A DNA stretch of 64,000 bases from positions 1 to 64,000 of the forward strand of contig JAFQXA010000012.1 of NCBI GenBank assembly GCA_017407205.1, in the 5' to 3' direction. A program made the translations under genes and the position numbers. Under the pieces are notes generated by a model. The model saw nothing but the letters and a program-made list of their open reading frames with translations. It was not told the DNA's origin and ran no database searches. The DNA comes from Clostridia bacterium. GTDB lineage: Bacteria > Bacillota > Clostridia > Christensenellales > CAG-138. This document shows, piece by piece, positions 1 through 64,000 of this stretch; within the stretch, counting starts at the first letter, position 1; each line of letters opens with the position of its first letter.

Positions 1-1
1 C

Positions 2-553
2 AACATACTTCTCCAGATAATGGAAGACGGTCGATTGACCGATGCTAAAGGTCGTACAGTTGATATGCATAATGCAATCATAATAATGACTTCAAATGTG
101 GGTGCAGCCCGTGTCGGCAAGTCCTCATCGGTCGGTTTTTCATCAAGCGAAAAACATTCCATCTCCTATGAGAGAATGCGTGAGGATATAATGTTTGAGC
201 TTAAAAAGACCTTCCGACCTGAGTTTTTGAACCGTCTTGATGAGATTATAATTTTCCGTCCGCTTGAAGAAGCACAGACGCTTGAAATAGTAAAGCGTAT
301 GCTTGAAAAAGTTAAGGCAAGGCTTAAAGAACGCGGCATTACACTTACAGTTTCTGCTGAAGCAGATAAGCATCTTGCCGCCGATGGGTTTGACCCGACA
401 TACGGTGCCCGTCCCTTGCGTCGTGCAATTCAGCACCAAATCGAGGACGGCTTGAGCGAAGAAATACTTTCGGGAAATATTGCCTTAGGTGACAGCGTTC
501 AGGCATATATCAAGAACGGGAAAATAAGTTTTAAAAAGCAAAAGAGCAAGTAA
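2..553 (+). CDS. clpC: ClpC-type ATPase, 3' part only
   Basis: C-terminal part of a Clp/Hsp100 AAA+ unfoldase. These proteins unfold substrates in the cytosol and feed them to the ClpP protease. The reading frame is already open at the window edge, so the 5' end is missing. About 183 residues are visible: the second AAA+ domain from the sensor-1 stretch (IIIMTSNVGA), then the small C-terminal subdomain with the sensor-2 motif (YGARPLRRAIQ). The sequence fits ClpC better than ClpB, but the N-domain and middle domain that would decide are outside the window. It is followed after 4 bases by a lipoprotein gene, probably co-transcribed. Confidence 0.93.
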   Translation, partial: NILLQIMEDGRLTDAKGRTVDMHNAIIIMTSNVGAARVGKSSSVGFSSSEKHSISYERMREDIMFELKKTFRPEFLNRLDEIIIFRPLEEAQTLEIVKRMLEKVKARLKERGITLTVSAEADKHLAADGFDPTYGARPLRRAIQHQIEDGLSEEILSGNIALGDSVQAYIKNGKISFKKQKSK

Positions 554-557
554 TTTT

Positions 558-1193
558 ATGATACATAAGATAAAAAAGGGCATTGCTTACATTTTGATAC
601 TGACATTATTACCGCTTGCACTATGCTGTTGCAGCGGTAATAATGCTGCATCGCCCTCACCGACGGACGATATTGTTTTGACACCTTCCCCCACCCTTTC
701 AGCATCAAACAGCAGTGTACAAAACACTCCCTCGCCCTTTAATCCGCTATTTGCTTTTTATTCTGATTACAATGCCTATTCAAAAAAGCAATTGAGTGAA
801 TATGTGATCGCACTTGAGGGTGCAAATGACGAAACACTTTTAAAGCTTTTTAATCACCTTTTCTATTCAACACTTCCGATGAATACTGTCGGTTTACTTA
901 TTTCTTCGACAAGTGAAGATTATTATGGAAGCCTGTTTGACGGATTTGAAGGGAGCGGTTCCATGCTCACATATGATGACCGTTATGAGTTTTCGTACGA
1001 CTTTGCAAACGGTGAAAGGCTATGGGGCACTTTTAACAAAGATGGTCTTTCCTTTTACAAGAGTTTTTCGGGTACTGAAGATTACTATAAGATGACACTT
1101 TTAAAAACCGAAGAAGGCTACACGTCAACTTGTCGCACGCAAAACGAAACAACAACGCTTCACGTAACAGCACAAGAGATAACATTTAACTGA
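558..1193 (+). CDS. Putative lipoprotein, unknown function
   Basis: A 211-residue protein I do not recognise. It starts with a basic N-terminus and a hydrophobic segment (about residues 8-22) ending in a run of three cysteines (C23-C25). This suggests export and lipid attachment, although the residue before C23 is Leu, not the usual Gly/Ala/Ser. A Ser/Thr/Pro-rich linker follows (about 26-60), then a soluble domain without a motif I can name. It begins 4 bases after the clpC stop with only a weak ribosome-binding site, so translation is probably coupled to clpC. A strong hairpin follows the stop. Confidence 0.7.
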   Translation: MIHKIKKGIAYILILTLLPLALCCCSGNNAASPSPTDDIVLTPSPTLSASNSSVQNTPSPFNPLFAFYSDYNAYSKKQLSEYVIALEGANDETLLKLFNHLFYSTLPMNTVGLLISSTSEDYYGSLFDGFEGSGSMLTYDDRYEFSYDFANGERLWGTFNKDGLSFYKSFSGTEDYYKMTLLKTEEGYTSTCRTQNETTTLHVTAQEITFN

Positions 1194-1195
1194 CA

Positions 1196-1230
1196 AAAAC
1201 GCTTCACGGCAAAAATCCGTGAAGCGTTTT
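1196..1230. terminator. Bidirectional terminator between convergent genes
   Basis: A perfect inverted repeat (AAAACGCTTCACGG at 1196-1209, its complement at 1217-1230) around a 7-base loop. The stem's own A and T runs give a U-tract on either strand, so it can end both the clpC-lipoprotein transcript and the convergent uracil-DNA glycosylase transcript. Confidence 0.9.
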
Positions 1231-1231
1231 C

Positions 1232-1831
1232 TTAAGTTTTAAGTAATTCTGCAAGCTTTGTCATATCACTTTTCAGCGTATCAATTAAGCTTCTGTTATA
1301 AATAACGCTTGCAGGGTGATAAAGCGGGAACAGCACCGTTTCATCATCAATTTTTATGGGGGCACCATGCACATTCCCTATAAGCAAATTGCCGAGCGAA
1401 AAAATATGCGAAACAGCATAAAGCGGTGAATTGCCGAGAGTTGCTATAATTCGTGGTTGCACAAGCTCTATTTCCCTTTTTAAGCACTCAGCACTTTCTT
1501 TAATTTCATTTTTAGCAGGCGTACGGTTGGCCACAGTCCTTTTTATACGCGTAGGTCTATACTTTACCGAGTTTGTGACAAAGGCGGTTTTTCGGTCAAT
1601 CTGAACCGCTTTTAAGATTTCATCAAGCTGTTTGCCTGCCTTGCCGACAAACGGACGGGAAAGCGTTGTTTCATCCTTGCCCGGCGCTTCACCGATAAAC
1701 ATTAGCTGTGCATTTATTTTCCCTTCACCAAATACCGGAGAAGTATATTCGCCTGTAAGAGTTGATGAAGAAAGAGAGAGCAACCTCTCCCTTTCTTTTT
1801 CATATATGGTTTCAAGTATTTTATCGCTCAT
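1232..1831 (-). CDS. Family 4 uracil-DNA glycosylase lacking the Fe-S cysteines
   Basis: A base-excision repair enzyme that removes uracil from DNA. Family 4 motifs are clear: GEAPG followed by PFVGKAG near the N-terminus, TNSVKYRP in the middle, and YHPAS near the C-terminus. Family 4 enzymes normally carry four cysteines that bind a [4Fe-4S] cluster. This protein has one cysteine (in SAECLK); the usual TNVVKCRPP cysteine is Tyr, and the N-terminal pair is absent. I chose ATG at 1831 (199 residues) over an upstream GTG at 1849 because GGAG sits 8 bases before it. It lies 24 bases downstream of the PBP gene, probably in the same transcript. Confidence 0.88.
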   Translation of the reverse strand: MSDKILETIYEKERERLLSLSSSTLTGEYTSPVFGEGKINAQLMFIGEAPGKDETTLSRPFVGKAGKQLDEILKAVQIDRKTAFVTNSVKYRPTRIKRTVANRTPAKNEIKESAECLKREIELVQPRIIATLGNSPLYAVSHIFSLGNLLIGNVHGAPIKIDDETVLFPLYHPASVIYNRSLIDTLKSDMTKLAELLKT

Positions 1832-1855
1832 TAAATTACTCCAAATCACGAAGTA

Positions 1856-4639
1856 TCAACCTACCGGCGGATAAAGCAATGAAATTACAGTATAGTTATA
1901 CTTCAATGCGCTTGTTGATGAAACTATATCAGCGTACGATGCCATGGAAATATATTCAACCAAGCTTGCAACGCCATTCTCAAGCACTGCACGTTCAGTA
2001 TCCGGCAAGCCCTGAACATTGTTCAAATAGGTTCTTACCTCGATAACAAGATTGTTCGCTTCTGCAAGAGCCTCCGTGTATTCCTGGCCGAAGTTCTCAT
2101 AAGAATGTACGTGACAGGTTACAACATTTGAGCCCGTATGATCAGGATCGGACGGCAAAGATGCACCCGGATCTTCCAAAACGCCAAACTCATCAGGTGT
2201 AAGCTCTGAATATATTGAATTGGGCAGATACTGGAGCAAAAGTTCCGGTTCAAGCTTTGAATACGGAGATTCCGAATCAATCAATATTACGCTTGAAGCT
2301 GTGACAGACTGTGTCGGGCAATAGATCGTTGCAATCTCATTTGAAATACTGCAAATATTTACCGTTGCGTGCATATCACAGAACTCATCGGGGGCTGTAT
2401 CCTTTGTAAACCAATCTGTTACAGGAGTATAACCGTTGGGATCATACTTACAAGCATCAGTTGCCAAAAGCCCCGAAACACTGCAAACTGTGCGTTTTAC
2501 GAGTCCAAGTTCGGACGGTGATGCATCTATGATGGGCTTATTATTAAGTCCTTCATGTATTTGTGACATGAACTCTTTGAATATCGGTGCTGCCACTCTG
2601 CCACCGGTCGAACCGCTGACAAGCTTCTTTGAGAAGTCATCATGGCCTACCCATACGGAAGCTGTGTAATAAGGAGTCATACCGCAGAAGTATGCACTTG
2701 AATAGTCAGCGTTAGTACCCGTCTTACCGGCAACCGTTATACCGCTAAGCTGTGCACGTGTACCTGTGCCACGCTCAACTGCATCTGTCAAAATATCAAC
2801 GAGCATATATGCAGTAGATGTTTTGAATACTCTTCTCGTTGTTCTTACCGTGTTAGCATCTATTATCACAACACCGTTATCATCAACTACCTTTACAAAC
2901 GAAAGAGGCTCTTTATACTCACCGCCTGCAGCGATAGCACCGAAAGCCGCTGCCATTTCAACAGGTGTTATGCCTGTTGTACCAAGTGCAAGACCTGAAC
3001 CTGTTGCGCTTATCCTTGCAGGATCTACGCCCAATTTTGCAAGGTATTCGGCTGCTGTAGGAATGGTAACGCCTTCAAGCAATGTTCGTGCTGCTGCAAC
3101 GTTGAGTGACTGCACAACGCCCTCTCTTAAGAGCAAAGGACCAATATGTTCTTCAGAACCGATTGCAGGATAACCCTTTGAAGTATCCCAGCCCTCAATC
3201 GGAGACGGGAAGTTTAACAATACGCTCGCAGGTGACATGCCAAGCTCAAGAGCCGGTCCGTATACTGCAAGAGGCTTAATTGATGAACCGACAGGCGTTG
3301 AGCTTTGGTATGCGCGGTTTAAAGTCTTTCTCGCTGTCGGTGATGTTCTTCCGCCTACAACAGCTCTTAATTCACCCGTATGGTAATCAAATACAACTGC
3401 CGCTGCCTGCGGTTGAACAGTAACCGTTGTTGAACCGTCCGAGTTGGTTTGAGTTATTGAGTAAGCGGATGAATCCTTAAGCTTGGGATAGTTGTCCCAA
3501 TTAGCAAGTGTGTTCTGAACAGCATTCTGTATTTTGGGATCTACCGTAAGATAAATATGATATCCGCCTGTACGAAGCTCATTTTCAACCGCTGTACGGT
3601 TTGCCGTAGTGTCCAAAAGACCACGCTGTTCAATAATGTGCAATACTATGTCACGTATTGCGTACTCTACAAAGTAGGGCATATCGTATATACTGCGATA
3701 TGTTGACTTTTCAAGAATGGTAACTTTTTCATTGAGCGCATTATTATGCTGATCCTTAGTAATGAAGCCTGCCTTATACATACGATCAATAACAAGATCT
3801 GTTCTGCCGTCAGTAACAGACATCTTGTTTGTTCCGTCTTCATTGAATCTTGAATATGTATTAAGACGCGGATTATAATACTGCGGTCTTTGTACCATAG
3901 CGGCAAGCATCGCGCATTCTCTTACCGTTAAAGCGGAAAGCTCTTTTCCGAAGTAATCCTTTGCAGCTGCTTTCATTCCGTAGTTCGAGCCACCAAGATA
4001 AACATCATTAAGATATGCTTCAAGGATTTGATCCTTTTCTATTTCCGTTTCAACCTCCAAGGCAAGGTAAGCTTCCTGTATCTTTCTCTTATATGATTGC
4101 TCGTTTGAAAGAATTTTGTTCTTTATAAGCTGCTGAGTAAGCGTACTTCCACCATGCGTATCAGCATTTCTGAGTGTATTTACAACGGCAGAAAAAAGAC
4201 GTTTATAATCAACACCGCTATGTTTATAAAAACGGACATCTTCAATTGCAATAACTGCATTCTTGAGCATATCGGGAATATCCTCAATATCTGCCCAGTC
4301 CCTGTATTCCATGCCTGAGAACGTAGTTATAACAGCTCCGTTTATATCGTAAATATACGAAGTCTTTTCACTCTTTGTAAGCAAAGAGACATCAAGATCC
4401 GGCGTTGTGTCAACATACGCTTTGGCAATACCCATTATAAGCCCAAAACCCGTAGCTCCTACGAGCACGACCAAAACGCCGAGTATTTTCAAAGTGTTAA
4501 AAAATACGGCAAGGGCAAAAGAACGAGGCTTTGTCCTTTCAACGAACAGTTCGCCGTCTTCCTCGGTACCGTTAAGTTTTTTAAACCAATTTGATATTTT
4601 ATTCCAAGTTTCCTTAAGGAAATCTTTGAATTTCTCCAT
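1856..4639 (-). CDS. Class A penicillin-binding protein (PBP1A-like)
   Basis: Bifunctional peptidoglycan synthase of 927 residues. It polymerises lipid II (glycosyltransferase family 51) and cross-links stem peptides (transpeptidase) on the outer face of the membrane. A basic cytoplasmic tail is followed by one membrane anchor (about 39-70), then the GT51 domain with the catalytic-Glu stretch IAIEDVRFYKHSG and the GGSTLTQQL motif. The transpeptidase domain has SSIK (SxxK), SLN (SxN) and KTG. About 200 C-terminal residues contain extra Cys-containing sequence. Start: the open frame extends upstream, but the ATG at 4639 has AGGTGG 7-8 bases before it and begins a normal cytoplasmic tail. Confidence 0.96.
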   Translation of the reverse strand: MEKFKDFLKETWNKISNWFKKLNGTEEDGELFVERTKPRSFALAVFFNTLKILGVLVVLVGATGFGLIMGIAKAYVDTTPDLDVSLLTKSEKTSYIYDINGAVITTFSGMEYRDWADIEDIPDMLKNAVIAIEDVRFYKHSGVDYKRLFSAVVNTLRNADTHGGSTLTQQLIKNKILSNEQSYKRKIQEAYLALEVETEIEKDQILEAYLNDVYLGGSNYGMKAAAKDYFGKELSALTVRECAMLAAMVQRPQYYNPRLNTYSRFNEDGTNKMSVTDGRTDLVIDRMYKAGFITKDQHNNALNEKVTILEKSTYRSIYDMPYFVEYAIRDIVLHIIEQRGLLDTTANRTAVENELRTGGYHIYLTVDPKIQNAVQNTLANWDNYPKLKDSSAYSITQTNSDGSTTVTVQPQAAAVVFDYHTGELRAVVGGRTSPTARKTLNRAYQSSTPVGSSIKPLAVYGPALELGMSPASVLLNFPSPIEGWDTSKGYPAIGSEEHIGPLLLREGVVQSLNVAAARTLLEGVTIPTAAEYLAKLGVDPARISATGSGLALGTTGITPVEMAAAFGAIAAGGEYKEPLSFVKVVDDNGVVIIDANTVRTTRRVFKTSTAYMLVDILTDAVERGTGTRAQLSGITVAGKTGTNADYSSAYFCGMTPYYTASVWVGHDDFSKKLVSGSTGGRVAAPIFKEFMSQIHEGLNNKPIIDASPSELGLVKRTVCSVSGLLATDACKYDPNGYTPVTDWFTKDTAPDEFCDMHATVNICSISNEIATIYCPTQSVTASSVILIDSESPYSKLEPELLLQYLPNSIYSELTPDEFGVLEDPGASLPSDPDHTGSNVVTCHVHSYENFGQEYTEALAEANNLVIEVRTYLNNVQGLPDTERAVLENGVASLVEYISMASYADIVSSTSALKYNYTVISLLYPPVG

Positions 4640-4666
4640 AAATTCCACCTCTTTACAATTAACAGA

Positions 4667-4695
4667 ATTATACCACAATCCAAGACAATCCTCAA
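4667..4695 (-). promoter_or_regulatory. Sigma-A-type promoter of the PBP gene
   Basis: Minus strand: -35 TTGAGG (4690-4695), 17-base spacer, -10 TATAAT (4667-4672) with an upstream TG (extended -10). It is correctly placed 28 bases before the PBP start codon, in the divergent interval shared with yunB. Confidence 0.75.
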
Positions 4696-4752
4696 CCACT
4701 CTATATCTGCATATAATATAACAAAGTTTTGTGTTATAAAGGTGAACAAATC

Positions 4753-5448
4753 GTGGAAAATGAATGCATCCTTCGAAAAAGAAAGAAAAACACGGCTCAC
4801 AAGGCCTCCAAAAGGTTGATTTTTCTCTCACTTATACCTATCAGCCTTATTCTGATGTTTCTGTTTTTAAGCTCAAATATGCGTCCTGCAATGACAGCGC
4901 TTGCCACCGCACGAATAAAATCAATAGCCGCAAAGGCAATGAATAATGCAATACTTGAATCAATGGACGATGAAGCAAAATATGCCGACCTCGTTGAAAG
5001 CTTTGAAAATGGGCAGCACGTATATATGCTTAATGCCAACACAAGGAATTTAAACATACTTGCTGCTGACTGTGCGGATAAAGCTTTGGAGTTTATAGCT
5101 TCAATGGGTGAACAAGGCATTTCAGTTCCGCTTGGCACAATAACAGGAATATCTTTCTTTTCAGGCAGAGGTCCTGCCATCAAAGTATACTTCACTCCTG
5201 TCGGAAGCGTACAAAGCACATTTAACTCGAAGTTTATTTCATCGGGCATAAATCAAACGCTTTACAGGGTAAACCTCGAACTTAAGGCAACAGTAAAGCT
5301 TGTTATGCCATCCGTTTCAAAAACCATTGAAGTAACAGCACAGGCCGCCATAGCCGAAAGTATAATAGTAGGCGACGTTCCGCAAGTTTATACGAACGTC
5401 GCCAACGAAGATGATATGCTGAACCTTATTCCGACAGAAATTCCTTAA
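4753..5448 (+). CDS. yunB: Sporulation protein YunB
   Basis: Matches YunB, a mother-cell protein needed for efficient spore formation in Bacillus; its biochemical role is not settled. The 231-residue protein has a very basic N-terminus, one membrane segment (about 18-40) and an extracytoplasmic domain. The stretches MRPAMTALATARIKSIA near the membrane and VPLGTITG, SGINQTLYR further on look typical of the family. GTG at 4753 is chosen because AAAGGTG ends 8 bases before it; a TTG in frame upstream lacks a site. The gene indicates an endospore-forming lineage. Its 3' end overlaps the convergent phosphoglycerate mutase-like gene by 23 bases. Confidence 0.85.
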   Translation: MENECILRKRKKNTAHKASKRLIFLSLIPISLILMFLFLSSNMRPAMTALATARIKSIAAKAMNNAILESMDDEAKYADLVESFENGQHVYMLNANTRNLNILAADCADKALEFIASMGEQGISVPLGTITGISFFSGRGPAIKVYFTPVGSVQSTFNSKFISSGINQTLYRVNLELKATVKLVMPSVSKTIEVTAQAAIAESIIVGDVPQVYTNVANEDDMLNLIPTEIP

Positions 5449-6658
5449 GAAGCTCATGCCCCTTTTCAATATACTTGCCGTTCTTCGCGTTTTTCTCGCA
5501 GAAAGAAGAGCCAAGCCCTGTATCCTTTCTGCTGTCAAACAGCAGGAACGGAACGGGCGAACCATCATGGGTTCTTGTTTTTAAAAGCGTAGGATGGTCC
5601 GGCAAAATCAAAATCCTGAACTCCCCAAACTTTTTCATATTGTCGTACATAGGCCCTACTACCTTTTCGTCCAAAAGTTCAATAGCCTTTATTTTGGCTT
5701 CCATATCGCCCATATGCGAACATTCATCGGGAGCCTCGATATGAACAATTGCAAGGTCGCTTCCGTTTTCAAGTGCACCTATTGCAGCATCCACCTTGCC
5801 CTTATAATTTGTCGTTATTTCCCCGTTTGCACCATCTACCTTTACATTTCTGACATTTGAAAGTGCAGCTATGCCTTCTACAAGCGGAACTGCGGTAATA
5901 GCCGTTGCAGTCTTATTATATGTCTTTTCAAAATCAGGGAGTGCAACGCCTTTTCCTGCTCCCCAGAACCAAAGGCTGTTCGTTGCTTTACCGCCCTTTT
6001 CTCTTCGTTTATCGTTTATGGAATGATTGTTGAGCACTCTGTATGCAATCTCCATCATGCGGCGTTGAACCTTTGAAACCATATCAGTTGGCTTGTTTAT
6101 ATATTCACCGATTTTTTCGCCCAATATATCATGCGGCGGTACAAACTCAACAGGTGGCACTTCAACATTTGCTGCAATGCCAATATGACGGAATGAGCTG
6201 TTTAAAACAAACCTCATACCTATTTCTTCGGCCAAAGCTTTAAACTCAGCATCTGCAATCAAGGTTTGCATAAGCTTTATTGAATCTTCACCGCTTATAT
6301 TGTCACCGCTGTGCGAATAAATGCGTTTCTCATTAAAATCGTCTTCCTCTTCAGAAAGCGCAACCATATTAACGCGGAAAGATATTTCGTTTTCCTTGAG
6401 CAAAACTCCTGAGCCTGCCGCTTCAAGCGGTGATCTGCCTGTATAATATTTCAAGGGATCGCAACCAAATATGGACAAAATCGCAGTATCACTTCCCGGC
6501 GGAAGTGTATCAGGTACATTTTTAACCATGCCAATCTCACCCGCTTTTGCAAGGGCATCCATGTAGGGCGTATCGGCAACTTCAAGCGGTGTTTTTGCCT
6601 TCAAGGCCTCGATAGGCTCATCAGCCATACCGTCACCTATTATTATCGCATACTTCAT
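5426..6658 (-). CDS. Archaeal-type phosphoglycerate mutase-like / proposed homoserine kinase
   Basis: A 410-residue alkaline-phosphatase-superfamily enzyme of the ApgM group: IIGDGMAD at the N-terminus, the metal/phospho-Ser region PPGSDTAILSIFGCDP, TGRSPLEAAGSG, and the C-terminal metal sites HIEAPDECSHMGD and LPDHPT. ApgM interconverts 2- and 3-phosphoglycerate without a cofactor. Bacterial members of this length have also been proposed as an alternative homoserine kinase in threonine synthesis. A standard GpmI is encoded at 35802-37343, so a non-glycolytic role is plausible. ATG at 6658 has a GAGGGG site. The start overlaps the pnuC stop by 4 bases (ATGA), so the two are translationally coupled. 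Confidence 0.85.
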   Translation of the reverse strand: MKYAIIIGDGMADEPIEALKAKTPLEVADTPYMDALAKAGEIGMVKNVPDTLPPGSDTAILSIFGCDPLKYYTGRSPLEAAGSGVLLKENEISFRVNMVALSEEEDDFNEKRIYSHSGDNISGEDSIKLMQTLIADAEFKALAEEIGMRFVLNSSFRHIGIAANVEVPPVEFVPPHDILGEKIGEYINKPTDMVSKVQRRMMEIAYRVLNNHSINDKRREKGGKATNSLWFWGAGKGVALPDFEKTYNKTATAITAVPLVEGIAALSNVRNVKVDGANGEITTNYKGKVDAAIGALENGSDLAIVHIEAPDECSHMGDMEAKIKAIELLDEKVVGPMYDNMKKFGEFRILILPDHPTLLKTRTHDGSPVPFLLFDSRKDTGLGSSFCEKNAKNGKYIEKGHELLKEFLSE

Positions 6659-7368
6659 ATCGTTCCCCTCTTTCTGTTCTGTTTTATTTCTTTTTCCCAT
6701 TTATACAGCATAATAATTCCGGTTGCAAGGTATACAACCCACATAAGGAGTGTTGCCATATTGTCGCTGCCCGACTTGAAATCGCACCACCACATATAAA
6801 TACTAACTGAATTTACAGCCGTCCATATCCACCATTGCTCCGAATACATTTTTATTGTCACTATCATAGCTACAACGGAAGCAGATGTTGTAAAACTGTC
6901 TATAAACGGCATTTTATCGCCAAGCCTTAAAAGCAGTAATCCGTACAGAAAAGTCAATGCACAAATGGAAAGCACCGTTACAATTCTTCCCTTATTTTTC
7001 ATATGATGCTTTTCAACTTCCTTTGTCTCATCGTTCATATGCTTACTCCATACAAAGAAGCCCACAAACTGCATCGGAAGATAATACAAAGCATTGAGCA
7101 TTGTTTCTCCGTAAAGCTGTGCTTTACACGATATTATTGAATACAACACGCAGTTCACAGCACCGAAAATATAGGCACACAGTTTTCCCTTACCATTGCA
7201 AACAACATATGCAACACCTGTAACCGCACTTACAATTCCAACTATTGAGTCACCCAAATAAATCGAAAGTGCACATATTATACCGCAGGACAGAAAAAGC
7301 CACAATGCCTCTGAAAGCTTCCAGCCTGAAACCTCGTTTTTTATAAACTTTATAATATCAACATTCAT
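6655..7368 (-). CDS. pnuC: PnuC-family vitamin transporter
   Basis: A 237-residue polytopic membrane protein of the PnuC family, which takes up nicotinamide riboside for NAD salvage; some relatives carry thiamine or other vitamins. About seven hydrophobic segments are visible, with family-type sequence in GAVNCVLYSI, YGETMLNALYYLPMQ, and the Trp-rich EQWWIWTAVNSVSIYMWW near the substrate site. A GGAG lies about 12 bases before the ATG, which is slightly long. I looked for an NAD-type riboswitch in the short upstream stretch and saw none. It is coupled to the downstream ApgM-like gene; a nicotinate phosphoribosyltransferase lies 7 kb away. Confidence 0.88.
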   Translation of the reverse strand: MNVDIIKFIKNEVSGWKLSEALWLFLSCGIICALSIYLGDSIVGIVSAVTGVAYVVCNGKGKLCAYIFGAVNCVLYSIISCKAQLYGETMLNALYYLPMQFVGFFVWSKHMNDETKEVEKHHMKNKGRIVTVLSICALTFLYGLLLLRLGDKMPFIDSFTTSASVVAMIVTIKMYSEQWWIWTAVNSVSIYMWWCDFKSGSDNMATLLMWVVYLATGIIMLYKWEKEIKQNRKRGTI

Positions 7369-7445
7369 TTGTTTATAATACTCCTACCTTCCCACTTTTG
7401 GCAACAAAAAGATAAAATTGACCGAAACAGTAAAACAGCTCATAC

Positions 7446-7480
7446 AAAAAACCCCGAAGCCATAAAGGTTTCGAGGTTTT
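7446..7480 (-). terminator. Terminator of the rplM-rpsI operon
   Basis: Minus strand: a hairpin with 14-base arms (7467-7480 and 7448-7461, one mismatch and one G-U pair), loop of five, followed by six T residues (7446-7451). It lies 21 bases after the rpsI stop. Confidence 0.85.
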
Positions 7481-7501
7481 GTAATCTTGTAAATGAATGA
7501 A

Positions 7502-7894
7502 TTATCTCTTTGAGAACTGAGGAGCACGACGAGCTGCTTTGAGACCGTACTTCTTTCTTTCCTTCATTCTGGGGTCACGTGTTAAGAAGCCAGCCTTCTT
7601 AAGTTCGACACGGAGCTCGGGCTCTGCAACGATGAGGGCACGTGAGATACCGTGACGGATTGCACCGGCCTGACCTGTTGTGCCGCCGCCGCATACGTTG
7701 ACCTTAACATCATACTTTGACATCGTGTTTGTAAGAACCAAGGGAGCGCGGACGATCATCTTAAGTGTCTCAAGACCAAAATACTGCTCGAGGTCACGCT
7801 TGTTAACTGTGATATTGCCGCTACCGGGAAGCAAACGAACACGGGCAATTGACTTCTTACGTCTACCTGTACCTAAAAACTGTGTGATTGCCAT
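7502..7894 (-). CDS. rpsI: 30S ribosomal protein S9
   Basis: Ribosomal protein S9, 130 residues, the normal bacterial length. The start ([17 protein letters not shown]), the middle ([19 protein letters not shown]) and the basic C-terminus ending in QFSKR are all typical. The C-terminal tail reaches the P-site tRNA in the small subunit. It is second gene of the rplM-rpsI operon, 21 bases downstream of rplM. Confidence 0.99.
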
Positions 7895-7915
7895 TTTCTT
7901 GCTACTCCTTCCCTA

Positions 7916-8347
7916 TTACTTAAGCACGAGTACTTCGGGTGTCTGTGCCTGCTGCTTGTGCTCGCTTCCGCGATAAATGCGAACCTTTGTGAGCATCTTG
8001 CGGCCAAGGGGACCCTTGGGCATCATGCGACGAATAGCTTCGTATACTGCGAACTCAGGCTTCTTTTCCAAGAGTTCACGGTAAGAAGTTTCTTTAAGTC
8101 CTCCGGGATAACCGGTGTGATGATAATACTTTTTGTCTGTGAGCTTGTTGCCTGTCAAAACAACTTTCTCAGCATTAATGATGATGACATGGTCGCCCGT
8201 GTCAACATGGGGTGTGTATATAGGCTTATGCTTTCCGCGAAGTATTGCAGCTACCTGTGATGCCAAACGACCCAAAACCATGCCGTCTGCATCGACTACG
8301 TACCACTTACGCTCGACAGATTCGCCCTTTGCCATATAGGTTTTCAT
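7916..8347 (-). CDS. rplM: 50S ribosomal protein L13
   Basis: Ribosomal protein L13, 143 residues, the usual length. It shows [18 protein letters not shown] near the N-terminus, the [17 protein letters not shown] loop, and MLPKGPLGR-like sequence ([12 protein letters not shown]). It binds 23S rRNA early in assembly of the large subunit. It starts with ATG after GGAGG. The operon has a near-consensus promoter and a roughly 95-base leader that may carry the L13 autoregulatory RNA. Confidence 0.99.
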
Positions 8348-8441
8348 GGCGCGTCCTCCAAATAGAATTGATATTTTTGTTTTCGATTCATACTCGATTG
8401 CTGCCGGGGCTGTGGCCGCAAACCGCCTATAATACGAAACT
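8348..8441 (-). ncRNA. 5' leader of rplM, candidate L13 leader
   Basis: Between the predicted transcription start (about 8441) and the rplM start codon lies a leader of about 95 bases. It contains complementary stretches, for example TTTCGTAT near its 5' end and ATGAATCGAAA near its 3' half, flanking a G+C-rich middle (GGCGGTTTGCGGCC and CCCCGGC). Ribosomal protein L13 leaders are known in Bacillota. I recognise the position and size but cannot confirm the consensus fold by eye. Confidence 0.4.
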
Positions 8442-8447
8442 CATAAC

Positions 8448-8476
8448 ATTTTAATAAAATATTCCAGATATGTCAA
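8448..8476 (-). promoter_or_regulatory. Sigma-A promoter of rplM-rpsI
   Basis: Minus strand: perfect -35 TTGACA (8471-8476), 17-base spacer, -10 TAAAAT (8448-8453). The -35 lies only 12 bases after the stop codon of the upstream LRR gene. Confidence 0.85.
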
Positions 8477-8487
8477 GCACTAATTTG

Positions 8488-11004
8488 TTAACCTTCTAAA
8501 ATCTTTTTCTGCAATGCTGCGATATCTCTTGAATTTACCTTGCCGTCACTATTCATATCGGCTGCTTCGAGAGCTTTTCCTTCCAGCCTTGCAGTATCAA
8601 GAACATGCTTCTGAACTGCTGCTATATCTCTTGAATTTACCTTGCCGTCACCGTTTACATCGCCTTTTATTGCATCAGTGCCGGGTGTAGGTGTCGGAAC
8701 AGGGGTCGGTGTAGGAATTACAGTTGTTTCATTAGGTGCAATTTTGTAACCGTTCCATGTTGTTTCACCATTGGGTGCCCATGAAAGCTTGTAATTTTCG
8801 GGGTAGTAAATTGTGAAATTTTCCTTCGCACCGTCAAATACGCGACCGCCGAAGTTGATCGGGGGCTCGCCGTAGCATACTGCACTTTCAAGGTTCTTTG
8901 CATTGCGGAATGCATTATCACCGATTGTTTCCACAGATGCACCGATAAATACATTTTTAAGTGAAGAACAACCGTTAAACGCGCTCTCCCCTATTTCCTT
9001 AACGCTGTCGGGAATAACAACTGCATCGAGTGCTGTGCACTCTGCAAATGCTGCGTAGCCGATAGTCTTAAGACCATCGTTAAGACCCATACCCTTGAGT
9101 GACTTGCAGCCGTAAAATGCATTCTGGTCTATCTTCTCTATACTTGTCGGCAATACCATGTTTTCAAGTGATGTGCAAAGATAGAATGCACTATTGCCAA
9201 TGTTCTTTACACCATTGGGTATATTTACCTTTTTCAATGAAGTACATTCAAAGAACGAGTAATCGCCCAAAATATTTACGCTTGCAGGGAGCTCTATTTC
9301 TGTTAACTTGGTGCAATATTCAAATGCTGAAGCAGCTATGGTTGTTGTGCCCTCTTTAACCGCAAGCTTACCTGTTTTACCGGGTACGCACAATATAAGA
9401 GCCAAACCGTCCTTTGTATAAATCACATTGTCAATCACCTGATATACGCTATTATCAGCGGAAACGGTTATTGTTTCAACGCCTGCACTATTTGAGAATA
9501 TTGCTGTGCCGAGCGACTTAAGTCCCTTACCGAAGCTTACGCTTTTAAGACTTGAGCAATAACTGAAAGCTTCCATGCCAACCGACTCTACCGAATCAGG
9601 CAAAGTGATGCTTGTTATCTTCGAGAATGCAAATGCAAAGTCTGCAATCGCTGTTACAGGATAATTATTGCCGATTGTTGCAGGAACATTAACTGCACCG
9701 CCCGTACCTTTGTAGCCTGTTATCATAGCCTTTGAGCCTACGAGGATATACTCAAACTCTGCATCAACAGGAAGTTCGCTTATGCTTCCGTCAAACTTTG
9801 AGAGTTGGTAACCATTCCAAGTTGTTTCACCGTTAGGTGCCCATGCTGAAGCTTTTTCTTCCGTATAACCTACTGTGAAATTAAAAGCTGTACCCGTAAA
9901 TACATTGCCGCCGAAAGCTGTAGGCGGTACGCCCTTGAAGTTCGCCGCAACCAAGTTTGAAGCGTGCATGAATGCCATATTACCGATTGTAGTTACGCTT
10001 GCAGGAATTACTACATTTGCAAGGCTTGAACAATTTCTGAAAGCACTTGATCCGATTGTACTCAGGCTGTCAGGCAATTGAACCTGTTCAAGACCTGTGC
10101 AATCAAAGAATGCTTCACTGCCGATTGCTGTAACGCCCGTAGGCAATACAATATTCTTCAGCATTTTGCAGCCTTCAAATGCACGGTCGGGAATTTTTGT
10201 TGTGCTGTATGACCACGACATACTCTCAAGAGCTTCGCAGAAACTGAATGCACCGTTATCTACTTCAATAACACTTGCAGGAATAACTATATTTTTCAAA
10301 GAAGACTCAGCGAAAGCATATTCGCCAATCTTTCTCAATCCGTAATTCAAAGTCAACTCGCCAAGTTTACTTGCACCTTCAAAAGCGGTATCTGCAATTT
10401 CTTCAACCGATACGGGGACTGAAAAAGCACCTGACTTTGCTTCAGGATAAGCAACAAGAACTTTCTGTGATGCATTATAAAGAACTCCGTTATTTGAAAC
10501 AAAGGAAGCATTACCGGAAGCAACACTTATTGTTGCGAGGTTTCTGCACTTTGAAAACACGCCCATGCCAAGAGTTTCAACACCCTTACCCAAGGTTACA
10601 GACTTGATACCCGACTCTGCAAAAGCTTCATTACCGATACTCGTTACGCTGTCAGGAATTGTAACGTTTTCAAGTGCCGTACAGAATACAAACGCCAAGG
10701 GACCTACCGTTTTTATAGTCGAGGGGATTGTTATCTTGGTAAGCAATTCGCAACCAAAAAATGCACCTTCTCCAATCGCTGTGACATTTTTTCCATTATA
10801 CTGTGACGGTATATCAAGTGCACCGCTTGCCGCATTGTCGCAAGCCGTCACGCTGTACGTGCCGTCTGAAAGAGCGGTAAACGTCAAGCTCTCAACACCT
10901 GCTTTTGTTTCAACCTCTACAGCATAAACAACACCGAATGTTGATAATACCATCACAAATGCTGTTACAATAGCTATGAGTTTTGCTGTTAATCCGTGCT
11001 TCAT
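8488..11004 (-). CDS. Secreted BspA-like LRR protein with dockerin
   Basis: An 838-residue secreted protein. A signal peptide (about 1-29) is followed by two blocks of BspA/LRR_5-type repeats (roughly 45-370 and 440-730). The repeats read like IPDSVTSIGNEAFAxC, each predicted to form a beta strand plus turn in a solenoid. Each block ends with the same cap sequence (SWAPNGETTWNGY), so the protein looks internally duplicated. A Thr-Pro linker leads to a type I dockerin (about 781-838) with two calcium loops, each DxNxDGKVNSRD. Dockerins bind cohesins on scaffolds or the cell surface. LRR_5 proteins often mediate adhesion; the partner is unknown. ATG follows a GGAGG site. Confidence 0.93.
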   Translation of the reverse strand: MKHGLTAKLIAIVTAFVMVLSTFGVVYAVEVETKAGVESLTFTALSDGTYSVTACDNAASGALDIPSQYNGKNVTAIGEGAFFGCELLTKITIPSTIKTVGPLAFVFCTALENVTIPDSVTSIGNEAFAESGIKSVTLGKGVETLGMGVFSKCRNLATISVASGNASFVSNNGVLYNASQKVLVAYPEAKSGAFSVPVSVEEIADTAFEGASKLGELTLNYGLRKIGEYAFAESSLKNIVIPASVIEVDNGAFSFCEALESMSWSYSTTKIPDRAFEGCKMLKNIVLPTGVTAIGSEAFFDCTGLEQVQLPDSLSTIGSSAFRNCSSLANVVIPASVTTIGNMAFMHASNLVAANFKGVPPTAFGGNVFTGTAFNFTVGYTEEKASAWAPNGETTWNGYQLSKFDGSISELPVDAEFEYILVGSKAMITGYKGTGGAVNVPATIGNNYPVTAIADFAFAFSKITSITLPDSVESVGMEAFSYCSSLKSVSFGKGLKSLGTAIFSNSAGVETITVSADNSVYQVIDNVIYTKDGLALILCVPGKTGKLAVKEGTTTIAASAFEYCTKLTEIELPASVNILGDYSFFECTSLKKVNIPNGVKNIGNSAFYLCTSLENMVLPTSIEKIDQNAFYGCKSLKGMGLNDGLKTIGYAAFAECTALDAVVIPDSVKEIGESAFNGCSSLKNVFIGASVETIGDNAFRNAKNLESAVCYGEPPINFGGRVFDGAKENFTIYYPENYKLSWAPNGETTWNGYKIAPNETTVIPTPTPVPTPTPGTDAIKGDVNGDGKVNSRDIAAVQKHVLDTARLEGKALEAADMNSDGKVNSRDIAALQKKILEG

Positions 11005-11231
11005 TTTCTGTATTGCCTCCGTTCATTTTATAGCATCGTTATATTCTGATTTGCACAAACTTGTCCAAAGTACAACTATACGTTTACAGTATACTTACAT
11101 TTTTGCTCAATATCAAGATGTTAATTTAGTATATTTTTAGTAAATCTATACAGTCATCCTTTCTCTACTTTACAATTTACCGCACAGGAATTAAAATATA
11201 GTTAATTATGATAATATGCGGAGGTTATTCT

Positions 11232-13094
11232 ATGAAAAAACTCTTATCCGTCATTTTAGTATTTTCATTGCTCTTGCCGATAATTTCTTCGGCTGCAGCT
11301 TTTGCCTCATCCAACGCCATCACTCTGTCCGTCGGTACAGTTTCGGCAAAAAGCACTCAAACAAAAGAGATAACAATTCCTGTAGCTGTTGAAACAAACG
11401 CTCAAGGATTTATTAACTTCCAGTTTGCCGTCTCCTATGATTCGGAGCTTTTCAAGGCAGTCACGGCAAAAATCCCCGATGACTCAATTTTGGTCTACGC
11501 TCCCGACGCAAGGGATCCCGAAACACTGGACAAGCCCCCCCTCTCCGTTTTTGCTCCCGAAAACAAGGGCGAGATTTATGTTGCCTCGATGGGTGCTTTC
11601 TCGACAGATAAAAACGGAGTCATGTCAAACCACGCATTTTTCAAGATGGGTACACTTGTAAATCTTACTTTCAAGTTATCCGATGCTCTTTTAAACGGTG
11701 AAATCAAAGAGCTTGAAGATGCTCTTTCCACAATAGAAATTTCTGTTGATAACGAAACAACGCCTTTAATGCTTTGTTATGCTGACGGTTCTGTAATCCC
11801 TGCAGAGTCAATCAGCTGTAAGTCGGGCGGAATAACAATAAGTGATTGTGGACACCCTGACAAAATAGAAATAACTTCAAAGGGCAACACCGAGCAATCG
11901 GACGATTCAATAACTTCAGTTTCCTTTACCGCAAGCTTCACTTCTTCTTCCTTTTTTGCGGTAGGCAATACACAGTGGTATGTAAATGACTCCCTCCAGG
12001 AAAAAGCAAGCGGTCGTGTATTCTCATTTACACCCGAAAAAAGCGGCACTTTCGTCATAGAAGCACGCAACGGTTCAGTGCGTTCAAATACGATAACGGT
12101 TACAGTAACACAAACTGCTCCGAGCACACCTTTTGTACCGAATACAACACCCACTCCCAGACCGAACAGCAATTTTGAATACTATATTCTCAATAAACAG
12201 GTAGTAATTTCAAAATACATCGGCAAGGCAAAAGATGTTATTATTCCTTCCGAAATCGACAATATCGAGGTCGCTAAAATAGGCGACAATGCATTTGCAG
12301 GTCGCACTGATATAATATCTGTTTCAATACCCGAAGGAATTGACGAAATAATGAGCGAGGCATTTTCAGGCTGCAGCTCGCTTAAGGAGATTACATTCCC
12401 CAAGAGTCTTTACTTCATACAGAACAACGCTTTTGAGAACTGCACATCACTTGAACGTGTTGACTTCTTGAATTCATTTGTATGGTTCTACCAGGAAGCC
12501 TTTGCAAACTGCAAAAAGCTCAGCAGCGTTTACTGCTATACAGAAACACCCATGGCACTTGATGAAACAACTTTCAACGGAACAGCAAGTGACCTTACTA
12601 TTTATTATCTTGGCAGTTTTGTAAACTATTGGTCCCCTGCAGGTGAAACTACTTACATGGATATTCCGATAAAGCCGTTTAACATCGACCGTATTTTACT
12701 CACAAGCGAAAGTGAGCTTTCAATCGCAAACGGTATGCTTTTCGGCGTAACACCTCAAACAACAGTTGCTGCCTTGCTTGCAAACTTTGCGGGTGGCAAC
12801 ATGAGCGTAGTTGACAAAAACGGCAAAGTGCTTGACATCGACAAAACTGTCGGTACAGGCTCAAGGGTAAGACTTACTGACGGTGATACTGTAATCGATG
12901 AGCTTACCGTTGTAATTTCAGGCGATGTAAACGGTGATGGTAATATTAACTCACGAGACCTTGCGGCTATGCAAAAGCATATTTTAGGTACAGCAGAGCT
13001 CACAGGAATATACATAAATTCGTCTGATGTAAACGCAGACAGCAAAATAAACTCACGAGACTTAAGTGCATTGCAGAAGATAATACTTGCATGA
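11232..13094 (+). CDS. Secreted cohesin-like / LRR / dockerin protein
   Basis: A 620-residue secreted protein. In order: signal peptide (about 1-26); a cohesin-like beta-sandwich (about 28-200; ITLSVGTVSAKSTQTKEITIPV, FAVSYDSELF, ending SCKSGGITI); an Ig-like domain (about 205-290); a Thr-Pro linker; a short LRR_5 block (about 330-460); a roughly 75-residue module also found in the 31087-32640 protein; and a C-terminal type I dockerin with two NSRD loops. Carrying both a cohesin-like domain and a dockerin, it could act as a connector in a cellulosome-like assembly. The start is the ATG after GGAGG; an earlier in-frame ATG at 11208 lies before that site. It diverges from the other LRR gene. 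Confidence 0.85.
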   Translation: MKKLLSVILVFSLLLPIISSAAAFASSNAITLSVGTVSAKSTQTKEITIPVAVETNAQGFINFQFAVSYDSELFKAVTAKIPDDSILVYAPDARDPETLDKPPLSVFAPENKGEIYVASMGAFSTDKNGVMSNHAFFKMGTLVNLTFKLSDALLNGEIKELEDALSTIEISVDNETTPLMLCYADGSVIPAESISCKSGGITISDCGHPDKIEITSKGNTEQSDDSITSVSFTASFTSSSFFAVGNTQWYVNDSLQEKASGRVFSFTPEKSGTFVIEARNGSVRSNTITVTVTQTAPSTPFVPNTTPTPRPNSNFEYYILNKQVVISKYIGKAKDVIIPSEIDNIEVAKIGDNAFAGRTDIISVSIPEGIDEIMSEAFSGCSSLKEITFPKSLYFIQNNAFENCTSLERVDFLNSFVWFYQEAFANCKKLSSVYCYTETPMALDETTFNGTASDLTIYYLGSFVNYWSPAGETTYMDIPIKPFNIDRILLTSESELSIANGMLFGVTPQTTVAALLANFAGGNMSVVDKNGKVLDIDKTVGTGSRVRLTDGDTVIDELTVVISGDVNGDGNINSRDLAAMQKHILGTAELTGIYINSSDVNADSKINSRDLSALQKIILA

Positions 13095-13100
13095 CGCATT

Positions 13101-13131
13101 AAAACAAGCGGTAAAATCCGCTTGTTTTTTT
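13101..13131 (+). terminator. Terminator after the cohesin-dockerin gene
   Basis: Perfect 11-base arms AAAACAAGCGG (13101-13111) and its complement (13118-13128), loop of six, followed by a T run. It separates the LRR gene from the lgt operon. Confidence 0.9.
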
Positions 13132-13143
13132 ATTGCCAATCCG

Positions 13144-13172
13144 TTTACCGCAGAATTCTTTTGTTGTATAAT
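13144..13172 (+). promoter_or_regulatory. Promoter of the lgt-pncB operon
   Basis: -35 TTTACC (13144-13149), 17-base spacer, perfect -10 TATAAT (13167-13172), followed 21 bases later by the GGAGG site of lgt. Confidence 0.75.
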
Positions 13173-13203
13173 AATGGTTGATATAATTTCGGAGGTAATA
13201 TTT

Positions 13204-14157
13204 ATGACAAACCCCAGCAGAGTGGCATTTTCACTCTTTGGCAAGGATGTTTACTGGTACGGCATACTCATTGCCACAGGAATAATACTTGCTGTATTTT
13301 TAGCTACAAAGGAAAGCAAAAGAAAACAGCTTCCCAAGGATACAATAATCGACCTTGCACTTTGTGCACTCCCTTGCGGTGTAATAGGTGCAAGACTTTA
13401 CTATGTTCTTTGTGAGCTTGACCATTATCTTGAAAATCCCATAAGCATGCTTTACATATGGGAAGGCGGTCTTGCAATATACGGTGCTATAATCGCAGGT
13501 CTTATTGCTATCGCTGTTTATTCTCTCGTGAAAAAGCAACGTCTTCTTCGCATACTTGACTGCATTGCACCCGGTGTAGTCTTGGCTCAGGCAATAGGTC
13601 GTTGGGGCAACTTCTTCAATCAGGAAGCTTTTGGTCTCCCCGTCGGTGAAAATCTTGCATGGTTTCCCCTTGCTGTCCGCATAGACGGTTATCACACATT
13701 CAATGATATCCTCTGCACAGAGCCTTATCACCTTGCAACTTTCTTCTATGAGTCAATATGGTGCTTTATAACATTTATAATAATCTGGTCGCTTCGCAAA
13801 AAGTTCAAGCATGACGGTGATGCACTTTTCACCTATGCACTTTTATACACATTCGAAAGAGCCATCGTTGAGGGCTTGCGCGGTGACAGTCTTTACCTCG
13901 GAAACACTTCTATCCGCATAAGTCAGCTTTTAAGTGCCGTAATATTCGTTGCAATACTTGTATTTTTCATCATAAGAGCCGTCAAAGAAAAGAAATCGGG
14001 TACACTCATGTGGCCAAAGCCCTTGGCGGTAATGCCCGCAGGTGAAGTAACAGAAACGGCAGAAGAAACAATCGAAGCAGCAACAGAAGACACAGTTGCT
14101 GACAACATCAATACCAACGAAACAGATATTGACAAGGAAGGCGAAACAAATGACTAA
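13204..14157 (+). CDS. lgt: Prolipoprotein diacylglyceryl transferase
   Basis: Lgt transfers diacylglycerol from phosphatidylglycerol to the lipobox cysteine of prolipoproteins at the membrane. The 317-residue protein has about seven membrane segments and the family sequences YGILIATG, GARLYYVL, WEGGLAIYGAI and the signature IGRWGNFFNQEAFG. An acidic, Glu/Thr/Asn-rich tail of about 50 residues after the last membrane segment is longer than usual. ATG at 13204 follows GGAGG; the open frame upstream contains the terminator and promoter, so it is not coding. The gene overlaps pncB by 8 bases. Several likely substrates (lipoproteins) are encoded in the window. Confidence 0.97.
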   Translation: MTNPSRVAFSLFGKDVYWYGILIATGIILAVFLATKESKRKQLPKDTIIDLALCALPCGVIGARLYYVLCELDHYLENPISMLYIWEGGLAIYGAIIAGLIAIAVYSLVKKQRLLRILDCIAPGVVLAQAIGRWGNFFNQEAFGLPVGENLAWFPLAVRIDGYHTFNDILCTEPYHLATFFYESIWCFITFIIIWSLRKKFKHDGDALFTYALLYTFERAIVEGLRGDSLYLGNTSIRISQLLSAVIFVAILVFFIIRAVKEKKSGTLMWPKPLAVMPAGEVTETAEETIEAATEDTVADNINTNETDIDKEGETND

Positions 14158-15589
14158 TATGCGTAATCTTACAATGATGACGGATCTTTATCAGCTTACT
14201 ATGATGTACGGCTACTACAAGCACGGTATGTCTGAAAATGAAGCTGTATTTGACCTTTTCTTCCGTTCAACACGCGAGCACAGTGCATACTCAATAATGG
14301 CAGGCACTGAATCCGTTATCGAATACATAAACAATCTGCACTTTACCGATGAAGATATTGACTATCTTCGTTCCCTCTCCCTTTTTGATGAGGATTTTTT
14401 AAATGTTCTTAAGAACTTGCGTTTCACGGGCGATATTTACGGCATGGAGGAAGGAACGGTTGTATTCCCATATGAACCCCTCTTAAGAGTAAAAGCTCCC
14501 ATAATGCAGGCACAGCTTGTCGAAACAGCACTTTTAAACCTTGTAAATCATCAGACGCTTATAGCTACAAAAGCGAGCATGGTATGCTATGCCGCACAGG
14601 GTGACAAGGTATTGGAATTTGGCTTACGTCGTGCACAAGGCCCCGATGCAGGTATATTGGGTGCAAGAGCTGCTATAATCGGCGGTTGCTCATCAACGAG
14701 CAATGTTATGACGGGACAGCTTTTCGATGTTGGCATAGCCGGCACGCACGCCCACAGCTGGGTAATGAGCTTTCCGACAGAGCTTGACGCTTTCCGCGCA
14801 TATGCAAAAGTATTCCCCGATTCCTGTATGTTGCTCGTTGACACGTACGACACATTAAGAAGCGGTGTTCCCAACGCAATCAAAGTATTCGATGAGCTTC
14901 GTGCTCAAGGTCATAAACCCGTAGGTATCCGCCTTGATTCGGGCGACCTTGCATACCTTTCAAAGCAAGCAAGAAAAATGCTTGATGAAGCAGGCCACAC
15001 AGATGCCAGGATATTCGCTTCAAGTGACCTTGATGAGCTTGTTATTCAAAACCTTAAGTCACAGGGCGCTCGCATAGATGTCTGGGGCGTTGGTACAAGG
15101 CTCATTACGTCGGTTGACTGCCCTGCCCTTGGCGGTGTTTATAAGCTCGCGGCTGAGATTGTAAACGGCAAAGTTATCCCCAAGATCAAGCTCAGCGAAA
15201 ATGTTGTCAAGATGACAAACCCCGGCATTAAGAAGGTTTTCCGTTTTTACGACAGCAACAACATGGCAATAGCTGACCTTATTGCTCTTGAAGATGAGGA
15301 GTTTGACGGTTCTGTTCCTCTTAAGCTTTATCATCCTGAACAGACTTATAAAACAATGACTATATCAAACTTCAAGGTTCGCGAATTGCTTGTTCCTCTT
15401 TTCGTCAATGGCAAACAGGTATATGAGGTTCCCACGGTTAAAGAGAGTGCGGAGTACGCACAGCGCGACCTTGCAACCATTTGGGAAGAGAGCAAGCGCC
15501 TTATGAATCCCCACATTTACAAGGTTGATATTTCAGATAAGCTTTATGACCTCAAGCAAAAGCTTATACGAGAAAGTAAAGGAAATTAA
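14150..15589 (+). CDS. pncB: Nicotinate phosphoribosyltransferase
   Basis: Makes nicotinate mononucleotide from nicotinate and PRPP, an entry step of NAD salvage in the cytosol. The 479-residue protein has the family start MTDLYQLTMMYGYY, the phosphorylation/active-site region with GTHAHSWVMSF, and GIRLDSGDLAYLS binding ribose-phosphate. The length fits the larger bacterial form. ATG at 14150 has AAGGAAGG upstream and lies inside the lgt 3' end. It probably works with nicotinamide riboside import by PnuC, though the two are not linked in an operon. Confidence 0.95.
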   Translation: MTNMRNLTMMTDLYQLTMMYGYYKHGMSENEAVFDLFFRSTREHSAYSIMAGTESVIEYINNLHFTDEDIDYLRSLSLFDEDFLNVLKNLRFTGDIYGMEEGTVVFPYEPLLRVKAPIMQAQLVETALLNLVNHQTLIATKASMVCYAAQGDKVLEFGLRRAQGPDAGILGARAAIIGGCSSTSNVMTGQLFDVGIAGTHAHSWVMSFPTELDAFRAYAKVFPDSCMLLVDTYDTLRSGVPNAIKVFDELRAQGHKPVGIRLDSGDLAYLSKQARKMLDEAGHTDARIFASSDLDELVIQNLKSQGARIDVWGVGTRLITSVDCPALGGVYKLAAEIVNGKVIPKIKLSENVVKMTNPGIKKVFRFYDSNNMAIADLIALEDEEFDGSVPLKLYHPEQTYKTMTISNFKVRELLVPLFVNGKQVYEVPTVKESAEYAQRDLATIWEESKRLMNPHIYKVDISDKLYDLKQKLIRESKGN

Positions 15590-15593
15590 CACG

Positions 15594-16124
15594 ATGCCGA
15601 ATTTTATAAAAAGCGGTGTTCTTGCGCTTGCAATTGCGTTGACGCTCATGTTTACAGCTTGCGTGGGCTCGCGCGGTGAGTTTAATCCAAATATTCTTGC
15701 CCCCACCGTTATTCCCACCTACGAGACAACAAGCGAGCCGACACCCAACATAACCGCTCCCGTAATCGACCGAACGACCGACATTTTGGGAAACGCTGTT
15801 CAAGGTGCAAACCATTTTGAGCGTTATCTTAACTATTTTGATGTTCAGGTTTATGAGCAATTTGATGATACATTTGTTGATATGAAAATCACAAACAGTT
15901 ATCCCGAAGCTCTCAAAACAGCATTAAAGATTACATTCTTTGATAAGACCGGCACGGAAATTGCAAGCGCAATGTTTCAATCGCAAGACGGACAGTATGC
16001 AATGGTACTTCCCTCCGGCGAATCAACACTCTATGCACAAGTCAATACGGACACCACGGTAACGGACTTTGATTTCACTATCGAGTATGACACATCGTTT
16101 GCCGTAATGCCCGAAAGCTGGTAA
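15594..16124 (+). CDS. Putative lipoprotein, unknown function
   Basis: A 176-residue protein with a signal sequence ending in the lipobox LMFTAC (cysteine at about residue 23), a Pro/Thr-rich linker (about 30-55), and a C-terminal beta-rich domain (about 75-175) whose pattern of alternating strands (VDMKITNSYPEALKTALKITFFDKTG) resembles FxLYD/DUF-type immunoglobulin-like domains found in Gram-positive lipoproteins. That resemblance is tentative. It begins 4 bases after pncB and is third in the operon. ATG at 15594 follows AAAGGAAA; earlier starts lie within pncB. Confidence 0.75.
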   Translation: MPNFIKSGVLALAIALTLMFTACVGSRGEFNPNILAPTVIPTYETTSEPTPNITAPVIDRTTDILGNAVQGANHFERYLNYFDVQVYEQFDDTFVDMKITNSYPEALKTALKITFFDKTGTEIASAMFQSQDGQYAMVLPSGESTLYAQVNTDTTVTDFDFTIEYDTSFAVMPESW

Positions 16125-16137
16125 TAATGCTTACATA

Positions 16138-16171
16138 AAAGCACCCAAGAGTGAATACTCTTGGGTGCTTT
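16138..16171. terminator. Bidirectional terminator
   Basis: Perfect 15-base arms AAAGCACCCAAGAGT (16138-16152) and complement (16157-16171), four-base loop. It lies between the convergent lgt-pncB-lipoprotein and lipoprotein-CPBP-flavodiiron runs and can serve both. Confidence 0.9.
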
Positions 16172-16190
16172 GTAGTTTTAAGTTTTAATC

Positions 16191-17342
16191 TTATACAAGT
16201 GCCTTTGCCAAGGCTTTGATTTCTTCCATGTTCTCATCGCTTAAAGCAGAGTGAATTGTGACGGTGGGCTCTATAAAAGTTATATCTTTGCTGTTTTCAA
16301 GCATCTTCATGATTGTCTTTTTAGCCATGGGTGCCCAGCTTCCGTTTTCGATTATGCCGACTGTGCGATTTTTAAAGCCACGCTCCGTCAAGTGATTTAT
16401 GAACTCGCGCATGAACGGGAAAATCTCGGCATTATATGTCGTTGTTGCCAAAACGATTTTGCCGTAACGGAAAGCATCCTCTACAGCTTCTGCCATATCG
16501 CAGCGTGCAAGGTCGTTAACTGCAACCTTTTTGCATCCGTTTTCTTCAAGGGCTTGAGCAAGCAGCTCTACGCCCTTTTTCGTGTTTCCGTATATGGATG
16601 TATACGCAATCACAACGCCGTCACTCTCAACACCGTATGATGACCATGTATTGTAAAGGTCAAGGTAATAATCAAGCTTTTCGGTGAGCACGGGACCGTG
16701 AAGCGGTAAAATTGCTTCGATTTCAATACCTGCAAGCTTTTTCAAGACCATCTGTACTTGGGCACCGTACTTGCCGACTATACCAAAGTAATATCTTCTT
16801 GCTTCGCAAGCCCAGTCCTCGTCCGTATCGAGTGCACCGAACTTACCGAAAGCATCTGCCGAGAAAAGTACCTTTGCATACTCGTCATATGTGAACATTA
16901 CCTCGGGCCAATGCACCATTGGTGCTGTAACAAACTTCAAAGTATGCTTGCCGAGAGTCAGTATATCGCCGTCTTTTACAACGAGCTTTCTGCTCTCAAA
17001 ATCAGTTTTAAAGAACTTGCTCATCATTGCAAATGCTTTATCCGTTGCAACGATTACAGCATCTTTATATTCATTTGCAAAATTGAATATATTTGCAGAG
17101 TGGTCAGGCTCCATATGCTGAACAATCAAATAATCGGGGCTTTTTTCACCAAGCACCGCCTTTATATTGAAAAGCCATTCATCGTAAAAGCCTTCTGCTA
17201 CCGTATCCATAACAACAGCTTTATCATCATTTATCACATATGAGTTATAAGCCATTCCGTTCGGAACTATATACTGTCCCTCAAAAAGGTCAATCTTTCT
17301 GTCATTTACGCCGACATATGAAATATCATTCTTTATCAACAT
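16191..17342 (-). CDS. Flavodiiron protein (A-type flavoprotein)
   Basis: A 383-residue cytosolic enzyme that reduces oxygen to water or nitric oxide to nitrous oxide, protecting anaerobes. The N-terminal metallo-beta-lactamase-like domain holds the diiron ligands: H76-M-E78-P-D80-H81, then His in MVHWPEVMF, Asp in SADAFG, and His in LPLHGPV. The C-terminal flavodoxin domain (from about 250) has the FMN loop TSIYGNTKKG. No rubredoxin domain is fused, and none is encoded next to it. The ATG directly follows the stop of the CPBP gene, with AAGGAGAG inside that gene's end, so the two are co-translated. Confidence 0.95.
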   Translation of the reverse strand: MLIKNDISYVGVNDRKIDLFEGQYIVPNGMAYNSYVINDDKAVVMDTVAEGFYDEWLFNIKAVLGEKSPDYLIVQHMEPDHSANIFNFANEYKDAVIVATDKAFAMMSKFFKTDFESRKLVVKDGDILTLGKHTLKFVTAPMVHWPEVMFTYDEYAKVLFSADAFGKFGALDTDEDWACEARRYYFGIVGKYGAQVQMVLKKLAGIEIEAILPLHGPVLTEKLDYYLDLYNTWSSYGVESDGVVIAYTSIYGNTKKGVELLAQALEENGCKKVAVNDLARCDMAEAVEDAFRYGKIVLATTTYNAEIFPFMREFINHLTERGFKNRTVGIIENGSWAPMAKKTIMKMLENSKDITFIEPTVTIHSALSDENMEEIKALAKALV

Positions 17343-18050
17343 TTATTTACTCTCCTTTTTTAATATCATCCACGAATAAGCTAAAGCTATCACAATAACA
17401 ATAACCGAAATTATTATCTGAAAGCCTTGTTCTTTTGCAAATACCGACAACGAATTCAACAAAGCGTGAGCAATTATCGGCGGATACAAGCTCCCAGATT
17501 TATAGAATATCACAGTGAACAGGAACCCTATAACTATTGCACAGCATATTTGCAAGAGCGTTGATGCAAACTCTGCACCGTTTAATAAGTTTATTATGTG
17601 CCCCAAGCCGAAAGTGATACTCGAAAACAAAACCGCAGTTTTTATGCCTTCTTTGCAAAGTGCGCGGAACAGGAAACCTCTGAATATTATCTCCTCTGTT
17701 ATGCCAACCGCAAGCATTGAAAGGATAAATAAAACAATTTCTTCAAAGCTGACTTTTATATTTATCCCATGCCAAAAGTTTACTGTGCAAATTAAGGCAA
17801 GCGGTATAAAATACAAATACTTTTTATAGTCAAGCTTTACTTTTGAAAGTCCGTACTTTGAAAACAAATCGTGCTTCTTTATCCATAAAACCAAAAGAGC
17901 GACAAATACTGTTCCCACAAGAGCCGTAATTGATTTTTGTATGCCTAAACGCGATGACAAACCGTCTGCAACGGAAAACAGCACAACATAGGCCGCAATC
18001 CATAAAATTGCAAACGCAGTTTCACTTTTATCATACAAACGCTTCAGCAT
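17343..18050 (-). CDS. CPBP-family intramembrane metalloprotease
   Basis: A 235-residue membrane protein of the CPBP (Abi/CAAX protease-like) family with about seven hydrophobic segments. The family motifs are present: EEIIFR (EExxxR), FGLGH (FxxxH), and HALLN (HxxxN). Members cleave membrane substrates; functions vary and cannot be assigned here. It sits between a small lipoprotein and the flavodiiron protein with virtually no gaps, so the three form an apparent operon, but no functional link is evident. Confidence 0.88.
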   Translation of the reverse strand: MLKRLYDKSETAFAILWIAAYVVLFSVADGLSSRLGIQKSITALVGTVFVALLVLWIKKHDLFSKYGLSKVKLDYKKYLYFIPLALICTVNFWHGINIKVSFEEIVLFILSMLAVGITEEIIFRGFLFRALCKEGIKTAVLFSSITFGLGHIINLLNGAEFASTLLQICCAIVIGFLFTVIFYKSGSLYPPIIAHALLNSLSVFAKEQGFQIIISVIVIVIALAYSWMILKKESK

Positions 18051-18065
18051 GATTATTTTATCCTC

Positions 18066-18506
18066 TTAATACAAATTGTATTGCACCTGATACTCTGCAG
18101 CAAAGTTATGTGCTGTACTGCCTGCAGTTGTAACTATAACAAGCTTGGGCGAATTTTCAAAAGCAGTTGGAGCAATCTTTGTTATATGTGCACCAACATA
18201 TACCTGTTCAACCTCTGCTTTGTTTGCAAAAACATTATCGCCTATCTCAACCACGGCTTTTCCGTCTATTTCTTCAGGAATTATTACATTTATGCCACTG
18301 CCTGAGTACTCAACGATTTTTACACCGCCCTCGGTGTTCTCAACCTTGAACTCCTCGCCTGCGTTTGGCGTATTATGTGCAAGCAATGTTTCCTCGGGAG
18401 CATGAATGTTTTCGGGAATATCACCCTGATCGCTAACTTCTTTTTTGCAGCCTGAAAATGCAAGAACGACCATTAAACTCAAAATCAAAGCAACTAATCT
18501 TTTCAT
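18066..18506 (-). CDS. Small lipoprotein with a single LRR_5-like unit
   Basis: A 146-residue protein. The signal sequence ends in the lipobox LAFSGC. After a Glu-rich linker come about 90 residues that read like a single BspA-type unit: VKIVEYSGSGINVIIPEEIDGKAVVEIGDNVFANKAEVEQVYVG is the same pattern that begins the LRR blocks of the larger secreted proteins here (split by me as IIPEEIDG, VVEIGDNVFA). It may be a reduced, membrane-anchored relative. AAGGAG precedes the ATG. First gene of the run with the CPBP protease and flavodiiron protein. Confidence 0.78.
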   Translation of the reverse strand: MKRLVALILSLMVVLAFSGCKKEVSDQGDIPENIHAPEETLLAHNTPNAGEEFKVENTEGGVKIVEYSGSGINVIIPEEIDGKAVVEIGDNVFANKAEVEQVYVGAHITKIAPTAFENSPKLVIVTTAGSTAHNFAAEYQVQYNLY

Positions 18507-18553
18507 AATTTTCTCCTTTATGTTTCTTTATGATTTTATCATGTACTCACAAT

Positions 18554-21500
18554 TTAAAACAAGGAAATCTGATTGGATACAGGTATTCCTTCAAGACATC
18601 CCAAATCCTTAAGTGCTTTTTCAACGGCGCTATTCGCCTTTGTACGCTTCCTGAAGTCTTCAAGCGAAACATACTCGCCACCCATTTTCGCACCTTGCTC
18701 AAGCAATATTGCGGCATTTTCGCCAACACCCGCTATTGACGAGAAGGGAGGTCTTATCGCACCGTCTTCTATAAGGAATTTATTTGCCGAAGACTTATAA
18801 ATATCAATCGGCAAAAGCTCAATGCCTCGTTTGTTCATCTCGAATACTACTTCGAGTATCGGTAATAGGTTCTTTTCCTTTTCTTCCGCATTAAAGCCCT
18901 TTCGTTCAATCTCCTTTATGTTCAAAAGAACTCTCTGTGTGCCGCCCAATGCCTTTTCAACATCGAAAGCATCGGCACGCACAGTAAAGTAAACCGAGTA
19001 AAACTCTTTGGGGAAATGCACCTTGAAGTACGCTATGCGGAAAGCCATCATAACATATGCCGCAGCGTGCGCTCTCGGGAACATATACTGTATCTTCTTG
19101 CATGAATCGACAAACCACTTGGGGATATCCTGCGCCTTCATTGCCTCTTCCATTTCAGAAGTAAGTCCCCTGCCTTTTCGTACATTTTCCATGATTTTAA
19201 ACGACATGGACGGCTCACAGCCATGAAGCATCAGGTAGTTCATTATATCGTCACGGGTACATATTACATCGGACAAAGTGGCAGTACCCGACATGACAAG
19301 ATCCTGAGCGTTGCCTACCCAAACATCCGTACCGTGTGAAAGACCTGAAATTCGTATAAGCTCCTCCATCTTTGTAGGTCTTGTGTCGCAAAGCATTTGC
19401 CTTACAAAGTTTGTACCGAATTCAGGTATTGCAAGACTGCCGACGTCACAATTGATCTCCTCAAGCGTTATGCCCAAGGACTCGGTTGATGAAAAGAGCT
19501 TCATAGTATCAGGATCATCCTGAGGAACCGTCTTGGGGTCAAAGCCCGTTATATCCTGGAGCATACGCAATGCCGTCGGATCGTCATGCCCCAATATATC
19601 AAGCTTAACGAGTCTGTCATCAAGTGCGTGAAAATCAAAATGCGTTGTTATTGTGCTTGCATCTGTTTTATCGGCAGGGTGCTGTATCGGTGTGAATTCC
19701 ATTATATCATTTTCTTTAGGCACAATAACTATACCGCCGGGGTGCTGCCCCGTAGTACGCTTAACACCCAGACAGCCCTGAACAAGCCTGTTCATTTCTG
19801 CCTTTGACATATTTATTCCGTTATCTTCAGCATATGCCTTGACATATCCGAAAACGGTTTTATCCTTAATACCGGAAATAGTACCTGCACGGAAGGCATA
19901 GCCCTCGCCAAACATTTCCTCAGTGAATTTATGAGCGACAGGCTGATATTCGCCCGAGAAGTTCAGGTCTATATCGGGGGTTTTGTCGCCCTTAAAGCCC
20001 AAGAATACTTCGAACGGTATTTCATATCCGTCACGCTTAAGCTCCGTGCCGCACTTTGGGCAATCCTTTTTAGGCATATCCACGCCACAGGCATACTTTG
20101 TTCTGTCAACATCAAAATCGCTGTACTTGCAATTTGGGCAAACATAATGCGGTTGAAGTGCATTTACTTCCGTTATACCTGCCATATGTGCAACAAACGA
20201 TGAGCCAACACTTCCTCGCGAACCTACAAGATAACCGTCCGACAACGACTTATGAACAAGTCTTTGTGCCATGAGATAAAGTGAGCCGTAACCGTTGCCT
20301 ATAATCGAGTTAAGTTCTTTATCGAGTCGCTTCTGAACGACATCGGGAAGCACTTCACCGTATATTTCATGTGCACGTTTTATCGCCCTGCCCGAAAGTT
20401 CTTCCTCTGCACCCTCTATAGTAGGTGCGTATGTGCCCTTTTCCGATAAGAACGGAGGCATTTTTTCGCACATATCTGCAATCAGATTCGGGTTTTTAAC
20501 AACCGCCTCAAAAGCTTCCTCCTCACCTAAATACGAGAACTCCTCAAGCATCTCATCTGTTGTTTTAAAATAAAGAGGTGCCTGCTCCTCAGCATCTTCA
20601 AAGTTGCGTGCGTGCATAAGTATTTTTCTGTATACTGCATCCTCAGGATCCAAAAAATGCACGTCACCCGTTGCCACAAGCATTTTATCTTGTTTTTTTG
20701 CTATGTCTGCAACCTTGCGGTTTAAATCGCGAAGCCCCTCGTCATCTTTTACCATTCCGTTTCTGACAAGGAATTCGTTATTACCTATCGGCTGAATTTC
20801 CATGTAATCATAAAAATCAGCAATATCCATTATTTCATTTTCACTCTTGTTTGCAAGTATTGCACGGAAAAGCTCGCCACTTTCGCAAGCGGAGCCCACT
20901 ATAAGCCCCTCTCTGTGCATCATGAGTAAGCTTCTCGGAATTTGTGGCATCTTCTTAAAATGCTCAAGATGCGAATATGAAACAAGCCTGTAAAGGTTCA
21001 AAAGGCCTTCATGGTTCTTTGCAAGGAGTATTATGTGATAATTACTGCGCTGTCCTTTTACTTTTTCCTTTGGAACACAGTCTGTAAGCGGAAGCGTGTT
21101 TATGCCCTTTTCCCGCATCTTTAAAACAAGACTGTTTGAAAGCTTCTGCAAGCTGTTTACTTTATCGCGTGCAGAAAGCATTTTAAGCTCAACACCGAAT
21201 GCATCACACATATTTTCAAGAGTGACATCTTTAACAAGCCTGTTTAAATAATGCGAAAGCATACCGACGCTTACGCATTCAGTTTCGGGAGCAAGATTGA
21301 ACTTCTTTGCAATATCCGTAAGCTTTTTCATAAGTTCCGTATCAAAAACAACGGGAACCGTGCCCTTTACAAATTCAAAAAGCTTCGTTATTCCTTCTTT
21401 CAATGTAACGGCATCGCTGTTTACACCATCATAACCTGTCTGCTTTTTGAGTGCTTCACTCATCGGCGCACCGGGATCTATGAAAATGTCACAAATTTCT

Positions 21501-22777
21501 TCTCTGCCGTCCGTGCATACTTTCTTTGCGCAGATTGCATATATAAACTCACGGCTGCCCTCGGAGTCACTTGCAATATCAATAAAAGTAAAATCGCCTT
21601 CTTGGCTGATTATTTTACTGTCGGGAAGCAAGTATCCTTCAACACCGAAAATTACTTTTATACCTAAGTCCTTTGTTGCCTTAAAAGCTGCAGGGAATGC
21701 CTGAACAACACCGTGGTCGGTTATCGCAAGTGCTCTATGTCCCCATCTTGCAGCTGTGCTAACAGCATCTTTTACATTAACAAGGGCATCCATCGTTGAC
21801 ATTTGTGTATGCAAGTGAAGCTCAACACGTTTCTTGCCTTCCTCGCCCTTGTCCTCACGCTTTTCCTGATCTGCTGCCATCAATGCATCCGGCATTATGC
21901 AATAATCACGCATATAATTATCAAAGTCGTATTTTCCGCGAACCAGCAACAGCTCGCCCGACTTTTTCATTTTTTCAAGACGCTTTATGAGGTCTTCCTT
22001 GCCCTTATCAAGGAAAATCTTGGTAAGCAGAGTATTGGTCTTATCGCTGACCTGAACCAGAACTATATAGTTGCCATCCCTGCGAACCTTTGTTTCAACC
22101 TCTATAACGCTACCCTTCACGGCAACCGTTTCCGCCTGCTCGTCTATCTCGTTCATACGCGATATGTTAAGGCGTTTTAATTCTTTGCCGTACAAAACCT
22201 CTTTATACGGTTTGGGAGCAGATTCCGCATTTTTAGAAGACTTTTTTTCTTTTGGCACATCCTTGTAAAATTTAGGCATCTGCGCCTCTATCATTTCGGG
22301 ATTAAATGCCACATCCACTATATTTTCATCGACTGCTATCTTGAGACTTATTTTCTGATTAAGCTCATTTTTCAAGAATTTGTTTATGGAAGCAGTACCG
22401 TCACCGCCAAGCGACAGTCCTGCCTGCTTCTTAGACATTTTTACTGTTATGTCACCGTTATCATCAAGCTCATACGCTCCGCAGCTTATGGCATGCTTCA
22501 ATACGGGCGACAAAACCGCCCACATATTTTTTATGTATTCAATAAACGTACCGTCCTGCTTTGCTTGTTCAATCGGAGCTGAAAAATCAATTATAACTTC
22601 AATTTTCACATCATCCAAAAGACATGAAAATTCGCGTTTTATTTCTCCAATCAAAGCATATGGCAAAAGAGTTTTTGCCACAAGATTCACACGTATGATA
22701 TTTTCATCTTTTACAAGGGATACTGATTTTAATTCAATATACTCCCCGTACTTTTCCATCAATTTATTTATTTCCAT
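18554..22777 (-). CDS. polC: DNA polymerase III PolC with a degenerate proofreading domain
   Basis: Replicative polymerase of 1407 residues. Domains: N-terminal region and OB fold (about 1-300); PHP with HLHTQMSTMD (H321, H323) and ITDHGVVQ; an exonuclease insert (about 394-556); the second half of PHP; a Zn site (C880, C883, C906, C909); the polymerase core with PDIDLNFSG (D935, D937) and GVKRTTGQHPGG; and a C-terminal fingers region. In the exonuclease insert the usual DVETTG is DIASDS, the FD of HNASFD is gone, and the HxxxxD site is lost, so proofreading is probably inactive. The start overlaps the ispG stop by one base (TAATG). Last gene of the frr operon. Confidence 0.97.
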   Translation of the reverse strand: MEINKLMEKYGEYIELKSVSLVKDENIIRVNLVAKTLLPYALIGEIKREFSCLLDDVKIEVIIDFSAPIEQAKQDGTFIEYIKNMWAVLSPVLKHAISCGAYELDDNGDITVKMSKKQAGLSLGGDGTASINKFLKNELNQKISLKIAVDENIVDVAFNPEMIEAQMPKFYKDVPKEKKSSKNAESAPKPYKEVLYGKELKRLNISRMNEIDEQAETVAVKGSVIEVETKVRRDGNYIVLVQVSDKTNTLLTKIFLDKGKEDLIKRLEKMKKSGELLLVRGKYDFDNYMRDYCIMPDALMAADQEKREDKGEEGKKRVELHLHTQMSTMDALVNVKDAVSTAARWGHRALAITDHGVVQAFPAAFKATKDLGIKVIFGVEGYLLPDSKIISQEGDFTFIDIASDSEGSREFIYAICAKKVCTDGREEICDIFIDPGAPMSEALKKQTGYDGVNSDAVTLKEGITKLFEFVKGTVPVVFDTELMKKLTDIAKKFNLAPETECVSVGMLSHYLNRLVKDVTLENMCDAFGVELKMLSARDKVNSLQKLSNSLVLKMREKGINTLPLTDCVPKEKVKGQRSNYHIILLAKNHEGLLNLYRLVSYSHLEHFKKMPQIPRSLLMMHREGLIVGSACESGELFRAILANKSENEIMDIADFYDYMEIQPIGNNEFLVRNGMVKDDEGLRDLNRKVADIAKKQDKMLVATGDVHFLDPEDAVYRKILMHARNFEDAEEQAPLYFKTTDEMLEEFSYLGEEEAFEAVVKNPNLIADMCEKMPPFLSEKGTYAPTIEGAEEELSGRAIKRAHEIYGEVLPDVVQKRLDKELNSIIGNGYGSLYLMAQRLVHKSLSDGYLVGSRGSVGSSFVAHMAGITEVNALQPHYVCPNCKYSDFDVDRTKYACGVDMPKKDCPKCGTELKRDGYEIPFEVFLGFKGDKTPDIDLNFSGEYQPVAHKFTEEMFGEGYAFRAGTISGIKDKTVFGYVKAYAEDNGINMSKAEMNRLVQGCLGVKRTTGQHPGGIVIVPKENDIMEFTPIQHPADKTDASTITTHFDFHALDDRLVKLDILGHDDPTALRMLQDITGFDPKTVPQDDPDTMKLFSSTESLGITLEEINCDVGSLAIPEFGTNFVRQMLCDTRPTKMEELIRISGLSHGTDVWVGNAQDLVMSGTATLSDVICTRDDIMNYLMLHGCEPSMSFKIMENVRKGRGLTSEMEEAMKAQDIPKWFVDSCKKIQYMFPRAHAAAYVMMAFRIAYFKVHFPKEFYSVYFTVRADAFDVEKALGGTQRVLLNIKEIERKGFNAEEKEKNLLPILEVVFEMNKRGIELLPIDIYKSSANKFLIEDGAIRPPFSSIAGVGENAAILLEQGAKMGGEYVSLEDFRKRTKANSAVEKALKDLGCLEGIPVSNQISLF

Positions 22778-23838
22778 TACTGTTCTTCCGTATTGATCAA
22801 CAATTTTGCCTGTTGAAAAAACTCTTTTATAACCTCATCCTTCTTGCCTGAGAATACACGCTCGCCTTTTTTGAACATTACTGCTCCGTCAGGTGCAAAG
22901 GCTATGCCTATATCGGCTTCTTTTGCCTCTCCCGGGCCGTTTACAACACAGCCCATTATTGCAACCTTAATATACTTATCATCACAAACAAGCTCGTTTT
23001 TAGCGCGATTTACAACGCTTGTCAAATCAACCTTGCATCTTCCGCAGGTAGGACAGCTTACAACCTCAACACCCGTCTTTAAAATACCTGCTGCACGCAA
23101 AATCATTTTTGCAGCCACGACTTCCTGAACAACATCACCAGTTAACGAAACTCTCAATGTATCACCTATACCGTCCAGCAAGAGTGCACCTATTCCCATG
23201 GATGACTTCACAAGACCTTCGCTGTCACTTCCCGCTTCGGTAACACCGATATGCAAAGGATAGTCAACTTGCTTGTCAAGTAATCTGTAAGCCTTTACCG
23301 TATCGGGAACATTTGATGCTTTAACCGAGAGCACCATATCTTCATACTGAGCTCTTTCAAGTATCCTTACGTGTTTTAAAACGCTTTCAACCATTGCTTC
23401 AGGTGTAGGTCCGCCATACTTTTCAAGCATTTCCTTTTCAACGCTTCCTGAGTTCACACCTATTCTTACGGGAGCCGAATGCATTTTAGCACAGGAAACA
23501 AGCTCTCTGACCTTTGCTTCTGAGCCAATGTTTCCCGGGTTAAAGCGTATTTTATCTGCACCGTTTTCGATAGCGGCAATCGCAAGTCTGTAATCAAAAT
23601 GAACATCTGCTACAAGCGGAATACTGATATTCTGCTTAATTTTGCTTATCGCTTTTGCGCACTCTTTGTCATATACGGATGAACGCACAATATCACAGCC
23701 TGCACTTTCAAGACTTTTAATCTGTGCAACGGTCGCGTCAACATCCCAGGTTTCCGTATTAGTCATTGACTGCACCGTAATGCGTGCACCGCCGCCAATA
23801 AGCTTATCGCCTGCTTTGACTTGCCTTTTACTGCTCAT
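22777..23838 (-). CDS. ispG: 4-hydroxy-3-methylbut-2-enyl diphosphate synthase (IspG)
   Basis: Iron-sulfur enzyme converting MEcPP to HMBPP, the penultimate step of the MEP isoprenoid pathway. The 353-residue length is standard for the short bacterial form. The [4Fe-4S] ligands are C262 and C265 (SCPTC), C297 and E304 (CVVNGPGE), with the same spacing as in E. coli IspG. The N-terminal TIM barrel opens with ARITVQSMTNT. It follows rseP with a one-base gap and ends on the polC start codon, and it shares the operon with dxr, an earlier step of the same pathway. Confidence 0.98.
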   Translation of the reverse strand: MSSKRQVKAGDKLIGGGARITVQSMTNTETWDVDATVAQIKSLESAGCDIVRSSVYDKECAKAISKIKQNISIPLVADVHFDYRLAIAAIENGADKIRFNPGNIGSEAKVRELVSCAKMHSAPVRIGVNSGSVEKEMLEKYGGPTPEAMVESVLKHVRILERAQYEDMVLSVKASNVPDTVKAYRLLDKQVDYPLHIGVTEAGSDSEGLVKSSMGIGALLLDGIGDTLRVSLTGDVVQEVVAAKMILRAAGILKTGVEVVSCPTCGRCKVDLTSVVNRAKNELVCDDKYIKVAIMGCVVNGPGEAKEADIGIAFAPDGAVMFKKGERVFSGKKDEVIKEFFQQAKLLINTEEQ

Positions 23839-23839
23839 T

Positions 23840-24886
23840 TCATCCTCCGAATAATCCCATTACATCCTTCACGGACAAGAAAATTATCAATCCGTACAAA
23901 AGTACTATTCCTATAAAATGCACCATACCCTCTTTTTCAGCAGGCAAGGCTTTTCCTCTTATTGCTTCTATTATCAGGAAAACAAGGCGTCCGCCATCAA
24001 GCGCCGGTATGGGCAAAATATTCATAACGCCTAAGTTTATGCTCATTAAGATGCTTATTCTCAACACCGTTTCAAAGCCCATGCGTACAGCTTCACCAAG
24101 TATGTTTATAACTGCTACGGGGCCACCGACTTCGCCTTCTTTTACGCCCTCTGTGAAAATATTGCCTATAAAGCTGAACATTTCACCTATTATTGAGACT
24201 ACATAATCAAAGGAATTACCTATTGCCTCAAAGAATGTAAAGCGTTCTCTCTCAACAGCACCGTACGGATAATATGATATCCCCATACGCTTTTCGTCGG
24301 TACTTTCGTTATATATTCCCTTTACTTCAAGGGTTATTTCCTCACCGTCACGCAATACCTTAAACTTTGCATTTTCACCGTTCGCTATCTCTACTATCTT
24401 TGAAAAGTCAGTATCGTACGATATATCAATGCCATCAACACCCAATATTACATCACCTTCAAGCATGCCTGCTTCTTTTGCAGGGCTTTCTCCGTCCGCA
24501 AACTCAACTACAACGGGAAGGTAATAATAATCGCCATATGCGCTTAAAGTTATGGTTGCAATCAACAATGCAAATATTATGTTCATCAACGGGCCGGCAG
24601 CTACAACCGCAATACGTTTGAAAACATTATGCGAATTGAATGAATCGCCGTCGTTTGCTTCCTCGTCCTCTCCGTAGAAGCGGCACATTCCGCCTATCGG
24701 GAAAGCACGAAGCGAATAAAGTATCCCATTTTTTTCTTTCTTTAAAAGTTTCGGACCCATACCGATTGAAAACTCAAGGATTTTAAAGCCCAAGAGCCTC
24801 CCTGCAAGATAGTGTCCAAGCTCGTGTACGAACACGAATACAGAAAGCACCAAAAGTGCTGCCAATATCGACAATGCTGTATTCAA
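23840..24886 (-). CDS. rseP: RIP metalloprotease (RseP/RasP)
   Basis: A site-2 intramembrane protease, 348 residues, that cuts membrane-bound regulators and leftover signal peptides. The zinc site HELGH lies in the first membrane segment; a PDZ domain (about 120-200, AGMLEGDVILGVDG) follows; the second active-site motif NILPIPALDGGRL is in the C-terminal membrane region. In Bacillus the homologue RasP activates sigma factors by cleaving anti-sigma factors. It overlaps the dxr stop by 4 bases (ATGA), in the conserved order dxr-rseP-ispG. Confidence 0.97.
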   Translation of the reverse strand: MNTALSILAALLVLSVFVFVHELGHYLAGRLLGFKILEFSIGMGPKLLKKEKNGILYSLRAFPIGGMCRFYGEDEEANDGDSFNSHNVFKRIAVVAAGPLMNIIFALLIATITLSAYGDYYYLPVVVEFADGESPAKEAGMLEGDVILGVDGIDISYDTDFSKIVEIANGENAKFKVLRDGEEITLEVKGIYNESTDEKRMGISYYPYGAVERERFTFFEAIGNSFDYVVSIIGEMFSFIGNIFTEGVKEGEVGGPVAVINILGEAVRMGFETVLRISILMSINLGVMNILPIPALDGGRLVFLIIEAIRGKALPAEKEGMVHFIGIVLLYGLIIFLSVKDVMGLFGG

Positions 24887-26025
24887 ATAACCATTCCTTT
24901 CATAATATCAACAGCAGTATGTCTTGCCTGTGCATCGATATCCAGAATATCGTCAACACAGTTTATCTCACCTGTTTTTGTTCTTTCCATTGTTTTCTCA
25001 ACAACACTTGCTATCTGAGTAAATTTAAGCTCACCCTTTATAAAGGCATCTACTGCCACTTCATTCGCTGCATTATATGCGATAGGTAAAGCTTTTCCCT
25101 CTTTCAATGCTTCATATGCAAGCAAGAGTGCCGGGAATTTTTCATTGTCCGGAGCATGGAATGAAAGATTTGTAATTTCCTCAAGCCTGAGTTTTCCGAA
25201 CTCACCCTGCTTTCTTTCGGGATAAGTCATCGCATACTGTATGGCAAGACGCATATCAGGCTTTGAAAGCTGTGCAATATTGCTTCCATCGCAAAACTCG
25301 ACCATTGAGTGAACTATGGATTGCGGATGAACCAAAACATTTATCCTATCGCCTTCAATGCCAAAAAGATAGCTCGCTTCCATTATCTCAAGACCTTTAT
25401 TAAAAAGGCTTGCCGAGTCTATCGTTATTTTTCTGCCCATATTCCATGTGGGATGTGCAAGAGCATCTTCAACAGTAACACATTGAAGCTGTTCTTTTGA
25501 ATATTCTCTGAAAGGACCGCCCGATGCCGTGAGTATCAAGCGTGCAACTTCTTTTTTCGCACCTGAGAAAAGACATTGAAAAAGTGCAGACTGCTCACTG
25601 TCAACGGGTAAAATTTCAGCGCCCTCCGTCTTTAACGCTTCATCCGTCAAGACATGACCGCAAACCACACTTTCCTTATTAGCAAGTGCTACTTTCTTGC
25701 CTGCCTTCAATGCGCTTATCAAAGGAAGCATACCGTCAAAACCGCTTATGCCGTTTACGATGATATCCGCTTCTTCCAGCTGTGCAGCTATACTTGCGGA
25801 ATTTTCGCCCCTTAAAATTTCGGCTTCGCAATCAGGCATGGGTACCGATTCATTTTTCAAGCATACAAGTGAAGGTGAAAACTCACGGGCTTGCTCTGCC
25901 AAAAGATTTGCATTATTGCTTGCACTTAAGGCTATTACTTTAAATTTATCAGGAGCACTTCTTACGACATCCAAAGTCTGTCTGCCGATTGAACCTGTGC
26001 TTCCCAAAACAACCACTTTTTTCAT
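24883..26025 (-). CDS. dxr: 1-deoxy-D-xylulose 5-phosphate reductoisomerase
   Basis: First committed enzyme of the MEP pathway: rearranges and reduces DXP to MEP with NADPH. The 380-residue protein has the NADPH-binding start VVLGSTGSIGRQTLDV, NKESVVCG, the metal-binding PVDSEQSALFQ, and the substrate loop HPTWNMGRKITIDSASLFNKGLE (quoted as HPTWNMGRK and TIDSASLFNKG). It is cytosolic. Between cdsA and rseP in the frr operon. Confidence 0.98.
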   Translation of the reverse strand: MKKVVVLGSTGSIGRQTLDVVRSAPDKFKVIALSASNNANLLAEQAREFSPSLVCLKNESVPMPDCEAEILRGENSASIAAQLEEADIIVNGISGFDGMLPLISALKAGKKVALANKESVVCGHVLTDEALKTEGAEILPVDSEQSALFQCLFSGAKKEVARLILTASGGPFREYSKEQLQCVTVEDALAHPTWNMGRKITIDSASLFNKGLEIMEASYLFGIEGDRINVLVHPQSIVHSMVEFCDGSNIAQLSKPDMRLAIQYAMTYPERKQGEFGKLRLEEITNLSFHAPDNEKFPALLLAYEALKEGKALPIAYNAANEVAVDAFIKGELKFTQIASVVEKTMERTKTGEINCVDDILDIDAQARHTAVDIMKGMVI

Positions 26026-26035
26026 TTCATGCCTC

Positions 26036-26842
26036 TCATGCTACGAACATTAAATAAAAGTATATAAGTACCAATGGTGCGCACATGAGTGCACTGTCAG
26101 CTCTGTCCATAACGCCACCGTGGCCCGGGAAAAGTGTTCCGTAATCCTTAACACCCGCCCAACGCTTTATCTTTGAAGCATAAAGATCTCCAAGCTGTCC
26201 CAAAACACCGCAGCCAATGCTTACAAGCAAGAGGTGCCAATAAGGTATTGCCAATCCCCATATTCCCTGCAGGAAGTACACAAGTAAACCGCCCACAAGC
26301 GAACCGAAAAGTCCGCCAATACTTCCCTCAACTGTCTTTTTGGGACTTATACTCGGACAGAGCTTATGCTTTCCGATTGCTACACCGATAAAGTATGCAA
26401 ACATATCGCCAACCAGGGGAGCTGCAAACAGGAGAAGCAAAGCAACGCGGCTAACTTCATAGCTGTGAATTGAGCCTACAACCATAAGCATTATATAGAA
26501 AAGTATCGGATAGCAATAAAGCGACAAAGCATAGTATGCTTCAACATCTGTGCGTTTTGAGTTGAAAAGACTTTCAATCAGGGTAGCTATAACGCAAGCA
26601 AGCATGAGCGTAACAAGCCCCGTAACCTGAAAATACTCAAACATGAACACATAGGCTGCCGCGAAAACATATGCAGGCAAAGCAAAAACACGTACACCTC
26701 TCGCTTTGAACGCGCGCTTCATTTCCCAAACACTTATAAGCGTTGCTATAGCAATTATAATGGATTGAAACAATCCGCCGAACCAAAGCAGTACTGCAAA
26801 AAAAGCAATAAGCAAGCCTCCGACAATTATTCTCGTAACCAT
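26036..26842 (-). CDS. cdsA: Phosphatidate cytidylyltransferase
   Basis: CdsA makes CDP-diacylglycerol from phosphatidate and CTP, the branch point for phospholipids. The 268-residue polytopic membrane protein ends with the family signature GDLYASKIKRWAGVKDYGTLFPGHGGVMDRADS, seen here as KRWAGVKDYG and PGHGGVMDRADS. About eight hydrophobic segments precede or overlap it. It lies two bases after uppS, as in many Bacillota. Confidence 0.97.
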   Translation of the reverse strand: MVTRIIVGGLLIAFFAVLLWFGGLFQSIIIAIATLISVWEMKRAFKARGVRVFALPAYVFAAAYVFMFEYFQVTGLVTLMLACVIATLIESLFNSKRTDVEAYYALSLYCYPILFYIMLMVVGSIHSYEVSRVALLLLFAAPLVGDMFAYFIGVAIGKHKLCPSISPKKTVEGSIGGLFGSLVGGLLVYFLQGIWGLAIPYWHLLLVSIGCGVLGQLGDLYASKIKRWAGVKDYGTLFPGHGGVMDRADSALMCAPLVLIYFYLMFVA

Positions 26843-26844
26843 AA

Positions 26845-27603
26845 TTACTTAAGTCCTCCGTACCTGCGTGTTCTCTTTTGGAATTCTTTTATAGCTTCCT
26901 CGTATTTTTCGTTTGTAAAATCGGGCCAATAATCATCCGTAAATACAAGCTCTGCATATGCCGCCTGCATGAGCAGGAAGTTGGAAAGTCTCCTTTCACC
27001 GCCCGGGCGAATTAAAAGATCTATATCGGGAAGCCCTTTTGTATAAAGCCTGTCGCTTATCAGTTCATAGTTTATATCGTCATCGTCCAAAGTACCGTTC
27101 TTAACATCGCAAGCAATACTCTTTACGGCGGTCGTTATTTCATCACGGCTTCCGTAATTGAGAGCCACATTGAGCTTCAATCCCGTATTATGCTTTGTTT
27201 TTTCCGCTCCGCGCAATATTGCATTATGAATTTCAGGAGAAAACTTTGTGGTATCACCCAAAGCAATCATGCGTACATTATTGGCGTGAAGCTCATCAAT
27301 TTCTTTCGTAAAGTATTCCAAAAACAAAGCAGAAAGTGCCGCTACCTCAAATTTGGGACGTTTCCAGTTCTCAGTTGAAAAAGCATACAGTGACAAAGCC
27401 TCAACGCCTATGTCGGACGAGTGCCTGATAATCTCCCTCATTCGTTCAATACCTGCACGGTGGCCAAGTGTACGGATCATGCCCCTTTCCTTTGCCCATC
27501 TGCCGTTACCGTCCATAATTATGGCTACGTGTTTAGGCATATCGGGTGAAAGACCGCGTGCAATAAGTTCTTCGTCAGTATATTTACGCATCATGTTCAT
27601 CAT
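26845..27603 (-). CDS. uppS: Undecaprenyl diphosphate synthase (isoprenyl transferase)
   Basis: Cis-prenyltransferase that builds the C55 lipid carrier for peptidoglycan and wall polymers from FPP and IPP. About 250 residues, with catalytic Asp in IIMDGNGRWA, the GHRAG motif, FSTENWKRP, and the C-terminal IDLLIRPGGERRLSNFL. Several ATGs crowd the start (27603, 27600, 27594, 27591). The GGAG site lies about 1 base from the first and 10 bases from 27594, so the true start may be 27594. It overlaps the small PASTA-like gene by up to 20 bases. It feeds on IPP from the MEP genes in the same operon. Confidence 0.97.
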   Translation of the reverse strand: MMNMMRKYTDEELIARGLSPDMPKHVAIIMDGNGRWAKERGMIRTLGHRAGIERMREIIRHSSDIGVEALSLYAFSTENWKRPKFEVAALSALFLEYFTKEIDELHANNVRMIALGDTTKFSPEIHNAILRGAEKTKHNTGLKLNVALNYGSRDEITTAVKSIACDVKNGTLDDDDINYELISDRLYTKGLPDIDLLIRPGGERRLSNFLLMQAAYAELVFTDDYWPDFTNEKYEEAIKEFQKRTRRYGGLK

Positions 27604-27811
27604 TCTCCAAACTCTTTGTTATCGGTACTGTCTGAAAAAACGAGTATACAAGCTCTACGCTCCCATCAGGAAGCTGACGAGAGCGTATAACACGTTTTTC
27701 ATTGCCAAAGGAGCCCTTTAAACATTCAACCTTAACGGGCACAGCTTTTATGCCGTTTTTCTCCAAAATGCCAATCGCTTCATCAATCGGTAAACCGAGA
27801 TACGATGTCAA
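27584..27811 (-). CDS. Small PASTA-like protein between frr and uppS
   Basis: A 75-residue protein with no signal peptide or membrane segment. Its sequence follows a PASTA domain pattern: GLPIDEAIGILEKNGIK, then VIRSRQ, then PDGSVELVYS. PASTA domains normally occur outside the cell in PknB-type kinases and PBPs, binding muropeptides; a stand-alone cytosolic copy would be unusual, so the fold may have another use. It overlaps frr by 4 bases (ATGA) at its start and uppS at its end, so it is co-translated with both and is very likely a real gene. Confidence 0.75.
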   Translation of the reverse strand: MTSYLGLPIDEAIGILEKNGIKAVPVKVECLKGSFGNEKRVIRSRQLPDGSVELVYSFFQTVPITKSLENDEHDA

Positions 27812-28359
27812 ACCGCCATTATCTCCTTTTCCTTTTCGGATGTTATCTTATCGATTTCTTTTACCATTTCATCAGTCAAATCCTGGATATCTTCTTCCAA
27901 AATCTTCTGATCATCTTCTGTTATTTCACTGTCCTTACGCTGTTTCTTAACAGTTTCAACAGCATCACGTCTTATTGAACGGACAGCAACCTTGGATTCT
28001 TCACCCTTTTTACGAACTGTTTTGCAAAGCTCTTTTCTTCTTTCCTCTGTAAGTGTGGGGAATACAAGCCTTATAAGCTTTCCGTCGTTTGCAGGATTTA
28101 TACCAAGCTCGGACTTTAAAATTGCCTTTTCAATAGCACCGATCTGTGTTGCATCATAGGGTGCAATAACGAGCATACTCGGTTCGGGAGAAGAAATGTT
28201 ACCAACCTGATTTATTGGAACATTTGCACCATAATAATCAACCATTATGCGATCAAGCACCTGAGCATTTGCTCTGCCTGCACGCAATGTTGCGAGATCC
28301 TTTTCAAGAACCGACAAAGTCTTTTTCATTCTATCTTTTGCATTTTCGATAACGTCCAT
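27808..28359 (-). CDS. frr: Ribosome recycling factor
   Basis: RRF splits the post-termination ribosome with EF-G. The 183-residue protein has typical sequences: LRAGRANAQVLDRI, YYGANVPINQVGNIS, and NPANDGKLIRLVFPTLTEERRKE (seen as NDGKLIRL and PTLTEERRKEL). ATG at 28359 follows GGAGG; a longer in-frame start at 28380 lacks a site. First gene of the frr-polC operon. Its usual upstream neighbour pyrH is about 6 kb away. Confidence 0.98.
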   Translation of the reverse strand: MDVIENAKDRMKKTLSVLEKDLATLRAGRANAQVLDRIMVDYYGANVPINQVGNISSPEPSMLVIAPYDATQIGAIEKAILKSELGINPANDGKLIRLVFPTLTEERRKELCKTVRKKGEESKVAVRSIRRDAVETVKKQRKDSEITEDDQKILEEDIQDLTDEMVKEIDKITSEKEKEIMAV

Positions 28360-28406
28360 GAGATTTACCTCCGTACACAATAATAATCATATATGTATTT
28401 TAATGG

Positions 28407-28415
28407 ATTATAACA
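28407..28415 (-). promoter_or_regulatory. Extended -10 promoter of the frr operon
   Basis: Minus strand TGTTATAAT: a perfect -10 TATAAT (28407-28412) with an upstream TG. No good -35 is visible at the normal distance, which fits an extended -10 promoter. The leader to frr would be about 40 bases. Confidence 0.6.
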
Positions 28416-28445
28416 AAATTAACAAGATAATTTTATGCGAACTGT

Positions 28446-28474
28446 TTGACTGTTTTTTTAAATAGTGATAACAT
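28446..28474 (+). promoter_or_regulatory. Promoter of the cytidylyltransferase-aminotransferase gene
   Basis: -35 TTGACT (28446-28451), 17-base spacer, -10 TAACAT (28469-28474). Predicted start near 28481, giving a leader of about 75 bases. It diverges from the frr promoter. Confidence 0.6.
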
Positions 28475-28556
28475 TTGAGCAGCAATGTAAAAATAGTGGT
28501 ATTTTATCAAACTTTTTGCCACAATTTTAAGACGATATTTTTCCAAGGAGCATTTT

Positions 28557-30377
28557 ATGCAGGCCGTAATACTTGCCGCCGGAATGGGCAAACGTTTAAA
28601 AGAGCTTACCAAAGATTCAACAAAGTGCATGATTCGCGTAAACGGAGTTACTCTTATTGAGCGTATGCTCATGCAGCTTGATTCTTTAAGACTTGACAAA
28701 ATTGTCATTGTAACAGGCTATCATGCAGAGGAGCTTATTGATTTTATTAGGGCAATCAATATAGCCACACAGATAGAATACATTAACAACCCTATATATG
28801 ATAAAACGAACAATATATATTCGCTCTACCTTGCAAGGCATCATCTTTTGAATGATGATACTTTGCTTTTGGAGTCTGACCTGATATTTGAAGACAGTGC
28901 ACTTCATGCCCTTATAAACCATCCCTATCCCTCACTTGCACTCGTTGCAAAGTTTGAAAGCTGGATGGACGGTACGGCGGTTACACTTGATGAAGACGAT
29001 AATATAATCCGTTTTATAGGCACAAACAGCTTCAAATACGATGAAATCAAGTCTTACTACAAAACGGTGAACATATATAAATTCAGCCGTGAGTTTTCAA
29101 AGACGCATTACGTGCCATTCCTTGAAGCTTACAGCAAGGCACTTGGAAACAATGAATATTATGAGCAGGTATTAAAGGTTATAATCAACCTTGAAAAGCC
29201 CGACATAAAAGCACTTGTTCTGGGTTCTGATGTAAGCTGGTATGAAATTGACGATATACAGGACCTTGATATAGCAGAATCAATATTTGCTCCGTCGGTA
29301 AAGGATAAGCTCTCGCTCATACAAAGGCGTTATGGCGGTTATTGGCGTTATCCTAAGCTTATCGACTTTTGCTACCTTGTAAACCCGTTCTATCCATCAC
29401 AGAAGCTTTTGGACGAAATAAAAGCAAACTTTGAAACGCTTATTTGTGAGTACCCCTCGGGCATGGCGGTAAACACACTTTTGGCAGCAAAGTATTTTGA
29501 TATTCCGTCCGATATGATACTTGTCGGTAACGGTGCAGCCGAGCTTATAAAATCACTTATTGAAAAGCTTGACGGTAAAATCGGCATAACCCTCCCTACT
29601 TTCGAGGAGTATCCGCAGAGAACAAAGAGTGAAAACATTGTTTCATTCCTGCCCCAAAACCGTGATTTTTCCTATACGGCAAGCGACTTGATGAACTTCT
29701 TCTCAGACAAGAACATATCATCCCTCCTCGTCATAAATCCGGACAATCCGAGCGGAAACTTTATACCCCTTTGGGATATGCTTTCATTGTGTGCTTGGGC
29801 AAAGGAAAACAATATAAAGCTCATAATTGACGAATCATTTATAGACTTTGCGCGCACCGCTGAGGATAACTCGATTTTGAAGCGTGACCTGTTAATCAGG
29901 TTTGAAAACCTCGTGCTCGTAAAAAGCATTTCAAAATCTTTCGGTGTTCCGGGGCTTCGCCTTGGCATACTTGCAAGCGCGGACAAAGAGCTTATTGCAC
30001 GCCTCAAAAAAGATGTTGCAATCTGGAATATAAACTCATTCGCAGAGTTTTATATGCAGATATTTGAAAAGTACAAAAAAGACTATGCTGAGGCTATGGA
30101 ACGCTTCAAGGATGTCCGCGATGAATATGTTTCGCTCCTTTCTGCGATTGACAAGCTTTACATAATCCCCTCGCAGGCAAACTACATAATGTGCGAGCTT
30201 GTAAACACTTCCATCACTGCACGCGAGCTCACGGAAAAGCTTTTGGATAAGTATCATATACTCATAAAGGATCTTTCAACCAAAAAGGGCATTTCAGGAG
30301 AATATATAAGAATTGCCGTAAAAAGAGCCGAAGAAAATCAAAAGCTCATCGATGCATTGAAAGAAGAGCTCAAATAA
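28557..30377 (+). CDS. Nucleotidyltransferase-PLP aminotransferase fusion
   Basis: A 606-residue two-domain enzyme. The N-terminal part (about 1-245) is a sugar/choline-phosphate nucleotidyltransferase fold: AAGMGKRLKELTKDSTKCM is like LicC-type cytidylyltransferases, with the acidic metal site ESDLIFED. The C-terminal part (about 255-606) is a fold-type I PLP enzyme of the HisC/CobD group: NPDNPSG (394-400), DESF (D425), PLP lysine K460 in SISKSFG, R468. The pair could make an amino-alcohol or amino-phosphonate and activate it with CTP for decorating surface polymers, but the substrate is not readable from sequence. ATG follows AAGGAG. It has its own promoter; the next gene is 45 bases downstream. 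Confidence 0.85.
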   Translation: MQAVILAAGMGKRLKELTKDSTKCMIRVNGVTLIERMLMQLDSLRLDKIVIVTGYHAEELIDFIRAINIATQIEYINNPIYDKTNNIYSLYLARHHLLNDDTLLLESDLIFEDSALHALINHPYPSLALVAKFESWMDGTAVTLDEDDNIIRFIGTNSFKYDEIKSYYKTVNIYKFSREFSKTHYVPFLEAYSKALGNNEYYEQVLKVIINLEKPDIKALVLGSDVSWYEIDDIQDLDIAESIFAPSVKDKLSLIQRRYGGYWRYPKLIDFCYLVNPFYPSQKLLDEIKANFETLICEYPSGMAVNTLLAAKYFDIPSDMILVGNGAAELIKSLIEKLDGKIGITLPTFEEYPQRTKSENIVSFLPQNRDFSYTASDLMNFFSDKNISSLLVINPDNPSGNFIPLWDMLSLCAWAKENNIKLIIDESFIDFARTAEDNSILKRDLLIRFENLVLVKSISKSFGVPGLRLGILASADKELIARLKKDVAIWNINSFAEFYMQIFEKYKKDYAEAMERFKDVRDEYVSLLSAIDKLYIIPSQANYIMCELVNTSITARELTEKLLDKYHILIKDLSTKKGISGEYIRIAVKRAEENQKLIDALKEELK

Positions 30378-30422
30378 TCAATAACATATAAATAAGAGTT
30401 TCAGGAGGTTTTTAGTATCAGC

Positions 30423-31001
30423 ATGAAAGCAATCAAAACTTTGCCCGAGGGCTACAAAGAGATATATTCCATCGACCTGCAAAAAAACAAAAAGATGTCA
30501 TTGCTTGTCAATTTGATAGCAATAGCTATTGCACTGTTGCTGATAGTACCGATACACTTTTTAATTCCAATCTCCACCTTGTTTTCCATGGAAAACGGCT
30601 TCGGTAATTATGCCATAAGGTTTTTGGCACTTATCGTTTTGATGATCGTGTATATGGTGCTTCATGAACTGGTACACGGCATTGCTATGAAAATGTGCGG
30701 TACGGAGAAAATACGCTATGGCTTTACCGGCATGTATGCTTTTGCCGGAAGTGACGATTACTACGGTAAAAAGCCCTATATTTTTATCGCTTTGGCACCT
30801 GTTGTTCTTTGGGGAATTGTTCTTGCGATAATCACACCCCTTGTTCCCATTGAACGGTTCTGGGTAGTTTATTTCATTCAGATCATAAACATATCCGGCG
30901 CAGCAGGCGACCTTTTTGTTACCGTCCGCTTTTCTCGCTTACCCAAGGATATCTTAGTAAAAGATTACGGAGTCGGCATGACGGTTTATTCCAGAAGCTA
31001 A
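30423..31001 (+). CDS. DUF3267-type putative membrane zincin
   Basis: A 192-residue membrane protein with four hydrophobic segments and the zinc-protease-like motif HELVHG at the end of the second or third segment, typical of the DUF3267 family (predicted membrane metallopeptidases). Substrates are unknown. GGAGG lies about 14 bases before the ATG, longer than ideal, but no better start is visible. It is probably co-transcribed with the nucleotidyltransferase-aminotransferase gene and is followed by a strong terminator. Confidence 0.78.
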   Translation: MKAIKTLPEGYKEIYSIDLQKNKKMSLLVNLIAIAIALLLIVPIHFLIPISTLFSMENGFGNYAIRFLALIVLMIVYMVLHELVHGIAMKMCGTEKIRYGFTGMYAFAGSDDYYGKKPYIFIALAPVVLWGIVLAIITPLVPIERFWVVYFIQIINISGAAGDLFVTVRFSRLPKDILVKDYGVGMTVYSRS

Positions 31002-31017
31002 ATGTAGTACACAGACA

Positions 31018-31055
31018 ATAAAAGCCAAGCTGCAATATGCAGCTTGGCTTTTACT
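31018..31055. terminator. Bidirectional terminator
   Basis: A long perfect hairpin, TAAAAGCCAAGCTGCA (31019-31034) and its complement (31038-31053) around a three-base loop, with terminal A and T runs. It separates the plus-strand DUF3267 gene from the minus-strand LRR-dockerin gene. Confidence 0.9.
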
Positions 31056-31086
31056 GTTTTATCTTTGTTAAGGGCTTTTTATGCCT

Positions 31087-32640
31087 TTAACTTACGAGCA
31101 GTTTTTGAACTTGTGCTATATCACGTGAGTTCAAAAACTCGTCCATCGTGCAGTCTGCGGCATAAAAGAAAGCGCCTTCAAGCTTCTTAATCTCCATAAC
31201 ATGTTTTTGCATCATGGCAACATCCCTTGAATTTATATAAGCATCACCGTTTGTATCACCCATAACAGCCACACTTACTTTATCAACAATATTTCCGTCT
31301 TCAAGAGTAATCTCGATAATTGTACCCGTTCCGACAAGTGTGTTTTCATCGGTAATAGCTTCACCTTTGCTGTCTTTTATAACTATAAATTCACCGTTTA
31401 AAAGGTTACTCTCCAGTGTTTCTAAATTCGTATTTGAACCGATGCCACTTAATACGCCAATCTCTCGTTCTACTTTATAACCGCTGTTTTTATCCACAGC
31501 AACAGCGTCCATAACAACAAACGGTATATTCCTGTTTGATGCACATGTATGTGCAAATGATTCATTTTCAACATAAAGAGTTATATTGTGGCTTCCCTTG
31601 AACGCATCATAATCTATGCTTGTTGAAGTACGTGGAATAACCACCTTTGTCAGAGAAGGACAATCGGCAAACACCGCATATTCTATGTATTTCACACTAT
31701 CGCTAATAATCACACTTGTCAGTAGTTCTGAATGTTCAAATGCATTCATTCTTATGTTCACAACATTATCAGGTATATCTATACTCGTTAATTTACTGTT
31801 ATAAAACGCACTAGCGGCTATCCCCCTTACGCTTTCCGGTATAAAATAGCCGTTATCTGTTCTTCCTTCCGGGTAATGACAAAGAACCGTCTTGTTCTTG
31901 TTAAACAAAACGCCATCCACATCACAAAACGTCTTGTTCCCCTCTGAAACCTCTATATTCGCCAAGGATCTGCACTTCAAAAAAGCATCTTCCAATATTA
32001 TCGTTATATTCTCCGGAATTATTATACATTCTAACGAGCGACAACTTTCAAATGTCCCTCCTTCTATTTTTTTCATACCTTTCGGAATATTTACGCTTTC
32101 CAAAGCCAAACATTGCCTAAACACATACGAGCCCATTTCAGTCACACTGTCAGGAATAACTATGCTTTTCAAGGCGCAACAACCGCCAAATACTCGGTCG
32201 CCTATACTTGTCAGATTTTTTCCTAATGTTACATTTTTCAAAGACGAGCATCCCTCAAACGCACCATACCCTATTTTCGTAACTCCATCACCCACAACAA
32301 CGCTTGCTAATCTTCCACAATAGTAAAATGCATTTCCACCAATATCAACTACACTGTCAGGAATAACCACGCTTTCCAACATCATACGATTATAGAAAGC
32401 ACCGTTGAGTATTCCCGTCACCGGATAACCGTCTATTTCAGACGGTATTATAACATCCTGTTCAGAACCCGTATATGATAAAATTGTTACAGCTTCGTTG
32501 TTATATATTTCATATCTGAAGCCATTCTTTTCACCTTCGATTATTATCACGTCGCTTGCACTTGCACTCATGCCAAGCATTAAAACGCCGATACAAAACA
32601 TAAATACAACCAAAAGCGTTGCTGTCTTTTTGCTTTTCAT
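31087..32640 (-). CDS. Secreted BspA-like LRR protein with dockerin
   Basis: A 517-residue secreted protein: signal peptide (about 1-29), a block of LRR_5 repeats (about 45-385; IPDSVVDIGGNAFYYC-type units), a roughly 75-residue module with GTGTIIEITLEDG that matches the pre-dockerin module of the 11232-13094 protein, and a type I dockerin (about 460-517). The first calcium loop is normal (DTNGDAYINSRD); the second (DCTMDEFLNSRD) has Thr and Glu where Asn and Gly are expected, so it may bind calcium poorly. AAGGAG precedes the ATG. It follows the sulfatase gene by 27 bases and may share its transcript with pyrH. Confidence 0.9.
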   Translation of the reverse strand: MKSKKTATLLVVFMFCIGVLMLGMSASASDVIIIEGEKNGFRYEIYNNEAVTILSYTGSEQDVIIPSEIDGYPVTGILNGAFYNRMMLESVVIPDSVVDIGGNAFYYCGRLASVVVGDGVTKIGYGAFEGCSSLKNVTLGKNLTSIGDRVFGGCCALKSIVIPDSVTEMGSYVFRQCLALESVNIPKGMKKIEGGTFESCRSLECIIIPENITIILEDAFLKCRSLANIEVSEGNKTFCDVDGVLFNKNKTVLCHYPEGRTDNGYFIPESVRGIAASAFYNSKLTSIDIPDNVVNIRMNAFEHSELLTSVIISDSVKYIEYAVFADCPSLTKVVIPRTSTSIDYDAFKGSHNITLYVENESFAHTCASNRNIPFVVMDAVAVDKNSGYKVEREIGVLSGIGSNTNLETLESNLLNGEFIVIKDSKGEAITDENTLVGTGTIIEITLEDGNIVDKVSVAVMGDTNGDAYINSRDVAMMQKHVMEIKKLEGAFFYAADCTMDEFLNSRDIAQVQKLLVS

Positions 32641-32667
32641 GTTTGTTCTCCTTAAAAAGTATTTTGA

Positions 32668-34404
32668 TCAATAGAACGAATCAAGAAGCGGATGGATTTC
32701 GTAGGGGCCGTTTATAAACTGCTCTTTCAAATCGTCCCTATCGCCTGTGTATCTGTACTCCTGCATTACGTTGTACTTTCGTTTCAGGTCGGGATAATCT
32801 GAGTTTACCATCCAGCGGTATGTTCTTCTTTCGCGGGTTTCATTTTCGTCAATCTCGAATATTGTTTCACCAAAGAGTGATGCGTCGCCGCCCGTGAGTT
32901 CAATCATTGTGGGCATGAAGTTTTCGTGTGATATGGGAGCTTTTGATATCACGATTTGCTCATGCTTCTCGTTAGGCTTTTTCAGCATGAATACAGCCTG
33001 AACATCGGCATTTACATCCCCTACTTCAAGGTCACCATGGTCACTCATTACGATTATCGTTGAGGAATCATAAAGACCAAGCTCTTTCATCTTCTCAATA
33101 TACGTTTCGACCATTTTTAAATAGCCCTTTGTTTGTGCACCAAGTGTTGAACCGCCGCTTGAACCGCAATAAGTGCCCTGTGATGTTACCGAATACGGAG
33201 GATGTGCACCCCACAAATACTGCAATGTTACACGGTTTTTATCGTCTTCATCGACGGTCAAACCAACTTTTTCAAGCTCGGTAAGATAGTTCCAGCGAAG
33301 CTTGATTGCGCTTTGCGTATCAGCCTCATTGCTGTATGTAACGCACTCGTTTACATCGCTCGTATCCATGAAGAAATACTTCTTAAGTGCAAACGGCATA
33401 TATCTGTATGCGGAAAGCTTCAAAAGGCAAGGCATTTTATCATAATTGACAGTAACCTCTGTTTTAGCAACCTTTAAGTTTGAAACCTTGCCTTCCATAA
33501 GAGATGCAGGGTTTGCAATATACGGTGTTTCGTCATAAAGATTGAACTCATAGCCATTGTCTTCAAGCGTTTCATAGAAAAGCTTTGCCCTATCACCGTT
33601 CCACGCATTTTTAAAGAAGTCACGGTACGATTCATTAAAGTTATATTCGTAGCCGGTCAAAAGGTACGTTGTTGATGGGAATGTGCCTACATAAAGAGTA
33701 TTGTTGTTCGCATAGTAGGTAAAGTCTGCAAAGCCATCAAGTGCACCCTCGAAAGCCGCATTCATTTCTTCAATTGCTTTGTTTGAGAGTGCATCCAAAA
33801 GGAATATTACAACATTGCCCTCGCCTGCAAGCTCGAACTGGTCTTCAAGCGATAAATATGCTTTTTCTTCCGTATGTTTTTCCTGTGCAGTCATGCTTCC
33901 AATTAAGCCGACAAGCTGCATTCCGACAAGTATTCCCGACAATGCAACAAAAAGCTTTTTGAGATTGCCTTTTGTAAAAACGCTTATTGCAATCGGAGCT
34001 AAGAATATAATTGCACAGATTATATAATTCCAAACCGAGTGGGATGCAAACTCTTCCCACGCAGGCTCAATCCCGTTCAAAGTTCCAAGATGCTTGTTTA
34101 AAAAAGTACCGTTTATATAGCTCATCAAGCCAAAACCTGTAAATGCCGCCAAGATGCTACTTAAGGTCTTGCCTTTTGTCAGCGCACAGATCAAAGCAAG
34201 AAGAATTGTCACCACCAATGCACTTACAAGCAATACCCACAAAACATCAAGGAAGTGGAATTTTATATAGTCCGAGTTTGCCATTATCATATCCAAAGGT
34301 CCAAAAATAAAGTATATGAATACAGGCAAAAATACAGGCAACAGCGCCGTTAAAAAACGGCGCATATAGGTTTCTTTTTTTATGTTTTTAGTTGTGCTTT
34401 CCAT
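32668..34404 (-). CDS. Membrane sulfatase-family protein (LTA synthase-like)
   Basis: A 578-residue protein with five N-terminal membrane segments (about 15-175) and a large extracellular alkaline-phosphatase-superfamily domain. Visible sites are VVIFLLDALSNKA with the metal Asp, the candidate nucleophile Thr in TFPSTTYLLTGYEY, HPPYS, and VMSDHGD. Relatives transfer glycerol-phosphate or phosphoethanolamine to envelope polymers; it is not a canonical LtaS. Either ATG at 34404 or at 34365 could start it; neither has a strong site. It lies 13 bases after pyrH and 27 before the LRR-dockerin gene. Confidence 0.8.
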   Translation of the reverse strand: MESTTKNIKKETYMRRFLTALLPVFLPVFIYFIFGPLDMIMANSDYIKFHFLDVLWVLLVSALVVTILLALICALTKGKTLSSILAAFTGFGLMSYINGTFLNKHLGTLNGIEPAWEEFASHSVWNYIICAIIFLAPIAISVFTKGNLKKLFVALSGILVGMQLVGLIGSMTAQEKHTEEKAYLSLEDQFELAGEGNVVIFLLDALSNKAIEEMNAAFEGALDGFADFTYYANNNTLYVGTFPSTTYLLTGYEYNFNESYRDFFKNAWNGDRAKLFYETLEDNGYEFNLYDETPYIANPASLMEGKVSNLKVAKTEVTVNYDKMPCLLKLSAYRYMPFALKKYFFMDTSDVNECVTYSNEADTQSAIKLRWNYLTELEKVGLTVDEDDKNRVTLQYLWGAHPPYSVTSQGTYCGSSGGSTLGAQTKGYLKMVETYIEKMKELGLYDSSTIIVMSDHGDLEVGDVNADVQAVFMLKKPNEKHEQIVISKAPISHENFMPTMIELTGGDASLFGETIFEIDENETRERRTYRWMVNSDYPDLKRKYNVMQEYRYTGDRDDLKEQFINGPYEIHPLLDSFY

Positions 34405-34417
34405 AGTGCTAATTCTT

Positions 34418-35119
34418 TCAGTTTATAAGTGTTCCTACTTCCTCTCCGCAAACCGCTTTGAGTATATTTTCTTCTTCCTTCATTGCAAATACGAGAATCG
34501 GAATCTTCTGTTCACGGCAAAGTGTGATTGCGGTAATATCGGTTGCATTGAGATTCTGCTCAATAACGTCATCATATGAAAGATGTGTATAGCGTTTTGC
34601 ATCCTTTACAAGCTTGGGATCAGCAGAATATACAGCATCAACATTCTTTGCAAGCATCAAAACTTCTGCATGGGTTTCAGCAGCCTTGAGTGCTGCAGCT
34701 GTATCCGTACTGAAGAACGGAACGCCCGTACCGCCTGCAAATATAACAACCTTGTTTTCATCAAGTGCTTTCAGTGCATTTCTTGAGCAATATCCGTCCG
34801 CTATTCTCGGCATCTCAACCGACGACATAACAACGCAGGGAACGCCTTTCTTTTCAAGTGCATCCTGTACTGCAAGGCTGTTTATAACCGTTGCGAGCAT
34901 ACCCATATGGTCTGCACGGTTCCTGTCCATATCGCCAGAGCTTCTTCCGCGCCAGATATTGCCGCCGCCCAATGTGACACCAACCTGCACTCCCATTTTA
35001 TAAAGTGAAGCTATCTGCTCAGCTATTACATCAACTGCATCAAAATCAAGGCTTTCGCCTTTGCCGCCCATTGCTTCGCCCGAAAGCTTTAATGATATGC
35101 GTTTATATTTAAGTTCCAT
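34418..35119 (-). CDS. pyrH: UMP kinase
   Basis: Phosphorylates UMP to UDP in pyrimidine nucleotide synthesis. The 233-residue amino-acid-kinase-fold protein begins YKRISLKLSGEAM, has the nucleotide/GTP site GVTLGGGNIWRG, and FAGGTGVPFFSTDTAA. ATG follows AGGAGG. In many Bacillota it lies in rpsB-tsf-pyrH-frr; here rpsB and tsf are not next to it, and frr is 6 kb downstream on the same strand beyond inserted genes. Confidence 0.98.
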   Translation of the reverse strand: MELKYKRISLKLSGEAMGGKGESLDFDAVDVIAEQIASLYKMGVQVGVTLGGGNIWRGRSSGDMDRNRADHMGMLATVINSLAVQDALEKKGVPCVVMSSVEMPRIADGYCSRNALKALDENKVVIFAGGTGVPFFSTDTAAALKAAETHAEVLMLAKNVDAVYSADPKLVKDAKRYTHLSYDDVIEQNLNATDITAITLCREQKIPILVFAMKEEENILKAVCGEEVGTLIN

Positions 35120-35160
35120 ATTTTCCTCCTATGTAAACATTCTTTCTGCATTATAACATA

Positions 35161-35187
35161 AAAAAAGGCATCTTAAAAGATGCCCAT
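35161..35187 (-). terminator. Terminator after secG
   Basis: Minus strand: GGCATCTT arm (35177-35184), tight loop, complementary arm (35167-35174), then a run of T (35161-35166). It lies 25 bases after the secG stop and ends the pgk-tpiA-gpmI-secG run. Confidence 0.85.
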
Positions 35188-35211
35188 TTTATTGTTTATT
35201 AAATCTATCTA

Positions 35212-35721
35212 TCAGTCGAGGATAGCCAAGAGTATTGAAAGAACTGCAATGATGATTGAAGTAACGAGCGTTATCTTCTGAAGCTTTGCTTCACGGCTTG
35301 CAGCCTTACCGCGTGCTGTGAATGACTGTGTATCGCCACCGAAAGCACCGCCGAGACCTGCGCTCTTTGTCTGCTGCATCAAAACTACTGCAATCATAAC
35401 TGCTGCACAAAGTGCAATAACGATTATGATAGCTGTCTTAATGCCTTCGGGTGCAGATACGGGATTGCTCTGCTCTTCACCTGTTGTGATAGTAGCTTCA
35501 TCACCTGTTTCTGTATCACCGGCTTCGTTGTCAATCACAACTTCTGCTGTTGTCTGTGCTTCTGATGTAGCTTCAACTTCTGCCGTTGTCTGTGCTTCTG
35601 CTGTAGCTACCAACAAAATATCCTCTACAGGCTCTGCTGTTTCTGCCAATGCAACTGTGCCAAAACAGAAAGCGAGTACCAATGCCAAAATCAATGATGC
35701 AATTTTAAAAGTCTTCTTCAT
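35212..35721 (-). CDS. secG: SecG with a signal peptide and Thr/Glu-rich extension
   Basis: SecG is the small subunit of the SecYEG channel. The typical core is at residues 93-169: two membrane segments around VLMQQTKSAGLGGAFGGDTQSFTARG. Unusually, about 92 residues come before it: a signal peptide (1-26, ending VALA) and an acidic, Thr/Ala-rich segment (27-92) with a 12-residue imperfect repeat, EAQTTAEV at 42-49 and 54-61. Normal SecG has about 75 residues. There is no internal ATG between the signal peptide and the core, so the extension is part of the protein if this start is used. GGAGG and AAAGG lie upstream. Confidence 0.92.
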   Translation of the reverse strand: MKKTFKIASLILALVLAFCFGTVALAETAEPVEDILLVATAEAQTTAEVEATSEAQTTAEVVIDNEAGDTETGDEATITTGEEQSNPVSAPEGIKTAIIIVIALCAAVMIAVVLMQQTKSAGLGGAFGGDTQSFTARGKAASREAKLQKITLVTSIIIAVLSILLAILD

Positions 35722-35801
35722 AATTATTTACCTTTTCCTCCATTTATGTGCATAGCAACATCGCAGATTATACCACGCAATGCAAAAAACTGCAAGCGTT
35801 T

Positions 35802-37343
35802 TTATACAATCAATGATTCACCCGTCATTTCTTCGGGTTTTTCCAAGCCCATAAGGTCGAGCAATGTAGGTGCTACATCCGAGAGTCTGCCATCATTACG
35901 CAAGTTTGCATCAAGCATATCGTTATCGACCAAAATAAACGGTACGGGAAGCGTTGTATGTGCAGTGAACGGAGTACCGTCATCAGCTATCATGAGCTCG
36001 CAGTTACCGTGGTCTGCTATAATAACAGCTCGTCCGCCATTGTCAAGTATTGCATTTATAACCTTGCCAAGGCACTCATCAACTGCGTGAACAGCCTTTG
36101 TTGCGGCTTCCATATCGCCTGTATGACCTACCATGTCGGGGTTTGCAAAGTTCAAAATCATTACATCGTATTTCTTGCTGTTGATACGTGCAACTGCTTC
36201 CTCTGCTACCTCGTATGCGCTCATTTCGGGCTTCAAGTCATAAGTTGCAACCTTGGGTGACGGAATAAGTGCTCTGTCCTCACCCTCGTTGGGAGCTTCA
36301 ACACCGCCGTTGAAGAAGAATGTAACGTGTGCATACTTCTCAGTTTCAGCAATACGCAGCTGTGTCTTTCCGTTCTTTGCAAGGTATTCGCCCAATGTGT
36401 TTTTAAGTGAATCGGGCTTAAATGCAACCTGCAATCTGTCGCCGAACGTCTTGTCATACTGAGTCATTGAAACATAGTTTACTTTGAAGAAACCGTTTCT
36501 GCGCTCAAATCCGTCAAAGTCTGAGAAGATAAACGCACGGCTTATTTCTCTTGCTCTGTCGGGACGGAAGTTAAAGAATATAACGCTGTCATTTTCAGCT
36601 ATCGTTGCCTTTGCCTTGCCGTCTTTTGTGATAACTGTAGGAATAACGAACTCGTCCGTTACACCCTCGTCATATGAAGATTGCATTGCACAAACTGCAT
36701 CTTCTGCATAATTGCCTTCGCCATATACCATTGCAGCATATGCCTTTTCAACACGCTCGTAACGGTTATCTCTGTCCATCGCATAATAGCGGCCCATAAC
36801 AGTTGCTATCTCGCCACCGCCGATTTCATCAAGCTTTGCCTGAAGCTGTGCAATGAAATCCTTACCGCTTTGGGGAGGAACGTCTCTTCCGTCCATAAAG
36901 CAATGGATATAAATCTTCTTAAGTCCGCTTTCATGACCAAGCTTTACAAGTGCGTACAGATGCTCAAGATGGCTGTGAACGCCACCGTCACTGCAAAGTC
37001 CCATAAGGTGCAATGCGCTGTCATTCTTTTTGCAGTTTTCAACTGCATCAACAAACTCTTTCTTTGTAAAGAAATCGCCATCCTTTATGGACTTTGTTAT
37101 GCGTGTAAGCTCCTGGTAAACGATACGGCCTGCACCGATATTGAGATGACCTACCTCCGAGTTACCCATCTGACCATCGGGGAGACCTACGTCTTCACCC
37201 GATGCTCTGATTTCAGTATTGGGGTATTTTGCCATCAAGCTGCAAACCGTCTTTGCACCGTCTGCCTTTATAGCATTGCCTTGAACATCACAACGGCAAC
37301 CAAAACCGTCAAGTATTATAAGTGCTGTAAGTTTTTTATCCAT
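35802..37343 (-). CDS. gpmI: 2,3-bisphosphoglycerate-independent phosphoglycerate mutase
   Basis: Glycolytic mutase of 513 residues, normal length for GpmI. It has ALIILDGFGC at the N-terminus, the phosphoserine region QMGNSEVGHLNIGAGR, HSHLEHL, and the C-terminal metal sites NFANPDMVGHTGD and IADHGNCE. It converts 3- to 2-phosphoglycerate. It starts with ATG 7 bases after the tpiA stop, with GAGGG upstream. A second, unrelated-length ApgM-type enzyme is encoded at 5426-6658. Confidence 0.98.
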   Translation of the reverse strand: MDKKLTALIILDGFGCRCDVQGNAIKADGAKTVCSLMAKYPNTEIRASGEDVGLPDGQMGNSEVGHLNIGAGRIVYQELTRITKSIKDGDFFTKKEFVDAVENCKKNDSALHLMGLCSDGGVHSHLEHLYALVKLGHESGLKKIYIHCFMDGRDVPPQSGKDFIAQLQAKLDEIGGGEIATVMGRYYAMDRDNRYERVEKAYAAMVYGEGNYAEDAVCAMQSSYDEGVTDEFVIPTVITKDGKAKATIAENDSVIFFNFRPDRAREISRAFIFSDFDGFERRNGFFKVNYVSMTQYDKTFGDRLQVAFKPDSLKNTLGEYLAKNGKTQLRIAETEKYAHVTFFFNGGVEAPNEGEDRALIPSPKVATYDLKPEMSAYEVAEEAVARINSKKYDVMILNFANPDMVGHTGDMEAATKAVHAVDECLGKVINAILDNGGRAVIIADHGNCELMIADDGTPFTAHTTLPVPFILVDNDMLDANLRNDGRLSDVAPTLLDLMGLEKPEEMTGESLIV

Positions 37344-37350
37344 TTGTCCC

Positions 37351-38097
37351 TCAATAATTTACTACGTTTGAGAAATCAACAGCCTTCAAGCTTGCACCGC
37401 CGATAAGACCGCCGTCTATTTCACTCATAGCCATGAGCTCTGTTGCGTTCTTGGGATTCATGCTTCCGCCGTACTGAATACGAACTGCATCTGCAACTTC
37501 ATCACCGTAAAGCTTTCTTATAACGCTTCTGATAACACCGATTGTTTCATTAGCCTGCTCAGATGTTGCTGTCTTGCCTGTGCCGATAGCCCAGATGGGT
37601 TCATAAGCAATAATAAGATTTTTTACATCGCTGCCCTCGATACCTTCAAGGTCAAGAGTAATCTGCTTTGTTACAAGCTCTGCTGTTTCACCGTTTTCTC
37701 TCTGTTCAAGGCTTTCACCTACGCAGATGATGGGTGTGATACCGTTTGCAATGGCTGTCTTTGCACGCATATTAACAGTTTCGTCTGTTTCGCCAAAGTA
37801 CTGTCTGCGTTCGCTGTGGCCGATTATAGCAAACTCTGCGCCTACGCACTTAAGCATAGCTGCACTGATTTCGCCTGTGAAAGCGCCTTTTTCTGCCCAA
37901 TGAATGTTCTGTGCACCAACCTTAATGTTTGTGCCCTTTGTAAGCTCAACAGCCTTATAAAGGTCTACAAACGGAGGGCAAATTACAACATCACATTTTG
38001 CATCCTTTACGAGGGGGATAAGCTCATTGATAAGAGTTTCTGCCTCGCAAGGAGTCATATTCATTTTCCAGTTTCCTGCAATTATAGGTTTACGCAT
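37351..38097 (-). CDS. tpiA: Triosephosphate isomerase
   Basis: Interconverts DHAP and glyceraldehyde-3-phosphate. The 248-residue TIM barrel has [11 protein letters not shown] (Asn, Lys), catalytic His in IIGHSERR, catalytic Glu in [12 protein letters not shown], and the phosphate site YGGSMNP. The open frame extends upstream, but ATG at 38097 has AAAGGAA and starts a standard N-terminus. Second gene of the pgk operon. Confidence 0.98.
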
Positions 38098-38128
38098 TGT
38101 TATATTCCTTTCAAAATGTAGGCTGATA

Positions 38129-39316
38129 TTATTTGTCGTTAAGTGCTGCAACGCCGGGAAGCTCAATACCTTCAAGGAACTCAAGGCTTGCACCGCCGCC
38201 TGTTGAAATGTGAGTCATCTGCTTTGCAAAGCCGAGCTTCTTAACAGCGGATGCAGAATCACCGCCGCCGATGATTGTTGTACCTTCACACTCTGCACAA
38301 GCTGCTGCAACAGCGGATGTACCCTTTGCAAAGTTTGCAAATTCAAATACGCCCATGGGTCCGTTCCAGATAACTGTCTTTGCACCCTTGATTTCGTTTG
38401 CAAAGAGTTCTCTTGTCTTTTCGCCAATGTCAAGACCTTCCCAATCAGCAGGAATTTCTGTTGAATCAACAGTCTTGAAGTTTGCATCTTCTGCAAATTT
38501 ATCAGCTACTACTGTGTCGATGGGCAAAAGAAGCTTTACGCCACGCTTTTCAGCATCAGCCATAAGTTCCTTAGCAAGCTCGATATTATCAGCATCAAGG
38601 AGTGAATTGCCGATTTCGTAGCCTTTTGCCTTCAAGAATGTATAAGCCATGCCACCACCGATTATAAGGCTGTCACACTTGCTCAAGAGGTTCTTTATAA
38701 CGCCGATCTTATCCTTAACCTTTGCACCGCCGAGGATTGCAACAAAGGGACGCTCGGGATTCTCAAGTGCTGCACCCATAACTGAGAGTTCCTTGCCGAT
38801 AAGGAAGCCTGCTACTGCGGGCAAATACTTTGCAACGCCTGCTGTTGAAGCGTGTGCTCTGTGAACTGTGCCGAATGCATCGGAAACGAACAGCTCAGCG
38901 ATGCTTGCAAGCTTCTTTGCAAATTCAGGATCATTCTTTTCTTCTTCTGCGTAGAAACGAAGGTTCTCGAGCAAGAGGATTTCGCCATCGTTAAGTTCAG
39001 CTGCTGCTTTTTCTACTTCTTCACCAATGCAGTCATTAACAAAAGTTACCTTTGTATCAGGGAGAAGCTCTGCAAGTCTCTTAGCAACGGGAGCGAGTGA
39101 CATTGCGGGGTTCTTTTGTCCCTTAGGACGGCCGAGGTGTGAGCAAAGAATAACCTTTGCTTCGTTCTTGAGAAGATACTCAACTGTGGGAAGAGCTGCA
39201 ACGATACGCTTATCGTCTGTTACTTCCTGCTTGTCATTGAGGGGTACATTGTAGTCAACACGCACTAAAACGCGCTTGCCTTTTACCAATACATCTTCTA
39301 CAGTTTTCTTTGCCAT
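38129..39316 (-). CDS. pgk: Phosphoglycerate kinase
   Basis: Makes ATP and 3-phosphoglycerate from 1,3-bisphosphoglycerate. The 395-residue protein has [28 protein letters not shown] and the nucleotide loop near the C-terminus, [14 protein letters not shown], with [16 protein letters not shown] follows AGGAGG. First gene of pgk-tpiA-gpmI-secG. The usual partner gapA is not in the window. Confidence 0.99.
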
Positions 39317-39372
39317 TTTTATTTATCCTCCTAAAATTGAATTTTGATTTTCAGTAATGCCACAATATGTGT

Positions 39373-39401
39373 ATTTTACCACTTTGTTTATTTTACCACA
39401 A
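39373..39401 (-). promoter_or_regulatory. Promoter of the pgk operon
   Basis: Minus strand: -35 TTGTGG (39396-39401), 17-base spacer, -10 TAAAAT (39373-39378). The sequence GTGGTAAAATA occurs twice, 17 bases apart, so the -35 of one lies in a copy of the -10 region; a second overlapping start is possible. Confidence 0.6.
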
Positions 39402-39467
39402 TTAAGGAAAAATTCCATACATTGTTTTTATACTTAATATAACGCTTTTTTTATAAAAAGAGTCTTC

Positions 39468-39483
39468 TATAACAATTGTTATA
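39468..39483. repeat. Perfect 16-base palindrome upstream of pgk
   Basis: TATAACAATTGTTATA, a perfect palindrome about 70 bases upstream of the pgk -35 and 16 bases past the stop of the small membrane protein gene. It could be a dimeric regulator's operator or part of a terminator, since flanking AAAAAGAGT and ACTCTTT can also pair around it. Confidence 0.45.
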
Positions 39484-39498
39484 AGCAGACCGGATTTT

Positions 39499-39708
39499 TC
39501 ACTCTTTATCATCATTATAAAAGTATTTTATATACATTATCGCAACCGTAAGTGCAAGAATACATACAACGAACATAATCATTCTTGCTATGTCATTATC
39601 AATGAATTGCATTGCAGGATTGACGTAATCAATACAAAAAAGCACGATGAGCATAACCGCAAGTACAATGCACAAATTAGGTAAAACTGTTTTTAAAAAC
39701 TTTTTCAC
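39499..39708 (-). CDS. Small two-segment membrane protein
   Basis: A 69-residue protein, two hydrophobic segments (about 8-27 and 41-62) with a short acidic loop and the tail KYFYNDDKE. No family recognised. The start is taken as GTG at 39708 because AGGTG ends six bases before it; the GTG at 39717 is inside that site. It begins 11 bases after the phosphodiester glycosidase-like gene, and is the last gene of the envelope run 42846 to 39499. Confidence 0.65.
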   Translation of the reverse strand: MKKFLKTVLPNLCIVLAVMLIVLFCIDYVNPAMQFIDNDIARMIMFVVCILALTVAIMYIKYFYNDDKE

Positions 39709-39719
39709 AAAACACACCT

Positions 39720-41000
39720 CTATTCAAAGTCAGTTATCATAACTATATCGCTGCTATCTCGACAATCGCTGTCCAGATGCTCATTTATCATGCTGTCATA
39801 CATGACCATGCAAGCCGTTTTACCGCCATCAAGATTATAAGCCGCCTTGCATCCCATACCTTCGAGCAATGCTGCAAGCTCTGCAAGTGTCAACCCTTCA
39901 GAATCATTTGCCCCGCGCCCGTCAACTACCACAAAGCAATAATGCCCCGGTTCGTAGTATCCAATTGCACATCTCGGGTTTTTGCCTAATATTCTGCTTA
40001 TGAATTTTGTTATAGCCTTACCGTTTTCGTCAAGAAGATTAGGGCCAAAGTCCCAAGCCTGATATGCACCGTTCAAGATTTCCTGTTCCCCGTCGAACTC
40101 TTCCTTGTCTATGACGCGCATGATGCCATTATGGTAAAGTACACAGACATCATTATACGTGCTGTCACGGTAAAGAACACCGTTTCTTATAACAGCACTC
40201 TTTCTCCGTGCTCCGTAATAATCGCCGGATACCGCACACACAGCATTGTTGTTCACCGCCATATCAACAGGATGTTCTTCAAAGCCTCTGCCGTAAGTGT
40301 CTTCCGCAAACGCTGTTTTAAGATAATCTATTTTTCTCACATACACGTCCTGAACATAGTAACGCAAACCGTCAATTTCATGATATGTAAGCTCAACACT
40401 CACATTCTCACTTTTATACACAGTTTCTGTCTGCTCTTTTTGACCTTCTTCCAAAAACACACCTTCAAAATAAAACTGTGTATCACCTGTTGCCTGGGGC
40501 ATGGGGGTTCCTGTAACAGCAGAAGGTGTGTGTGTAAGCTCCGGACGCACCACTGGTGCCGGCATACCCACGCTCGGTATTACATGATGTAAAAGTGCAA
40601 ATGCATTCAGTCCAAGCCCTATAAACAGAATATCAAGTACAACTGTTAACCATACCTTTTTCTTAAGGCTTGTCCTTTTAGTTCTTGTCGCTTTTTTAGC
40701 GTCAACCTTTCGGATTTTCGATTCTTCGACCACATCTGTATCTTCAAGTTCCTGAACAGGGGCTTCTGCCTCTTTGTTATCTGCAACTTCAGCATCTACG
40801 GTTTCGTGTTCTGTTGTTTCAGGATTGACTGTGTCGGAACTCGTTTCCGCAAAAGGATTTTTTTCATCATCACTTGCACGGCGTGCTGAAAAAGCTTCAG
40901 CTTCTGTATAATGGTAAGATGCTTCACTTTTTTCAAAAACCGCTTTGTCGGTTTTTGTCGGATTTTCCATGTTCTCCTTTTTTATTTTCTTATCGTCCAT
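39720..41000 (-). CDS. Phosphodiester glycosidase (NAGPA) family protein
   Basis: A 426-residue membrane-anchored protein. A long acidic, low-complexity cytoplasmic region (1-105) is followed by a Lys-rich stretch, one membrane segment (about 115-140), a Pro/Thr linker, and an extracellular domain with the NAGPA/DUF2233 pattern: VCAVSGDYYG, RCAIGYY, FVVVDGRG, LAALLEGMGCKAAYNLDGG. Family members remove GlcNAc from phosphodiesters or act on exopolysaccharide. ATG at 41000 has AGGTG six bases upstream; a GTG nine bases earlier overlaps that site. Confidence 0.83.
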   Translation of the reverse strand: MDDKKIKKENMENPTKTDKAVFEKSEASYHYTEAEAFSARRASDDEKNPFAETSSDTVNPETTEHETVDAEVADNKEAEAPVQELEDTDVVEESKIRKVDAKKATRTKRTSLKKKVWLTVVLDILFIGLGLNAFALLHHVIPSVGMPAPVVRPELTHTPSAVTGTPMPQATGDTQFYFEGVFLEEGQKEQTETVYKSENVSVELTYHEIDGLRYYVQDVYVRKIDYLKTAFAEDTYGRGFEEHPVDMAVNNNAVCAVSGDYYGARRKSAVIRNGVLYRDSTYNDVCVLYHNGIMRVIDKEEFDGEQEILNGAYQAWDFGPNLLDENGKAITKFISRILGKNPRCAIGYYEPGHYCFVVVDGRGANDSEGLTLAELAALLEGMGCKAAYNLDGGKTACMVMYDSMINEHLDSDCRDSSDIVMITDFE

Positions 41001-41044
41001 ATTTTTCACCTCGTCCGTATTTTATCAATCATAATCAAATAAAA

Positions 41045-42091
41045 TCATCTGTTTTTTCTGCCGAACACAAATCTCCCCTGTACAAAAAAGTTGAGCACAA
41101 ACAACACAATTTCAACAATTATCTTGGCCAAAGGCAACGCCATAGACAAAACTATGTTCAAAAGTCTCAAAAGTAAGTAATTAAGTGCCAGTATTACCGC
41201 CGAAAGCATACCGTACCGCAAAATCGACGGCAACAGCTTTTCGTGGCTATGGAACACGGCTTTTCTGTTTACTGTATAATTCACAGCAGCACTTATTATT
41301 CTTGCTGCAACCGTACTTACAAGCAGTGACATTTCTTCGCCGAGCGGTTCTTTCAGAAGTGCACGGAATACAAGCAACAAAATAAAGTCTATAATAAACG
41401 CCAAAAATGATGAACTTGCAAACTTCAGGATACACATATAAATTCTGAATGAATCCTTGAATTTATTAAAGTGCGAGTGCGAATTATCGTCATAATAAAC
41501 AGTTTCAATCGGAATTTCAACCATGTTTATGTCGTTTTGCGCCGCGTAAAGGAGCATATTTATTTCGTACTCATAACGTTCGCCCTTTATTTCGAGAAAG
41601 CTCTTGAAATGTTCTCTTGAAAATGCACGCAAACCTGTCTGCGTGTCGTTGACCTTCACACCGCTTGCAGCAGCAAAAACATGACGTGTTATTGTATTTC
41701 CGAACCGACTTCTGAAAGGAACATCTCCCTCAAAAAGTCTTCCGCCCAATATAAGTGACTCTTTGTTTTTAAGAAGCGTATCCTTGATTCTTAAAATATC
41801 CTCGTATTTATGCTGTCCATCTGCATCCGCTGTTATTATGCCGCCGCAATCGGGCATATTTTTTTCTATGTGGCCAATCGCAGTTTTTAACGCTCTTCCC
41901 TTGCCTTGATTGACCTGGTGCCTTAAAAGCACCACCCATTCAGGCAACGCCGAAAATACAGGTTCGAACTCACTTCCGCTTCCGTCATCAACAACTACTA
42001 TTTTTATGTCTTTTGTGTCTTTAAACTCATCAACAAGCGCCAAAAGCTTGTCCTCGGGTTTATAAGCAGGTATTACTATTGCAGTATTCAT
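41045..42091 (-). CDS. Family 2 glycosyltransferase fused to GtrA
   Basis: A 348-residue protein. The N-terminal part (about 1-215) is a GT2 polyprenyl-phosphate sugar transferase-like domain: AIVIPAYKPEDKL, VVVDDGSG, and the DxD-like TADADGQH. The C-terminal part (about 225-345) is a four-segment GtrA-like membrane domain (NYTVNRKAVF, FVQGRFVFG). Such pairs make and flip lipid-linked sugars for modifying wall polymers; here they are fused into one chain. ATG at 42091 overlaps the upstream stop by four bases (ATGA) and has AAGGGGA. Confidence 0.9.
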   Translation of the reverse strand: MNTAIVIPAYKPEDKLLALVDEFKDTKDIKIVVVDDGSGSEFEPVFSALPEWVVLLRHQVNQGKGRALKTAIGHIEKNMPDCGGIITADADGQHKYEDILRIKDTLLKNKESLILGGRLFEGDVPFRSRFGNTITRHVFAAASGVKVNDTQTGLRAFSREHFKSFLEIKGERYEYEINMLLYAAQNDINMVEIPIETVYYDDNSHSHFNKFKDSFRIYMCILKFASSSFLAFIIDFILLLVFRALLKEPLGEEMSLLVSTVAARIISAAVNYTVNRKAVFHSHEKLLPSILRYGMLSAVILALNYLLLRLLNIVLSMALPLAKIIVEIVLFVLNFFVQGRFVFGRKNR

Positions 42092-42846
42092 AATTTGATT
42101 TTCCCCTTTATAATGTACTGCACGAGTGCGGCACATTCTCTCAAATAATTATTAGGTGAAACATAAAACGCATCTCGCGTATTAAGCCCCTTGGCAGCAA
42201 ACAACATGCTGTCTGCAACCTTTTGCGACCTGTACACATGAAATGTACTTGTCATAAACAGACACGATTTCCTCTCGCCCAGTTTTTCTTCAATCAGGCG
42301 TTGCGAAAACAGGAAGTTTTCATAAGTGCTCACAGAACAGTTCTCCTGTATTATGCGTTCCTTTGAAATTCCGTTTGCAATAAGATACTCGCTCATTGCA
42401 CTCGATTCTTCCATGCTTGCACCTTTTGCTTTTCCGCCCGACAGTATTACAATGCACGAGGGATACTTTTTAAGGTATGAAACGGCACCGTCAAGCCTGA
42501 GTTTCAAGGTTGAAAGCATTTTCTTGCCCTTCAATCCCATTCCGAGTACAATCAGGACATCCGCTTCTTTTTCCGTTTCTCTTTTGCCAAACTTATACAA
42601 GAAAATCGAAAGTGAGACAATAAAAGCAAAAAACAGCACATACCCCACTATCACAGTCCACATTGCAACAAGCAAAATTTCCGAGGCAACTACTGCATCA
42701 AATAAAATACCTATCAGCAATAACGGGACTGATAAAACGACGAGCAAGGTGTTTCCCATATTCGGTTTTGTAATAAGCATTACCACGAGGCCATCAACCA
42801 AAAACGTACTGCCGATGACAAGTAATGCGATTTTCAGCAACAGCAT
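42088..42846 (-). CDS. DUF218 (YdcF/ElyC-like) membrane protein
   Basis: A 252-residue protein with three or four N-terminal membrane segments and a C-terminal DUF218 domain: VLIVLGMGL, VILSGGKAKGASMEESSAM, RIIQENCSVSTYENFLFS, and TSTFHVYRS. Related proteins (SanA, ElyC, YdcF) affect envelope synthesis; exact chemistry is unclear. There is no ribosome-binding site, and the -10 hexamer lies only six bases before the ATG, so the mRNA may be leaderless. It leads the envelope run with GT2-GtrA and the phosphodiester glycosidase. Confidence 0.85.
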   Translation of the reverse strand: MLLLKIALLVIGSTFLVDGLVVMLITKPNMGNTLLVVLSVPLLLIGILFDAVVASEILLVAMWTVIVGYVLFFAFIVSLSIFLYKFGKRETEKEADVLIVLGMGLKGKKMLSTLKLRLDGAVSYLKKYPSCIVILSGGKAKGASMEESSAMSEYLIANGISKERIIQENCSVSTYENFLFSQRLIEEKLGERKSCLFMTSTFHVYRSQKVADSMLFAAKGLNTRDAFYVSPNNYLRECAALVQYIIKGKIKL

Positions 42847-42852
42847 TTTATT

Positions 42853-42881
42853 ATTATAGCATACTTTATGACGATGTTAAA
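42853..42881 (-). promoter_or_regulatory. Promoter of the DUF218-GT2 run
   Basis: Minus strand: -35 TTTAAC (42876-42881), 17-base spacer, perfect -10 TATAAT (42853-42858). Transcription would start at or next to the ATG at 42846. Confidence 0.6.
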
Positions 42882-42947
42882 CAACAAAAAATAATATCAT
42901 GTCATTTTTTTATTACTTTTCCGTCACGCTATTATTACTTATTATGA

Positions 42948-42976
42948 TTGTAAAAAAAGTCGGAGCATGATACAAT
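42948..42976 (+). promoter_or_regulatory. Promoter of secA-prfB
   Basis: -35 TTGTAA (42948-42953), 17-base spacer, -10 TACAAT (42971-42976), 24 bases before the secA start and just before its GGAGG. Confidence 0.7.
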
Positions 42977-43000
42977 TAAAATACTATGCGGAGGTAAACT

Positions 43001-45751
43001 ATGGCAAGTTTTATAGACAGACTTCTCGGCAATACAGCCGAGGCACAAATCAAAAAGTTAAAGCCCATGCTGGCAAAAATAAATGCACAGGAAGAAACAA
43101 TACATGCCTTAAGCAATGATGCACTTCGTGCAAAGACGGACGAATTCAAAGAAAGAATAAACAGCGGTGAGTCCCTTGATGATATACTCCCCGAAGCTTT
43201 TGCCGTTGTACGCGAGGCAGCACTTCGTACAATCGGGCAGCGCCACTATGATGTTCAGATGATCGGCGGTATGGTTCTTCACCAGGGCCGTATAGCTGAA
43301 ATGAAAACGGGCGAAGGTAAAACCATAACCGAAACCCTCCCCGCCTACCTCAACGCTCTTACAGGCAAGGGCGTTCACATCGTTACGGTTAACGATTACC
43401 TTGCAAAGCGTGACGCACAGTGGATGGGCAAGATCTATAAGTTCTTGGGACTCAGTGTTGGCTGTATTGTTCATGACCTTGACAATGACGAGCGTCGTGC
43501 TGCATACAACTGCGATATTACTTACGGCACAAACAATGAGTTCGGTTTTGACTATCTTCGTGACAACATGGTTGTATACCGCGAGCAGATGGTACAGCGT
43601 GAACTCAACTTTGCAATAGTCGATGAGGTTGACTCAATTTTGATAGATGAAGCGAGAACTCCTCTCATCATTTCCGGACACGGTGAAAAGTCCACCGACA
43701 TGTATGAGCGAGCTGATAAATTCGTATGCACACTTGAGCGAGGTGCAAACATAGAAAAGAAAACAAAGACAGAGCTTATGATGGGCGAAGACCAGGAAGA
43801 AAGCGGTGACTATATGGTAGACATTAAGTCCCGTTCAATCATGCTCACGCAGCAAGGTCTTAAAAAGCTTGAGAAATACTTTGGCATTGAAGATGTAAGT
43901 GCCCCCGAACACAGCGAGCTTAATCATCATGTCAACCAAGCATTGAAGGCTCATGCCCTCTTTACTCTTGATAAGGACTATGTAGTTCAGGACGGTAAGG
44001 TTCTGATTGTTGACGAATTCACGGGCCGTCTTATGTTCGGAAGGCGTTTCAGCGACGGTCTTCATCAGGCACTTGAGGCAAAAGAACACGTTACTGTTGA
44101 ACGTGAAAACAAAACGCTTGCAACAATAACATTCCAGAACTATTTCCGTATGTATAAAAAGCTTGCAGGTATGACAGGTACTGCAAAGACCGAAGAAGCT
44201 GAATTCCAAAGCATTTACGATCTTGATGTTGTTGAAGTTCCCACAAACAAACCGCTCAGAAGAACCGATAACAATGATGTTATATTTGCAAGCGAAAAAG
44301 GCAAGTTCACAGCCGTTGTTGAAGAAATAGTAAAAGTACACGAAACAGGTCAACCTATACTTGTAGGTACAGTAAGTGTTGAAAAGAGCGAAATGCTTTC
44401 GCATATGCTCAAAATGCGCGGCATCAAGCACGAGGTTTTGAACGCAAAGCTCCACGCTAAAGAAGCTGAGATAGTTGCACAGGCAGGTAAGTTTGGCAAA
44501 GTTACAATTGCTACCAACATGGCAGGTCGCGGTACTGACATACTTTTGGGCGGTAACCCCGAATTCATGGCACGTACCGAGCTTAAACAGCAAGGCATGG
44601 AAGATGAGCTTATCGAAGAAGCAACAGGCCATGCCGATACCGATAACGAAGAAATTTTAGAAGCACGCGCAAAGTATGCTGAGGCTTATGCACGCTTCTC
44701 TGCCATTACAAAGGAAGAACACGATAAGGTTGCAGGAGTTGGCGGTCTCCACATAATCGGCACAGAGCGTCACGAATCAAGGCGTATTGACAATCAGCTC
44801 AGAGGTCGTGCAGGCCGTCAGGGAGACCCCGGTTCCACACGTTTTTACATCTCACTTGAAGACGAGCTTATGCAGCGCTTTGGCGGTGAACGCATAAAGC
44901 TTTTGATGGACAGACTCAATCCTGCCGATGATATTCCTCTCGACCTTGGTATACTTTCAAAGCAGATCGAGGGTGCACAGAAGCGTGTTGAATCTCATAA
45001 CTTTGATATACGAAAGAATGTTCTTCAGTACGACGATGTTATGAACAAACAGCGTGAAATCATATACGGTCAGCGCAGAAGCGTTTTGATGGGCGAAGAT
45101 ATTCATGCTTCAATCATGCAGATGGTTGATGAATCCGTTGATGCAAGAGTTGCTCAGTTCTTCAATCCTCACATGAAATCAACTGATTGGGATGTTGACG
45201 GATTCAAAACAGAGATTGGTGTTCTTACAGGTCTTGATCTTGCAAATGCACTTGACAACTGCAAGACCATCGACGAAATAAGCACTATGAGCAAAAAAGC
45301 ACTCACCACATATTATTCTGTCCGTGAAGATGCAATCAAGCAGCAGGCTCAGGAGCTCGAAGGCGCTCCCGATATGCGAGAGATTGAACGCATTGTGCTT
45401 TTGCGTGCGGTTGACTCACATTGGATGGACCATATAGACGCAATGGATCAGCTCCGCCAGGGAATCGGCTTACAGGCACTTGGCCAGCACGATCCCGTTG
45501 TTGCATACAGGAACGCAGGCTTTGATATGTTTGACGACATGGTTGCAGGCATTCGCGAGCAGACAGTACGCGGCATTTACCACGCAACGCTTACGGCTGC
45601 ACCCAAGCAGCGTGAACAGCTTGCAAAACCCGTTGAAACTGCAGGCGACTCAAAGCCCCAGCCCAAGCGCGTAAGTGCAACCCCGGGTCGCAACTCACCC
45701 TGCCCCTGCGGCAGCGGTAAAAAGTATAAGCAATGCTGCGGTAAAAACTGA
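43001..45751 (+). CDS. secA: Preprotein translocase ATPase SecA
   Basis: Motor of the Sec pathway, 916 residues, at the inner face of the membrane. Visible features are the Walker A MKTGEGKT (about residue 102), [16 protein letters not shown] (Walker B), [35 protein letters not shown], the helical scaffold, and the C-terminal zinc-binding tail [16 protein letters not shown] follows GGAGG. Directly upstream of prfB, the order also seen in Bacillus. Confidence 0.99.
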
Positions 45752-45788
45752 TTTCAAGATATAAATACACAGTAAAGGAAGTGAAAAA

Positions 45789-46890
45789 GTGGTACAGTTG
45801 GACGAATATAAGCTTCAGCTTAACGAAACAATTGCTATTTTAAACGAGGCAGGTGGCTCTCTTTGACCTCGCCAAATTGGAAGAGGAAAAGAGCGAGCTT
45901 GAAAATTCAATGGAAGCTCCCGACTTTTGGGACGATGTTGATAAGGCAAACAAAGTAAATCAACGTATCAAGATTCTTTCGGGAAAGCTTGACAGGTATG
46001 CTTCTTTGCAAAGTACAGCCGAAGACATAGAAACACTCATACTCATGGCTGACGAAGAAGAGGACGAAAGTCTTATCGACGAAATAAAGAGTGAAATCGA
46101 GAGTTTTAACACAGCAGTTCAGGCATTAAAGCTTGAAACGCTGTTAAAGGGCGAATACGATTCAAGTAATGCCGTTTTGTCGCTCCATGCAGGTGCAGGC
46201 GGAACAGAAGCTCAGGACTGGGTACAGATGCTTTTCCGCATGTACTCACGCTATTGTGAGAACAAGGGCTACAGCGTAAAGGTTCTTGATTTATTGGACG
46301 GTGATGATGCAGGTATCAAGAGCGTTACTTTCGAGGTTGACGGTGAGAACGCTTACGGTTATCTCAAGGCAGAAAAGGGTGTTCACCGCCTGGTACGAAT
46401 TTCTCCCTTTGATTCATCGGGCAGACGTCACACTTCATTTGCTTCGCTTGATGTAACACCGATATTTGATGACGATAACGACACCATTGAAATCAATCCC
46501 GATGATCTTCGCGTTGATACATACCGTTCAAGCGGTGCAGGCGGTCAGCACGTTAATAAAACAAGCTCGGCTATCCGTATCACTCACTTGCCTACAGGCA
46601 TAGTTGTTCAATGTCAGAACGAACGCAGCCAGCTTCAGAACAAGGAAATGGCAATGCGTATGCTTCGCGGTAAGCTCCTGGAGGTTCAGGAACGCGAACG
46701 CATGGAGCAGATGAGTGAAATCAAGGGCGAAATGAAGAAAATCGAATGGGGTAGCCAGATTCGCTCCTATGTTTTCCAGCCCTACACCATGGTAAAAGAC
46801 CACCGTACAGGCGTTGAAAACGGAAACATCCAGGCAGTTATGGATGGCGACCTTGACAGCTATATAAACGCATTTTTGGTTCAGTCATGA
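45789..46890 (+). CDS. prfB: Peptide chain release factor 2 with programmed +1 frameshift
   Basis: RF2 releases peptides at UGA and UAA. Translation starts at GTG 45789 (AAGGAAG about 8 bases upstream), reads 25 codons to CTT, meets an in-frame TGA at 45864-45866, and shifts +1 to GAC at 45865, giving 366 residues, as in Bacillus RF2. Later motifs: SPF in RISPFDSSGRRHTSF (stop recognition) and SSGAGGQHVNKTSS (GGQ, hydrolysis). The frameshift makes RF2 control its own level. It lies 37 bases after secA and overlaps the vanZ start (ATGA). Confidence 0.97.
45851..45867 (+). promoter_or_regulatory. RF2 programmed frameshift site
   Basis: AGGTGG (45851-45856) acts as the internal Shine-Dalgarno-like stimulator, followed by CTT TGA C (45861-45867), the conserved slippery site where ribosomes shift +1 when RF2 is scarce. 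Joining the frames 45789-45863 and 45865-46890 gives an intact RF2. Confidence 0.95.
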
Positions 46891-47471
46891 CAAAAACACA
46901 ACTGTGGTTTGAAAAACTGCGCGTTACAATAATAACATATATACCTTTTGAAAAATTAGGGCTTTGTGCGGCTATTGCCATAGCCCTTTTTTCCTTGTGT
47001 TTCGTTCTGCACCTTTTATTCTCAAAGCTAACGAAAAAAACGCATAAATTTGACTTCATGCGTTTTTTGTCACTATCACTTGTTATTGCGTTTATTTACT
47101 TTATTTTCGATGTCACAATACTCTCAAGGCTTTCTGTGCAAGGCATAAATTACGGTTTGAATATGCAGCTTTTCACACCAAACCCCGAGGGAATGTTCAG
47201 CACCGTAATAACAGCGCTTTACAACGCACTCATGTTTTTGCCAATCTCGCTTTTATTACCCCGTGTTGCAAGGCCGTTTAAGTATGTCGCATTGCCTCTG
47301 TGCATACTCTTGGGCTGTGGCATAGAATACTTGCAATACTATCTGAAGGTCGGTATGTGCGAGCTTGACGATGCCATATATTATGCACTGGGTGCTTTGG
47401 CAGGGTTTCTGCTCTCCCCCCTTGTTTTTAAGCTTGAGCAGAAATTCAAGGGCAGAAAGAAATCTCAATAA
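46887..47471 (+). CDS. VanZ-family membrane protein
   Basis: A 194-residue membrane protein with about five hydrophobic segments and a VanZ-like pattern: LPISLLLPRV, GCGIEYLQYYLKVGMCELDDAIYYALGALAGFLL. VanZ-like proteins are common in Bacillota; some relate to teicoplanin resistance, but most are of unknown role, so no phenotype can be assigned. ATG overlaps the prfB stop (ATGA), so it is the third gene of secA-prfB-vanZ. Its last 7 bases overlap the convergent ybaK gene. Confidence 0.82.
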   Translation: MTKTQLWFEKLRVTIITYIPFEKLGLCAAIAIALFSLCFVLHLLFSKLTKKTHKFDFMRFLSLSLVIAFIYFIFDVTILSRLSVQGINYGLNMQLFTPNPEGMFSTVITALYNALMFLPISLLLPRVARPFKYVALPLCILLGCGIEYLQYYLKVGMCELDDAIYYALGALAGFLLSPLVFKLEQKFKGRKKSQ

Positions 47472-47935
47472 GCAATGTTTGCGGTCGCATAATCGACCGC
47501 TTTTTTTAATTCGTCGGGTGCAATTTCTATCTGAAAGCCAATCTTTCCTGCACTTAAAAAAATTGTGTCGTACAAAATCACGCTTTCATCAATCGTTGTA
47601 ACAAACTGCTTTTTCATACCGACGGGCGAACAGCCACCGTGGACATAGCCGGTAAGCGGAAGCAATTCCTTTTGCTTTATCATTTCAACCGACTTTTCCC
47701 CCACCGCTTTGGCAGCATTCTTGAGGTCAAGCTCGGTTGATACGGGTATGCAGAAAACATAATGCTGTCCGCTTTTTGCAACCGTTACAAGCGTTTTGAA
47801 AACACAATCCGCCTCTTCATTTAAAACCCTTGCAACATCAAGACCGCTTACAGCATCGGTATTTGAATAATCGTGCAATTTGTACGGTATTTTCTTTTGG
47901 TCAAGTATTCTGCATACATTTGTTTTTTCAGCCAT
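47465..47935 (-). CDS. ybaK: Cys-tRNA(Pro)/aminoacyl-tRNA deacylase, YbaK family
   Basis: A 156-residue YbaK/EbsC-type editing protein that hydrolyses mischarged tRNA, typically Cys-tRNAPro. It has FKTLVT with the conserved Lys, FCIPVSTELDLKNAAKAVG, and GYVHGGCSPVGMKK (GxxxGGxxPxG). ATG at 47935 follows GCGAGGT; a longer open frame upstream has no site. The 3' end of its coding sequence doubles as the terminator hairpin of the opposing secA operon. Confidence 0.93.
   Translation of the reverse strand: MAEKTNVCRILDQKKIPYKLHDYSNTDAVSGLDVARVLNEEADCVFKTLVTVAKSGQHYVFCIPVSTELDLKNAAKAVGEKSVEMIKQKELLPLTGYVHGGCSPVGMKKQFVTTIDESVILYDTIFLSAGKIGFQIEIAPDELKKAVDYATANIAY
47481..47507 (+). terminator. Terminator of secA-prfB-vanZ, inside ybaK
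   Basis: GCGGTCG (47481-47487), six-base loop, CGACCGC (47494-47500), then seven T residues (47501-47507). It is a canonical plus-strand terminator beginning 10 bases after the vanZ stop, but its bases also encode the C-terminal residues of YbaK (KAVDYATAN region) on the other strand. Confidence 0.85.
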
Positions 47936-48009
47936 AATAACCTCGCAAGAAATAAAAAGTGTGCCATGTAAATATAGCACACTTCTTATGATTTTTAAAC
48001 CGTCAGTTC

Positions 48010-48924
48010 TCACTGGTAAAGCTCGCTGTCATCAAAAAGAAGCTTACCGTTTTCGTCGTAAATTTCAGTAACTCCTACTGTCATCTCTTCCATCATATCT
48101 CCATCGTTCATCACGGTAACACCAAATGCCAATGCACGGTACTTCCAGTTAAACGAATCAGTCGCTTCAATATATGTTTCTACCGTATCGCCAACATTTA
48201 CATTCAATTCTTCATCAAGAGTGACTCTATAAACATTATCGTTAAGCTCATTGTCTTCAGTATCCGTAACCTTTGTCATTGCAACACGCTTTACTTCTTT
48301 ATCATTTACGCATATTGCAAGCTCGACCTTTCCCATCTCAAACGCATCTGTTTTTGAAGATACATGTGCAAGCATGTCGCCTTCAAGCAAAAACTCGGGA
48401 GTTGTACTGCTAAGCTTACCACCGTATGAGCCGACAAATTCGGGATATATGTCGGGCAAATAATCGTATTTAGGTGATGCATCAAACTCTACAGCTTCTG
48501 TACGAACTGAATCTCCATCCTTAAATATGAATTGTGAAACCTTTATCTTATCCGCAAAAGAAGCTTCGATACTTCCTGTAAACGTGCCGTTTTCAAGCGT
48601 CATGGGATATTCTGTGCCGTTACAGACGAAAAACGCCTCGGTAGTTGTACTGTATTCCTTAGGAGTTACATTAACTTTTACAGCAACCTTGCGATTTTGC
48701 ATATCTTCATTCACATATTCCCAATCATATGATGAAAGTATGCTTGCCTCTTCTTCTTTACTGTGTTCAATAAATGACTCCAATTCATTTATTCTGTTTT
48801 TAATATTATTCTGTGCATTCTGGATTTGAGATGAAAGCGTATCCACTTCCTCTCTAAGTCCAATTATCATTATAAGCATAACCACCGAAAGTAATAATGA
48901 TATTATAACCGCTGCTTTTTTCAT
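48010..48924 (-). CDS. Membrane-anchored protein, unknown function
   Basis: A 304-residue protein not recognised. One N-terminal membrane segment (about 4-23) is followed by a coiled-coil-like stretch (about 24-62; EEVDTLSSQIQNAQNNIKNR), then an extracellular beta-rich region (about 75-300) that may form two Ig-like domains: VAVKVNVTPKEYSTTTEAFFV, and a later part with DTVETYIEATDSFNWKYRALA. It appears to be a stand-alone gene between ybaK and alkD. Confidence 0.7.
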   Translation of the reverse strand: MKKAAVIISLLLSVVMLIMIIGLREEVDTLSSQIQNAQNNIKNRINELESFIEHSKEEEASILSSYDWEYVNEDMQNRKVAVKVNVTPKEYSTTTEAFFVCNGTEYPMTLENGTFTGSIEASFADKIKVSQFIFKDGDSVRTEAVEFDASPKYDYLPDIYPEFVGSYGGKLSSTTPEFLLEGDMLAHVSSKTDAFEMGKVELAICVNDKEVKRVAMTKVTDTEDNELNDNVYRVTLDEELNVNVGDTVETYIEATDSFNWKYRALAFGVTVMNDGDMMEEMTVGVTEIYDENGKLLFDDSELYQ

Positions 48925-48963
48925 GCTCTTATTTTCCTTTCTTTTTCTGACAAAAATATTATA

Positions 48964-49647
48964 TCACACTTTTAGTCGCAGTTGCTTTAAATATTGTTTT
49001 TTATCGTCGCTTATGCGATAGCTTTCAACAGCCTTTTGTATCGTTTTGTTATGCGTCCACGCATCAAGCCGTTTTTCCTCAATATACGTAATAACGCTGT
49101 CGTACTGCTTTGCAAGTGCAGTTGCAAAATACCATGCTTTCATCATTTTGACATAATACTCATCTGAATTTACGCCTGCAACCATTCTCGGCCACTCGCC
49201 CGAAAAGTGTTCGTCGAGATAGTAATTCATAAGCAATTTTATTGCAAAACGCACTTTGTATGTATGATTTGACCTTATCCATTCTTTGATTTTAAAAATG
49301 AGCTTATCGGTATTCTTCTTTAAAACAGGCGGATTTAAAGAGTCGCAAGTTGCCCAATTATCTATATAGGGCAAGAACCGTTCAAGCTCAATTATACACT
49401 CATCATAATCCTTTATCTTTTCTATCAAAAAGCCATGGAGATTGTTTTCCTCATAGAACTCATGCGGAAGCGAGTTTAAAAATGCTTCCGCCTCTTTTGT
49501 ATTTGATTTTTCCTTTGCGATTTTTCGAAGTACAGGAGTTCTTACGCCTATAACTTTGCTGCTGTCAACAGTGGGCATGAGTGCACTGTGAAAGGCTTTA
49601 TACTCCCCATCCTCAAAGCTTAACACAAGGCTTGTTATACCGTTCAC
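48964..49647 (-). CDS. AlkD-like DNA alkylation repair protein
   Basis: A 227-residue all-helical HEAT-like repeat protein of the AlkD family, DNA glycosylases acting on N3/N7-alkylated purines. The catalytic region is visible as DNWATCDS (Trp and Asp), followed by KVRFAIKLLMNYYLD and MKAWYFATAL. The start is GTG at 49647, overlapping the stop of the ABC permease gene by four bases (GTGA), so translation is coupled to the exporter. Confidence 0.88.
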   Translation of the reverse strand: MNGITSLVLSFEDGEYKAFHSALMPTVDSSKVIGVRTPVLRKIAKEKSNTKEAEAFLNSLPHEFYEENNLHGFLIEKIKDYDECIIELERFLPYIDNWATCDSLNPPVLKKNTDKLIFKIKEWIRSNHTYKVRFAIKLLMNYYLDEHFSGEWPRMVAGVNSDEYYVKMMKAWYFATALAKQYDSVITYIEEKRLDAWTHNKTIQKAVESYRISDDKKQYLKQLRLKV

Positions 49648-51212
49648 AGTGAATTGAACCTTTCTGCGCCCTTTGTTTTAAGGCTACGGTAAAAAACGAA
49701 GCACAGTATCAATGTAATTGCCGTAATGCACATCAAAAAAACAGTCTCATCAAGAATATTTCCGGTAATAAAATACAAAGCTGCAGCAAGCATTATATAT
49801 GCCCACGGAACAAACATTCCGAGGAATGTACTCATGCTCTGCTTTATTACGACCGCTTCGCTTACATAGTCAAGCTTGGGCAGTTTGAGATTTATATAAA
49901 GCCCCCATAATGCACAGAGCAAGACAAACAGCGCACAGCAAAGCAATACAGCAATACATTCAAATGCACTGAATTTAAGAATATACGAGAAGCCAAGCGA
50001 GGCAATGAACACAGCAGGCAATGTTATAATCAAATGCAATGCTATCTTTGCCTCAAATATTTGCCACGGCAAAACGGGCAAAGATTTTACTATCCATATA
50101 TTCTTTCCTTCAAGCGAAATTGACGGTGCAGTTATGTAATTTACAGCTGAAATAAGCATTATACCGCCGCAAGCTATAAGAGAAAAAACATCTTTGTTCA
50201 AAAGTAGCGTAAGCTTTGATATCACATCAGCATTTATTGCTCCGAATATCAAAACAACAACGAGCATGACACTACCTATTCCGCAGTTGAACATATAAAT
50301 CGGACTTGAAACAAACTTTTTCATTTCCTTTCTTAAAAGTGCGCGAAAAGGTGATGATGCTTTTATGCTCTTCTCCCTGTACGCTTTTTGCGTTATACCT
50401 TTTTTAGTCGTAGCAAGCTTTAAAAAGCTGTGTGAAATTATGGCATATATTAAAGCAAATACTGCAAATGCAATAAGTACGAACAACGCAAGCGAAAGCG
50501 CATCTCCTTTTGCACCGCATCCGAAAAGATATAAGGGATACAAAAATGTTTTTATAAATCCGCCTATTTGCTGTGCATTTGATAAAATCGCGGCTATTAA
50601 AGACGACATCTGAGTATAGCAATATAAATATAAGCCAAGGAACAAAACATATATTACCGTTATTACAGCGTTTGTATTCTTTAATTTTGAAGCAAGCAGC
50701 GCAATAAGATAACCCAATATGCACGAAAGCACGAGCGTCATCATGGGAAGCACAAATATTGCCGTAAGCAAAGCAAAAACACCTTGAACTGTAAGTGCAT
50801 TATTCATAAAATACACTATAAATGCAGGTATAATTACGACAATCTGAAATATAAAACACATTATATATACGCTTATCATGCGTACAAACAGTATTATTGA
50901 CGGTTTTATGGGCATTGACAGTAAAAGTTCATTATCCTTTGCCTGATAGAGCATAGAATACGTCGAAAATACCGAACCTATTATTCCCGATATAACTGAT
51001 ATACCGCCAAGTACGGCAAAGTACAGCCACAAAAGCCCCAGAGGAACAAATGAATCGTAGAGCGTTTGTGAAAGTCCGAAAAATATAAAGCCGAACATAA
51101 CAAGACAGACAAGCAACACAATGTACGTCAGTTTTTTATTTGACTTTTTACTGCCCCTCGTCATGCTTGAAAGCAGTTCCATCAACTGTTTTCTTAAAAG
51201 TGCTTTAAGCAT
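49644..51212 (-). CDS. ABC exporter permease
   Basis: A 522-residue membrane protein with about 12 hydrophobic segments, in the style of large Gram-positive ABC-2-type permeases: a cytoplasmic Arg/Lys-rich start (LLRKQLMELLSSMTRGSKK), and repeated halves that both contain KDNELLLSMPIKP-like or ISLEGKNIWIVKSLPVLPWQ sequences after membrane pairs. The cargo is unknown. ATG at 51212 lies within the end of the ATPase gene and has GGAGG about 11 bases upstream. Confidence 0.85.
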   Translation of the reverse strand: MLKALLRKQLMELLSSMTRGSKKSNKKLTYIVLLVCLVMFGFIFFGLSQTLYDSFVPLGLLWLYFAVLGGISVISGIIGSVFSTYSMLYQAKDNELLLSMPIKPSIILFVRMISVYIMCFIFQIVVIIPAFIVYFMNNALTVQGVFALLTAIFVLPMMTLVLSCILGYLIALLASKLKNTNAVITVIYVLFLGLYLYCYTQMSSLIAAILSNAQQIGGFIKTFLYPLYLFGCGAKGDALSLALFVLIAFAVFALIYAIISHSFLKLATTKKGITQKAYREKSIKASSPFRALLRKEMKKFVSSPIYMFNCGIGSVMLVVVLIFGAINADVISKLTLLLNKDVFSLIACGGIMLISAVNYITAPSISLEGKNIWIVKSLPVLPWQIFEAKIALHLIITLPAVFIASLGFSYILKFSAFECIAVLLCCALFVLLCALWGLYINLKLPKLDYVSEAVVIKQSMSTFLGMFVPWAYIMLAAALYFITGNILDETVFLMCITAITLILCFVFYRSLKTKGAERFNSL

Positions 51213-51924
51213 TGTTTGTTTCGACCTCCATCTCAAGGAATACATTTTCAAGAGAAGCATCGCCTTTTACCTGTTCCATTGTGCCGCATTTTATTATTTG
51301 TCCGTTCTTTATTATGGCGATATTGTCGCAAAGCTTTTCCGCAACCTCCAAAACATGGGTTGAAAAAAATATTGCTCCGCCGTTGTCGCAGACTTCGCGC
51401 ATCATCTGCTTTAATGTATAGCTCGCCTTAGGATCAAGTCCAACAAACGGTTCATCCATTATGATAAGCTTCGGTTCATGAATAAATGCCGCAATTATCG
51501 CCAGCTTTTGCTTCATGCCGTGAGAATATGATGATATCAGCTGCGAGAGATTTTCCGTCATCTCAAATATATCAGAGTATTTTTTTATAAGTGCTTTTCT
51601 CTTATCTGCTCCTACCTCAAAAACATCTCCCACAAAATTGAGATACTGTATACCCGTCATAAAATCATACAAATCGGGATTGTCAGGGATATATGCAAGC
51701 TTGCTTTTGCACTTTACGGGATCGTTTTTTATCGAAACGCCATCTATATATATTTCACCCTCGTCAAACTGCAAAATTCCGCATACGGCTTTTATCGTTG
51801 TCGTTTTTCCTGCACCGTTATGTCCGATAAATCCGTATATTTCACCCTTGTTTATATGCAGATTTATATTATCCGCTGCCTTTTTTTCTCCGTATGTTTT
51901 CGTAAGTCCCACTATTTTAAGCAT
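51205..51924 (-). CDS. ABC transporter ATP-binding protein
   Basis: A 239-residue ATPase of the exporter. Walker A GHNGAGKTTT, a Q-loop near DNPDLYDFMTG, signature YSHGMKQKL, Walker B LIIMDEPFVGLDP, and the H-loop STHVLE are present. Together with the permease it probably forms a homodimer-driven export system. ATG at 51924 follows GGAGG; the open frame upstream contains the promoter. Confidence 0.95.
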   Translation of the reverse strand: MLKIVGLTKTYGEKKAADNINLHINKGEIYGFIGHNGAGKTTTIKAVCGILQFDEGEIYIDGVSIKNDPVKCKSKLAYIPDNPDLYDFMTGIQYLNFVGDVFEVGADKRKALIKKYSDIFEMTENLSQLISSYSHGMKQKLAIIAAFIHEPKLIIMDEPFVGLDPKASYTLKQMMREVCDNGGAIFFSTHVLEVAEKLCDNIAIIKNGQIIKCGTMEQVKGDASLENVFLEMEVETNNA

Positions 51925-51970
51925 AGTTACCTCCGGATTTGATGTAATTGTTTCTATGAACATATTTACA

Positions 51971-51999
51971 AGTATATCACAGCTAAATACCCGTAGCAA
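51971..51999 (-). promoter_or_regulatory. Promoter of the ABC exporter-alkD operon
   Basis: Minus strand: -35 TTGCTA (51994-51999), 17-base spacer, -10 TATACT (51971-51976) with TG one base upstream (extended -10). Confidence 0.65.
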
Positions 52000-52053
52000 C
52001 ACAGCCATTATTCAAGCAAAAAGTTAACACTGTTTATTTTCTGTTCCGTTTAA

Positions 52054-52082
52054 TTGACACTGCATTTGCATTGGTTTAAAAC
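52054..52082 (+). promoter_or_regulatory. Promoter of the acyltransferase gene
   Basis: Perfect -35 TTGACA (52054-52059), 17-base spacer, weaker -10 TAAAAC (52077-52082), 39 bases before the start codon. Confidence 0.55.
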
Positions 52083-52120
52083 AACGATATATTCCATTTA
52101 TTATATAAGGACTTTAGTCG

Positions 52121-53248
52121 ATGAGCAAAAAACATAAGATTTTCTTTAAAATTCTCTGTCCCCCGTTAAGTCTTTTTCTGCGTCTTAAATTGGGATATAC
52201 CTATACAAAACCAAAAGAGCTTCCGGAGCAATACATAGTTTTATCAAACCATAATACGGACTATGATCCTATTTTGGTCGGTGTCGGCTTCGGCAAGCAG
52301 ATGTACTTCGTTGCAAGTGAGCATATATCCCGTTGGAAAAACGCATACAAATTTATAAAATTCGTTTTTGACCCGATAATGCGTTATAAAGGCTCCGTAG
52401 CTTCATCAACGGTTCTTGATGTTTTGCGCAAAATAAGAGGCGGTGAAAATGTCTGTATTTTTGCAGAGGGTGCTCGCTCGTGGGACGGTATTACAAATCC
52501 CATACTACCTTCAACAGGAAAGATGATAAAGAGTGCAAAATGTGCACTCATAACCTATAAAATCGTGGGCGGATATTTTGCAAGCCCGAACTGGAGCACG
52601 AGCAACACAAGAAAAGGTTATCTTCACGGTGCACCAGTAAACATCTATACAAAAGAGCAGCTTGAAGGCATGACCGTTGATGAAATCAACGAATGTATAA
52701 AGAACGACCTTTATGAGGATGCATACGCCCGCCAGCTTGAGGACAAAAAGCGTTACAAGGGCAAAAACCTTGCCGAAAAAATGGAAAATGTATTGTTTGT
52801 GTGCCCCAAGTGCAAAAAAATAGATACAATAAAGTCACACGGCGATACAGTATCCTGTACAGAGTGCGACATGAGCTTCACATACGATGAATACGGAATG
52901 CTTCACGGCATACCGTACCAAACAGTAAAAGAGCTCTATGCTTGGGAAAAGGATCAGGTTAAAGAGCACGCACAGCAAGGAGTCATTTACACAGCTAAAG
53001 AAGCTACTCTTTCCACCGTCAAAAAGCATGAGGAAACATTGCTCACGCAAGGTGCTTTGACACTTTCAAAAGAAGAGCTTGTTTGCGGTGATATAAAAAT
53101 TCCGTTTTCTGATATTTCAGAGCTTGCAATGCACGGAAGGCACGCTCTTGTATTTACGGCAAACGGTGTTTATTACGAGCTTATTATAAACGAAAGCTCA
53201 AACGCTTTAAAATTCGCTTTGCTTTATGAAGCTATCAAAAACCAATAA
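52121..53248 (+). CDS. PlsC-like acyltransferase with zinc-ribbon tail
   Basis: A 375-residue protein. The N-terminal half (about 1-195) is a PlsC-type glycerophosphate acyltransferase domain: SNHNTDYDP (HX4D catalytic pair) and FAEGARSWDG (acceptor-binding EGxR). The second half is unusual: a zinc-ribbon-like CPKCKK...CTECD (about residues 228-248) followed by about 100 residues that look like a bacterial PH-like beta domain (VVCGDIKIPFSDISELAM, HALVFTANGVYYELII). Substrate unknown. It is followed after 14 bases by gltS. Confidence 0.85.
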   Translation: MSKKHKIFFKILCPPLSLFLRLKLGYTYTKPKELPEQYIVLSNHNTDYDPILVGVGFGKQMYFVASEHISRWKNAYKFIKFVFDPIMRYKGSVASSTVLDVLRKIRGGENVCIFAEGARSWDGITNPILPSTGKMIKSAKCALITYKIVGGYFASPNWSTSNTRKGYLHGAPVNIYTKEQLEGMTVDEINECIKNDLYEDAYARQLEDKKRYKGKNLAEKMENVLFVCPKCKKIDTIKSHGDTVSCTECDMSFTYDEYGMLHGIPYQTVKELYAWEKDQVKEHAQQGVIYTAKEATLSTVKKHEETLLTQGALTLSKEELVCGDIKIPFSDISELAMHGRHALVFTANGVYYELIINESSNALKFALLYEAIKNQ

Positions 53249-53262
53249 TTGCGAGGTAGAAT

Positions 53263-54654
53263 ATGGACTTTTCATCAGCTAACACCACACTTTGGAACCC
53301 GATTATTCAAATCGGCATTTTGGCAACACTGATACTGTTTTCCAATATATTGCTCAGAAAGCTTCCGTTTGTCAAAAAAACGCTTATGCCGACAGCAGTA
53401 CTTTCAGGCTTTCTGCTTTTACTCATACGTTCACTCAACATCATAAATATTGACGGTGTATTTCTTGAAAAAGTCACTTATCATGCTCTTGCTCTCGGCT
53501 TTATCGCAATGTCTTTGCGTATTCCGGAGAAAAACAGCAGTTCATCAACACTTATCGGCAGTAAAAGCGGTGCTTTGATTGTAAGCACATATCTTGTTCA
53601 GGCAGTAGTCGGCCTCGTTGTAACGCTTGGGCTTGCATACACAGTAATGCCCAATCTCTTTAAAGCAAGCGGTATACTCCTCCCCATGGCTTACGGTCAG
53701 GGCCCCGGTCAGGCAAACAATGTCGGTGCAACATATGAAGCACTTGGCATGACGGGCGGACGTTCTTTTGGCCTTTCACTTGCAGCTGCAGGCTTCCTTT
53801 GCGCTTGCATAGTAGGCGTAATATATATCAACATTTTAAACCGAAAAGGTAAGTTCAAGCGTTCCACAGACAGAGAAGATGTTTCCGGCTCCGTTACCGT
53901 TGATACTTTCCAAAGCAGCAACGAAATTCCGATTTCTCAGTCAATTGACCGATTCAGTATTCAGTTCGCACTCGTATGTTTGATTTATCTTCTTACATAC
54001 CTCGTAACTCACGGCATAACAGTGCTTTTGGCTGAAGTTGCACCCGGTCTTGCCAACATGGTTTCCGCATTACTTTGGGGCTTTAACTTCATAATCGGCT
54101 CTGCACTTGCAACAGTTTGTCGCGTAATAATCGGCAAGCTCCGCAAAACAAAGATTATCAGCAGACAGTATCAGAACAACTATCTTTTAAGCAGGATTTC
54201 AGGTCTTGCATTTGATGTTATGATTGTTGCAGGCATTGCAAGCATCAACATCGAAGATTTGCACGGTTATATACTTCCCTTCACAATTCTTGCAATCTTG
54301 GGCGGCGTTGTTACTTTCTACTACCTCAAATTCATGTCGGACAGACTTTATCCCGAATACAGTGAAGCAGGTTTTCTTTCAATGTACGGTATGCTCACAG
54401 GCACGATAAGCTCGGGCATATTGTTGCTTCGCGAAATAGACCCGGACTTTGAAACACCTGCCGCAAACAACCTCATAACAGGCAGCTCCTTTGGTATCAT
54501 ATTCGGTGCACCCGTTCTTTTGCTTGTAAGCCTTGCCGCTGAAAGCGATCTCATGACATGGGTTGCACTCGGACTTGTAATTATATATTTGGCTTTCCTT
54601 CTCCTTTTCATGTTCAAAGTCGGCAAAAAAGCTGAAAAATCAAAAAAACAATAA
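53263..54654 (+). CDS. GltS-type sodium:glutamate symporter
   Basis: A 463-residue membrane protein of the ESS (GltS) family, sodium-driven glutamate uptake. Two repeat halves with re-entrant loops: MAYGQGPGQANNVGATYE in the first half, YGMLTGTISSGILLLREIDP in the second. About 11 hydrophobic segments, and a soluble linker in the middle (about 195-225). Substrate could be another anion. It may be co-transcribed with the acyltransferase. Confidence 0.88.
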   Translation: MDFSSANTTLWNPIIQIGILATLILFSNILLRKLPFVKKTLMPTAVLSGFLLLLIRSLNIINIDGVFLEKVTYHALALGFIAMSLRIPEKNSSSSTLIGSKSGALIVSTYLVQAVVGLVVTLGLAYTVMPNLFKASGILLPMAYGQGPGQANNVGATYEALGMTGGRSFGLSLAAAGFLCACIVGVIYINILNRKGKFKRSTDREDVSGSVTVDTFQSSNEIPISQSIDRFSIQFALVCLIYLLTYLVTHGITVLLAEVAPGLANMVSALLWGFNFIIGSALATVCRVIIGKLRKTKIISRQYQNNYLLSRISGLAFDVMIVAGIASINIEDLHGYILPFTILAILGGVVTFYYLKFMSDRLYPEYSEAGFLSMYGMLTGTISSGILLLREIDPDFETPAANNLITGSSFGIIFGAPVLLLVSLAAESDLMTWVALGLVIIYLAFLLLFMFKVGKKAEKSKKQ

Positions 54655-54726
54655 TTGCATTTATAAAATTCATCATTTTTCGGGAATACTGTTTTTATAA
54701 ACAAAAATAAAAGGAGTATTCACGCA

Positions 54727-54933
54727 ATGAAAAAAGATGATTTCAGACCCATACAAAATAAAGAGCAAGAGGAAACCGACAGGGACCATATGCAGACTGT
54801 GTCCGCCACGGAGTTCACAGGTCTTATCCCTGCAGGATTGACCTATGACGAGGATGCAGATATGTATGATGAGCTTTGCCCTTATCTCCCTCCCAATGCC
54901 TATATGCGAGGCTTTGGAGATTTGGAAAAATAA
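54727..54933 (+). CDS. Small acidic protein, unknown
   Basis: A 68-residue, strongly acidic protein with no membrane segment: EFTGLIPAGLTYDEDADMYDELCPYLPPNAYMRGFGDLEK is the second half, with one Cys and many Asp, Tyr and Pro residues (quoted here as EFTGLIPAGLT and DELCPYLPP). No family recognised. A good AAAGGAG site and a terminator directly after it support a real gene. It follows gltS by 72 bases. Confidence 0.6.
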   Translation: MKKDDFRPIQNKEQEETDRDHMQTVSATEFTGLIPAGLTYDEDADMYDELCPYLPPNAYMRGFGDLEK

Positions 54934-54948
54934 GATTAAACAAAAATC

Positions 54949-54974
54949 AAAGCCACAGTTTTCGCTGTGGCTTT
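54949..54974. terminator. Bidirectional terminator
   Basis: AAAGCCACAG (54949-54958), six-base loop, CTGTGGCTTT (54965-54974). It lies between the small plus-strand gene and the minus-strand ACT gene. Confidence 0.85.
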
Positions 54975-54995
54975 GTGCATTTTAGGTTTTAAGTC

Positions 54996-55427
54996 TTAAA
55001 ACAATTCATCCTGGTTCGCAGTTTTTATTCCTGCACTTGCCAGTGCCGCTGCTGCTCTTTGATTATCATCAACACGGAGTATAATATATGCAGAGTCGGG
55101 CTTGGATGACAAGAACGCATATGTGTATTCAATTACAATATTTGCTTCTGACAAAACCTGTAGAATTTCAGCAAGACTGCCGGGCTTATCGTAAATCTTA
55201 ACAGCCAAAACATCTGTTACAGTCGTTACATAGCCGCCCTCATTCAGAACACTCTGCGCAAGTTCCATATCATCGCAGATTATGCGAAGTATGCCAAACT
55301 CTGATGTGTCAGCAATTGACAGTGCTCTCAAGTTTACATTATGCTCTGCAAGGTATTTGGAAGCTTCTGCCAACTTACCCTTTTTATTTTCAATGAATAC
55401 GGATATTTGTCTAACGCTCATTTTCAC
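54996..55427 (-). CDS. Tandem ACT-domain protein
   Basis: A 143-residue protein made of two ACT domains (about 1-68 and 70-143), which bind amino acids: RQISVFIENKKGKLAEA and VTDVLAVKIYDKPGSLAEI. It is commonly encoded next to phenylacetate-CoA ligase and indolepyruvate ferredoxin oxidoreductase genes in anaerobes, and may sense aromatic or branched amino acids. Stand-alone regulator, no catalytic domain. 30 bases after paaK, in one operon. Confidence 0.92.
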   Translation of the reverse strand: MKMSVRQISVFIENKKGKLAEASKYLAEHNVNLRALSIADTSEFGILRIICDDMELAQSVLNEGGYVTTVTDVLAVKIYDKPGSLAEILQVLSEANIVIEYTYAFLSSKPDSAYIILRVDDNQRAAAALASAGIKTANQDELF

Positions 55428-55457
55428 AATTTCCTTTCTGTATTATTGAAGTAGAAT

Positions 55458-56765
55458 TTAATCGTGCAGCTTTCTCTTGTCGATAACGCGTACCGCTTTG
55501 CCCTCGCTTCTTGTTATCGTCTTTGGAGCGACAAGATGAACCTTGGGATTTATGCCAAGCATTGTCTTGATAGCAGCAGCCAGTGCCTTTTCCTTTGCAG
55601 AGATCTCCTTAACGGTATCGGAGAACTGTTCGGGAGTAAGCTCAACCGATACATCAAGAGTATCTGTGTTACGGTCTCTGTCAACTTCTATAAGATAGTT
55701 CGGTGAATAGCCCTCGTTCAAAAGAACCGTTTCAATCTGTGACGGGAATACGTTTACGCCGCGTATAATGAGCATATCATCACTTCTGCCCATGGGCTTG
55801 CACATTTTAACGAGTGTGCGGCCACAGGGACACTTTTCTCTTGAAAGTATGCAAATATCTCTTGTGCGATAACGAAGAAGCGGAAACGCCTCTTTGTCAA
55901 GGCTTGTAAATACCAACTCACCCTTTTCACCCTCGGGCAAAACTTCACCGGTTTCGGGATCAATAATTTCTGCAAAGAAATGGTCTTCATTTATATGCAT
56001 ACCTGTCTGTGCTTCACATTCAAACGCAACGCCCGGACCGCTTGTTTCTGTGAGTCCGTAAATATCATATGCTTTTATGCCGAGCGACTTTTCAATGTCA
56101 CGACGCATGGCCTCAGTCCATGGCTCTGCACCGAAAATACCTGCTTTTAAATCTATCTCATCGGGTGAGATGCCCATTTCTTTGAGCGTTTCACCAATGT
56201 ATGCAGCATATGAGGGTGTGCAACAAATAATAGTTGCGTGTAAGTCACGCATAAACTGTATCTGACGTTCGGTATTACCCGATGACATGGGCAATGTAAG
56301 TGAGCCAACCTTGTGTGAACCGCCATGCAGTCCGGAGCCGCCCGTAAAAAGACCGTAGCCGTATGCTACCTGGCATACATCCTCCTTTGTACCGCCTGCT
56401 GCAACTATTGCTCTTGCACAGCAATCTTCCCAAAGGTCGATATCATTTTGGGTATAGAAAGCAACAACGCGACGGCCTGTTGTGCCGCTTGTTGAATGTA
56501 TGCGAACACAGTTTTTCAAATCCGTAGCCAAAAGACCGTAAGGGTATGCATCCCTCAAATCTGCCTTTGACAAAAAGGGCAACTTATGCAAATCGTCTAT
56601 CGACTTTATATCATCCGGCGTTACGCCTTTTTCATCCATCAAATCACGGTAGTACTTTACATTTTCATACACGTGCTTAACCTGTTTAACAAGCTTTTCA
56701 CTTTGAATAGCTCTTATCTCTTCATGAGAAGCACATTCAAACTGTGGCTGGTAGTAGTTCGCCAT
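55458..56765 (-). CDS. paaK: Phenylacetate-CoA ligase
   Basis: An AMP-forming ligase of 435 residues, the usual length for PaaK, which makes phenylacetyl-CoA (or a related arylacetyl-CoA). The ATP-binding motif is HSTSGTTGRRVV, with YGLTETSGPG, LLRYRTRDIC, CPCGRT and GRSDDMLIIRG later. In fermenting Clostridia it usually processes arylacetates from aromatic amino acids. ATG at 56765 follows AAGGAG; a GTG nine codons upstream has no site. The partner oxidoreductase is not in the window. Confidence 0.93.
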   Translation of the reverse strand: MANYYQPQFECASHEEIRAIQSEKLVKQVKHVYENVKYYRDLMDEKGVTPDDIKSIDDLHKLPFLSKADLRDAYPYGLLATDLKNCVRIHSTSGTTGRRVVAFYTQNDIDLWEDCCARAIVAAGGTKEDVCQVAYGYGLFTGGSGLHGGSHKVGSLTLPMSSGNTERQIQFMRDLHATIICCTPSYAAYIGETLKEMGISPDEIDLKAGIFGAEPWTEAMRRDIEKSLGIKAYDIYGLTETSGPGVAFECEAQTGMHINEDHFFAEIIDPETGEVLPEGEKGELVFTSLDKEAFPLLRYRTRDICILSREKCPCGRTLVKMCKPMGRSDDMLIIRGVNVFPSQIETVLLNEGYSPNYLIEVDRDRNTDTLDVSVELTPEQFSDTVKEISAKEKALAAAIKTMLGINPKVHLVAPKTITRSEGKAVRVIDKRKLHD

Positions 56766-56842
56766 ATAATTATTCTCCTTATTTTTAGCCACCTAATAAA
56801 AGAACCTTTTTCATTCCTTTACACAAGCAACTTTATGCTAAA

Positions 56843-56870
56843 ATTATACTCTCCATATTCCATTTGTCAA
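56843..56870 (-). promoter_or_regulatory. Consensus promoter of paaK-ACT
   Basis: Minus strand: perfect -35 TTGACA (56865-56870), 16-base spacer, perfect -10 TATAAT (56843-56848). The leader is about 70 bases. One of the strongest promoters visible here. Confidence 0.8.
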
Positions 56871-56896
56871 TATTTTCAGCACATTGTCACAGTTGA

Positions 56897-56923
56897 AAAA
56901 GACGGCCTTTTCAGCCGTCTTTT
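56897..56923 (-). terminator. Terminator of the C39-like peptidase gene
   Basis: Arms AAAAGACGGC (56897-56906) and GCCGTCTTTT (56914-56923), seven-base loop, with an A/T tail on either side. It lies 5 bases past the C39-like gene, on the minus strand; it could also block plus-strand transcription. Confidence 0.8.
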
Positions 56924-56927
56924 GTAC

Positions 56928-57485
56928 TCATTCTTTCCAGAAAAGATAATAAGGTTTTGTTTCGCAGTCGCGGATTACATTGTAAAAATCAGAATATGCA
57001 TCAAATCCGTCAAGCCTTACCTTGCCCTTTACGCCCTCACGGTCGTATCTGCCCTCTTTTAGCATTGGATCCCAGACCTTAACTTCGCCGTTTTCAGCAC
57101 CTGCAAGAACAATATAATGTCTTGAGTCTGAAAATACGCCTACCCAATCTTCTCTGTCGCCAATAGTATTTGCAATAACCAATCCCTTGCCCTTTTCAAG
57201 AAAATCGTATACTTCATCCGTGTCGAGTGTTGACTTCCAGAAAAGACCCTTAGCCTCTGCAAATGCAGGAGCGTATATTCTCATATCGGTACCAAAGCCC
57301 TCGCGTGCTCCGCTCTGCTTTGCCAAGATAGCACTCTCCTCAGGCGGAAAGTCCTTACCCGTCAGTGCCTCAACTATCATTGATGCACAGCAAACTCCGC
57401 AGCCGTTGTTTGCAATATTGCCATTGGGGCTTGTGGGTGATACATAGGGTACGTGCTCATAATTGAGCTGACAATAAAAATTCAT
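56928..57485 (-). CDS. C39-like cysteine peptidase-family protein
   Basis: A 185-residue protein with the papain-like C39_2 pattern: catalytic Cys in NGCGVCCASMIV, His in SRHYIVLAG, and Asp in VWDPM. No signal peptide or membrane segment is visible, so it appears cytosolic, unlike bacteriocin-processing C39 domains. The substrate is unknown. AGGAG precedes the ATG. Confidence 0.85.
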   Translation of the reverse strand: MNFYCQLNYEHVPYVSPTSPNGNIANNGCGVCCASMIVEALTGKDFPPEESAILAKQSGAREGFGTDMRIYAPAFAEAKGLFWKSTLDTDEVYDFLEKGKGLVIANTIGDREDWVGVFSDSRHYIVLAGAENGEVKVWDPMLKEGRYDREGVKGKVRLDGFDAYSDFYNVIRDCETKPYYLFWKE

Positions 57486-57522
57486 TTTCTTTTCTCCTTT
57501 GTTTAGCCTTTGTAATTTAAAA

Positions 57523-58269
57523 TTAAAGTTTTTTCTCGCCGATAAAATTCGCTTCGTCTATATAGTCCTGCAAAGTTGAACGGATAACACTCAAAAGCAC
57601 TTCTCCGTCTTCCCCATGCATATTATCGCTTGAAACGCTCTGAAGCTTTTCGCCGTCAAAGAACTTCAAGGTTATGACAGTTCCGTCAAGTGAAGCACCG
57701 TTTTCGAGAGTTGACCACTTATCAACTCCGTTTACGGTAATTATCTCATAGCAATCCGTATAAGCGTAGCAAGATACGCTGTAAACTCTGCACACGCCAT
57801 CATCATAAACGGATAATTCATGCGTGTATGGGTCATCGGTTGCTTGAAGAACCAAAGCATAATATGAATCAGGCGAATTTGTAGGAACTCCTGTTTCCTT
57901 GCTTGAATAATCAATCAAGACGGTACCGCTTTCATAGGATTCTGCATAACGTTCCATTGAATTTACCGTTTCAAACTCAAGTTTTACATCATGATCAGGC
58001 ATAACAAACTCGATTATAAAACCTTTTCTTTCGTCATAATCAAAATTCAATTTTTCTCCGTCCAAATAAAAGCTGTAGTCCGTATCGGTTGCAATCATGT
58101 CAAAGTAAAGCTTTACCTTTTGCCCTGCAAAATAAGAGTCTTTTGCATTTTTATAAAGCCACTTTGCACCGCCATAATCAACATTATACTTTTCGCCCTT
58201 AATACATCCCGAAAAAATGCCCATAAGCATAAATACCGCCAACATTATCGCAATTATTCTCTTGTGCAT
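57523..58269 (-). CDS. Putative lipoprotein, unknown function
   Basis: A 248-residue protein. The signal sequence ends in the lipobox GIFSGC (cysteine at about 22). The mature part opens with a beta-rich stretch (KVKLYFDMIATDTDYSFYLDG, EFVMPDHDVKLEFETV, a pattern seen in Gram-positive surface repeat domains) and continues with a second domain with several Cys (VCRVYSVSCYAYTDCYEI). Function unknown. ATG at 58269 follows AAGGAAG; the open frame's earlier ATG at 58296 has no site. Confidence 0.72.
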   Translation of the reverse strand: MHKRIIAIMLAVFMLMGIFSGCIKGEKYNVDYGGAKWLYKNAKDSYFAGQKVKLYFDMIATDTDYSFYLDGEKLNFDYDERKGFIIEFVMPDHDVKLEFETVNSMERYAESYESGTVLIDYSSKETGVPTNSPDSYYALVLQATDDPYTHELSVYDDGVCRVYSVSCYAYTDCYEIITVNGVDKWSTLENGASLDGTVITLKFFDGEKLQSVSSDNMHGEDGEVLLSVIRSTLQDYIDEANFIGEKKL

Positions 58270-58341
58270 ATTGGAGTCTTCCTTTTTATTATTCATTGCT
58301 TAAATTATACTTCTTTTACCCTGCTTCCTCAAGCATAATTC

Positions 58342-60132
58342 TCATTTTACAACAAGATCTATAAACTCAAATGTTCTGCAATCTACAAGACCGCGGTTTG
58401 TGAGGCGTGTTTCAGGCAGGCACGCAAGCGGAATGAGTGCCATTGTCATAAACGGAGACGGCAGCGTGCTTCCCATTTCCGCCCATGTTTGTTCCATTTT
58501 CTCAATTGATGCACTCATTTCAGCAATGGGTTTATCACTCATAAGACCCGCGATGGGCAGTTCAACAAGGCTCAACACCTTGCCGTCAAGTACCGCAACA
58601 AGTCCTCCGCCACACTCGATAAGTGTGTTTGCCGCAAGTGCCATATCCTCGTCATTACTGCCTACCACAAGAAGATTGTGTGCATCATGAGCTACCGTCT
58701 GTGCAAGCGCTCCGCGCTTGATACCAAAGCCCTTGGTAAATCCCTTACCTGCTGTGCCCGTTCTCTTATGACGCTCAAACACCGCAACCTTTAATACGTC
58801 CTGTTCAGAGTCCGCTGTAATACTGCCATCACGTACAGGCAGCGTTACTATTTTATCAAATGTGCCTACCTTTGCAGGTATGATTTCAATTGCGTGCACT
58901 TCTACGCTTTCTCCCTCACAGGGAATCTTGAAGTCGTCAGATGTAAGCTTGTCAAGATGAACTGAATTTACTGCTTTTTCAGAATATGTATAAGGTGCAA
59001 ATTCTACCGTGATTTTGCCATCCTTTGCCACGAGTTCACCGTCGATGAAAACATCTGTTACATGGCAAGTATTAAGATCGTCGATAAGCACAAGGTCTGC
59101 ACACTTGGACGGTGCAACGCTTCCCATTTCATGGTCAAGCTGAAAACATTGTGCCACATTGATTGTAACCATCTGGATTGCCGTTACGGGGTCGATTCCT
59201 TCCTCAATTGCACGGCGGACGATATGGTCAAGATGTCCGTACTTTATAAGCGTATTGGGATGTGTATCGTCTGAAACCAAGCAAGCATAGCGACTGTCAA
59301 CCTTATGTTCCGTCACCGCCCTTGCAACCTCGTGAAGGTCATGCCATGCAGAGCCTTCGCGGAGCATTGCATACATACCCAATCTCATTTTTGCCAAAGC
59401 ATCCTCTTTCCTTGTGGATTCGTGACAGCATCTTAAACCGCTTGCTATATAAGCATTGAGTCCTCTGTCCGTTTCAGGAAGCGAATAATGTCCTGTTGGG
59501 ATCTTGCCTGCCTTGAGCGTTTCTGCAACAATCCCGTGTGTATGAGGATTTCCACTCAAAATGCCGGGGAAATTCATCATTTCACCAAGACCGACACACG
59601 AATCATAATCCATTGTAATGGCTATATCCTCGGGGTCAATCTTAGCTCCTGTATCTTCAAAGCCACCCACCGCAGGAACGCATGACGGTGTTGTAAGCAT
59701 GGTCTTTAACGGAGTACGCTTTGCATCCTCCATCATATAATTTACACCGTCAAGCCCAAGCACATTGCATATCTCATGCGGATCAATAAATACTCCGCTT
59801 GTGCCGTGTGCAACTACTGCCTTTGCGTATTCACCTACTGACAGCATTGATGATTCAATATGTATATGTCCGTCCATAAATGCAGGAGCAAGATACTTGT
59901 TATCAGCATCAATTACCTTTGTGTTTTCACCTATACAATGCTCTGCATCGCCCACAAGTGCAATGCGACCGCTTACCACTGCAACTGATATATTTTCCAA
60001 AATCTCATGCGTGCAAACATTGATAAGGCGAGCATTTTTGATTACAAGCTCCGCCTTTTCTGCACCCGAAGCAACCTTTGCAAGCTTAATTGTACATTCC
60101 CAGAGTGGCTTTTTACAAAATTTGTTTATCAT
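58342..60132 (-). CDS. ade: Adenine deaminase
   Basis: Deaminates adenine to hypoxanthine in purine salvage. The 596-residue amidohydrolase has DGHIHIESSML (metal-binding His), FIDPHEICNVLG, and VAHDAHNLLVVGSND near the C-terminus, with the length expected of bacterial Ade. ATG follows AGGAGG. It lies 28 bases downstream of a small membrane protein gene and is probably in the same operon. Confidence 0.97.
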   Translation of the reverse strand: MINKFCKKPLWECTIKLAKVASGAEKAELVIKNARLINVCTHEILENISVAVVSGRIALVGDAEHCIGENTKVIDADNKYLAPAFMDGHIHIESSMLSVGEYAKAVVAHGTSGVFIDPHEICNVLGLDGVNYMMEDAKRTPLKTMLTTPSCVPAVGGFEDTGAKIDPEDIAITMDYDSCVGLGEMMNFPGILSGNPHTHGIVAETLKAGKIPTGHYSLPETDRGLNAYIASGLRCCHESTRKEDALAKMRLGMYAMLREGSAWHDLHEVARAVTEHKVDSRYACLVSDDTHPNTLIKYGHLDHIVRRAIEEGIDPVTAIQMVTINVAQCFQLDHEMGSVAPSKCADLVLIDDLNTCHVTDVFIDGELVAKDGKITVEFAPYTYSEKAVNSVHLDKLTSDDFKIPCEGESVEVHAIEIIPAKVGTFDKIVTLPVRDGSITADSEQDVLKVAVFERHKRTGTAGKGFTKGFGIKRGALAQTVAHDAHNLLVVGSNDEDMALAANTLIECGGGLVAVLDGKVLSLVELPIAGLMSDKPIAEMSASIEKMEQTWAEMGSTLPSPFMTMALIPLACLPETRLTNRGLVDCRTFEFIDLVVK

Positions 60133-60160
60133 AATTCCTCCTGAATATCAAATTATACTA

Positions 60161-60643
60161 TTATTTAATCAAAGACACTGCCCCCGCAAGTAAAGCAGAA
60201 ATCACGGGAAAACCCAAAATTGTAAATACCCATTTTTGCACAAGAACACGTTTTGGTATATACGGTTTTAAATCCTCCGTCCCCGCAATGTTCCACGCTT
60301 TTGTATGTCCTACCCAGTACCAATCAATAAACAGGCGGTCAAAAACGCCCATAATCCACATGATGAGTGTCATTTGCCAAAATGCACTCCAAAACTCCGC
60401 AGCGCCGTTGATATAATAAACCATGAACGGAACCAAGGTGAAAAGCGGAACGAACATGGCAACACTCATCCCAACCATGCTTTTCTTTATCTTCTTTTTT
60501 GTTGTATATCCCAATTCAACAACTCGCTGCTGAACATCTTCTTCATAAAGAGCAACACCGCCAACAGCACTGTCAGCAATTGCAACTACACATGTGAGTA
60601 ACAAAACAAAGCACATTACAATGCCTTCCATTATTATCAGCAT
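60161..60643 (-). CDS. Membrane protein, unknown function
   Basis: A 160-residue polytopic protein with about four hydrophobic segments (about 1-25, 56-78, 82-100 and 138-158) and a basic, cytoplasmic-like loop containing TTKKKIKKS. It also has the aromatic sequence FDRLFIDWYWVGHTKAWN. I do not recognise the family. ATG at 60643 follows a strong GGAGGTGG site; an in-frame start farther upstream has none. Followed by ade. Confidence 0.68.
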   Translation of the reverse strand: MLIIMEGIVMCFVLLLTCVVAIADSAVGGVALYEEDVQQRVVELGYTTKKKIKKSMVGMSVAMFVPLFTLVPFMVYYINGAAEFWSAFWQMTLIMWIMGVFDRLFIDWYWVGHTKAWNIAGTEDLKPYIPKRVLVQKWVFTILGFPVISALLAGAVSLIK

Positions 60644-60840
60644 ATAGTCCACCTCCGCAAATCTTGCTTTTATTATAACATACACAGCAAGAAAAGACCA
60701 AGGTGTGCTGTTTTTTAAATTTTCTCACCTTTTCTAGAAATTCCAATTTTTGGGGAGAACGCAGGTATCATTGTTTTGCTTTAAAAAAGCACAAACTGTC
60801 TACAGTCTGTACTCATTTTATTTGAAGCAATGTTTTAGGA

Positions 60841-62046
60841 TCAGTGTAGCGTGAAATTCGTTGCCTTTTTTCCTTTCCCATTATGGAACCAATCGCCACC
60901 TATGCCACTGGTGATCATCCAAACGCAATTGCCTGTCACACCGAAATTGTAGCTTCCTTCATAATGCGGCAGACCATCCATAGAGGACAGCTGCACTTGT
61001 TTTATTGTCTGGCATCGTTTTGTGTCTGCGTGCAGATATTTGGCGTTGCGCACCTCCATAGAACGCACTTCACCTGCTGTTTCCGTCAAATAATTTCCGA
61101 GAAAAACCGCTATGTTTCCTTTAAACACAGCGTTTGGAACAGCAAGTTCATAGCGACACAGCAGAGTGTAATTTCCGGTTTCGATGTCGCATACCCACTG
61201 TTCCAATAAGGTTTTATCTTGCGCGGGTATGCTTTTTAGATGCATGCGGTACCAATAATGTTTAGCTTCCCATGCAAAGGGTGCTATACTGCGTTCACCG
61301 TCACCTTCACCCCAAAATTTTCCACCATTGATCACATTCTGAGGATATAGTCTCTTAGCACTGATGGTCTTTTTATTTCCCGAAACGTCTTGACAGTAAA
61401 TATCCCAAACAGACATAATGCTCACCATACGGCCGTCATCGATTCGTTGGAAGCCGGCGTAGGCGTGAGTGGCGTTATTTTCTGATTGCACAAAACGATA
61501 ATTCTTTTTAAGCCCGGAATAATCCATAGCCCATGCTCCGAGGGAACAGTAAGTACCTTTGGGTATATGGTCGGTTTTGAAGTCTACCATGTACTCTGTA
61601 TACCTTATCTCCGCTGAAAGCAAATACCACCCCATAATGTAGGGAGAACGCAAATTCCGCACGTTCCGGTATTGCATGATCTCCTTCTCGTCTGGAATGT
61701 GAAAGACGGATTCCCAACTCCGTTCCTGCGTAATGACAAACCGTTCTCTATGTTTCAACTGTCCGTCAAAATACCAAGCTACAGTATAAGTTCCTGGCAC
61801 CATACATGTTTTCATGTTGCGGTACGCAATGTGAAAACATGCACAACCCGAAGCCTTAATCTGCCCCTTGCCCCAGCACCAAGGTGCACCGTTGTCTACA
61901 ACCACACAGCCTCGCTCCCACGAAAATTCACGATACTTCGAATTTTGTACACGGAGTGAAAAGCTAAAATATTCATCACTACCCAATTGGCCTTTGAAGG
62001 TCGGTTTTATCAATTTGGATCCACCAATTTCGTTAAGATATGTCAA
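60841..62046 (-). CDS. DUF3472-like protein
   Basis: A protein of about 390-400 residues with Trp/Tyr-rich sequence like DUF3472 proteins: LGAWAMDYSGLKKNYRF, AYAGFQRIDDGRMVSIMSVWD, EGDGERSIAPFAWEAKHYWYRMH (shown as EGDGERSIAPF), and a C-terminal MITSGIGGDWFHNG. No signal peptide is visible. The frame opens at TTG 62046 just after an in-frame TGA; a TTG at 62013 with GGTGGA seven bases upstream may be the real start. Codon use is less biased toward the local pattern (more GGA, TTG, CTG). The function is unknown. Confidence 0.65.
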   Translation of the reverse strand: MTYLNEIGGSKLIKPTFKGQLGSDEYFSFSLRVQNSKYREFSWERGCVVVDNGAPWCWGKGQIKASGCACFHIAYRNMKTCMVPGTYTVAWYFDGQLKHRERFVITQERSWESVFHIPDEKEIMQYRNVRNLRSPYIMGWYLLSAEIRYTEYMVDFKTDHIPKGTYCSLGAWAMDYSGLKKNYRFVQSENNATHAYAGFQRIDDGRMVSIMSVWDIYCQDVSGNKKTISAKRLYPQNVINGGKFWGEGDGERSIAPFAWEAKHYWYRMHLKSIPAQDKTLLEQWVCDIETGNYTLLCRYELAVPNAVFKGNIAVFLGNYLTETAGEVRSMEVRNAKYLHADTKRCQTIKQVQLSSMDGLPHYEGSYNFGVTGNCVWMITSGIGGDWFHNGKGKKATNFTLH

Positions 62047-62275
62047 TCATATTGTACCACAGTCATGTATAAAGCACAAGAAAAGCGGCATCCTCCTCTC
62101 CTATTACAAATTCAATAATCTAGTGTGGAGCTATGCCCTCATTGCTTTGTTAGTTGACCACTTTAGGCATATTTTCAATAAAGATTATGTTTATAGTTAT
62201 GAGTGAAGCGGAGACGAGTGATTCCAATATACAAAATCTTTGCCTTTGCATTCACCATAAGTTATCCGGATTTTT
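62047..62275. other. 229-base interval without a recognised gene
   Basis: AT-rich spacer between the DUF3472-like and propeller-like genes. On the minus strand it contains the candidate promoter at 62051-62079 and a short frame after AGGAGAGGAGG that encodes 14 residues (MPLFLCF...) before a stop immediately upstream of the DUF3472 frame. I see no terminator after the propeller gene. Confidence 0.5.
62051..62079 (-). promoter_or_regulatory. Possible promoter of the DUF3472-like gene
   Basis: Minus strand: -35 TTGTGC (62074-62079), 17-base spacer, -10 TACAAT (62051-62056). Transcription would start within a few bases of the TTG at 62046, which favours a start codon farther downstream. Confidence 0.45.
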
Positions 62276-64000
62276 TCATTCTAAACCGTAAGCCCGCTTC
62301 TGTTTCTCTGTAAGAGAGAAATCTCCCTTGATGGCCTTGGCCTTATCCAAAAGTTCTTGGGTGGTGTATCTGGAATAAAACCCCAGAAAATAATTATAAT
62401 CAGAATCGTGGTTGATGATATAAAAAACATCCTCCGCGTCACTGTAGAAGATCGTCTTGGGAACATAAGCATAAACCAGAAACGTCTCTGGATCTAGAAG
62501 GTTACAATAGCCGTCTACGTTCACCATAAACTTATCAGTATTCCATTGTATTGTATCGAAGGAGCCCACTTTTGAATGAATCTCGGTCTGCTGCAACAAA
62601 GCACCAGTGGGAGAATAACGGGAAAGCTCCCCGCTGCTCTCCAAAATGTAAAATTCTTCCCGTTCCTCGGACCAGCAAGCAGAGACCGGAGTATTACTCG
62701 TGAGAATCTCTGTTTGCTCTGATGCAAAGGCTCGAAGTATACAGAATCCATGGTTGCCAAGGCAGATAGCCCTGTCCCCCTGCGAGGAGACGAAGATGGA
62801 TAACTTCTTCTCGTTGAGCTGATTCAAAGGCGTATCATAGTTGTAAATTTCTTCTGTTTGCAGATCAACGACACGGATATGGTTATCCATACCTGTAGAC
62901 ATGGAAATCCACAGTTTGCTGCCGTCTGCAGAGGGTGCTAATGTTGCCTCATATAGATTAGGCCAGTCGCCTTCCAATTTGATCCGCCTTATAGTATCAT
63001 GTTCCAGGTCCTTGATCTCTACAGCAAATGATGATTGGTACTCTCCGTCAATGAATTCCCTTGATTCTATGAGGCAGTAGAGATATGTATTTAAAAATAC
63101 AGAAGCTGTGACAAAGCAAAAGCCGTCTCCCACTGCAGAGAGAACGTCTCGAGTATCCACGGAACCGTCGGTGAGGTCATAGATCCTCAGCTTTTCGCTA
63201 TTACCAGAAGTGATATAGAGTCGATCCCCATTGATGTGGAATACATTCGCATCCTCCACCGTCTCCTCCCAAATCAAAGTTCGCTCCGACCCAATACGGT
63301 AGCAAAAGAGATTCTTCATATCGTCACTATCATAGCCCTTTTGCAAAAGAATATAACGATCACTTACAGCTAAAGCCTCGAGATAATCTTTAGTTTCCGT
63401 CCCATCAACGTATTCCAGACTGTCATCATAGATGAAACGATAGAGAACAATCTGATTGGACGAATCAAACTGAACATAGCCTCCCCCTCCCGTGATGCCA
63501 CGCGTAACATTAGATGGAAAATATTGTATGCTTGCCGTTTCCCCAGATCCTATATCGTTATAGCAGTAGTTTCCATCCCGAAGAAACCAGAAAAGTTTTC
63601 CATCGCTCTTGTCCACAGAAACAGCAGAAGCTGGCATCTGGACTTCATCAACGACTTCACCACTCACAGGATTTACATAATAGCATACATTCGAGAAAGA
63701 TGCGGCAATAGCATTTATAAAAGTATTTTCTGCTACGGGAAACTCGACGGAATGGAGAGCTTCCTCGTAGGAAACTTGAAAATAGGGAAGGTGGTTTGTC
63801 CAAAGCTCCAGTCCCGTGGCTACATCCAGACAGCTCAACTCCATTGTCCCTTTCAAAAGATGGGTTAAACCGGATATCCATCCGCTAGTAGATAAAATAT
63901 CGTCACAACCCAAAATTACCAGTCGATCCTCTATAAAAATCCCATGATAGATAGCCTTTAATGTGCGATTGCTTGTTTGGAAACAATTCTTTGCGAAATC
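62276..64000 (-). CDS. Beta-propeller-like protein, 5' end missing
   Basis: The frame is open from the window edge to the stop at 62276, at least 574 residues, and the N-terminus is outside. The protein is rich in repeated beta-sheet units with PQQ/WD-like features: LDVATGLELWTNHLP, VNPVSGEVVDEVQMP, VDLQTEEIYNYDTP, and LLDPETFLVYAYV. This suggests a propeller of seven or eight blades. No catalytic motif is visible. A TTG at 63913 has been taken as a start by simple ORF calling, but coding continues upstream of it. Codon use (CTG, TCC, GGA, GCC) differs from genes in the rest of the window. Not recognised beyond the fold. Confidence 0.7.
   Translation of the reverse strand, partial: DFAKNCFQTSNRTLKAIYHGIFIEDRLVILGCDDILSTSGWISGLTHLLKGTMELSCLDVATGLELWTNHLPYFQVSYEEALHSVEFPVAENTFINAIAASFSNVCYYVNPVSGEVVDEVQMPASAVSVDKSDGKLFWFLRDGNYCYNDIGSGETASIQYFPSNVTRGITGGGGYVQFDSSNQIVLYRFIYDDSLEYVDGTETKDYLEALAVSDRYILLQKGYDSDDMKNLFCYRIGSERTLIWEETVEDANVFHINGDRLYITSGNSEKLRIYDLTDGSVDTRDVLSAVGDGFCFVTASVFLNTYLYCLIESREFIDGEYQSSFAVEIKDLEHDTIRRIKLEGDWPNLYEATLAPSADGSKLWISMSTGMDNHIRVVDLQTEEIYNYDTPLNQLNEKKLSIFVSSQGDRAICLGNHGFCILRAFASEQTEILTSNTPVSACWSEEREEFYILESSGELSRYSPTGALLQQTEIHSKVGSFDTIQWNTDKFMVNVDGYCNLLDPETFLVYAYVPKTIFYSDAEDVFYIINHDSDYNYFLGFYSRYTTQELLDKAKAIKGDFSLTEKQKRAYGLE

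Follow-up and report, generated by a model that had tools for sequence, protein, structure and literature searches.

The gene at 11232-13094 encodes a protein of 620 residues that is probably an adaptor scaffoldin in a cohesin-dockerin assembly on the cell surface; we put the probability of this reading, in which binding is predicted, at about 0.62. Most work on cohesins and dockerins concerns their role in holding fibre-degrading cellulosomes together. The gene lies in the window, the 64,000-nucleotide stretch of a contig of a gut Clostridia bacterium analysed here. Support for the adaptor comes from the domains, the fold of the N-terminal domain, conservation of the gene, a shared dockerin code, anchoring scaffoldins, and sortases. 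Below, C numbers are contigs of the window's genome (G000), other G numbers are genomes of relatives, and L numbers are loci.

In the proposed mechanism, the C-terminal dockerin and the unnamed module before it would plug into the cohesins of wall-anchored scaffoldins encoded on contig C20. The plugged-in protein would then display its Ig-like domain and its leucine-rich repeat (LRR) block on the surface, where the LRR block may be adhesive, and its N-terminal cohesin would receive one further dockerin-bearing protein.

Layout of the protein

The following features in the window bear on this reading.

8488-11004, minus strand: divergent neighbour, a secreted LRR_5 protein with a C-terminal dockerin of the same code (Pfam, loop reading)
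11220-11224, plus strand: Shine-Dalgarno-like GGAGG, read in the sequence, seven bases before ATG 11232
11232-13094, plus strand: cohesin, Ig-like, LRR_5, X-like module and dockerin gene, predicted secreted, 620 residues (ORF, Pfam)
11232-11309, plus strand: signal-peptide-like N-terminus, residues 1-26, judged from sequence alone
11310-11846, plus strand: cohesin domain, residues 27-205 (Pfam PF00963, 29.7 bits; fold)
11847-12128, plus strand: Ig-like domain, residues 206-299 (Pfam scan; profile match to phage Hoc)
12174-12674, plus strand: BspA-type LRR block, residues 315-481 (Pfam LRR_5 at 349-451)
12699-12917, plus strand: unnamed X-module-like module, residues 490-562, directly before the dockerin (own HMM)
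12921-13088, plus strand: type I dockerin, residues 564-619, with two symmetric loops, NINSRD and KINSRD (Pfam PF00404)
31087-32640, minus strand: third LRR_5 protein with a dockerin of the same code (Pfam, loop reading)

The reading frame is open and complete. ATG 11232 opens the signal-peptide-like stretch, from which the protein is presumably secreted; an in-frame ATG at 11208 is the less probable start. The roughly 230 intergenic bases at 11005-11231 are shared with the divergent gene 8488-11004.

A Pfam scan of the whole protein assigns residues 349-451 to LRR_5 (78.6 bits; cut-off 27.7) and residues 564-619 to Dockerin_1 (57.3 bits; cut-off 22.9; profile positions 2-57 of 57). The dockerin carries the two calcium-loop repeats of type I, DVNGDGNINSRD and DVNADSKINSRD. 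An LRR block and a C-terminal dockerin thus stand on one protein, as the preliminary description had proposed from the sequence, and the two other LRR proteins of the window to which it had assigned dockerins, 8488-11004 and 31087-32640, both have them. For the Ig-like residues 206-299 the Pfam scan gave no family above its cut-off; profile A1 matches an Ig-type stretch in phage Hoc at 24.1 bits. Cohesin and dockerin on one chain, together with the apparent signal peptide, give the protein the make-up of an adaptor scaffoldin. A full-length structure model reached a pLDDT of 52.9, too poor for domain contacts.

The N-terminal cohesin

With the whole protein as query, Pfam at E<=1 does not list Cohesin. 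Scanned by itself, the N-terminal domain scores 29.7 bits for Cohesin (PF00963; cut-off 24.1, E 8.4e-7). When the genome is searched in all six frames, Cohesin comes up at the same place with 28.6 bits. AlphaFold, given residues 27-208 aligned with two relatives (three sequences), returned a beta-sandwich with mean pLDDT 76.1. All 50 matches listed by Foldseek (best E 9.4e-8), and likewise all 50 listed by VIA-align, are cohesins, cohesin-like modules, or cohesin complexes. The top VIA match is 4uyp_C, a cohesin in complex with a dockerin (Z 15.1, rmsd 2.8 over 143 residues). The best 22 VIA matches, with Z from 15.1 down to 13.4, are all cohesins and mostly type I; rank 17 is 2xdh, an archaeal non-cellulosomal cohesin. 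The model therefore has the cohesin jelly-roll fold, not that of an unrelated beta sandwich, and the suggestion of a cohesin-like N-terminus holds. By Pfam and modelled fold the domain is a type I cohesin, for which dockerin binding is predicted.

Cohesins, scaffoldins and sortases in the genome

The genome assembly comprises 1.67 Mb and is 80% complete. Pfam and an HMM built from its own cohesins together give 13 cohesin modules in 11 proteins. Twelve Pfam matches at E<=10, eight of them over the cut-off, were reduced by one weak match and extended by two found with the own HMM, one of which is broken by a contig end. The match dropped, C4:53604-55145 (11.6 bits), reads as DUF7507/DUF11. The cohesin of C21:706-3885 is absent from the Pfam matches at E<=10 and is found by the own-cohesin HMM alone, at 123 bits.

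Candidate receptors lie at C20:28649-32463, where three tandem cohesin genes carry sortase-type signals.

C20:28649-30499: anchoring scaffoldin with three cohesin modules and a PKTG sorting signal
C20:30716-31624: anchoring scaffoldin with one cohesin module and a PKTG sorting signal
Third C20 scaffoldin gene, cut by the contig end: one cohesin module and a PKTG sorting signal

PT-rich linkers are present in all three products, and each C-terminus consists of PKTG followed by a hydrophobic stretch and then a charged tail. Because the third gene runs off the contig, this set of scaffoldins is incomplete. The genome has two sortase genes, so the proposed search for scaffoldins and sortase anchoring yielded both.

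A dockerin accompanies the cohesin in five of the 11 proteins, and three of these five have LRR too: the window's protein, C6:28435-32166, and C21:706-3885. This species and its sister (G001) both have, in addition, a cohesin-LRR protein without a dockerin (C38:36824-40246, L014; G001:C56, L084) that ends in a helix, IKKFFASIFG or IRKFISQILGA. This short, amphipathic-looking terminal helix is possibly a membrane anchor.

Dockerin proteins and their cargo

The genome search gave 45 dockerin matches, 42 of them above the cut-off, in 39 proteins. Loops were read in 43, including C12:9362 below the cut-off; C41:86743 and C23:13907, also below it, were left unread. LRR_5 occurs in 14 of the 39 proteins. 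Other Pfam domains on dockerin proteins are transglutaminase, subtilase, CHAP, amidase_3, SpoIID, metallo-beta-lactamase, and PMBR (pseudomurein-binding) repeats, the last recurring in L013, L014, L018, L021, L024, and L028 of G000. Three secreted-looking proteins (C3:193139-193939, C3:194135-194989, and C34:36909-38366) have what looks like half a dockerin, with one loop only, near the N-terminus.

The glycosidase-like model GHL10 matches two of the 39 dockerin proteins, and an established plant-polysaccharide glycosidase model at E<=0.001 matches none of them in this 80% complete genome; dockerin-bearing enzymes could lie in the part that is missing. These counts support the expectation of adhesion-type modules in place of glycoside hydrolases. 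That the organism is a fibre degrader with an ordinary cellulosome, the LRR protein being an accessory, is highly improbable: the layout of cohesins, dockerins, and a sortase-anchored scaffoldin resembles that described for Ruminococcus flavefaciens in the consulted part of PMC4081043, but the dockerin-bearing plant-polysaccharide enzymes of a cellulosome were not found.

An HMM of the module at residues 490-562, run on the cohesin- or dockerin-bearing proteins examined in this genome, finds it 19 times, in 16 proteins, and all 19 copies immediately precede a dockerin. The window's copy (12699-12917) has no Pfam family and no credible PDB match; it and the 18 further copies in the genome measure about 75 residues. 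The likeness to the X-modules of known X-dockerin dyads is one of position only.

Two specificities on one chain

The loop positions of type I dockerins read the cohesin. The motif S[RK]D stands in both loops of 32 of the 43 dockerins read, the window's included, in one loop of six, and in neither loop of five. (The C11:57652 dockerin, counted among the 32, has SRD in both loops and a chance third match.) The cohesins divide differently. In the tree, the window's cohesin, its paralogue C39:53677, and two relatives from G001 form a four-member clade (support 100/100); another clade (87/96) holds 13 cohesins of the genus, including the anchoring cohesins and most other adaptor cohesins. Read by eye, the alignment column that we match to Asp39 of the CipA cohesin holds Gln in the window's cohesin and its three relatives, Glu in the 13 of the other clade, and Asp in C22. 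The window's dockerin fits the common code, whereas its cohesin, by clade and by this residue, seems unlike the common receptor. We therefore favour an adaptor that has two specificities, in preference to a chain of like molecules. The paralogue C39:53677 has the same type of cohesin and no dockerin; such a cohesin can therefore stand on a chain that lacks a dockerin.

The same facts count against the adaptor as well: its cohesin lies outside the anchoring-cohesin clade and has Gln in place of Glu. Furthermore, according to the part of PMC5301203 consulted, most dockerins of R. flavefaciens LRR proteins bound no tested cohesin on a microarray.

An unlikely alternative is that the N-terminal domain has kept the cohesin fold and lost dockerin binding, serving as a structural or adhesive beta-sandwich on what would be LRR cargo with a dockerin. 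The divergent clade and the replacement of an acidic residue by Gln are consistent with such a loss, as is the presence of Clostridium perfringens cohesin-like modules and the non-cellulosomal Archaeoglobus cohesin among the VIA matches listed. However, most of the top structural matches are cohesins whose structures were determined in complex with dockerins, and the same Gln is shared by family members that have one cohesin and a membrane tail, for example in G006 and G021:C44.

Self-chaining, in which the dockerin of one copy binds the cohesin of another to form linear polymers, is distinctly unlikely. Dual binding would be possible for a chain that carries both modules and a symmetric dockerin, and the ScaH dockerin of R. 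flavefaciens is described in the consulted part of PMC5301203 as recognizing its own cohesin. Against this, the likeliest receptors of the present dockerin code are the anchoring cohesins, which belong to a different clade; the window's dockerin would face competition from 31 others that have its code in both loops; and C39:53677 keeps this type of cohesin where there is no dockerin to pair with it.

A differing loop code, hydrophobic instead of SR, is found in the dockerins of C6:84065-86059 (SpoIID) and its neighbour C6:86187-88025, which, by their loops, may use another cohesin. We considered whether the window's cohesin class pairs with these two dockerins, and do not claim it. Their code occurs in none of the 13 distinct dockerin sequences recovered by pattern search from G001 (78% complete, 250 contigs), which carries the window's cohesin class. 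The SpoIID relative in G001, on its contig C93, is a 418-residue frame, and no dockerin match is listed on C93.

Conservation in relatives

The sister species, G001 (RGIG3096), has an orthologue with 49% identity and the same domain order; the N-terminus and the cohesin start are missing at a contig end. Over the orthologue, its contig C231 reads as JAFSFN010000236.1 (Clostridia bacterium isolate RGIG3096 Goat_Rectum), and the two genes downstream are relatives of the two downstream of the window's gene. Best kept are the dockerin (58% identity) and the module before it (56%), followed by the LRR block (52%) and the Ig-like domain (47%); the cohesin is the least kept domain (42%). Across 61 genomes, a search with the N-terminal domain found matches only in the window's genome and in G001, two in each.

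Among 69 cohesin ORFs read from the other genomes of the relatives set, 18 have a dockerin on the same chain, some of these by weak matches (14-19 bits). The 69 ORFs come from the 78 of 84 places that had a locus. By a simple LRR pattern, such chains that include an LRR are confined in this set to the sister species (two ORFs).

Comparison with known systems

Cohesin-LRR-dockerin connectors are already known, and by analogy ScaI of R. flavefaciens FD-1 is the known counterpart. ScaI is given in the consulted part of PMC5301203 as LRR-Coh-Doc, with a dockerin that binds the sortase-anchored cohesin of ScaE. Compared by module listing alone, both proteins combine LRR with a single cohesin and a single dockerin; ScaI has the LRR first, whereas the window's protein has in addition an Ig-like domain and an X-like module. 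The ScaI system is rich in glycoside hydrolases, unlike the one in the window's genome. The adaptor scaffoldin ScaC, listed in PMC4081043 beside the sortase-anchored ScaE, and ScaH (PMC5301203) likewise have a single cohesin and a single dockerin; in the portions of these reports consulted, both are listed as Coh-Doc, without the LRR of the window's protein. Among the R. flavefaciens proteins in the consulted portion of PMC2930009 are LRR-Doc and transglutaminase-Doc cargo. The former resembles 8488-11004 and 31087-32640, with LRR and a C-terminal dockerin; no cohesin is listed for it there, in contrast to the window's protein.

The organism itself also resembles the "scaffoldin-containing" microbes of PMC11557425, such as Lachnoclostridium sp. 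MSJ-17 and Paenibacillus guangzhouensis, characterized in the consulted text as having many dockerins or cohesin-dockerin adaptors and few or no fibre-degrading dockerin enzymes; the window's genome is similarly dockerin-rich and fibre-enzyme-poor. The cohesin proteins of MSJ-17 are described there with C-terminal transmembrane helices, where the window's genome has sortase signals. The main text of that report has no mention of leucine or LRR. Given the ScaI precedent, and with cohesin-dockerin chains common in relatives, the type of protein is known; the more interesting feature is the cargo, in a system that is unusually LRR-rich and glycosidase-poor.

Outlook

A broader picture can be offered only tentatively, and we hold it with less than even confidence. 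One dockerin code may recruit cargo with LRR, transglutaminase, subtilase, CHAP, amidase, and beta-lactamase-fold domains to the cohesins anchored by sortase; the three cohesin-LRR-dockerin proteins would provide branches; and the second cohesin class, that of the window's protein and C39:53677, would bind something else. The result would be a wall-anchored lattice for adhesion and cell-wall remodelling, not for fibre digestion.

If this is true, a gut lineage keeps the cohesin-dockerin device for adhesion or wall remodelling, with nearly one dockerin code. Such a system of LRR and cell-wall cargo would be a simple case for asking how cohesin-dockerin chains end or branch.

Follow-up and report, generated by a model that had tools for sequence, protein, structure and literature searches.

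A clade of clostridial PolC replicases retains a folded exonuclease domain without its DEDDh active site, beside an intact PHP metal site

What becomes of proofreading when the exonuclease domain built into a chromosomal replicase loses its active site but stays in place? This question is raised by the polC gene of a Clostridia bacterium, found in the window analysed here (a stretch of DNA of 64,000 nucleotides). The usual gene order is dxr-rseP-ispG-polC, and ispG is the upstream neighbour of polC in the window. The features of the locus, in window coordinates, are as follows.

18554–22777, minus strand: polC (PolC-type DNA polymerase III alpha), 1407 aa, from its open reading frame and profiles
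19952–19981, minus strand: polymerase catalytic motif TPDIDLNFSG, intact, with the active-site DxD
20657–21037, minus strand: PHP metal site, second half (H581, C631, D705, H707), all intact
21044–21628, minus strand: exonuclease insert, residues 384–578, DnaQ/RNase H-like fold, DEDDh lost
21149–21187, minus strand: exonuclease motif III (HxxxxD), here LKMLSARDKVNSL, His replaced by L534 and Asp by K539
21320–21358, minus strand: exonuclease motif II (HNxxFD), here VPVVFDTELMKKL, catalytic Asp replaced by L482 in the alignment (or by M483, as a local gap lies beside the catalytic Asp column)
21572–21580, minus strand: exonuclease motif I (DxE), with D400 retained and A402 in place of Glu
21638–21817, minus strand: PHP metal site, first half (H321, H323, D330, H355, E380), all intact
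22777–23838, minus strand: ispG, identified by sequence

The gene product is a full-length PolC by profile (NF001688, 1536 bits against a cut-off of 873; TIGR01405, 1391 bits against a cut-off of 1043), in which Pfam recognises PHP, polymerase, finger and HHH domains, and it ends in the clamp-binding motif QISLF. A preliminary description had stated that the polymerase and PHP landmarks were all there, and the intact TPDIDLNFSG motif and nine PHP ligands bear this out. It had also placed a retained insert at the normal exonuclease position, at residues 394–556 or so; the alignment and the DnaQ-fold model described below confirm its presence, with slightly wider borders that enclose 195 aa between the two PHP halves.

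The Pfam RNase_T profile (PF00929) gave no match to this insert, with the threshold relaxed as far as E≤1. When a profile of 40 dead inserts was aligned with one of 18 intact inserts taken from sister genera, the alignment nevertheless ran unbroken over 192 columns (99.9%, E 6e-36), and the dead-insert profile also matched the solved PolC exonucleases of Thermotoga (2P1J, E 1.5e-17) and Enterococcus faecium (9QPC, E 9e-15). In this alignment four of the five DEDDh residues are gone from the source PolC, as had been claimed at the outset, and only D400 is kept. D400 itself varies among the relatives that share the loss (the dead clade), and the full DEDDh set was found in no member of that clade; the sister genera with an intact site show no variation in the motifs D-ETTG, HNA-FD and HHRA-DDA. 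The AlphaFold model of the insert has a DnaQ fold (pLDDT 94.2, pTM 0.90), with Foldseek matches to 8h2f (E 3e-9) and to E. faecium PolC 9qpc (E 8e-9), and its best match is the E. faecium PolC exonuclease 9qrn (VIA Z 21.3 over 188 residues, rmsd 3.4). A full-chain model (residues 210–1407) likewise has PolC structures as its closest matches (Z 40–43), at an rmsd of ~13 to the E. faecium entries, so that this match is silent on domain placement. An alignment and a structure model had been recommended by the preliminary description; the model gives a DnaQ fold, and in the alignment the DEDDh set is absent except for D400. As judged from sequence and predicted structure, the insert is a pseudo-exonuclease, a domain that still folds but has no DEDDh site.

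The survey of relatives recommended in the same place was carried out by reading PolC in 72 genomes of the source's family. A dead but retained insert of 184–203 aa was found in 43 genomes from 13 genera (g1, g5, g11, g13–g18, g20, g21, g23 and g25), and a complete DEDHD set in 28 genomes from eight genera. The remaining genome, G007 (g6), encodes a PolC (L070) with a single Asp-to-Tyr change in exonuclease motif I (FYIETTG) and the rest intact, which may have arisen by recent inactivation or through an error in sequencing. An independent genome of the source's own genus has the same loss in a PolC that is 69% identical; recurrence in this congener and 41 other genomes rules out chance and assembly error. 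The dead clade is a group of uncultured gut Clostridia, and the neighbours that carry a name are for the most part MAGs of Clostridia from animal guts. When 248 evenly sampled genomes of the order were scored against a dead-insert profile, only dead-clade members exceeded 160 bits and the next PolCs, which are intact, reached at most 126 bits; as the sequences behind this profile came from the clade itself, the result indicates only that there is no further family with the same divergent form.

Loss of the exonuclease is also seen elsewhere. Outside the family, a PolC on MAG contig WRFT01000007.1 (L142) has a second, independent dead but retained exonuclease, with WLKASG at motif I, and its sister L114 has an intact one. 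Other clostridial lineages, in line with published work (PMC3919608), have only a linker of 17–25 aa where the insert was deleted; such PolCs, with PHP intact, lie on several separate branches of the tree (L129, L143, L144, L147, L151–L159 and others). Deletion of this kind is ruled out for the source PolC, whose insert is full length.

A mirror-image arrangement occurs in about ten other families of the order, in proteins of ~510–550 aa that combine a PolC-like N-terminal part, an OB fold, a linker and an intact DEDDh exonuclease. Five of these were located, in coordinates of their own loci.

L193, 465–1997, plus strand: mirror-image protein
L194, 1597–3129, minus strand: mirror-image protein
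L195, 1508–3064, minus strand: mirror-image protein
L196, 442–2097, plus strand: mirror-image protein
L197, 1589–3118, minus strand: mirror-image protein

Their linkers carry QxxLF-like clamp motifs (QENLF, QSNLF, QTDLF, QQDFF, QDDLF), and the genes occupy the place of polC, followed by rimP and nusA in L193, L194, L195 and L197 and preceded by ispG in L194–L197. A search for the PolC polymerase core in the five genomes (93–99% complete) found none and returned DnaE only, and in G141 no more than a weak PHP match. The mirror-image protein is possibly a PolC stripped of its polymerase, now acting as a proofreader in trans.

In a phylogeny of the PolC core, computed with the insert left out, the dead genera group together next to an intact clade that has good support, and the outgroups are intact. 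Support for monophyly of the dead clade is low (SH-like 0.76, UFBoot 37), which leaves room for a single old loss or a small number of them. The loss of DEDDh is old and dates from the base of the 13 genera or close to it; its origin in a single event is weakly supported. That the intact clade regained the full site is not a plausible reading. The DnaE1 tree, in which the G002 row is in the wrong frame, leaves its deep nodes unresolved and speaks neither for nor against a single loss.

The insert is not decaying freely. The median ratio of insert dN to PHP and polymerase core dN over close pairs is 5.8 in the dead clade against 2.0 in the intact clade, so that, relative to the core, evolution of the insert is about threefold faster in the dead clade than in the intact one. 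Its dN/dS is 0.09–0.57, one near-identical pair excepted, and constraint is relaxed to approximately the level of the PolC N-terminal part. The dead inserts have no stops and no deletion, are of near-constant length and retain the fold. The dead insert is thus under relaxed but real purifying selection.

The preliminary description had held that such a replicase would need another exonuclease or have to tolerate a higher mutation rate. Its premise, the loss of DEDDh, stands, but the choice that it offered was incomplete, as the intact PHP site was overlooked. The account that we favour, and regard as probable, is that DEDDh proofreading has been lost and that PHP proofreading and mismatch repair remain. 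The zinc-dependent PHP site of PolC, of DnaE1, or of both would now do the proofreading, with mismatch repair by MutS behind it, and PHP, which has been proposed as the original proofreader, may thereby have resumed its ancestral role. MutS was found in 48 of 50 high-quality genomes of the family; it was not found in the source genome, which is 80% complete, and is present in the congener G001. The source Pol I is present, with no DEDDy domain above the cut-off, and inactivation of Pol I is common in Firmicutes (PMC12926913).

All nine PHP ligands (HHDHEHCDH) are intact in the PolC of every family member read (L070 left out), and the nine are also intact in the DnaE1 of the source genome and of 15 other dead-clade genomes; PolC and DnaE1 of the source both fit the pattern HHDHEH[C/H]DH. 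The ligands are equally intact in the DEDDh-intact sisters, so that their conservation is not an adaptation peculiar to PolCs that have lost DEDDh. A PHP exonuclease requires the full ligand set, but the set by itself does not suffice, and we know of no PolC for which PHP exonuclease activity has been shown. Nine ligands make up the PHP exonuclease, and in mycobacterial DnaE1 this metal site is a proven proofreading exonuclease; Geobacillus (Gka) PolC, in which one ligand is changed, is reported to show no PHP exonuclease activity (PMC5636811). The eighth ligand is Asn in the PolC of Bacilli (Geobacillus, E. faecium), and, given this change and the inactive Geobacillus enzyme, results from Bacilli do not exclude PHP activity here. 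For E. faecium PolC, D431A+E433A is the exonuclease-inactivated form (PMC12592400).

In mycobacterial DnaE1 a PHP loop lines the groove, or primer path, that leads to the PHP site (PMC5636811). The exonuclease insertion point corresponds to this loop, which suggests, without proving, why the dead domain has been kept: it may shape the primer path or, perhaps, brace PHP and thumb. A fuller takeover, in which the Mg-dependent DEDDh site was given up, the zinc PHP site works alone, and the dead DnaQ domain serves non-catalytically in the primer path or at the PHP–thumb interface, would make PolC proofreading DnaE1-like; we put this forward tentatively, as somewhat less probable than its negation.

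Against the favoured account of PHP proofreading and mismatch repair, the strongest rival, though unlikely, is that neither PolC nor DnaE1 proofreads: DnaE1 would do much of the synthesis, PolC would be demoted, base selection and MutS would suffice, and the PHP ligands would be structural. PolC was not found at all in G004, G010 and G016, and in G016, which belongs to the same family (g12, 96% complete), rimP comes immediately after ispG and polC is missing from the interval (L211, contig C35, 5184–6918); G004, moreover, groups with the dead-clade DnaE1 (100% clade). G010, however, belongs to the intact clade, so that loss of PolC is not tied to loss of the exonuclease. The PolC polymerase and PHP sites of the dead clade are fully conserved and core dN/dS is ~0.01–0.09, which gives PolC the look of an essential enzyme. 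No mutator signature was seen in the PolC core: its mean root-to-tip distance is 0.48 in the dead clade and 0.54 in the intact clade, so that exonuclease loss has brought no acceleration.

Less likely still is a standalone DnaQ-like protein that supplies DEDDh activity in trans. The search for such a protein elsewhere in the genome, advised in the preliminary description, found no DnaQ in the source genome, where it could be missed at 80% completeness, and PF00929 proteins of one sort or another are present in many genomes of the dead clade. Yet five dead-clade genomes that are 91–94% complete (G006, G050, G079, G085, G086) have no PF00929 match, and the proteins looked at elsewhere are of different kinds, which we take to be unrelated: Cas2-DEDDh fusions (L082, L083, L085), a BRCT type (L081) and phage-like forms (L088–L090). 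The PF00929 match in the source genome (contig C4, L001) was rejected, as it lies in the coiled coil of a large membrane protein beside an ABC ATPase and is not an exonuclease. By sequence, L082, L083, L085 and L086, from several genomes of the family, join a Cas2-like N-terminal part to an intact DEDDh domain and are of the CRISPR adaptation type.

That the insert is still a nuclease, with a site remodelled around other residues, is very improbable: D400, D479, E481 and D538 are close in sequence to the former motifs, but they are not conserved across the dead clade, in which comparison of the whole insert leaves D3 in the linker as the sole invariant column, and two-metal catalysis by the DnaQ fold needs several acidic residues. 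An artefact of assembly, frameshift or misalignment can be dismissed almost outright, for although the data are from MAGs and the motif II alignment has its local gap, the source open reading frame has no stop or frameshift, 43 genomes concur and the alignment is continuous.

The enzyme itself is known, and what is new is a whole clade of PolCs in which DnaQ is dead and PHP intact; no report of a catalytically dead yet retained PolC exonuclease was found in the open-access literature. The clade is a clear exception with a built-in control in its intact sister genera, and offers a natural experiment that bears directly on whether PolC can proofread through PHP alone, on the mutation-rate cost to a replicase without DEDDh, and on the role of a dead exonuclease domain in a replicase.

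Among known systems, the PolCs with an active DEDDh site (E. faecium, 9QPC/9QRN; Thermotoga exonuclease, 2P1J) resemble the clade in architecture, PHP insertion point and fold, and differ in having the four catalytic residues of five that the clade has lost; relative to the E. faecium and Geobacillus enzymes, with Asn at position eight, the clade keeps all nine PHP ligands. PolCs without the Exo insertion make up ~6% of PolCs, in Clostridia and Negativicutes (PMC3919608). The clostridial ones likewise lack DEDDh proofreading, are paired with DnaE1 and have PHP intact, but their insert is deleted, whereas that of the clade is whole but dead. PolA2/APEX and many Pol I enzymes have vestigial exonuclease domains (PMC12926913), and so, like the clade, keep a folded 3'-5' exonuclease domain without an active site in a polymerase; unlike the clade PolC, they are not chromosomal replicases, and the PolA2 domain carries a clamp motif (QxxLF), of which none was seen in the clade insert. 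The PHP-proofreading DnaE1 of Mycobacterium tuberculosis (PMC5636811) shares with the clade enzyme a complete nine-ligand PHP site and the lack of an active DEDDh site of its own, whereas the clade enzyme is of PolC type, with a putative PHP activity and a dead DnaQ domain set in the loop that forms the PHP groove wall of DnaE1.
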